A stretch of 33,408 nt of DNA. It comes from Candidatus Thalassarchaeaceae archaeon (lineage in GTDB: Archaea > Thermoplasmatota > Poseidoniia > Poseidoniales > Thalassarchaeaceae). The position numbers and the translations under genes were made by a program. The notes under the pieces were generated by a model. The model saw nothing but the letters and a program-made list of their open reading frames with translations. It was not told the origin of the DNA and made no database searches. The DNA lies in contig JASLKH010000074.1 in assembly GCA_030747675.1 (NCBI GenBank), forward strand, positions 1 through 33,408. The letters run 5' to 3'. Below, in pieces: positions 1-33,408 of this stretch (positions within the stretch are counted from its first letter, which is position 1; each line of letters begins with the position of its first letter).

Positions 1-76
1 CAAGCTTGGTCAACGGCGCTGGGTTTAGGTCCCAGTCCTCAGTGGTTCGCAGGTTCAAATCCTGCCCCCTGCACCA
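1..76 (+). tRNA. tRNA-Leu (anticodon TAG), 5' end cut off by the window
   Basis: Anticodon stem CTGGG(19-23)/CCCAG(31-35) around loop TTTAGGT with TAG at 26-28; long class II variable arm; T-arm GCAGG-TTCAAAT-CCTGC; acceptor 3' strand CCCCTGC, then A and encoded CCA at 74-76. Confidence 0.9.
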
Positions 77-87
77 TCCCTGAACCA

Positions 88-732
88 CTATTGATTCGAA
101 TTTTCCTCACTAGCAGCAATTCGTGATGAACGAGTTACCACAAAATATCCGGCAATTGAAATCAACAAAAATCCAAGAGGTACCCCGTAGATTACCAGTT
201 TCCCTACTGGTTCCGAAATGGTCCCATTGACCCCTGTAAATGTGCCTGAAACTTGATTCCATTTATCTGCATCAGATGGCATTTCATCGCCATTAACAGT
301 GTTAACAGTTAATCGCCAGTCAACACTCAATGTATCATCAATTGGAGCAGTCCATGAGACGTTCCAATTTCTCTGATTATTTCCCTGAAGAGTATGGGTT
401 AATTGCGAATTTTCAATTAGTTCTGTATCATTGGATACTGGTGCAAGGAAACCGTAGAGGATCCAAAGGTTAAATCCAGCACTATTGGTGGCATTTTCAA
501 TAGGTTCAGCACCACCGCTGACCGATATAGAAAAAGTATAGGTTAGATTTGACTCATAATAATCAGGAATTCCTTGAATTGTGATTTCGACATCAGAAGA
601 ACTCACTGCGGAATGACATATGCAACCATTTTCAACATTTGCGATCCCATCTGGTTTGGATTGTACTCCTGGTAAATTTGTAGATAGCAAGAATGCAATA
701 ATTGCGAATAAAACAAATCGTCGCAAATACAT
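88..732 (-). CDS. Secreted/membrane-anchored protein with N-terminal signal, CxCH motif (GCICHS), beta-rich ectodomain and C-terminal TM
   Basis: 214-aa ORF; hydrophobic N-terminus MYLRRFVLFAIIAFLLSTNLPGVQS, several N-x-S/T sites, C-terminal TM GKLVIYGVPLGFLLISIAGYFVV followed by RSSR. Loosely resembles choice-of-anchor/Reeler-like domains. Confidence 0.75.
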   Translation of the reverse strand: MYLRRFVLFAIIAFLLSTNLPGVQSKPDGIANVENGCICHSAVSSSDVEITIQGIPDYYESNLTYTFSISVSGGAEPIENATNSAGFNLWILYGFLAPVSNDTELIENSQLTHTLQGNNQRNWNVSWTAPIDDTLSVDWRLTVNTVNGDEMPSDADKWNQVSGTFTGVNGTISEPVGKLVIYGVPLGFLLISIAGYFVVTRSSRIAASEENSNQ

Positions 733-837
733 TATTTGACCGGACGTAGCATTATCTCATGAATCCTGTTATGTTTTGAGATGATAGGCGCGTGCTCCTT
801 GCCAAAGGGACAAAAGGCGAACCTTGCTTCGCGTAGT

Positions 838-2946
838 ATGAGCGACGTGAATGAATCCGCCGAAGGTGAGTTTCCTCCTGCGTCGCCAGACAGTTTGATT
901 CAGGAACTCGATGTAGATGGTTCTGGTTGGATTGAGTCAGATGAATTTGAAGAACAGAATCAAATTGATAAAGAATTACAGAAAATTTTTGATCGTAGAA
1001 ATGGTGCTGTGAGGCGTTTCCCCAGAGGTATTGAAGATTATGTTTTAATTTCTGGATTACTGTATGGCCTGCTGTTTTTCGGAACAATGTTTGCCATGAG
1101 TGCAGGAATGTTGGGCAATGGCGTTGAAATGGATGAAACACTTTCTGCAACGGTTCTTGATTTCGATGAATGTGACGATCCAGGCAACAATGTTTGGGTT
1201 AATGCGTGGATAGACGATTCTCATAACGTTCGTTTGGATGCATACAATGTACCAGATGAAGCTGGATTTACCAACATTCGATGGAAATTCTCTGATGGAT
1301 CTAATTGGATTACAGAAGAAAACTCCACTACGATAAAAATCGATTTTTCGGAATGGGATGATAGTGAATATGAGTTACTAGCCGAGTTCAATAATCATAC
1401 ATCACTTGAGAACTCTCAAAACTATTCAAATACATATACTACTTTGGCAAATAAAACTGTGAAATTAGAAGTTAGTTCATCCAGCCCAAGTATGGGATGG
1501 TTGCCATGGGTTTCTAATGCCCCGGTCAAAGATGCAGAGGTACTCAATGACGGACCTCGGGCTTGCTGGACTACATCAGAACTTGGGGGTTGGTCATGGA
1601 TTTTGATGGGGGCAGAATGGGGTGGTGGTCGTGAAACAGCAATGTTAGCGGGCGGCTCTGCAGGTGTCCCTCCATGGTGGATGGCCTTTATTTCACTATC
1701 AATGTCTATCTTTTTCTTGTTTGTTCAATACCCATTGATGTACCGGTTTTACCATAGAGAGGAAGATGATGAATTGTCCGACCCTCAACTAGCTCGTTTA
1801 ATTGAGCGGTCTGTGAAAAGTTGTGAGAAGAAATTGAGAATAGAGGTTGATTGGGATTCTTATCGTTATCAGCAACGAGATATTAGCATCGATGTCCTTG
1901 TTCCTTACAATACGACCATGGAGACATTCATTGACTCTAGAGACATACGTGGAGAAATTGTCACTAAAGTTCTAGATGAATTGAAGTCATATGGTGTGAT
2001 GAAGCCCCTTCATTTACAAGCTAATGCTGGCGATTCCAGACAAGGGATATTTGAATCTCTAAGAAAAGGACTTGACCCTTCTAAATTAGAGATTGAAAGT
2101 GGAGGTAACTACAATTCTTTAGTCGAGGACTATTCTAAATTCTTTGAGTCAGTAGGAACACTAGCAGGAGTAGAAGATCGTGCTATTGATGCAATCAAGG
2201 ATTGGTTCAAAGATTCAAACCTAATTGATAGGGGAAGTAAAGTTTACTCTGATGATTTACACCTTTACGTGCGTGTAATATACAAACCCAAGCAGAGATT
2301 AGCTTTCTTCCGATTCAAACAATCATATGTTGATGTTGAAGCTCAATTAGAGAATTTCATGTTACGTGAAATGAAGGGCCATATGGCCGAAAGAGAACTT
2401 GTTGTTAGTGCTAGAAATGAAGTTGGGACCCTTGCAGATAGATCAGCAGCAGGACGTGTTGAAGTATCCAAAGGCGGAGAGCATCAGGTATTGGTTGCTA
2501 AGCAAGAAGGATTAGTTGGCACAATTCTTCAAAATCAAGTTATGGGTGATGTATTATCAACGGTCGAATTTGTTGCCCATGAGAAAAGAGATTTCATCAA
2601 TAAATGGGGATTTTGGGGATTAATTGTTTTCGTTTGGATTCCATTTATGGCATCAGGAGTGCTTGTTGGTGCAATGCTAGGTTTGCTTAGCCGGATGAAG
2701 TTCATACGCGTTTTGATTGCCTGTGCGATAGGTGGTTTTGCAGCATCTATAACGTGGGCCTATACAGCGAGGGGAATCATCGAAGTTATGGAAAAATATC
2801 ATGCAGAGGCCTTGATACCTTGGATGATTGCAATTGTAGTAATTTTTGCTTTGGTCCATCTAAGAACAAGCAAAAGACGGCGAAGAGAAGCACTTTTCAA
2901 GGAAACTCAACAATTTTTCAGTGGTGTTTCTGAAACTGAATCCTAA
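838..2946 (+). CDS. Multi-TM membrane protein with N-terminal canonical EF-hand
   Basis: Long ORF (open from 781; ATG at 838 gives MSDVNESAEG...). EF-hand loop DVDGSGWIESDE; TM segments near LISGLLYGLLFFGTMFAM, PWWMAFISLSMSIFFLFV and the C-terminal hydrophobic cluster. Confidence 0.8.
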   Translation: MSDVNESAEGEFPPASPDSLIQELDVDGSGWIESDEFEEQNQIDKELQKIFDRRNGAVRRFPRGIEDYVLISGLLYGLLFFGTMFAMSAGMLGNGVEMDETLSATVLDFDECDDPGNNVWVNAWIDDSHNVRLDAYNVPDEAGFTNIRWKFSDGSNWITEENSTTIKIDFSEWDDSEYELLAEFNNHTSLENSQNYSNTYTTLANKTVKLEVSSSSPSMGWLPWVSNAPVKDAEVLNDGPRACWTTSELGGWSWILMGAEWGGGRETAMLAGGSAGVPPWWMAFISLSMSIFFLFVQYPLMYRFYHREEDDELSDPQLARLIERSVKSCEKKLRIEVDWDSYRYQQRDISIDVLVPYNTTMETFIDSRDIRGEIVTKVLDELKSYGVMKPLHLQANAGDSRQGIFESLRKGLDPSKLEIESGGNYNSLVEDYSKFFESVGTLAGVEDRAIDAIKDWFKDSNLIDRGSKVYSDDLHLYVRVIYKPKQRLAFFRFKQSYVDVEAQLENFMLREMKGHMAERELVVSARNEVGTLADRSAAGRVEVSKGGEHQVLVAKQEGLVGTILQNQVMGDVLSTVEFVAHEKRDFINKWGFWGLIVFVWIPFMASGVLVGAMLGLLSRMKFIRVLIACAIGGFAASITWAYTARGIIEVMEKYHAEALIPWMIAIVVIFALVHLRTSKRRRREALFKETQQFFSGVSETES

Positions 2947-2978
2947 ATATCAATCATCGTATCAGACTTGCGAAGGTA

Positions 2979-2986
2979 GTATAAGT
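2979..2986 (+). promoter_or_regulatory. Possible archaeal TATA box for the ABC exporter operon, implying a near-leaderless transcript
   Basis: GTATAAGT about 22-28 nt upstream of ATG 3007, in the 60-nt gap after the EF-hand gene. Confidence 0.35.
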
Positions 2987-3006
2987 CGCCTTTTACTACC
3001 GATTTT

Positions 3007-3828
3007 ATGGCACTAATTTCGTTGCAGAATGTGAGTCGTTTTTATCACTCCGCAGGTGAAGAAGTTCGTGCCTTGGATGGAGTGAATCTCGAAATAGAAG
3101 AAGGTGAAGTAGTAATGTTACTTGGCCCTTCAGGATCTGGTAAAACAACTCTACTAAACATCATTTCAGCACTTGATAGCCCCACTAGTGGAGATTACAA
3201 GTTTGGGGGAAATGATGTCCCATCTGCATCCCATTCTCGCAAATTATTGCAAGCTTGGAAACGCTCTAAAGAACTTGAGAAAATGGCCAAATTCCGTCGA
3301 GAGAACATTGGATATATATTTCAATTTTTCAATTTATTAGGAGATTTGACAGTTTTAGAAAACGTCCTCTTATCTCAAGAGATCCATGGTGGCCGAAACC
3401 GGGACAGAGCTCTTGAAGTATTGGAGATGGTTGGTCTTGAAGGCCTTGAGAATAGATTCCCTTCAGAGTTATCTGGAGGTCAACAACAGAGGGTTGCTAT
3501 TGCAAGAAGTATAGCAAAATCCCCCCGGATATTATTGGGTGATGAACCCACAGGTAATCTTGATTCGAAAACCACTGAACAAGTGATGAGAGTTCTTGTG
3601 GACGCATGCCGTAAGGAAAAAATTACAGCGATTATTGTAACTCATGATTCAAGTTTGACTAAATTCGCCACACGTGTTATTGAGTTGGATTCTGGGAAAT
3701 TGGTTAGTGATGAATCCAAAGCACAAACAATTCTCGATACCACTTTGGATACTGCCAAGATGGTAGGTGGTGCAATCAAAAATGTGGTTGTAAATGCTCT
3801 TGAAAAGAGTAGAGTCTCTGAAGAATAG
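3007..3828 (+). CDS. ABC transporter ATP-binding protein, LolD/MacB-type
   Basis: Walker A LGPSGSGKTTL, Q-loop IFQFFNLL, signature LSGGQQQRVAIARS, Walker B ILLGDEPTGNLDS, H-loop IIVTHD. Confidence 0.96.
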   Translation: MALISLQNVSRFYHSAGEEVRALDGVNLEIEEGEVVMLLGPSGSGKTTLLNIISALDSPTSGDYKFGGNDVPSASHSRKLLQAWKRSKELEKMAKFRRENIGYIFQFFNLLGDLTVLENVLLSQEIHGGRNRDRALEVLEMVGLEGLENRFPSELSGGQQQRVAIARSIAKSPRILLGDEPTGNLDSKTTEQVMRVLVDACRKEKITAIIVTHDSSLTKFATRVIELDSGKLVSDESKAQTILDTTLDTAKMVGGAIKNVVVNALEKSRVSEE

Positions 3829-3837
3829 GTGCTTGAA

Positions 3838-6273
3838 ATGTGGCTTTTAGTCAAGCGATTAATCCGTAATCAGATACGGAGTGGTATTCTTTCAGTTGCT
3901 TTCCTAGCCCTTGTTTTATTGTCAACATCTGTTTGTGTGATGATGTGGGAACACACGCGGAATTCAGAGTTGGTTTATGATGAGTTTTATGATGAAACAA
4001 ATCTTGCTGACATTGTAGTCGAAACATTGCCTGGTTGGAATTATAGTTCAACAAATTTAATTGATGCATGTCATATGTCAAGAGATAATTTTGTAGAAAC
4101 AGATTTGTCAGTCAATGCCTGTGAAACACGATATACCCATCGTGAGGAATTCATAACTCCGGGTGGTGACATTTCTATGATTGCATATGGCTTAGAACAG
4201 GATGCTTCCGTAAGTATTCCTTGGTTCGACACAGATTGGGGAGAATTGGCGGATGAGCCAGGGGAAGTGGTCATCGATCGTCATATGCAAAAGCAATTAG
4301 AAATTGACATAGGTGATGAAGTCATTCTGATTTTGAATGGAAAAGAAGTGGAAATGACGGTAACTGGTATTGCCAACCACCCTCATCATATATTCTATGC
4401 AGAAGATGGAGATATATTGATGATTGAAGGAACGTTGGCAATCGTATATCTTCCAATTGATCAACTTCTCAGTGAATTAAATCTCAGTGGAAATGAGCGA
4501 AATTCGATGTTAATCGATGTATCGGGGACTCCTGAATATGATCTTTTGGATACTACTTCTAATGAGGGCGAACTCTTAGACACATTGCGAGATGACCTGG
4601 AAAAATCGTTAGAAATTCAAGGGATTGAAAGAGTTACAATTACTGACCGCAGCTCAATTTGGAGTGTAGAAATAATGCGACAAGATTTGGAAGGAAATAA
4701 AGTATTCACTCCAATAATTTTAGTAATACTTGCAGGAATTTCAGCATTAGTTATTAGCATTAGTTTAGAACGCCTAGTCCGCCGTCAAAGTCGTGAAATT
4801 GCAGTATTGAGGGCCGAAGGAATTGATTCTAAATCATTGTTAATTTCTTATCTTTCAATTCCCGTTTTCTACGGTGTAATTGGTGGTATTTCAGGAATAT
4901 TCCTTGGCCAATATTTATCTGAATTGATGACTACTTGGTATTTCGATATTATTGCAGGGATGCCAGTTGTAACTACTCGACATTATGCTGACATTGCTTG
5001 GTATGTACTTACAATCGTATTGTTCATACTGGTTTTGTTTGGAATGTGGCCTGCCATACAAGCTGTCCGTCTGTCTCCTTTGGATGTGATGCGCAAACAA
5101 TCGGGGGCTCGTCCAAATTCCTTTGTCGCAATGATTACTGCTAAATTACCTCCAATAGCGGGATTAGGTTTTAGATCAACATTCCGAAATCCGCGTCGTC
5201 TATTAATGACAGTTTTCGCTCTTGGAATTGCCTTGATTTTAGTTAGTGGAATGACTATGATTACAGAGGGAATGAAACAATGGATAGATGAAACAAATCA
5301 AGCGGAAACTTGGGATTACAAGATATATTGCAATGTTTTAGATCATGATGATTTGGGTAATTGGGTTCAAGAAAATACTGATCGGTATGAGTCACAATGG
5401 GCTTTAGAAGTTCCAGCTAATGCTTCTGGTGATACACGAATTTTGACAATGAATGCAGTGCAAGGATTCAGTACCGATGGAATTTCAACAATGCATAAAT
5501 CAAGGCTTGTGGATGGAAGACTACCTTCTATTGGAGCAGAACCACCTGAGGCTGTGATTGATATCGGCGCTCATGAATATCTAGATGATTGGGATATTGG
5601 CGACAATGTAGTCATTAAAGTCGGTGTTACTGAATTGGAATTCCAAGTTGTAGGAATTGTCGATGAAGCATCTCGATCGATATGGGTTCACCATACAGAT
5701 GTCATGGGAGAATTAGGTTCGATAGGTGAATCACTTCACAATGTGCTTTACTTGCGTGAAAATAGTGAATTCAATGAAAATCCATTGGATTTGAATGGAG
5801 TGGAAAGTGTAATTTCAATGACTAACAAGGAAGAAATGGTTGAAGGTATGGAACAAAGTTGGGATTCACAAAAGAAATATTTTCTTGCATTCCAACTTGT
5901 TGGAGCAATTGTTGCATTTATTGTACTATTGAATACATTACTCATTAATTTAACAGAACATGATTCGGAATTTGCGACTTTAAGGATTCTTGGAGCATCT
6001 TCACCAAAACTGATGAAAGTCATGATGTTTGAACATCTTGCAATTGGAATTCTGGGTGGTATTCTTGGGTCTATTTGCTCCATTTTGGCTGCAGAGGCCA
6101 TGGGGGCCGGTTTCAGTAATTGGGCATTCACATTGAATGTCTCGATTCAGTGGGATATCGCTTTCTATACTGCATTAGGTGTTGTAATTGCAAGTCTTTC
6201 AGTAGTACCATTTGGAATATTTAGGGTTCGCGGTATGGACCTTGTTGAAAAGGCAAAAGCATACTCGGAGTGA
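3838..6273 (+). CDS. FtsX/MacB-like ABC transporter permease with two FtsX domains
   Basis: ORF follows the ATPase directly (GTG 3829 or ATG 3838). N-terminal TM, large extracytoplasmic segments, two FtsX-like cores (REIAVLRAEGIDSKSLLISYL... and SEFATLRILGASSPKLMKVMMFEHL...). Confidence 0.93.
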   Translation: MWLLVKRLIRNQIRSGILSVAFLALVLLSTSVCVMMWEHTRNSELVYDEFYDETNLADIVVETLPGWNYSSTNLIDACHMSRDNFVETDLSVNACETRYTHREEFITPGGDISMIAYGLEQDASVSIPWFDTDWGELADEPGEVVIDRHMQKQLEIDIGDEVILILNGKEVEMTVTGIANHPHHIFYAEDGDILMIEGTLAIVYLPIDQLLSELNLSGNERNSMLIDVSGTPEYDLLDTTSNEGELLDTLRDDLEKSLEIQGIERVTITDRSSIWSVEIMRQDLEGNKVFTPIILVILAGISALVISISLERLVRRQSREIAVLRAEGIDSKSLLISYLSIPVFYGVIGGISGIFLGQYLSELMTTWYFDIIAGMPVVTTRHYADIAWYVLTIVLFILVLFGMWPAIQAVRLSPLDVMRKQSGARPNSFVAMITAKLPPIAGLGFRSTFRNPRRLLMTVFALGIALILVSGMTMITEGMKQWIDETNQAETWDYKIYCNVLDHDDLGNWVQENTDRYESQWALEVPANASGDTRILTMNAVQGFSTDGISTMHKSRLVDGRLPSIGAEPPEAVIDIGAHEYLDDWDIGDNVVIKVGVTELEFQVVGIVDEASRSIWVHHTDVMGELGSIGESLHNVLYLRENSEFNENPLDLNGVESVISMTNKEEMVEGMEQSWDSQKKYFLAFQLVGAIVAFIVLLNTLLINLTEHDSEFATLRILGASSPKLMKVMMFEHLAIGILGGILGSICSILAAEAMGAGFSNWAFTLNVSIQWDIAFYTALGVVIASLSVVPFGIFRVRGMDLVEKAKAYSE

Positions 6274-6277
6274 TTTG

Positions 6278-7054
6278 ATGCGTCTTGTAACTTGGAATTT
6301 GAATGGTATTCGTGCAGCAATCCGTAAGGGTTTAGATGATTTTGTTGAAAGAATAAATCCAGATATTCTGTTGCTGCAAGAAGTCAGAGCCCTACCCGAG
6401 CAATTGCCAAAGGAGTGGACCCCGAAAATGGCGCACACACTAATGCATCCTGCTGAAAAGAAAGGCTATTCAGGAGTTGCAACTTGGGCGAATGAGTCAT
6501 TCACTGAAATGAGTCGCGGAATCGATACGGCACTTGATGCTGAAGATAAAGAAGGTCGTATGTTGCATACATATCACAATGGAATCCATTGTTTGAATTG
6601 CTATTTGCCAAGTGGGTCAAACAAAATTGAGAGGCAAATTTGGAAGGAGAGATGGATGGAAGACTTGCTTGAATGGGCACGTCCTTTCACAAAATTTGAC
6701 GAACCTGTTTTCCTTTGTGGCGACCTCAACATCGCTCACACAGAAGATGACATCTGGAACCCAGTTGGGAACAAAAAAATGAGTGGTTTTCTACCTCAAG
6801 AACGCGAATGGTTCGACCGTTTACTTACTTCCGGTTGGAATGATTTGTTACGTATCAGTGTCGGCCCAGGAAAGGGCCCTTACTCATGGTGGTCTAACAG
6901 AGGTCAAGCACGAGAGAAAGATCGAGGTTGGAGGATTGACTATGTTTTGGCAAATGCTGCAGCAGCCCCTTTTCTACAACGCGCATCAGTCATGCGTGAA
7001 GGTGGGTTAGTTGTCAGTGACCACGCACCTGTAATCGTTGATTTGGACCTTTGA
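6278..7054 (+). CDS. xthA: Exodeoxyribonuclease III (AP endonuclease, EEP family)
   Basis: MRLVTWNLNGIRAAIRKGLDDF, LLLQEVRA, FLCGDLNIAHTEDDIWNP, GWRIDYVLAN, SDHAPVIVDLDL: canonical ExoIII motifs. Confidence 0.96.
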   Translation: MRLVTWNLNGIRAAIRKGLDDFVERINPDILLLQEVRALPEQLPKEWTPKMAHTLMHPAEKKGYSGVATWANESFTEMSRGIDTALDAEDKEGRMLHTYHNGIHCLNCYLPSGSNKIERQIWKERWMEDLLEWARPFTKFDEPVFLCGDLNIAHTEDDIWNPVGNKKMSGFLPQEREWFDRLLTSGWNDLLRISVGPGKGPYSWWSNRGQAREKDRGWRIDYVLANAAAAPFLQRASVMREGGLVVSDHAPVIVDLDL

Positions 7055-7055
7055 A

Positions 7056-7072
7056 TCGACCCGTAGGGTCGA
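7056..7072 (+). repeat. Perfect 7-bp inverted repeat with GTA loop between xthA and aroA'
   Basis: TCGACCC-GTA-GGGTCGA, starting 2 nt after the xthA stop. Confidence 0.6.
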
Positions 7073-7106
7073 AGAGGATTGAAATGCAACACCACTTGGG
7101 CGAGGT

Positions 7107-7895
7107 ATGGAGGATGAGTTATCTGCGAGGATTTCACGCCTTTTCCCAAACGGAAGAGGTGTTTGGATTCCGATGGACCATGGGATATCCAGCTATCCTG
7201 AAAAGGGCCTTGATAAAATGGATACAGTCATCGATTCAATCATTGCAGGCGGAGCAGACGCAATAGTTTGTCAGAAAGGTGTTCTAACTAGCCAATATTC
7301 TCGTACAAATTGGGATGGATTTGTTTGCCATCTATCGGTTTCAACTGTCCATGGTGGTTCGAATTCCCAAAATAAAATTAAAGTTGGAACAGCGAAAGAA
7401 GCACTTTCACGTGGCGCAGTCGGTGTTTCTGGCCAAGTCAATCTTGGCGATAAAAATGAACCTGAAATGATTCTTGATATGGGGGAACTAACTAGTGAAG
7501 CACATGATGAAAAAATGCCTGTTTTGGGTATGATCTATCCTAGAGGGCCTAATCTTGTTAATATCCCTGGGGATTTGACTAATGGAATTGCTCACGCGGC
7601 CCGAGTTGCTTACGAATTGGGTTGTCATGCAGTGAAAGTACCTTGGACCGGTTCCGCCGAAATTTTTCGTGATGTTTGCTCTGCAGTTCCCATTCCAGTG
7701 CTAATTGCAGGGGGGACTAGTAGCGGTGATTTCGTTGAGACTTTACACGTAGTCGAGGCTGCAATATCTGCTGGTGCTAGTGGAGTGTGTATGGGGCGTC
7801 AAGTATTCGGTGCGGAGGACCCAGAAAGGTGTGTTAAAGCACTAAGAGCGATTATTCACCATGGCAAAAATGCGATAGAAGCCTGGGAGGTGTAA
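7107..7895 (+). CDS. aroA': 2-amino-3,7-dideoxy-D-threo-hept-6-ulosonate synthase (ADH synthase, class I FBP-aldolase family)
   Basis: GVWIPMDHGISSYPEKGL, ADAIVCQKGV, VKVPWTGSAEIFRDVC, VLIAGGTSSGD, GASGVCMGRQVF; first gene of an aro cluster next to DHQ synthase II. Confidence 0.93.
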   Translation: MEDELSARISRLFPNGRGVWIPMDHGISSYPEKGLDKMDTVIDSIIAGGADAIVCQKGVLTSQYSRTNWDGFVCHLSVSTVHGGSNSQNKIKVGTAKEALSRGAVGVSGQVNLGDKNEPEMILDMGELTSEAHDEKMPVLGMIYPRGPNLVNIPGDLTNGIAHAARVAYELGCHAVKVPWTGSAEIFRDVCSAVPIPVLIAGGTSSGDFVETLHVVEAAISAGASGVCMGRQVFGAEDPERCVKALRAIIHHGKNAIEAWEV

Positions 7896-8944
7896 TGATG
7901 GAATTGTGGTTAGATGCTGCTAGTTTTCCAAATTCAGAGATAATGCCGTGTCCAGCTGAACGAGTTTTACTTGCGAGGGGAGATTCTATCCCCTCTTGGG
8001 TGGATAACCCCCTATTCGCATGTGATGATGGTAGAATATTGGATATTCAGGATGCCCCTATTGGAGCCCATGTTGACATTGGAGATTCGGAAGGTCAAGA
8101 TGCAGCAAAATCTCTAGTTGGTATGGTCAAGTGGTTGGTTTTGACAACAGGTGATTGGCAGATGATTCCATTGGAAAACCTCGTTGCAACAGCTCAGGGC
8201 AGTGGTACAATGCTTGTTGCTAGGATTAACAGTAAAAATACTGCAAGAGGGGCTGGATTTGCCCTACAAACTGGAGTTGATGCATTGTTACTACCCCCTG
8301 ATAACGAAGAGATTTGGGCAGAAGCTCAAGATGTTGCAGCAGAGAGATTGGCGTTACGCAGTAATGCTGAGGAAAGTGCATTTGAAGACGAAAACTCGGA
8401 ATTGGTATCTGTGGAAGTGTTATCCATTGAAGATGGAGGAGTAGGAGATCGTATTTGTGTAGACTTAACTTCAAGTTTGAAATTAGGAGAAGGTTTGCTC
8501 ATAGGTTCATCTGCATCCGCATTAACTTTGGTTCACGGAGAAACTATGGCAAGTGAATTTGTGCCATCGCGCCCATTTCGAGTCAATGCAGGAGCAGTTC
8601 ATGCATACGTGCAAATGGGAAATGGTTCTACAAAATATCTTTGCGAACTTGTTGCAGGGGATGAAGTTACTGTATGTGATTGTAATGGCAACATATCTAC
8701 GGCAATCGTTGGTCGATTAAAGATAGAGTCTCGTCCGTTTTTAATTGTAAGATTTCGACATTCTGAATCAGGTATTATTGGGCAAACATTCCTTCAACAA
8801 GCAGAAACTGTACGACTGATTTCTTCAAATGGAGGTGCACGTTCCGTCACTGAGTTAACAAAGGGTGAAATGTTGCTTGCCATGGTGGGAACAAGCGCTA
8901 GACATATCGGGAAGAACGTCTTGTCGAAGGTTGAGGAGCGTTAG
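7895..8944 (+). CDS. aroB': 3-dehydroquinate synthase II (archaeal type)
   Basis: Overlaps the stop of aroA'; MELWLDAA start, GLLIGSSASALTLVHGETMASEFVPSRPFRVNAGAVHAYV, typical of the archaeal DHQS II family. Confidence 0.93.
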   Translation: MMELWLDAASFPNSEIMPCPAERVLLARGDSIPSWVDNPLFACDDGRILDIQDAPIGAHVDIGDSEGQDAAKSLVGMVKWLVLTTGDWQMIPLENLVATAQGSGTMLVARINSKNTARGAGFALQTGVDALLLPPDNEEIWAEAQDVAAERLALRSNAEESAFEDENSELVSVEVLSIEDGGVGDRICVDLTSSLKLGEGLLIGSSASALTLVHGETMASEFVPSRPFRVNAGAVHAYVQMGNGSTKYLCELVAGDEVTVCDCNGNISTAIVGRLKIESRPFLIVRFRHSESGIIGQTFLQQAETVRLISSNGGARSVTELTKGEMLLAMVGTSARHIGKNVLSKVEER

Positions 8945-8955
8945 GGGGATCGAAA

Positions 8956-9813
8956 ATGGCAGTGCTCGGACGAGGTGATGGACATGGATCCCTTACGATT
9001 TTACATGCCCTTGGTGCAGGTTACGGCGCAGCAGTTGGGATCGATCTCTCAACAAGAGTTCAATTGCGTGATACCCCTGTCAAAAAGGAGCCTGAAGATG
9101 ATCATGGATTATTACCAGCAGTAGTAGAATCTTGGGTGGCAGCAGGTTTGAATCTCCCTGACGTTGAAGAATTACATTGGGCAGTCCGTAGTGATTTACC
9201 AAAGGGTCGAGGTTTGAAATCATCTGCGGCTCTTGCTGTAGCAGCAATAAAAGCACTTTCGGAAGCAACAGAAATTAAACTTGAAAACCATCAGATTGTT
9301 GACATTGCAGCATCGGCCCAACTTGCTTGCGGCTGCTCATTTACTGGTAGCGTTGATGATGCTTGGGCTGCAGTTGAACCTGGATGGAAAGTAATTGATC
9401 CAACAGTCCCTGCAGCCGAAGGAGTTCTTATGGAAGGTACAATTGAAGGTGATTGGAATGTTTTAGTTATTGATCGAGGGCCAAGAGAAAATATTCCTGA
9501 CCCAGAAAGATTTCAGATGATGTCTAACCAATTTCAAACAGCAATCTCTGCGGTTGAGCAGGGGCATATATTCAATGCAATGTTGCACAATGGTCGCGCT
9601 GTTGCTTCCGCTTTAGGTGATCAACTAGGCAGAAAAATGTGTAATGACCTTTCAGTTTTAGGCTGCAGAGGATCTAGTATTGGTGGCTCTGGACCCTCAC
9701 TAGTAACTTTGATTCACGGCGAACAATCCGCGACGTTAAATCGGACAAAAAGCATGTTGGCTCCACGTGAATGGAACGTAATAGAAACAGGAATATGGAA
9801 GGGTGAGGCATAA
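8956..9813 (+). CDS. aroK: Shikimate kinase, archaeal GHMP-superfamily type
   Basis: GHMP motif LPKGRGLKSSAALAVAAIKAL; C-terminal GSSIGGSGPSLVTLI; located between DHQS II and chorismate synthase. Confidence 0.9.
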   Translation: MAVLGRGDGHGSLTILHALGAGYGAAVGIDLSTRVQLRDTPVKKEPEDDHGLLPAVVESWVAAGLNLPDVEELHWAVRSDLPKGRGLKSSAALAVAAIKALSEATEIKLENHQIVDIAASAQLACGCSFTGSVDDAWAAVEPGWKVIDPTVPAAEGVLMEGTIEGDWNVLVIDRGPRENIPDPERFQMMSNQFQTAISAVEQGHIFNAMLHNGRAVASALGDQLGRKMCNDLSVLGCRGSSIGGSGPSLVTLIHGEQSATLNRTKSMLAPREWNVIETGIWKGEA

Positions 9814-9830
9814 ACCCGAAGCCATACTGG

Positions 9831-9853
9831 CGCTGCTCCCGGAGGGAGCAGCG
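9831..9853 (+). promoter_or_regulatory. Perfect 10-bp hairpin (3-nt loop) abutting the aroC start codon
   Basis: CGCTGCTCCC (9831-9840), GGA, GGGAGCAGCG (9844-9853): exact reverse complements, followed directly by ATG at 9854. Confidence 0.6.
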
Positions 9854-10909
9854 ATGGGCATGCGTCTTGGTGAATCAGTGCAAGTCACTCTATTTGGCGA
9901 GAGCCATGGGAGTGCTGTAGGTGCCTTACTGGAAGGAGTTCCAGCAGGTACTGGAATTGATTTGGACATACTAATTGACGATTTAAAACGCCGTCGCCCT
10001 GGTCGCCGTCTTCTTTCGGCACGTGTAGAAACAGATCATTGTGAAATTCTTTCTGGAGTGTTTGAAGGGAAAGCTACAGGCTATCCTATTCTGCTGTTAG
10101 TGCGTAATCAAGACGCTAAATCCAGAGATTACAGTTTCCTCCCAGATCACCCTCGCCCAGGTCATGCAGATTTACCTGAAGCAATTCGAACAGGTGGTTT
10201 TGCAGACCCTAGAGGTGGAGGTGCACATTCTGGACGGTTGACTCTTGGTTTAGTAGCCGCAGGCTCAATTGTGCGAGATACAATTGAATCAAAGGGAATT
10301 CAGGTAGTTGCTCATTGTGCCGCAATTGGCCCTATCACTTCAGAATTCTCAAATGAGCGCGGGGAATCAGAAGCTTGTGAAGTTCTGAATTGCAATAGTC
10401 TCTCAGCCGCTGAAGAAATGTTTGCGAAAGTACGCGAATTACGTAAGGATGGCAATTCAATTGGTTCAACAGTTGAAGTTAGAATTTCAGGTCTTTCTCT
10501 TGGTTTTGGTCAACCATGGTTCAATGGTCTAGAACCTGCATTATCGAGAGGCTTAATGGCCATACCCGGAGCAAGAGCAATTGAATTTGGAAGAGGAATT
10601 TCTGTCGTAGAAATGCTTGGAACAGATCATAATGACTGTTGGAACTCTGATTCTATACCTGTTGGAGATGATGCAGATGGAGTAATTGGTGGTATGGCTA
10701 CCGGATCCCCTCTACGAGTATTGGTACATTTCAAACCACCAAGTTCAATCTCAAAACCACAAATGACTCTACACCTCCCTTCTGGTGAAATGCAAGAGTT
10801 AACAATTGGTGGACGGCATGATCCAGTATTGGCTCCAAGAGCAGCCCCTGTTGTAGAAGCGGTCTGTCGTCTTGTTTTGGCAGACTTGATGACACTTTGT
10901 GGTGATTGA
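9854..10909 (+). CDS. aroC: Chorismate synthase
   Basis: FGESHGSAVGALLEGVPAG, RRRPGR, HPRPGHADL, GGGAHSGRLT, PVGDDADGVIGGMATG. ORF opens at 9803, but ATG 9854 or 9860 gives a more typical distance to the GESHG motif. Confidence 0.94.
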   Translation: MGMRLGESVQVTLFGESHGSAVGALLEGVPAGTGIDLDILIDDLKRRRPGRRLLSARVETDHCEILSGVFEGKATGYPILLLVRNQDAKSRDYSFLPDHPRPGHADLPEAIRTGGFADPRGGGAHSGRLTLGLVAAGSIVRDTIESKGIQVVAHCAAIGPITSEFSNERGESEACEVLNCNSLSAAEEMFAKVRELRKDGNSIGSTVEVRISGLSLGFGQPWFNGLEPALSRGLMAIPGARAIEFGRGISVVEMLGTDHNDCWNSDSIPVGDDADGVIGGMATGSPLRVLVHFKPPSSISKPQMTLHLPSGEMQELTIGGRHDPVLAPRAAPVVEAVCRLVLADLMTLCGD

Positions 10910-10910
10910 T

Positions 10911-12239
10911 ATGGGTTATCAAGTTCACAAATTTGGTGGGTCTTGCCTTACTTGTATTGAAGATATTTCAGCGATTACTTCGCGCGTTAGAAATTCATTA
11001 GGCCAACCATTAGTAATTGTTTCAGCATTTCATGGAATTACTGACCGTATTATAGAACAGATTAATCGTAACAATGAGGCATCAATCGAAGCCTTTGTAT
11101 CATCAGTAGAACTTGAGCATTTAGAACTAATTCCTGAAATTGTTAATTCTCCTTGGTCCGTTCGCTTTGCAGAGACCCTCCATTATTTGAAAGTGAAATT
11201 ACAATCGTATTGTGAAAACCCTTCTGTTGAAGTTAGATATGATGCTTTAGCCTGTGGAGAAAGATTGTCCAGTTTAGCAATATCGGCTGCATTGGATGCA
11301 GCAGGCATACCGGCAATTCCCGGCTGGTCTGAGGATATTGGAATTTCAGTTATTGGGAGTGGTGAATCTGCTCAAATTGATGCTCGAAAAACTCGTGAAA
11401 TTCTAAAATTACCTTTGGGGGCAGTACCTGTAATTACTGGATGGTATGGAGTCTCAAATCAAAAAATCGCATTGCTTGGAAGGGGTGGTTCTGATTTATC
11501 GGCAACTGCAATTGCAGAAACTGTCAATGCTGACCAAGTTACAATTTGGAGAGATGTACAAGGCGTGCTTGCATTGTCCCCAAAATGGTCACTTCCTGGG
11601 CGAAATTTGAGCAATTTATCATATACTGAAGCTGCTGAATTGGCATTATTTAGTGAACCAATGCTTCATCCCTCAGCAGTAGATCCTTTGAGAATTCCAG
11701 GTATCCCATTACGACTACGACCATTACATGCACCCGATTTAGAAGGTACTATTATTGGCCCTTCTTTGATTACAGAATCCCCCATAGTACGAGCTGTTGG
11801 TTGCCTTCCGAGGTTAGTGCCAATTTCATGGACACTTTCCAGTGCACTTTCATTAGTTGAAAGTGTGTCAGATGCTACTGCTGCTTTAGGCATGGCTAGG
11901 ATTCGTGTTGTATCCATTCGTGCCCAGCCAGGGCGTGTACGTATTCTTGTTAATCAAAAGTCAGCAACTAGGGCTGAAAGAATACTGAGTGAACGACCAT
12001 CTTTACCCACGCCATTGGTTGGTGAATCAATTTCCATTCTCTGTTTCGTTGGAGAGGGGATTGGACAAGATCTAAGCGTTCGTTCTCGTATTGAACAAGC
12101 ATCAATTGAGGGTGGTGTGACACTTTCATTCAATGCAGATGAACATCGCCCCCATGCAATTCATGCTGCAGTTCCTGCCCAGCAAACAGAATCAGCCCTA
12201 CGGGCATTATGCCTTGCATTGGATTTACTAGTAAATTGA
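10911..12239 (+). CDS. lysC: Aspartate kinase (aspartokinase) with C-terminal ACT-like region
   Basis: KFGGSCLT N-terminal motif, LLGRGGSDLSATAIAETVNADQVTIWRDVQGV, LSYTEAAELALFSEPMLHPSAVDP, LEGTIIG. ATG 10911 lies next to the aroC stop. Confidence 0.88.
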   Translation: MGYQVHKFGGSCLTCIEDISAITSRVRNSLGQPLVIVSAFHGITDRIIEQINRNNEASIEAFVSSVELEHLELIPEIVNSPWSVRFAETLHYLKVKLQSYCENPSVEVRYDALACGERLSSLAISAALDAAGIPAIPGWSEDIGISVIGSGESAQIDARKTREILKLPLGAVPVITGWYGVSNQKIALLGRGGSDLSATAIAETVNADQVTIWRDVQGVLALSPKWSLPGRNLSNLSYTEAAELALFSEPMLHPSAVDPLRIPGIPLRLRPLHAPDLEGTIIGPSLITESPIVRAVGCLPRLVPISWTLSSALSLVESVSDATAALGMARIRVVSIRAQPGRVRILVNQKSATRAERILSERPSLPTPLVGESISILCFVGEGIGQDLSVRSRIEQASIEGGVTLSFNADEHRPHAIHAAVPAQQTESALRALCLALDLLVN

Positions 12240-12240
12240 A

Positions 12241-13164
12241 TTAGTCACTCGATTCACGCCATTGTTGAATTCGCAATGGAATATTTGCCGCGAAAATAGT
12301 GGCAACAATAAGGAATACTAGCATAGTTCCCAGTGCCACACCGTAAACACTAGTCAATTCAACAGATTCAGAGAGTCTGTGAGCAGTTTCAGGATCAAAA
12401 ATACCGAAGAACCAAGGAATAATGACATTTATCATCAATGTAGCAAGCGCAACAAATGTTGCAATTAGTGGAGTTATAATCAAACTAATGTGGTATTTGC
12501 TGAGAACTTTCTTTACATTCATAACATACACTTCTCCAGTTCGAATACTGGTGTCTAGCATAGAGAATCGAATAATTCCATTTGTAACTTCGATGTACAT
12601 CACAAGGGATACAGCGTAAATGACCAGAAGAAACTTGACCCAACCTTCATCAAGACCGTCAAGCACACCAGACTCAAAATTAACTTTGGATGCTGCAAAT
12701 CTTAGGGATATAAGGATGAATAATACATATGATGCGAGGAGGCCCCGAGCATCACGACGGAAAATACCGTAAAAACCAGCACCTAATGCTGATACCACAA
12801 TTAGTAAGTGTAGAATTTGCCCTAGAGCATCAAAACCAATCCACAATGCAAATGAATTCCAGAAAGTTCCATCGACAGGTGTGATTAGGTAAGTGAGTAC
12901 GGCTAAAATCATCATCAAGCCACCACCTACCAACTGAAGAGTTTGCACCATTCGATCGGCAGGTAAGAATTTCATTTTTGGAATTAGAGGTCCACCGAAA
13001 AGGCTCTCAACAAAAGAGGGAACGTGAACCTCTGGAACTGCATCTTTCGGAATATCACTACTTCCAGTCATCCTCCCTGCAATTTTTTTCCGACTGGGGG
13101 CCGATGCACGAATTGTCTTACCATCGTACAAGTGGGATGTATCTCCAGATCTACCTGCTGCCAT
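12241..13164 (-). CDS. Polytopic membrane protein of unknown function
   Basis: 307-aa ORF with several hydrophobic segments (MVQTLQLVGGGLMMILAVLTYLI, ILHLLIVVSALGAGFYGIF, MLVFLIVATIFAANIPL); last gene of the MoxR/DUF58 operon. Confidence 0.75.
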   Translation of the reverse strand: MAAGRSGDTSHLYDGKTIRASAPSRKKIAGRMTGSSDIPKDAVPEVHVPSFVESLFGGPLIPKMKFLPADRMVQTLQLVGGGLMMILAVLTYLITPVDGTFWNSFALWIGFDALGQILHLLIVVSALGAGFYGIFRRDARGLLASYVLFILISLRFAASKVNFESGVLDGLDEGWVKFLLVIYAVSLVMYIEVTNGIIRFSMLDTSIRTGEVYVMNVKKVLSKYHISLIITPLIATFVALATLMINVIIPWFFGIFDPETAHRLSESVELTSVYGVALGTMLVFLIVATIFAANIPLRIQQWRESSD

Positions 13165-13173
13165 TTTCTCACC

Positions 13174-14493
13174 TCAGAATCCTCGTGCGCCTGCCAAGGC
13201 TGTCGAAAGGAGCATGTCGGGCTCCCAATCCATTACAAAGGCTCCAAGACCTCGCAACTCACTAATCAAAATATCTCGTTCAGTCTTTAGGACCTCATAC
13301 CCTGTACGATCTAGTCTCTTTGCATCAAACTCAAATTCTAAACTCGATGGGCTCAATATCGTCACATCAAATTCTCTTGCGCGGAAATCACGCACTGCGT
13401 TTACTATTGTCGGGTCACCTTCTAATGGACTGAGAATAATAATTGGGCTACCTTTGTTGATGTGAGGCATTATTCGATTGGTAACAACCTGTAAAGGAGT
13501 ATTTCCTTTTGCTGCAGCGCCCGCAAGTTTGGTTAACAATACATAGAGCTGTTTCTTCCCGGTATCTCGGTCGACACTATTGATGTCATTACCATAAATG
13601 ACAAGTCCTACAGAGTCACGTCTGCTTAGGAAAAATTGAGCCAAACTAGCTGCGGCTCGCGTACTATATACTAGTGAATTCCGACTCACTGGGCCAGTTT
13701 CAGCAATAGATCGACTATCAACAATTAGGATGATGTCAGATACAGCATCTCTTTCAAATTCGTTAACCATCATCTTACCACTTCTTGCATAGGCAGACCA
13801 ATTGACCTTCTTCATCGCGTCACCAGGGATATATTCGCGCAAATTGTAGAAATTCGAACCTTCACCAGGTTGACGAATGTTCACAGCACCAGTGAAAATC
13901 TTTGGCACTCGACTCTTCACGAATGCATCCTTGAGGTCTTCCGTTTTAGGAAACACAAGGAAATCATCATACACATGGATTTCCTTTTCTTTGTGGAAAA
14001 GACCAAACGGATCTTGTACTCGAATACTGACAGGCCCTAATGTGTAAAATCCACGTAATGGGCACTCCATTGTATACTCAATTAGTGTTTCACGACGAGG
14101 CCCCAATTCCATCAAGATGTAATTGGCTCCTTCTTTGATGCGCATTACTTCAGGCACAGTGTCTTTGACTTCAAGAACCTTAGAGAGAGGAGATTCATTT
14201 TGTAGGCGTAAAGTCACTTGGATTTCACCATCTTCAAAGATACGTGCGGAGGAAATTTTGCGCATTGCAGAAAGAGATGCTAATGTGGGCGCATCTTCAG
14301 TTTCTTCATCTTCATCAATTCGTCGACCTGTTGAAGCAACATCAGCATGCGCAGCACGCAATGCAGCCCATGTCAGGAAGGATAGGAATACCACGGCAAC
14401 AGTCACAAGTTGTTGGTTTCGTAAAACGAGACCAAGCAAGTACAACGCTGTCGCTAGACTAGCGAACATTGCTGATTTGCGACTCCATGCCAT
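13174..14493 (-). CDS. DUF58 domain-containing protein
   Basis: REYIPGDAMKKVNWSAYARSGKMMVNEFERDAVSDIILIVDSR is the characteristic DUF58 core; two N-terminal TMs; downstream of MoxR. Confidence 0.92.
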   Translation of the reverse strand: MAWSRKSAMFASLATALYLLGLVLRNQQLVTVAVVFLSFLTWAALRAAHADVASTGRRIDEDEETEDAPTLASLSAMRKISSARIFEDGEIQVTLRLQNESPLSKVLEVKDTVPEVMRIKEGANYILMELGPRRETLIEYTMECPLRGFYTLGPVSIRVQDPFGLFHKEKEIHVYDDFLVFPKTEDLKDAFVKSRVPKIFTGAVNIRQPGEGSNFYNLREYIPGDAMKKVNWSAYARSGKMMVNEFERDAVSDIILIVDSRSIAETGPVSRNSLVYSTRAAASLAQFFLSRRDSVGLVIYGNDINSVDRDTGKKQLYVLLTKLAGAAAKGNTPLQVVTNRIMPHINKGSPIIILSPLEGDPTIVNAVRDFRAREFDVTILSPSSLEFEFDAKRLDRTGYEVLKTERDILISELRGLGAFVMDWEPDMLLSTALAGARGF

Positions 14494-14535
14494 GACAAAT
14501 CTTCCTATTCAACGCAAATTAACACTACTAGTGCC

Positions 14536-15681
14536 TCAGACAGTTGGTACTGGAACTTCTCTGAGAATAGCTTCGATGACTTCTTGCTGCTCTAGTCCCT
14601 TAATCTGATGCTCAGGTTTGAGAATCAGACGGTGACTAACCGCTAGCGGTGCAACAGCCTTCACATCATCAGGTGTGACGAAGTCGCGTCCTCGCATTGC
14701 AGCAGCAGCACGACTGGTCTTGAGTAGTGCTTGCGAACCACGAGGTGATGAACCGACGAGTACACGAGGGTCTTCACGAGTTCGAGCAACAATTTCAACC
14801 ATGTACATGCGAACAGCTGGATCGACGTATACGTCTTCGACAGCTTGTTGCATTGCAACTACGCGTGCAGGGTCTGTAATGACATCAACATCAACCGCAT
14901 CCTTCTTTCGAGTAATACGGCGAGCTAGAATCTCATCTTCATCAGCACGGTCAGGATATCCTACGCTCATCTTGAACATGAATCTGTCAAGTTGGGCTTC
15001 AGGTAGTGGATAAGTTCCTTCTTGTTCAACCGGGTTTTGTGTGGCCATTGTTAGGAACGGACTTGGTAGTTTGTGGGTGACTGTTCCAATTGTTACTTGC
15101 TTCTCTTGCATAGCCTCCAACAAAGCAGCTTGTGTCTTTGGAGGAGCACGATTAATCTCGTCAGATAGCAATAGGTTGCAGAAAATCGGTCCAGGCTTGA
15201 ATGTAAATTCGCCCTTCTTTGCATCGTAAATGTTTGTACCAGTGATATCTGCAGGTAGTAAGTCAGGTGTGAATTGCACACGCTTGAAGTCGCACCCTAG
15301 TGCGTCTGCGAAGGTGTTTGTCATCAATGTCTTTGCAAGTCCAGGATAATCTTCGAACAGCAAGTTGCCGTTTGACAGGATGTTCACTAGAACATTGTCA
15401 ATAACGTGACTCTTACCAATAATCACTTTGGACACTTCAGCGCTAATTGCTTGTCCAATTGCACCTACAGCAGCGAGTCTCTCGCGTACTTCAGGTGTAC
15501 TCTGATGCTTGGGTGCCTGCGGGGCAGCCGGTGCCGGAGCCGGAGCTTGTGCCACTGGCGCAGGTGCTGGCGCAGGGGCAGGTGCTGGGGCTGGGGCAGG
15601 GGCCGGCGCAGGAGCCGCGGGTGCGGCTGGGGCTACGGGTGTCGTTGGCGCGGGTGCGCCTGGCGGTGGTGGTGCCTGCAT
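14536..15681 (-). CDS. MoxR-family AAA+ ATPase with N-terminal Pro/Ala-repeat extension
   Basis: MoxR core: NLLFEDYPGLAKTLM, LLSDEINRAPPKTQAALLEAMQEKQVTIG, MATQNPVEQEGTYPLPEAQLDRFMFK, GSSPRGSQALLKTSRAAAAMRGRDFVTPDDVK. N-terminus PPPPGAPAPTTPVAPAAPAAPAPAPAP... Confidence 0.95.
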   Translation of the reverse strand: MQAPPPPGAPAPTTPVAPAAPAAPAPAPAPAPAPAPAPAPAPVAQAPAPAPAAPQAPKHQSTPEVRERLAAVGAIGQAISAEVSKVIIGKSHVIDNVLVNILSNGNLLFEDYPGLAKTLMTNTFADALGCDFKRVQFTPDLLPADITGTNIYDAKKGEFTFKPGPIFCNLLLSDEINRAPPKTQAALLEAMQEKQVTIGTVTHKLPSPFLTMATQNPVEQEGTYPLPEAQLDRFMFKMSVGYPDRADEDEILARRITRKKDAVDVDVITDPARVVAMQQAVEDVYVDPAVRMYMVEIVARTREDPRVLVGSSPRGSQALLKTSRAAAAMRGRDFVTPDDVKAVAPLAVSHRLILKPEHQIKGLEQQEVIEAILREVPVPTV

Positions 15682-15719
15682 TTTTTTTCACTTCTCCTCT
15701 CTTTTTTCACGCGATTTTA

Positions 15720-17342
15720 TCACGATTTCTTCCCCCAACGACGAATCGTTTGGAGTAGCGTTCGCAACTCCTCGGGGGAATAGGTCCGGTTCTGGCTATA
15801 TGCTAGTTCCGTAAGCCGGGGGTCGCCAATCATGTTCTGCACTTCAGCAGGTGGTTTCAAGGCCATTTCATCCCGGGTAAGATCGTAGAAAATACGAACC
15901 TTTGCCATCAACGCTTCTTTCACACGCTTACGATAACTACCTGGGTCAACTTTCTCCGGTCTTTCTCTAAATCTTGTCAAATCAAAGACATGTCTCCAAT
16001 TTGACTTCTCTGGTACGACCATAATCGCAACCATTAGTAGTAATAGTACATTCAAAATAATGAGCCATTTGAGGAAGGAATCGCTTGTTAAGAGGACAAT
16101 GGTAGCCATTGCATCTGTGAAAGGTGCACTCATGATTCCAGTTACGTGACGACTTTCATCGAATACGATATAGAAATTGGAATGTGATAATTTTATTGTG
16201 TTGGATAGTTCTTGATTATCAAATTCCATCATTGAGAAAATTAGTGATTTGAAGAAATATTCATTTCCGTTCCATCGAATTGCCCATGCGTCTTCCGTAT
16301 TACTCCCACTCATCTTCCCCATCCAACAATGCGAAGATGGAATGCATTCAGCACTCATCCCGGTATTTTCCCCTTCTTCGAAATCCCATAGCCTATTACT
16401 GAATGCCGTTTGATCTGATACGAATACGATGGAACCTGTAACATCAATGTCTGAACGACTATCGCTGGAACCGGCTTTGTAATCTTGAGTTTCAATATTG
16501 GGATAATCAATTCGTACAACTAAACTCAAATTCCCAGGGGCTGGATTCAAATCGTTACCACAGTCTCCATCTCCAGCAACATCGATACAAGCTCCTCTTC
16601 CTGCGTGAGCGAGAACTTTAATTTCTCGATTATCATTATTATCTTCAGAGAAATTTTCAACCATCATCCCTGTTGGTGAACGGAACATAACTGGCATCCT
16701 GCAACCGTCAAAGGAATGGATTTCCAGATTTGTTTTCCAACATCCTTGTCGGAGAGCTGATTCGGACATTCCATCAACAGATTCGTTAATTGACGATAGC
16801 CCCCATACATTTCTCCAATTTTCAGGCATGAATTCTTGTGTCGCTGGGTTAATTTGATCCCAATGTTGATCTTCATCAAACAAAGGTGCATTTTGATATG
16901 TAACTCCAAATTTTGCAGCAACGCGGTTGGCATTAGTATTGTCTGCCGCAATAATGACTTTCCCTCCACGTTCAGTAACAAATTCGTGAATCTTACTTGC
17001 TTCAGTTTCATCTATTGGTTTCTCGGGAGCGACAATTACCAACAATGTTCGGTGCGGGTCCTTCCAATCATTCACAAGCATTGGAGTAGACATTGTGTTA
17101 GCAATTGAGTAATCTTCGCCTCCATCACCTAGAGTTTCAGCCATCATGTTCAATTGACTTTCACTGGAATCAGTGACATATGCTGAGTACACTGTATCTT
17201 TATTTGCAGAGAATACCATGGGGAGGATTAGCGTTAGTAAAAGGGTCAGTACCAGAGAAATTGCAACAAATAGTCCAAATCGACTATTTTCTTCCTCTGT
17301 ATCTGCCACATCTCTCGCCTCATTATTTAGATTCCAAGCCAA
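15720..17342 (-). CDS. DUF4350-like membrane protein of the MoxR/DUF58 operon
   Basis: 540-aa ORF; N-terminal TM, segment LLVIVAPEKPIDETEASKIHEFVTERGGKVIIAADNTNANRVAAKFG typical of DUF4350/GldG-like domains, later TM WLIILNVLLLLMVAIMVV, cytosolic tail. Confidence 0.75.
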   Translation of the reverse strand: MAWNLNNEARDVADTEEENSRFGLFVAISLVLTLLLTLILPMVFSANKDTVYSAYVTDSSESQLNMMAETLGDGGEDYSIANTMSTPMLVNDWKDPHRTLLVIVAPEKPIDETEASKIHEFVTERGGKVIIAADNTNANRVAAKFGVTYQNAPLFDEDQHWDQINPATQEFMPENWRNVWGLSSINESVDGMSESALRQGCWKTNLEIHSFDGCRMPVMFRSPTGMMVENFSEDNNDNREIKVLAHAGRGACIDVAGDGDCGNDLNPAPGNLSLVVRIDYPNIETQDYKAGSSDSRSDIDVTGSIVFVSDQTAFSNRLWDFEEGENTGMSAECIPSSHCWMGKMSGSNTEDAWAIRWNGNEYFFKSLIFSMMEFDNQELSNTIKLSHSNFYIVFDESRHVTGIMSAPFTDAMATIVLLTSDSFLKWLIILNVLLLLMVAIMVVPEKSNWRHVFDLTRFRERPEKVDPGSYRKRVKEALMAKVRIFYDLTRDEMALKPPAEVQNMIGDPRLTELAYSQNRTYSPEELRTLLQTIRRWGKKS

Positions 17343-17455
17343 GGCTCGGGCACATCAACGCCCTCCCCAATCAAATATCGCAAATATAGGTTGCTGCACA
17401 TCGATTGAGATAAAATGGGCAATTTGAAAGGAGTTTCAAGTTGACCCTTTGCGTA

Positions 17456-18526
17456 TCATTTCTCTGTATCAGCATCTTTTTGAGAAGAAATATTTCTTTT
17501 TACACGCATAGTGATGGCTGCGAGTACCATCCCTAATGGTGTGGATAATATTGGGAAAAAGAGGAAATTATCATTCTCTACTTCTGCTTGATTTTCTGGT
17601 CCATCATCGTTACCTGTACTGGCATCATCGTTATCTGATTGACTTCCTATGGCACTTTCTTCAACATTTAGTTCAAGAGAATCCTTGTTCAATGAATCCC
17701 CAATACTTCCATCAGCCACCCCTTGTGAATATACAGTAATTTCAATTTCACATAAGCGAGTTGGATGGGCTGAAGAAGCATCGTATGAGATTACAGCACT
17801 CACACCTCCCCCTAAATCAGAATTCAACCAAGCTCCAGGATTTGCTTGTTTGTGTAATATCTCATCAAGAGAATTTTCTCCGTCAGAGTTAATTGTTAGC
17901 AAAGGACAATTATCATCAATTTCATAATTCTGAATTGAGTCTATTGCATTCCCATTATTTATGAGACTAACTTCCAAATATCCTTCTGTCCCTGCACTGA
18001 TTGGATACCCTAAATCTTCGATTACAACCCCCCATCTGTGGATATCAGGAACATATAATTCTCCTTCTATTGAATCGGTTGATATTGGTAGTGAATCAGG
18101 AATCGTAATGACTGACCAAGCAGTTAATTGTCCTGAAATCTCGAAAGGAATTGTGACCCCATTTACTGAAGTGGCAATTGTAGTCCAGAGTTGATCTCCC
18201 ATTCCGAACGCCACCATTGAATATGTTTTATTTTGGCCACTAGGGATTGTTACAGAATCAGGGCCGCCGACCCAGTTATCATCAGCATACTCCAACCCAA
18301 TTTCAATGTCTCCTACGATATTATTATTCTTAATCCAAAACTCAACAATAGTATCTTCTTCGCCAAGGGAGTAAGGAATTTGTTCTTCGCCATCGGGAAT
18401 GACAAATCCCATCTCCCAACCAATGAATTCTGGCATGTCTTGCTGAGCCCCAGAGGGGGCAGGTATTATGACAAAAAGCGCCATTAAACAAAGTGAAACA
18501 CAGATGCGTCGAAAAGCCGCCATCAA
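17456..18526 (-). CDS. Secreted/anchored beta-domain protein (signal peptide, acidic linker, C-terminal TM)
   Basis: N-terminal signal ICVSLCLMALFVIIPAPSGAQ; NEW3/CARDB-like repeats (VEFWIKNNNIVGDIEIGLEY, LEVSLINNGNAIDSIQNYEI); low-complexity DDASTGNDDGPENQAEVEND; C-terminal TM LSTPLGMVLAAITMRVKR. Confidence 0.7.
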   Translation of the reverse strand: MMAAFRRICVSLCLMALFVIIPAPSGAQQDMPEFIGWEMGFVIPDGEEQIPYSLGEEDTIVEFWIKNNNIVGDIEIGLEYADDNWVGGPDSVTIPSGQNKTYSMVAFGMGDQLWTTIATSVNGVTIPFEISGQLTAWSVITIPDSLPISTDSIEGELYVPDIHRWGVVIEDLGYPISAGTEGYLEVSLINNGNAIDSIQNYEIDDNCPLLTINSDGENSLDEILHKQANPGAWLNSDLGGGVSAVISYDASSAHPTRLCEIEITVYSQGVADGSIGDSLNKDSLELNVEESAIGSQSDNDDASTGNDDGPENQAEVENDNFLFFPILSTPLGMVLAAITMRVKRNISSQKDADTEK

Positions 18527-18562
18527 TTAATGGGGGACACCCATCAAACATCAATGCGCCGA

Positions 18563-19534
18563 TTACAAGTCTTGTAATGGAGACATGGCTCTACGTGCCA
18601 AAACACGTAGCATTTTTCTTCTGTATGACGGGGGGAAGTACGTGTTACTTACTGGCTTTACAGCCTTGCGAATTGCTTCTGAAAGTGCTACAACACTTTC
18701 CTTCCCATTCCATTCCAACAATGCTTCCATAGCGAGTTTGGAGTGGTCACCAGGGATACTTTCACATCCAGTTGTAGCAATACGCAATTCCGATATTCTC
18801 CCCCCTTTCAATTTCCATGCTGCAGCAACTCCTGCTTCAGGGAAATCCCACGTTTCCCGCAACCTCAATTTTTGATAGCCACCTACCCATTCATTTACAT
18901 CATCTGGTAGGGTAATATGAGTGACCATTTCACCTTTTTCCAAAACATTTCGAGTCATTCCATCTAACTTGAAAAATTCAGAAAAAGGCATCGCGCGTGC
19001 ACCTGCTGCACCTGCAAGGTGAATTGTAGCATTTAGAGCGATAAAAGCAGCAGCAAGGTCGGCTTGATAGGTGGCAACACATAATGTATTTTGGTTTGGA
19101 ACAACTCGACAATCGGCGTTGGTATCACAGTCACATTTGTGACACCAATCTATACTGCGCCTCCATTCTTCAGTTTGATTGTACCAGTAGCACCGAGTAT
19201 CTAAGCAGATATTCCCTCCAACTGTGGCAGATCTACGAATCATTACACTTGCGATTGTGGCAGCAGTCTCTCGAAGAAGTGGGTGTATAATCTCGGATTC
19301 AACTAAGTCTTGGATCCGAACCATTGCTCCTACAATTGTGGTGGATAGAGTATTTAATTCCTGAACACCAGCTAAGGAAATAACATCTGATTTTGGATTT
19401 AATTTCCATTTGTAATTTGGTAGTAGATCAGTGCCCCCGGAAATCCAATCGAAGTCGTCCAATTCAGATGCCAATGTCAATGCTTGAGAGAGATTTGAGG
19501 GGGTGTGTAAAGTGAAGGGGGGCATCCGCATCAC
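18563..19534 (-). CDS. Molybdenum hydroxylase FAD-binding subunit (CoxM/HcrB-like) with Cys-rich insert
   Basis: WISGGTDLLPNYKWKL, SATVGGNICLDTRC, insert CYWYNQTEEWRRSIDWCHKCDCDTNADCRVVPNQNTLC; overlaps the large-subunit stop by 4 nt. Confidence 0.92.
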   Translation of the reverse strand: MMRMPPFTLHTPSNLSQALTLASELDDFDWISGGTDLLPNYKWKLNPKSDVISLAGVQELNTLSTTIVGAMVRIQDLVESEIIHPLLRETAATIASVMIRRSATVGGNICLDTRCYWYNQTEEWRRSIDWCHKCDCDTNADCRVVPNQNTLCVATYQADLAAAFIALNATIHLAGAAGARAMPFSEFFKLDGMTRNVLEKGEMVTHITLPDDVNEWVGGYQKLRLRETWDFPEAGVAAAWKLKGGRISELRIATTGCESIPGDHSKLAMEALLEWNGKESVVALSEAIRKAVKPVSNTYFPPSYRRKMLRVLARRAMSPLQDL

Positions 19535-22335
19535 GAATCACCTCTGTGTCGGCGCTCAATGTGCGACCAAGCCTTCGCCGCTCGTTTCTTTGGGTCTGCC
19601 AAATCTTCAGCCGTGGGTGTTACAGCCTCTCTCCATCCCTTTTTTTGTTCGGACATGGGCACATCAGGGTCAAACCCAAAGAGAACACCATTGACATAAG
19701 AGGTTCGATCTTCTTGAATATCTCTCAGATGGTCACGAATCGCATGCTCTTCTGCACGCCCCGTTAATTTTTCTTGTAATGGTCCAGGCTCAAACCTTGG
19801 TACTGGTAAATCAAGAGGGTCTTCGACACCTAATTTCTTACATTGTTTCTCGATTTTTTTGTGAAGTCGGTCAGGTGTCACAGGCAATTCATCAATTCGA
19901 ATACCAATTGCATCGTATATTGCGTTACAAACAGCCGGCAAGATTGGTAGCAACGGCCCCTCGCCAGCTTCCTTTGCACCAAATGGGCCTTCGGGGTCAT
20001 TACTTTCAACAATGATTGGAACGACATCGGGCATTTCGTGAACACTCATGATTTTGTAATCAAGTAAATCAGGATTCATCAGATTGCCTCCTCTTCCATA
20101 TTTCATTTCTTCAGAAAGGACTTGCCCCATGCCCATGTGGCATGAGCCAATGATCTGTCCTTTTACTGCTAGGGGATTGAGTGCCTTTCCGCAATCATGT
20201 GCGGCCCAAGCGTTCACAACCTTGACGAAACCAGTTTCGACATCAACTTCAACTTCTGCAACATATGCTGAGAATGAATATGCTGGGGCTAATCCAGCAG
20301 CGGCCCCTTTGTGGATTCCACCCATAGGGGGCGTTCGGTAAGCCCCTGATGCAATCAGTGACCCCACATCAGCCTGTGCTTTGTGCACCGCTTCTAACCA
20401 AGAAACTCCAATGGCAGGGTCATGCTTGTAGTAAATTCTTCGATCACCAATGACTAACACATCGGGGTGATAACCCGTAATTTCCCAAGCGGCCTTCATC
20501 ACTTTGTCTCTTAATTCACAAGCCGCGCGAATCGCCGCATTACAATTCATGAAGGTCACACGGCTGGAATATGATCCCAAATCGACAGGTGATGTATCAC
20601 TTTCTTTACTTCGAATCCGTATCATATCTAATGGTAAAGCCAGAACTTCTGAAACTGCTTGTGCCACCGCTGTATCGCTCCCTTGCCCAATATCTGCTGC
20701 ACCAGTATGGACTGTTACTCCTCCATCCATATCACATTGTAAATGTACAGTAGCGTGGGGGAAATTTTCGGGATCCCAATGAATAGGTAACCCTGATCCT
20801 GAAATGAAGAACCCACATCCAACTCCAATTCCTCGCCCCAGAGGTAAGTTTCGGAATTTTTCATTCCAACCAGATTGCTCTTTTACTTTCGCTAGGCACT
20901 CTCGCATTCCCGTGCTTGTTATTCTAAATCCTGTTATTGTTCGACTGTGTGGTGGTAATAAATTTGCGAGTCGGAAAGTCATCGGGTCGACATTCATTTG
21001 CTCAGAAACAGCATCAATTCCAACTTCTACTGCGCATCGGCTGTTCACCGCACCATGGCCTCGCATTGCACCGCTTGCAGGTTTGTTTGTCCATACTCTG
21101 GCTCCTGTATAATTGAAACCTCCGATTTCATATGGTGCTGTATGCAAAACACCATTGTAATAGGTTGTTACATGCCCAAATGAAGCAAACGCTCCCCCAT
21201 CGATAAGTGCATCAGTTTCGATACCAGAGATACGCCCTTCATCATCTGCAAATACCCCCATTTGGATTCGTGATGGATGCCTTCCTCGATTAATCCAATA
21301 CACTTCTTCCCTGTCGAAATTAATTCGAACAGGCCGTCCGCATTTCCGAGCTAGAATCGCTGCGCACATTTCATGTGGAAATGGGTCCGATTTACCGCCA
21401 AATCCTCCTCCCACAAAGGTCCGATGGACATTGATTTGATGCATTGGAATATCTAATACAGCAGACAATCCTCTGTGGAGATAATGGGGGACTTGTTGAG
21501 GGGTCCAAACTGTAAGCCGTCCTGATGGGTCCCAATGAGCAACTACCGCATGTGGTTCAGTAAATCCATGATGTAGACCTGCAGTTTCCCAATCTGCTTC
21601 ATGTTTGAATGGCGCAGAACCCATTGAATCGAGATCTCCAAACTGTTGGAAAACACGTTTCTGAACATTCGATTCACCAATGTGATATTTCCCGCGATCG
21701 TGGATTGGATGTTCTGAATCGTTCAAACCATCTTCCATGTCATGTATACTTGGCAGAATTTCATATTCAACTGAGATAGCATTCATTGCTTCAATTGCAG
21801 TTGCTTCATCAATTGCACAAACACACGCCACTAAGTCTCCAACATGCCTAACCTTGTCTTGAGCCATCGCATGTTCATCTTTAGTTACAGGAAGAACACC
21901 GAATTTGTTTACAGAATCCTTTCCAGTTGCCACCGCAAAAACCCCATCCATTGCTTCAGCAACAGATATGTCGATTGATTTAATCTCAGCATAATGATGT
22001 GGAGAACGTAGTATCTTCCCTATTAGTTCGCCAGGTAACCTGATGTCATCGCCATATTGTGCTTGCCCAGTCATCTTCCAGTTAGAATCAACCAAAGGAA
22101 CGGGTTTACCAATTGTGGTACCTGTGATATGTTTGTCATGGACATGGGGTCCTCGTGGTTGTTTTTTCCATCCACCAACCGATTCAGGAACATAATCCAA
22201 ATCTTGGAGTTTTGAATGAGGTTCAGAACCACCTGATCCTGGGACGCCGAAGTCTTGTTGCCCTGCAATCCGTTTCCCATCAGTGCGTTTCTTGTCCTTC
22301 CCTTTACCGGGCGCTTGTCGATATCCTTTGCCCAT
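19531..22335 (-). CDS. Molybdenum hydroxylase molybdopterin-binding (large) subunit, xanthine oxidase/HcrA-like
   Basis: GGGFGGKSDPFPHEM, SGAMRGHGAVNSRC, GAADIGQGSDTAVAQAVSEVL, GSYSSRVTFMNCNA, GPFGAKEAGEGPLLPILPAVCNAI (catalytic Glu region). Confidence 0.94.
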   Translation of the reverse strand: MGKGYRQAPGKGKDKKRTDGKRIAGQQDFGVPGSGGSEPHSKLQDLDYVPESVGGWKKQPRGPHVHDKHITGTTIGKPVPLVDSNWKMTGQAQYGDDIRLPGELIGKILRSPHHYAEIKSIDISVAEAMDGVFAVATGKDSVNKFGVLPVTKDEHAMAQDKVRHVGDLVACVCAIDEATAIEAMNAISVEYEILPSIHDMEDGLNDSEHPIHDRGKYHIGESNVQKRVFQQFGDLDSMGSAPFKHEADWETAGLHHGFTEPHAVVAHWDPSGRLTVWTPQQVPHYLHRGLSAVLDIPMHQINVHRTFVGGGFGGKSDPFPHEMCAAILARKCGRPVRINFDREEVYWINRGRHPSRIQMGVFADDEGRISGIETDALIDGGAFASFGHVTTYYNGVLHTAPYEIGGFNYTGARVWTNKPASGAMRGHGAVNSRCAVEVGIDAVSEQMNVDPMTFRLANLLPPHSRTITGFRITSTGMRECLAKVKEQSGWNEKFRNLPLGRGIGVGCGFFISGSGLPIHWDPENFPHATVHLQCDMDGGVTVHTGAADIGQGSDTAVAQAVSEVLALPLDMIRIRSKESDTSPVDLGSYSSRVTFMNCNAAIRAACELRDKVMKAAWEITGYHPDVLVIGDRRIYYKHDPAIGVSWLEAVHKAQADVGSLIASGAYRTPPMGGIHKGAAAGLAPAYSFSAYVAEVEVDVETGFVKVVNAWAAHDCGKALNPLAVKGQIIGSCHMGMGQVLSEEMKYGRGGNLMNPDLLDYKIMSVHEMPDVVPIIVESNDPEGPFGAKEAGEGPLLPILPAVCNAIYDAIGIRIDELPVTPDRLHKKIEKQCKKLGVEDPLDLPVPRFEPGPLQEKLTGRAEEHAIRDHLRDIQEDRTSYVNGVLFGFDPDVPMSEQKKGWREAVTPTAEDLADPKKRAAKAWSHIERRHRGDS

Positions 22336-22344
22336 TCAATCTCC

Positions 22345-22944
22345 TCATTTCGAGCTACCAGGTGGCAACGAGGGTTCATCGGGGCCCAATGGGTGTGGAT
22401 CTGATTTTGGATTAGTTGGATCTGGAGAAATTGTCCCACTTTGTTTCATTTCAGCAGCCATTTCGACAGCATCAACAATTTGTTGGTAACCAGTACATCT
22501 GCAAAGGTTACCCTCTATGGCGCACTTGATTTCATCACGTGTTGGCATTGGATTTACTTCTAGAAGTGCTGAACTAACAATCAAGAATCCAGGTGTACAG
22601 AATCCGCATTGACTTCCACCTGCTTCAGCAAAGCATTTCTGAATTGGATTGAGGTGATGCCCATCTGCTAAGCCCTCTACTGTGGTAATTGCAGCTCCAT
22701 CATGCTCTTTGGCAAGACAAAGGCAACTCAATCTGGGTTCACCATTCACCAAAACAGCACAACATCCACATGTCCCCATGTCGCAACCACGCTTGACACC
22801 TAATGTTCCAACTTGGTCCCTAAGGACATCGAGGAGGATAGCATTACTTTCAATCAGATGCTCTTGTTCGACTCCGTTCACATTTACATTCCAAGGAACT
22901 TTTTGTGCCCCCGGAAGCATCGGAACTCGGATGTGAATGCTCAT
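22345..22944 (-). CDS. Molybdenum hydroxylase 2x[2Fe-2S] small subunit (CoxS/HcrC-like)
   Basis: GCDMGTCGCCAVLVNGEPRLSCLCLA and GGSQCGFCTPGFLIVSSALL...CAIEGNLCRCTGYQQIVDAV. Start taken as MSIHIRV at 22944; ORF is open to 23004. Confidence 0.94.
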   Translation of the reverse strand: MSIHIRVPMLPGAQKVPWNVNVNGVEQEHLIESNAILLDVLRDQVGTLGVKRGCDMGTCGCCAVLVNGEPRLSCLCLAKEHDGAAITTVEGLADGHHLNPIQKCFAEAGGSQCGFCTPGFLIVSSALLEVNPMPTRDEIKCAIEGNLCRCTGYQQIVDAVEMAAEMKQSGTISPDPTNPKSDPHPLGPDEPSLPPGSSK

Positions 22945-22984
22945 GCGACCACCCCCACCGAATCCATAGAGCCCTTTGATGATT

Positions 22985-22997
22985 CGCCCGTAGGGCG
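22985..22997 (+). repeat. Perfect 5-bp inverted repeat with GTA loop in the divergent intergenic region
   Basis: CGCCC-GTA-GGGCG, between the 2Fe-2S subunit start (22944, minus) and the CD36-like start (23049, plus). Confidence 0.45.
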
Positions 22998-23048
22998 GCT
23001 GCATTCGTTAGCGGATTACTTATGCCCTGTGCCCTGTGGTGGGGTGTC

Positions 23049-25784
23049 ATGAACACTAAGGTAATCGTGATGGCAGTTGTTGGGCTGATGCTTATTGGAA
23101 CCAATATGGCAGTAGTATCTCCTATGGTAATGTCGAATACTGAAGCCGCTCTTGAGGATGCCACAGTTATGACTGATGATACATGGGAAGACGATAGTTG
23201 GCTAAGCTCGACACTTGAACGAGTATTTTTTGCATGGGATTTGACAAATCCTAATGATGCTAAGGCTGACTCTGATGGCAATGGTGCAGAGGATTTAGGA
23301 AACGCTGTATTTGAGCGAAATGGCCCTTTTATTTACAATGTTACAGCAAAACGTGAAGTAATTTCACACAACGAAGATCAAGGTACATTGACGTATTCTG
23401 AATTCAATGAGTATGAATGGTGTGCAGAATGCACTTGGTCCGATGAGAATGGCACTGAGCATGCATCGGTGTCAGGTACAACGCCCATCACTAACATCAA
23501 CATACTATATGATACTCAAAGAATTGGTGCTTTAGGATCAGTGATTGCTTCAGGACCAGATATCGTGAAGGGCACATTCACTAAGAAAATGTTAGAAATC
23601 GATATGGCTGAGCGTGCACCTAGTATTTGGACTGTTGAAGAATTAAATTCAGATCTTTCAGTATATGCATCCAACGAAACTCTTGTTGGCAATGGTCCCC
23701 AACAGTATCGTGACTTAGGCGCAAAGATACACGTTCTCACTCAAAACAGCCGTTACGATGAAGAAAATTTGACAACATTCATGATGACTGCATTCAATGA
23801 ATCTATCCTGAATCATATCTTTGACAATGTCACCGATAATTCAACTGGATTGTGTATCGCCTTAACTTGCAACCTTGGCCCGATGCTCATCAAGAGAATG
23901 GGGGCCCCAGATACACAAAACTCTCTTGCCCGTGCCGAATTATATGGCTATACTGTATTCAATAATGATACCACAGTCAATCAATCTGCTACAATAATGG
24001 CTGATGAAGTCGTGTACGATGCCATAAATACACGTTATACTCAAGCCGGATATTTTTCCTCTGATTTACGCTCAGAATCTGATGCTAATTTGAAGAGTAG
24101 AATGGTAGAGATGGCAGGAATATCTGAAAATTTCGATGAAACCAAAATGCAGAATTTATTATTTGGAATGAATGGCAATGCTCCTGTTGGGATTCTGGTT
24201 TGCGACTCAAATGGATTCCTTTGTGGAGTTACCAATCTACTTCTTCTCGCAATAGATTTCAATTTGCCAGAAATCATGTCGCAATATGGACTTGGATTAA
24301 CCTCCTTGGAAAAAGTTGCAGGCGATTGGGTGAGTAAATGGCAGTTAGCTGAACGAAATTATGAGATGATTCTTTCAGATGGTTCAGGTTTTATTCATGC
24401 AGATGAATGGGTCTTAGAGGCGTTTGGTTCTAAAGACCCAGTCGATGGGAAATGTATTCCGTTTGGATTGAACATTGGTGTTGCAAGTTTGAATGGTTTG
24501 TGTTTGTGGGAATCCACCTATAATCCAGGTAATCCAGTTGATTTAGATCCAGCACAAACACATAACATATTGTATGGTGACTACGGATTGACCACTGACT
24601 TCGCTACAGATTTCTTGTACGGAGAAATTAGTGGGATGTCAGTACCTATGAATGAGCAACTTCAACCTGAAATTGGAGGCACTCAACACGCTTGGGACGA
24701 TGCATTTGTGGCCGGTTTATATGATATTGATTTGAATGGAGCAATGGCTCTTCGTTGGATGCTTTTCGATACACTTTTCAATGATAATATTGGTGGCATA
24801 ATTGAGAGCCAATATGGTGTTGAACCTGTTCTTACAATGGAAGTTAACAATTGGCTTTTGGGATGGGAAGATCCTCTTGTTGGCTGGGCATCTTTAGAGG
24901 ATAATGCGACTTACTATGGTTCGGATGGAATTGTTAATGACGGTGCAAAATCAATTTACACGGTTTATACTGGTGCAAAAGAAGGGTTACCAGGGCAGTT
25001 GTTGTTTGAATGGGATGATAACGACACTCCTGAAAACATGTCTGATGACGTCCCTCTTTGTGATTTCAAACCGGCTCCTGAAACGTCGCCTTGTTTCCTT
25101 TCATGGCGCTCTTCTGCTCGAGATGATGCAACCTATGGGCTACTAGGTACAGTTGATCAGGCAAATGTTGTTGGTACTGTATTCCCTGCAGGTGAATCTG
25201 CTCGAATGAGTTTAGCAGGATATGCAGTTGCAGAATCGGTTGTTGTTGGAAAGGATTCAATTGAAGGTATTGATACTTACAAGCATTCGATTAATGTTCC
25301 ACCGTTGGAGAACCCAATTCAGGCCAAGTTGCTTGGTCAAGAATCACTTCTCGATGTGTTTCCCAATGCCCTTCCTGTGTATTTCGGAGGTGAAGTTGAG
25401 ATGCAGGTTGAACCAAGTGTGAATGCAGTGCTTGGCCTTGAAATGAATTCGTATTTCTTTATTGACACACGTGGAATTAGTCGAAGTATCGGATTGACTG
25501 CTCCTACAGAAGGGGATTTACAACCAGTATTCCAAATTTCAATCGCAAAATCAATTGGAGATGACCCAGATGATGTTGATGCGTTCAAGGACAAGGTGAT
25601 TCATAATCAAAGACCCTATGCATATTGGACCAATTTCGATACAGGTGCAGATGCAATGTTTATCGATCAGGTTACGTTTTTAATTTGGCTAATCGCTGAC
25701 TTACTGCTACTTGCTGCATTGGTTATGGCAGTTCGTGGCGATTCTGATTTAGAAGAGCCTTGGACTGAAACAGAAGAAGAATGA
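23049..25784 (+). CDS. CD36/SCARB-like two-TM ectodomain protein
   Basis: N-terminal TM VIVMAVVGLMLIGTNMAVV; RVFFAWDLTNPNDA...GNAVFERNGPFIYNVTAKREVISHNEDQGTLTYSEFNEYEW; NNWLLGWEDPLVGW; LQPVFQISIAKSIGDDPDDVDAFKDKVIH; C-terminal TM FLIWLIADLLLLAALVMAVRG. Order, spacing and two-TM topology match the CD36 family. Confidence 0.75.
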   Translation: MNTKVIVMAVVGLMLIGTNMAVVSPMVMSNTEAALEDATVMTDDTWEDDSWLSSTLERVFFAWDLTNPNDAKADSDGNGAEDLGNAVFERNGPFIYNVTAKREVISHNEDQGTLTYSEFNEYEWCAECTWSDENGTEHASVSGTTPITNINILYDTQRIGALGSVIASGPDIVKGTFTKKMLEIDMAERAPSIWTVEELNSDLSVYASNETLVGNGPQQYRDLGAKIHVLTQNSRYDEENLTTFMMTAFNESILNHIFDNVTDNSTGLCIALTCNLGPMLIKRMGAPDTQNSLARAELYGYTVFNNDTTVNQSATIMADEVVYDAINTRYTQAGYFSSDLRSESDANLKSRMVEMAGISENFDETKMQNLLFGMNGNAPVGILVCDSNGFLCGVTNLLLLAIDFNLPEIMSQYGLGLTSLEKVAGDWVSKWQLAERNYEMILSDGSGFIHADEWVLEAFGSKDPVDGKCIPFGLNIGVASLNGLCLWESTYNPGNPVDLDPAQTHNILYGDYGLTTDFATDFLYGEISGMSVPMNEQLQPEIGGTQHAWDDAFVAGLYDIDLNGAMALRWMLFDTLFNDNIGGIIESQYGVEPVLTMEVNNWLLGWEDPLVGWASLEDNATYYGSDGIVNDGAKSIYTVYTGAKEGLPGQLLFEWDDNDTPENMSDDVPLCDFKPAPETSPCFLSWRSSARDDATYGLLGTVDQANVVGTVFPAGESARMSLAGYAVAESVVVGKDSIEGIDTYKHSINVPPLENPIQAKLLGQESLLDVFPNALPVYFGGEVEMQVEPSVNAVLGLEMNSYFFIDTRGISRSIGLTAPTEGDLQPVFQISIAKSIGDDPDDVDAFKDKVIHNQRPYAYWTNFDTGADAMFIDQVTFLIWLIADLLLLAALVMAVRGDSDLEEPWTETEEE

Positions 25785-25786
25785 CT

Positions 25787-26419
25787 CTAGTTATTTTTCA
25801 CAAACCATTGCATTAAATTTGCTTCAGCACGTTTTAGATGTTCACCGAGAGTAGAATGGGCGACCCCCAATCTTTCTGCCATTTCACGCATAGTTACTTT
25901 CCGAGGAGAATCATAGTAACCCCACCCAACAGCTGCTTGGACTACTTCCCATTGACGTTTCCCAAATATATCTGCTTGATTTTTTTCATCCCCTTCATTG
26001 ATTACTTTAATCTGGTCGGGTGGAAATAGTTTTCTTGCCAAATCAAGGAATCCTCTAATTCCTGAAGGCACACCCATAATAGTGATTGAAATGCCATCAT
26101 CAGAGATTGTATAAGGCGGTAATACAGCAATATCTAGAGACTGAACACTTGCAATGGTTAGCGGATGTGAATTGAATACTACAACGACATTTTCATCATT
26201 CCCTGAGGGGACAGTCGATTCAAATTCAAGGAACTCAGAATCTGAGAAATTTTCTTGATCAAAACCTTCCCGAAAATGGCACTTCATTAACTGACGAACT
26301 CCCTCGGGAGTAACATCAATATGAGCCACAATCTCTGCTTTTGAGCAAGGAATCAATATTTCTTCGAAACCAGTCCCATTGATACTAACTGGGTCCCAAT
26401 GAACATGAACGACTTGCAT
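25787..26419 (-). CDS. HTH_10 (Bat/bacterio-opsin-activator-like) transcriptional regulator
   Basis: C-terminal KRQWEVVQAAVGWGYYDSPRKVTMREMAERLGVAHSTLGEHLKRAEANLMQWFV matches the archaeal HTH_10 pattern. Confidence 0.92.
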   Translation of the reverse strand: MQVVHVHWDPVSINGTGFEEILIPCSKAEIVAHIDVTPEGVRQLMKCHFREGFDQENFSDSEFLEFESTVPSGNDENVVVVFNSHPLTIASVQSLDIAVLPPYTISDDGISITIMGVPSGIRGFLDLARKLFPPDQIKVINEGDEKNQADIFGKRQWEVVQAAVGWGYYDSPRKVTMREMAERLGVAHSTLGEHLKRAEANLMQWFVKNN

Positions 26420-26531
26420 TGTTTTACGCTAATCCAATCTTGATTTGAAGTAACCTGATGCCTGTGCAGAACTGCCAATCTTTGATTGTGGTCGGGAAAC
26501 GCATTATGGCCTGATTAAAGCACGACGTAGT

Positions 26532-29500
26532 ATGAGTGATGATGAATCTGGTCGAGGGAGATTTCGAAATATTGTAATTCCAACTCAGACCAAGAAATCA
26601 AATGAAGCCTATATTCCGGGTTTTGCAGTTAATTCAATCACCGAATTACAACATCAATCAAACGCTCAATTCGGGATGATTATTTCTCTTGGTGGAGGAG
26701 TCATTGCACTTTTACTTGGAATATGGACCTTCATGGTCACAGATGCTGATGCGGACATTACATTTTTGTGGCTTTCTTTAGGCTCAATCGTTGCAGTTGC
26801 AGTAACATTTTCTTTAGTTGAAATTCAATATCGTCGACAAGGTATTCTTTCTATAATGCATGATTACTTACTTTCATTCGGACTTCTTTTCGGCATGTTG
26901 GGTAGTTTTTGGATCAGTCGCTATGGTCTTTTCTTTATTTGTGGGCATGGTGCAGATTCGTCAGGCTTCTGCCAAGGAGATACCGGGGCAGAAGATTGGC
27001 TTCCTGGTGCATGGGGTATCGTTGCTCAATCGAGTTTTGTGGCAGTCATTGCAGTTTTGTCTTGGTATTATACAAAGAGAGTAAATGGTTCGACCCTCCC
27101 TCGTTTGGTTCTTGTTCTAGCACCTTTAGCGATACTGATTATTGGAGCCGATGTATGGGTTGCTTGGGCTGAAGGGGATGCAGGCTTACCCCTTGTAATC
27201 GGTGTACTTTTGATGACCACGCTGTCGATGAGTTTGGCATCGATGAGCGATAGGAGCCCCCTCTTTCTTACTGCGGCCGCAATTTCATCCATTGCACCAT
27301 TTATTTACGAGATGAATTTGGATGGCCCAGCAGGTTCAGGTCTCTCGATGCTGACTATGATTGTCATAGTTCAAGGTATATTTGCAGCAAGCCCAGGTCT
27401 CTCTCGAACAATGATTGAGAAGGGTTCTGTCGGTTTAGTTGGCATTGTTATCTTAGCTCAATGGGTTAGTGGTAGTATTGAGGCAGATTTCATTCTGATT
27501 GAGCCAATTCAAAATAGTTGGATAACTTTGAATTTGATGCTCTGGCTTTCATTGCTTGTTGGCTATTTTTGGCCAGTACATATGCGCAGAGTCCCTTCAA
27601 TGCCCATTGGCTTAGGATTTGCTTTGTTACTCATACCAACTCCGGGAAGTATGCTTGCTTGGTGTTTAGCAATATTATCATTCATTTACATGCTGACTGT
27701 ACCTCAAACACGTCGATGGGTTGCAGATTGGACATTTATCGCAATGATGTTTGCATGGTGGGCAGGTGGATGGATATCATCTTTTGAGTCCGACATTGCG
27801 TCATTAGATCCAATTTTTATAGCAATCCCACCACTTGCATTGACAATAACTGGATATTTCGCAACGCGTGAAAATAGGTTATCATCCAACGCATTAAATA
27901 TTGGAATAATCATGATTATTCTATCGAATGAATTACTTTCAGGAACGGAACCTTGGTTACCACTAGGTGTTGCAACATCTCTTCTCCTCATGGTCTGGGT
28001 TCAAGCCCGAGAAGCAGAATCAATAATCGCTGCAGGAGACGCTGCTAGATTAGAAGCAACAGGGAGAATGGCACTTGCATTAGTTGGAATATTGGTTTTA
28101 GAACTAGCAAACAGACTGACAATCCCTTGGATTGATGTCAATGGCATACATATTGAGGCCTTGATATTGGCCACTGCATTGTATGCAATAGGAAGAGGCT
28201 TGCGGGGTGTTGAAGTAGACATTGGTCACTTACTTGCGAAGATTAGTGCAAGGACTACAAGTATACCCGAATGGGACCCCAATACAGCATCTTGGGTTTA
28301 TCGTCCATCGGTGATTTCTGAGAAAATGTCTACAGTTCGATTTGGGCCAGCGGCACGACTTGGATTAGCCGGCCCGCTCTTGCTTTTTTCTTTGGCCCTG
28401 TCAAGAAGTGGCGACCCTTTCACTGATCACTATCTGGTGGTTCTATTGGCATTACCAATCACCCTTCTTCTAAGAGAAATATTGCTAGAATTACCGAACG
28501 ATGACAAGACTCGAGCCGCAGGTATCTGGACACTTTTCTTAATTGCCTTACCAAGTTCTTTGGCTTTGCACTTCACAGCAGACAGTTCCTTAGATGAGAA
28601 TACAATTCCAGCATCTCTATTGCTTTTTGATTCGTTATTATTGATGGGCCCCATTCTTGGAGATGTTATGCTGCATCGCCGTGGACTTGAAGGCGAGAAA
28701 GACATGAAGGCAGGATCAATTGCATTGTTAGGATTACTCGCACTCGCAATTCTTGACACAAGTGGCGGTTTCCTTGCTCTACCGTTGTTTGCAATTGTTT
28801 TGATGCGTGGATTCATGCACCGCCAGGGACCTGCAATTCATTGGTTAGGATTCGCATGGATATTCTGGATTTTAACAATGGATTTGGAAAGTACAAGTTC
28901 ACTAATTGCACTTGTACCCGAAGTGACGGTGTTGGTCGAAACATCATTCTTTGATTTACCACGATGGGCAGGTCTTGGCCTTATTGCTATTGGATTACCT
29001 TCTCTCTATGGAGCGATACAGGATATTCGAGCGACTGCTAAGGGCCTTGAAGTTGATGAGCACTCTCATCCAATATTAGCCCCAACCATGTTCATTATTG
29101 CAGGAGTGTTCTTATTAATTCCCGATGCACATTGGCTGTCAGTAGGCATTATTATTTTGGCTTCAATAGGGGCATGGTTAGTAGGAAAAATGGGATGGTT
29201 TTGGATTGCTAGTCCGTTGCTTTTCATCAGTTTGATTTACGCAGGAGAAGTTGAATGGGGAGGCGCTATTGGAGAAACTATACGTTTTGCTGCTGCAGGT
29301 ACATTCGCATTTAACGCAATCCTTTTCATCACAAATTCACGCGAACAATTTTTCAAAAATTCAGATGATTCATGGGACGAGATTCGACAAGGAAATCTAG
29401 TTGATGTTATTACAATTGGTGCGTTTATTGCTAGCCTTATCGCAGATGATTACTTCTTTGGCATTGCATTGTTGCTGGGTGCACTTTTGATGACAAAATA

Positions 29501-30395
29501 TGCACATGGGCGTAGGTGGTCGAATTTCCTTGTATTCTGGTTACCACTTGCACACAGTTGGGTTATCTATCGTATTCTTGCAGATCCTTTACCAGAAGCC
29601 AATGTTGAGATTGCAGGCCTGGTTCTATTGGTTGAATCAATTCTTCTAACATGGTCCTCATGGACGATGTATGATTTTGGTTGGGATGATTTTTCTGATG
29701 ATGAAGTATTGGAACACGCTAACACATCAGGTTGGCTTGGTGCTGTATTATTTATTCCAGCAGCTTGGTTTACTGTAATTGATATGCCAATGTGGATGTT
29801 TGGAGGTATGCTTTGTGTGCATTCTGCAGGTCAAATGGCACTAGGATTCCAGCGAAATGAAAGTTGGAGGCGAATATATTCTTTAATCGGAGTTGCAGTT
29901 GGCTTCTTGATTATTGCAATTGATATTGAAAATGGTATCATGCGTGGTGTGATGCTAGTATTGGCCAGCTTAACGATGATGATGCAAGGTATTCTCTACA
30001 TGACGGAAGCAGGAATAAAAATGGCTGGAACAGGTGAGGGTGACGTTGTTGATGAAGTGGAAGAAGCTGAACCAAAAACCCGTAAGAAATTGGACCTCAC
30101 CTCGTTGTTGTCAATACCTGATCCCGTTCTAGATACGAAGGATGACGTCGAAGAAGGAGATGTGGACCCTTCGGAAGAAATTGAATTATCACTTCCTAGA
30201 GCGAAACCAGTTTCGGCAGAACCTTTGTTGGAAGAAAGAATCCGAACTGAGCACTACGATCTCGAATTACCAGTTGATGTTCGAGATAGAATTGGAACTG
30301 TAATTACCTCTACACCTCACGAAGGATTCCATCCAGTGATACGATGGGACCAATGGGGACAAGTCATACTGGATTGGGAGCCAATAAGCAAATAA
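26532..30395 (+). CDS. Very large polytopic membrane protein (1287 aa) of unknown function
   Basis: Single uninterrupted ORF of near-continuous hydrophobic segments, with a hydrophilic C-terminal tail of about 110 aa ending HPVIRWDQWGQVILDWEPISK. Confidence 0.85.
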   Translation: MSDDESGRGRFRNIVIPTQTKKSNEAYIPGFAVNSITELQHQSNAQFGMIISLGGGVIALLLGIWTFMVTDADADITFLWLSLGSIVAVAVTFSLVEIQYRRQGILSIMHDYLLSFGLLFGMLGSFWISRYGLFFICGHGADSSGFCQGDTGAEDWLPGAWGIVAQSSFVAVIAVLSWYYTKRVNGSTLPRLVLVLAPLAILIIGADVWVAWAEGDAGLPLVIGVLLMTTLSMSLASMSDRSPLFLTAAAISSIAPFIYEMNLDGPAGSGLSMLTMIVIVQGIFAASPGLSRTMIEKGSVGLVGIVILAQWVSGSIEADFILIEPIQNSWITLNLMLWLSLLVGYFWPVHMRRVPSMPIGLGFALLLIPTPGSMLAWCLAILSFIYMLTVPQTRRWVADWTFIAMMFAWWAGGWISSFESDIASLDPIFIAIPPLALTITGYFATRENRLSSNALNIGIIMIILSNELLSGTEPWLPLGVATSLLLMVWVQAREAESIIAAGDAARLEATGRMALALVGILVLELANRLTIPWIDVNGIHIEALILATALYAIGRGLRGVEVDIGHLLAKISARTTSIPEWDPNTASWVYRPSVISEKMSTVRFGPAARLGLAGPLLLFSLALSRSGDPFTDHYLVVLLALPITLLLREILLELPNDDKTRAAGIWTLFLIALPSSLALHFTADSSLDENTIPASLLLFDSLLLMGPILGDVMLHRRGLEGEKDMKAGSIALLGLLALAILDTSGGFLALPLFAIVLMRGFMHRQGPAIHWLGFAWIFWILTMDLESTSSLIALVPEVTVLVETSFFDLPRWAGLGLIAIGLPSLYGAIQDIRATAKGLEVDEHSHPILAPTMFIIAGVFLLIPDAHWLSVGIIILASIGAWLVGKMGWFWIASPLLFISLIYAGEVEWGGAIGETIRFAAAGTFAFNAILFITNSREQFFKNSDDSWDEIRQGNLVDVITIGAFIASLIADDYFFGIALLLGALLMTKYAHGRRWSNFLVFWLPLAHSWVIYRILADPLPEANVEIAGLVLLVESILLTWSSWTMYDFGWDDFSDDEVLEHANTSGWLGAVLFIPAAWFTVIDMPMWMFGGMLCVHSAGQMALGFQRNESWRRIYSLIGVAVGFLIIAIDIENGIMRGVMLVLASLTMMMQGILYMTEAGIKMAGTGEGDVVDEVEEAEPKTRKKLDLTSLLSIPDPVLDTKDDVEEGDVDPSEEIELSLPRAKPVSAEPLLEERIRTEHYDLELPVDVRDRIGTVITSTPHEGFHPVIRWDQWGQVILDWEPISK

Positions 30396-30396
30396 T

Positions 30397-31224
30397 TCAT
30401 TGTCTCCAACTCGAAGAATATGAATCAACGCCTTTCAAATCAGCGATAATTTCGGCAAGTACTGCTATGGCAATTTCTTGAGGAGATTCGGCTCCAATAT
30501 TAATGCCGATTGGACAAATGACAGAATCAATTGCCTTTTGTGGAATTCCAGAATCCAATGCAGATTTCTCGAATGCGAGCCACTTTGATTTAGAACCGAT
30601 ACATCCAATTCTCGGCCTTTGCTCACATCTTTGTAGTAATCCAATCAGAAGAGTTTGATCTATTTCCCAATCATGACCCAATAGCAGCACATGTGAAAAA
30701 CGGCTTAGTGATTCAGTTGTTTCACGCGACAAGAATTCATTTGGTTGCGCTGCAACACATTCCTCTGCGTCAGGCCACAAGTCTTCATTAGCATATTCTG
30801 AACGCGTATCAAGTACAGAAAAATTCCAACCTAGAGAAGCACTTGCATCTGCAATTGCCTGAGCACAATGCCCCCCTCCTGCCAAAAGAACGTGAGGCAT
30901 TGGATGGATGATTTCCATAGCCACGGTTACTATTCCACCGCACAAGCTGTTCAATGGAGTCCCAATTTTTCCTTTTGACTCACGTTGGAGTTGATATGTT
31001 TCAACACGTCCTTCGCCAGTGCTCAAAATCTCACGAAGATGATTCAGAACTTTTGCTTCGAGACCGGCTCCACCAACTGTGCCAAACATCTCCGCACTGG
31101 TGAGCGCCATATGTGCACCAGGCTTTCCTGGAACGCTACCCTGCGCATTAATCACACTTGCTAGAGCAACAGTTTCTCCTTCTTGAAGGCGTCCTGTAAC
31201 CCATTCTAGAACTCGCTGTGTCAC
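30397..31224 (-). CDS. xdhC: XdhC/CoxI-family molybdoenzyme accessory protein
   Basis: VALASVINAQGSVPGKPGAHMAL, GTVGGAGLEAKVL, Rossmann motif HVLLAGGGHCAQAIADASASLGWNFSVLDTR, PIGINIGAESPQEIAIAVLAEI. Apparent GTG start at 31224. Confidence 0.92.
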   Translation of the reverse strand: MTQRVLEWVTGRLQEGETVALASVINAQGSVPGKPGAHMALTSAEMFGTVGGAGLEAKVLNHLREILSTGEGRVETYQLQRESKGKIGTPLNSLCGGIVTVAMEIIHPMPHVLLAGGGHCAQAIADASASLGWNFSVLDTRSEYANEDLWPDAEECVAAQPNEFLSRETTESLSRFSHVLLLGHDWEIDQTLLIGLLQRCEQRPRIGCIGSKSKWLAFEKSALDSGIPQKAIDSVICPIGINIGAESPQEIAIAVLAEIIADLKGVDSYSSSWRQ

Positions 31225-31307
31225 ACTTCACGGAGGACCTCATCACTCTTGAGTCATCGCACGAAGACCTCCCGAGAACATTTTCAATAGATTGCAGTGC
31301 GAGGAGC

Positions 31308-32516
31308 ATGGTCAACAGCGCAGATGTTGCAGAACTCATTGTTGTGAGTATGCGAGATGCGTTTTTGGCAGTCACAGTTTTTGTAGCTGCGATGATTTTA
31401 CTTTTTAGTTGGTTACAATTTGTAACAGCGGGGAAATTTGTTGATGCAATCCGTAGTAACAAGCGTATGCAACCGGTTATTGGTGCATTAATGGGACTTA
31501 CTCCTGGTTGCGGAGGAGCCATTATCATGATGCCAATGTATGCAAGAGGGTATGTGACCTATGGTACAGTAATTGCTACATTAATTGCAACATTGGGTGA
31601 TTCTGCTTTCATTCTAATTGGTGCAGCATTGACAGATTCATCGTTCATTGCACCTGTGATTGCGGTTCATGCTATTTCCTTCATCGTTGGGGTGTCATGG
31701 GGGTATCTTGTGGATGGTTTCAACATTACTCCAAAGCAACCCTTGGGTCGAATTGGGCCAACGTTTGAAGATCAACGGGAACTCGATGAATTTGATGCAA
31801 ATTCAATGGAAAGAGATGAAAACGTGCTCCTCGATTTGGGTAGGGAAGAACAAGAAGGATTGGGTTACAAAATTCTACATCAAGGATATGTAGCATGGTG
31901 GTGTGTGACAATATTGGGGTTAATTTTCGCAATTTTACTGTTGGTTTGGACTGCTCAGGATTCGGAATTTTCCTTAGAATTAAGTTACAATCCATTTACC
32001 CTTCATGGTTTCATTACATGGATTGGTTTACTTGGAACAATCATGTCAATTATCCTTTTTCTTGCTCAAAAAACGTGGTTATCAGATGATACAGAGGTCA
32101 CTATTGGCGATAAACTTCATTCGATGAAGGAAACTATGATTCATGCAGCTAGTGAAACCGCTTTTGTCACATTTTGGGTGATGGCTGCTTACTTGGTATT
32201 TGGATTTACAATGTTGCTCTCAGGTCTCAATGACTCAGATATTGCAAAATATGGAGGTGGATGGATAGCAGTATCCGTTGCAGCAATAATTGGTCTTATT
32301 CCCGGATGCGGGCCACAAATCATTGCAATAACAGCTTATACGAAAGATATGATATCATTCCCCGCACTTGCAGCAAACGCAATTAGCCAAGATGGAGATG
32401 CATTATTCCCATTATTGGTTCGTCATAAGGCCGCTAGTTTGTGGGCTACAATACATACAACCATACCTGCTTTGATTACGGGTTTTGTCTTGTTATATTT
32501 GCAAGTATCATTTTAG
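31308..32516 (+). CDS. Putative 10TM heavy-metal exporter/permease (ArsP_2/PF11449-like)
   Basis: Two related PGCG motifs: GALMGLTPGCGGAIIMMPMYARGYVTYGTVIATLIATLGDSAFILI and GLIPGCGPQIIAITAYTKDMISFPALAANAISQDGDALFPLL. ATG 31308 preceded by GAGGAG; ORF open from GTG 31218. Confidence 0.8.
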   Translation: MVNSADVAELIVVSMRDAFLAVTVFVAAMILLFSWLQFVTAGKFVDAIRSNKRMQPVIGALMGLTPGCGGAIIMMPMYARGYVTYGTVIATLIATLGDSAFILIGAALTDSSFIAPVIAVHAISFIVGVSWGYLVDGFNITPKQPLGRIGPTFEDQRELDEFDANSMERDENVLLDLGREEQEGLGYKILHQGYVAWWCVTILGLIFAILLLVWTAQDSEFSLELSYNPFTLHGFITWIGLLGTIMSIILFLAQKTWLSDDTEVTIGDKLHSMKETMIHAASETAFVTFWVMAAYLVFGFTMLLSGLNDSDIAKYGGGWIAVSVAAIIGLIPGCGPQIIAITAYTKDMISFPALAANAISQDGDALFPLLVRHKAASLWATIHTTIPALITGFVLLYLQVSF

Positions 32517-32566
32517 TCAAAAGGTCCGATGCAAAAAACCTACTAGGGCCCCCCGTTCCGGAACAC

Positions 32567-33408
32567 GTGGGTAGTGTCTGGGTAGTTGATTCGAATTGTT
32601 TCATTCATCTTGGAGCAATGGCTCCTGATAGTTTTATAGGTGATTTGGAAAATATTTTGAAATCTGAATCTACGGGTATTTTTGTCACTCCAGGTGTGCA
32701 CGATGAAGTTCGAACTGTGAGGTTTCAGCGATGGTTAACCAAGCCGAATTTGTTGGATATCATGCGTAATTTATTGAACACGATTGCAATTGACGATTCG
32801 GAAATCCGTGCTTTAGCGAAAGAAATTGGTGAAAAGGAATCTCCCCAGGATGTTGACCTTTCATTAATGGTTCTCGCGTCAAAAATGTCTAAAGAAGGTA
32901 AAGATGTCACGTTGGTTTCAGATGATTTCAAAATGACTTTGACTGGAACCGGATCAAATTTTAATTTTGATACCTGTCCTCCCTCTACTTTTTTGCAAAG
33001 GCTTTCGGATTTAGGTTCGCGAGGGCAAAGAAATCGGTTGAGGAGCCTTTCGAGAAGAGTCCGTGCTGCTGAAATGCGATATGCCATTAGCCGCGCAGGC
33101 CAATATGATGTTCAGGCGAAATTGACTTGGATGGTTGACTCATTACTGTCATCTCAAGTCAACCTTGATTCGGATGAAGAATCCTCTACTCTTTCAGATG
33201 AAAGGAAACTAATTGCAGCATTGATTCGGTCAATTCGCGGAGAGGCGGTTAAGAAATCTACTTTGAACAAACTTGGCTCATTGCCTGAAATTTGTGCACC
33301 AGTTGCAAAATTAGATTCACATTTGTCCTCAATTTCATCCGATGAAAGTTCAGATGATGTGGCTCAAAAGTATGAAAAAACGGCCCAAATTTTGAGTGAA
33401 GTACTAGA
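32567..33408 (+). CDS. PIN-domain (VapC-like nuclease fold) protein, 3' end truncated by the window
   Basis: Manual translation from GTG 32567: VGSVWVVDSNCFIHLGAMAPDSF...FVTPGVHDEVRTV...DVDLSLMVLASKMSKEGKDVTLVSDDFKM, with conserved PIN acidic positions. Open to the last base. Absent from the supplied ORF track. Start codon uncertain. Confidence 0.75.
   Translation, partial: MGSVWVVDSNCFIHLGAMAPDSFIGDLENILKSESTGIFVTPGVHDEVRTVRFQRWLTKPNLLDIMRNLLNTIAIDDSEIRALAKEIGEKESPQDVDLSLMVLASKMSKEGKDVTLVSDDFKMTLTGTGSNFNFDTCPPSTFLQRLSDLGSRGQRNRLRSLSRRVRAAEMRYAISRAGQYDVQAKLTWMVDSLLSSQVNLDSDEESSTLSDERKLIAALIRSIRGEAVKKSTLNKLGSLPEICAPVAKLDSHLSSISSDESSDDVAQKYEKTAQILSEVL

Follow-up and report, generated by a model that had tools for sequence, protein, structure and literature searches.

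A CD36-family protein with a predicted helical tip insertion in Candidatus Poseidoniales (Marine Group II archaea)

Fat uptake in animals depends centrally on receptors of the CD36 family, which, to our knowledge, have been regarded as eukaryotic and mainly animal. The CD36 ectodomain is traversed by a cavity that contains palmitate/stearate and opens at the membrane-distal helical bundle (PMC5052687); in the insect relative SNMP1, blocking the tunnel impairs delivery of a lipidic ligand (PMC4912623). In mycobacteria, LmcA was reported to resemble both LIMP-2 and CD36 (DALI Z scores of 11–12; PMC8972800), and a limited homology of PgfA to CD36 has been remarked on (PMC9678360).

Here we describe a 911-residue protein encoded in a 33,408-nucleotide stretch of DNA from a Candidatus Thalassarchaeaceae archaeon (contig JASLKH010000074.1 of assembly GCA_030747675.1; the whole stretch is referred to as the window). 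It truly belongs to the CD36/LIMP-2/SR-BI superfamily, which is thereby represented in Candidatus Poseidoniales (Marine Group II archaea). The initial annotation of the gene had presented CD36 proteins as essentially eukaryotic, but a prokaryotic CD36-type fold already had a precedent in LmcA/PgfA (PMC8972800, PMC9678360). What is new is therefore an archaeal branch of the CD36 family with a very large tip insertion, and what was known is the prokaryotic CD36-like fold, from LmcA. Full-text literature searches returned no paper describing an archaeal CD36-like family within the library covered, and automatic annotation may already label such proteins by way of their above-cut-off match to the Pfam CD36 profile, PF01130.

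Homology to CD36 and LIMP-2

The gene and the features of its product are given in Table 1. An in-frame ATG upstream, at 23022, would yield an alternative product of 920 residues; the listed start is preferred because same-genus relatives begin there (alignment A1). The peptides originally singled out as CD36-like, 'RVFFAWDLTNPNDA...FERNGPFIYNVT', 'NNWLLGWEDPLVGW' and 'EVEMQVEPSVNAVLGLEMNSYFFID', are all found in the 911-residue translation, and the N-terminal and C-terminal transmembrane segments, the latter with a short tail, are seen as hydrophobic segments at residues 3–29 and 869–899. Hydropathy places such a segment at the N-terminus in 81 entries and at the C-terminus in 80, of the 83 supplied by two overlapping alignments. 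One membrane helix at each end of a single large ectodomain is the arrangement given both by hydropathy and by the predicted models of the window protein and of a short relative. Within 'WLLGWEDP', residues W602, L603, G605, W606 and D608 are invariant in the family alignment. The ectodomain had also been called sequon-rich; the enrichment holds but is modest, with 11 sequons in the window protein and a family mean of 10.4 versus 7.2 in shuffled sequences. The source genome encodes an STT3 oligosaccharyltransferase domain. At G000:C50 (L158:197-9772, - strand), an STT3 domain is part of one uninterrupted frame of 3191 codons, which is uncommonly long for a protein of the AglB type.

Table 1. 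Features of the CD36-like gene and its product, in window coordinates
Feature	Coordinates	Strand	Basis
CDS, CD36/SCARB-like protein, 911 aa	23049..25784	+	open frame; PF01130 E=5.4e-9; family profile positions 3-863 of 864
N-terminal transmembrane helix, ~residues 3-27	23055..23129	+	hydropathy; model helix 3-39
CD36 N-terminal block, residues 12-132, 'FFAWDLTNPND...FERNGPFIY...'	23082..23444	+	PF01130 positions 3-118; reverse-search alignment with LIMP-2; strands 53-65, 88-108, 113-124
Large helical insertion (predicted), membrane-distal tip, ~residues 171-585	23559..24803	+	strand-free in model; LIMP-2 alignment gap; low conservation, variable length
Part of insertion missing from natural 621-aa relatives, residues 171-445	23559..24383	+	gap in L146 and L141 versus window protein
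'WLLGWEDP' motif, counterpart of LIMP-2 'LLWGYKDE'	24852..24875	+	family invariants; reverse-search alignment with LIMP-2 LLWGYKD
Beta-barrel, C-terminal part, residues 594-835	24828..25553	+	model strands; collinear LIMP-2 blocks two and three; PF01130 positions 133-257, matched as a second stretch in relatives
C-terminal transmembrane helix, residues 867-896	25647..25736	+	hydropathy; model helix
Short acidic tail, residues 897-911, 15 residues	25737..25781	+	translation; low model confidence

The product matches PF01130 with a score of 35.5 bits against a curated cut-off of 26.5, which, as a profile comparison, is far above chance. The same profile is matched by all 39 aligned relatives at E ≤ 0.01 (best E = 1.6e-20) and gave zero matches at E ≤ 0.001 in 14 control genomes, which made up the coverage outside Thermoplasmatota. 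In the reverse direction, an archaeal-only profile searched against 177,635 distinct PDB sequences returned LIMP-2 at the top (E = 4.7e-6) and CD36 (5lgd) at E = 9e-4, in up to three collinear blocks, of which the second and third are individually weak. LIMP-2/CD36 again came first when this search was repeated with alignment A4. It was the family profile alone that gave PDB matches; the single window protein found nothing among PDB sequences with phmmer and had zero matches in an NCBIfam search. Coverage of PF01130 by sequence comprises blocks 3–134 and 133–257 with an insertion between them, and positions 258–463 are matched by structure only, not significantly by sequence. In several relatives, positions 51–134 are followed some 400 residues later, in one frame, by positions 133–257. 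The first alignment was too diverse for the pattern scan, and a narrower one was substituted.

The AlphaFold model of the window protein has a pLDDT of 82 and a pTM of 0.75. Searched against the PDB with Foldseek, LIMP-2/SCARB2/CD36 chains take the first 13 places (E = 5e-5 to 5e-3, each with probability 1.00); the next ranks are four entries of mycobacterial LmcA, and the first unrelated match has E = 0.65. The TM score of the full-length model against LIMP-2/CD36 is only ~0.4 by target. A natural 621-residue relative (L146) was modelled to remove the effect of the insertion, and this model aligns with the whole LIMP-2 ectodomain over ~540 columns (E = 4.6e-13, probability 1.00, TM 0.61 by target) and with CD36 at E = 1e-10. 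Identity to LIMP-2/CD36 in the structural alignments is ~11–14%. A search of a viral structure library gave nothing below E = 0.2. The predicted fold thus matches LIMP-2/CD36 above all other PDB entries, as had been anticipated for a CD36 relative, and the models indicate a CD36/LIMP-2-type beta-barrel fold in the archaeal family. Three independent tests (forward profile, reverse profile and predicted fold) agree in pointing to remote but unambiguous CD36 homology, and together they uphold the archaeal CD36/SCARB-like identity first assigned to the protein.

The membrane-distal helical insertion

The protein was correctly described at the outset as about twice the usual length; the cause is an insertion, not a duplication. 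As judged from the model, the doubled length comes from a ~400-residue, all-helical and length-variable insertion in the membrane-distal helical tip, with the anchors and the beta-barrel kept. Residues 154–589 are modelled as helices and loops with no strand of at least three residues, and the barrel strands lie at 53–150 and 594–835. The reverse alignment places ~420 archaeal profile positions in a gap that spans 28 residues in the LIMP-2 construct. We take this gap to be approximately LIMP-2 residues 127–156, counted from the glycosylated N45, in which case it would include H150.

Conservation within the ectodomain is lowest in the insertion, with a mean pairwise identity of 28% for residues 171–290, 34% for 291–445 and 41% for 446–560, compared with 40–52% in the barrel blocks, and the insertion is 250 to 472 residues long in the aligned set. 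Across the family the head ranges from ~120 to 470 residues with the barrel kept, and L146 is entirely without residues 171–445. A constant barrel that carries heads of varying size amounts to a natural experiment on the tip domain.

A head with these properties could belong to a surface adhesin or particle receptor that attaches to algae or particles through their proteins or glycans, with the barrel as a scaffold only. The insertion being both the least conserved and the most length-variable part (28–41% versus 40–52% identity) is in keeping with such a role, as is the binding of proteins (PfEMP1 and beta-glucocerebrosidase) by CD36 and LIMP-2 through the same tip (5lgd, 9fjf; PMC5052687), and adhesion has been inferred to be important in Poseidoniales (PMC6461757). 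However, the greater conservation of the barrel suggests that it does more than hold the head, and we regard a solely adhesive function as quite improbable. Adhesion is compatible with lipid transfer, and both can be true together.

Distribution, descent and gene neighborhood

Of 340 genomes of the class, 256 carry the gene according to the family profile, as do 31 of the 38 that are of good quality. In a sample of 390 genomes from the phylum, all 117 matches fall within Poseidoniales, with both families of the order represented; by the same profile, neither the rest of the class nor the other Thermoplasmatota sampled yielded a member. A third family of the class, which we take to be Marine Group III, has zero matches among the genomes listed. 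The named carrier records all belong to Marine Group II/Candidatus Poseidoniales or marine euryarchaea and include a complete chromosome (CM001443.1) and single-cell genomes. Some genera are without the gene (genus g4, 0 of 10 among the genomes listed), and several genomes have two copies, with a divergent pair in genus g1. In genus g1 (L045, L036, L033 and L032), the two CD36-like genes stand head to head. Zero relatives were found in the viral contigs searched, and zero matches in the plasmids searched.

Eukaryotic contamination, or a chance match, would mean that the gene is no archaeal relative of CD36, and all that speaks for it is the usual eukaryotic distribution of CD36. This explanation is refuted by the distribution: both Poseidoniales families carry the gene, and the frequency in the class, the complete chromosome and the single-cell genomes rule contamination out. 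The neighboring genes are archaeal, and the reciprocal profile and fold matches argue against a chance resemblance; we assign this explanation a negligible probability.

In a tree of 39 members, the window protein lies in a starred clade of its own family, and the two family labels (f1/f2) require three changes, compared with 12 in shuffles; one second copy from genus g1 falls inside the other family. Because the label changes are few, and given the placement of this second copy, the history is mainly vertical with ancient duplication or exchange. In several genomes (among them G073, G072, G100 and G118), family-profile matches have one in-frame stop codon near or inside them; these are possibly degraded copies, or the match may merely overrun the gene end.

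More tentatively, eukaryotic CD36/LIMP-2/SR-BI may share prokaryotic ancestry with, or stem from an early exchange with, the Poseidoniales family, and Marine Group II would then obtain algal lipids by way of a CD36-type conduit whose capture head is enlarged; we hold this combined proposal to be possible but somewhat doubtful. The archaeal branch offers an outgroup with which to root the receptor family, and it raises the question of the source of the animal receptors.

A conserved lipid-uptake operon was considered and rejected, since the upstream neighbors vary by lineage: a molybdenum hydroxylase with AIM24 or an acyltransferase; pyruvate kinase with Phe-tRNA synthetase; TctA; or AIR synthase with an esterase. 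In the window, a three-subunit molybdenum hydroxylase (18563–23004, - strand) is transcribed away from the CD36-like gene; its closest NCBIfam model is 4-hydroxybenzoyl-CoA reductase, with a score under the cut-off of that model. An XdhC-type maturation gene is located at 30397–31224, and its arrangement with the molybdenum hydroxylase is found again in related genera. Positions 26532–30395 (+ strand) encode a very hydrophobic protein of 1287 residues, apparently with many membrane segments and an acidic soluble C-terminus, which was without matches in Pfam, NCBIfam and PDB searches; its gene adjoins the CD36-like gene in some relatives too. In genus g13 and its relatives (L138:8943-9860 and similar), an SPFH/band 7 (flotillin-type) gene lies immediately 3′ of the CD36-like gene; eight loci show this order.

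Proposed function and relation to known systems

We propose that the archaeal protein is probably a surface lipid receptor or conduit, in which the enlarged head captures lipids and the barrel passes them to the membrane. Two terminal membrane helices hold an ectodomain with a predicted CD36-type beta-barrel, and the ~400-residue helical insertion enlarges the helical tip, the part that serves CD36 and LIMP-2 as binding site and entrance. The variable head might bind extracellular lipid-bearing material (algal debris, vesicles or free fatty acids), from which single lipid molecules would enter the internal cavity of the barrel and be delivered along it to the membrane, there to be activated and oxidised, or used in membranes. 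We consider this the most likely reading because of the CD36 cavity and the SNMP1 tunnel described above, and because fatty acid degradation is encoded in all Poseidoniales genera (PMC6461757). The source genome encodes acyl-CoA dehydrogenases and an AMP-binding family (acyl-CoA synthetase type) protein.

Several observations count against lipid uptake. The gene neighbors differ by lineage and form no fixed lipid-uptake operon, and the gene is missing from some Poseidoniales, despite the fatty acid degradation reported for the order as a whole. In mycobacteria the same barrel works in the export of envelope lipids, so transport could run in either direction, and its direction here, like the ligand and a functional cavity, is something that we infer.

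The protein could be a CD36-superfamily member that exports or redistributes lipids of the cell's own envelope, much as LmcA/PgfA handle mycolates or lipoglycan precursors, and that does not take up foreign ones. LmcA is the next structural match after LIMP-2/CD36, and four aligned members have weak collinear C-terminal matches to PorA (E = 0.003–0.009). PgfA binds a trehalose monomycolate analogue and acts in lipid transport in the mycobacterial periplasm (PMC9678360), unusual mixed membrane lipids have been predicted for Poseidoniales (PMC6461757), and in genus g9 the CD36-like gene is divergent to a PF01553 acyltransferase gene. However, the archaeal tip is very large and helical and LmcA is without such a tip (PMC8972800); a big, variable outer head fits the recognition of outside targets better than internal traffic, and the patchy presence of the gene speaks against an essential envelope role. 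We consider traffic of the cell's own lipids unlikely and favor the surface lipid receptor. For the latter, a CD36 branch that is widespread among the archaea most abundant in surface seawater is a concrete candidate for the capture of phytoplankton lipids, and it raises the question of lipid uptake by Marine Group II.

Membership in the PorA/LmcA family itself (PF11271, formerly DUF3068) was rejected, the best score being 17.5 bits against a curated cut-off of 29.5, and 0 of 59 genomes surveyed with PF11271 were above cut-off. Since the PF01130 cut-off is passed and that of PF11271 is missed, the archaeal family is, as far as profile scores indicate, nearer to eukaryotic CD36 than to LmcA.

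In terms of architecture, LIMP-2/SCARB2 (4f7b, 4q4b, 9fjf) and the archaeal family have in common two terminal membrane helices, short tails and a CD36-type beta-barrel ectodomain, predicted in the archaeal case, together with 'TNP/TN...GP.tY' and 'LL.GY.D'-type motifs in the same order. Identity between the two is ~12–14%, and the archaeal tip carries the ~400-residue insertion; LIMP-2 is lysosomal, whereas the archaeal protein is presumed to reside at the cell surface.

CD36/platelet glycoprotein 4 (5lgd) likewise shares the fold and topology, with the archaeal tip hugely expanded in comparison. The cysteines of the window protein are at positions 125, 128, 269, 274, 385, 392, 469, 485, 671 and 682, with none at 683–911, and the disulphide set of the C-terminal half of CD36 is thus absent. 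Cysteine is missing altogether from three of the 83 alignment entries, and the disulphide set differs even between LIMP-2 and SNMP1 (PMC4912623); for both of these reasons, its absence is treated as non-defining.

With mycobacterial LmcA/PgfA (7n3v, 7shw), the archaeal family shares a prokaryotic CD36-like barrel and the weak collinear C-terminal sequence matches. LmcA is without the three-helix bundle at the tip (PMC8972800), whereas in the archaeal protein the tip bundle is hypertrophied.
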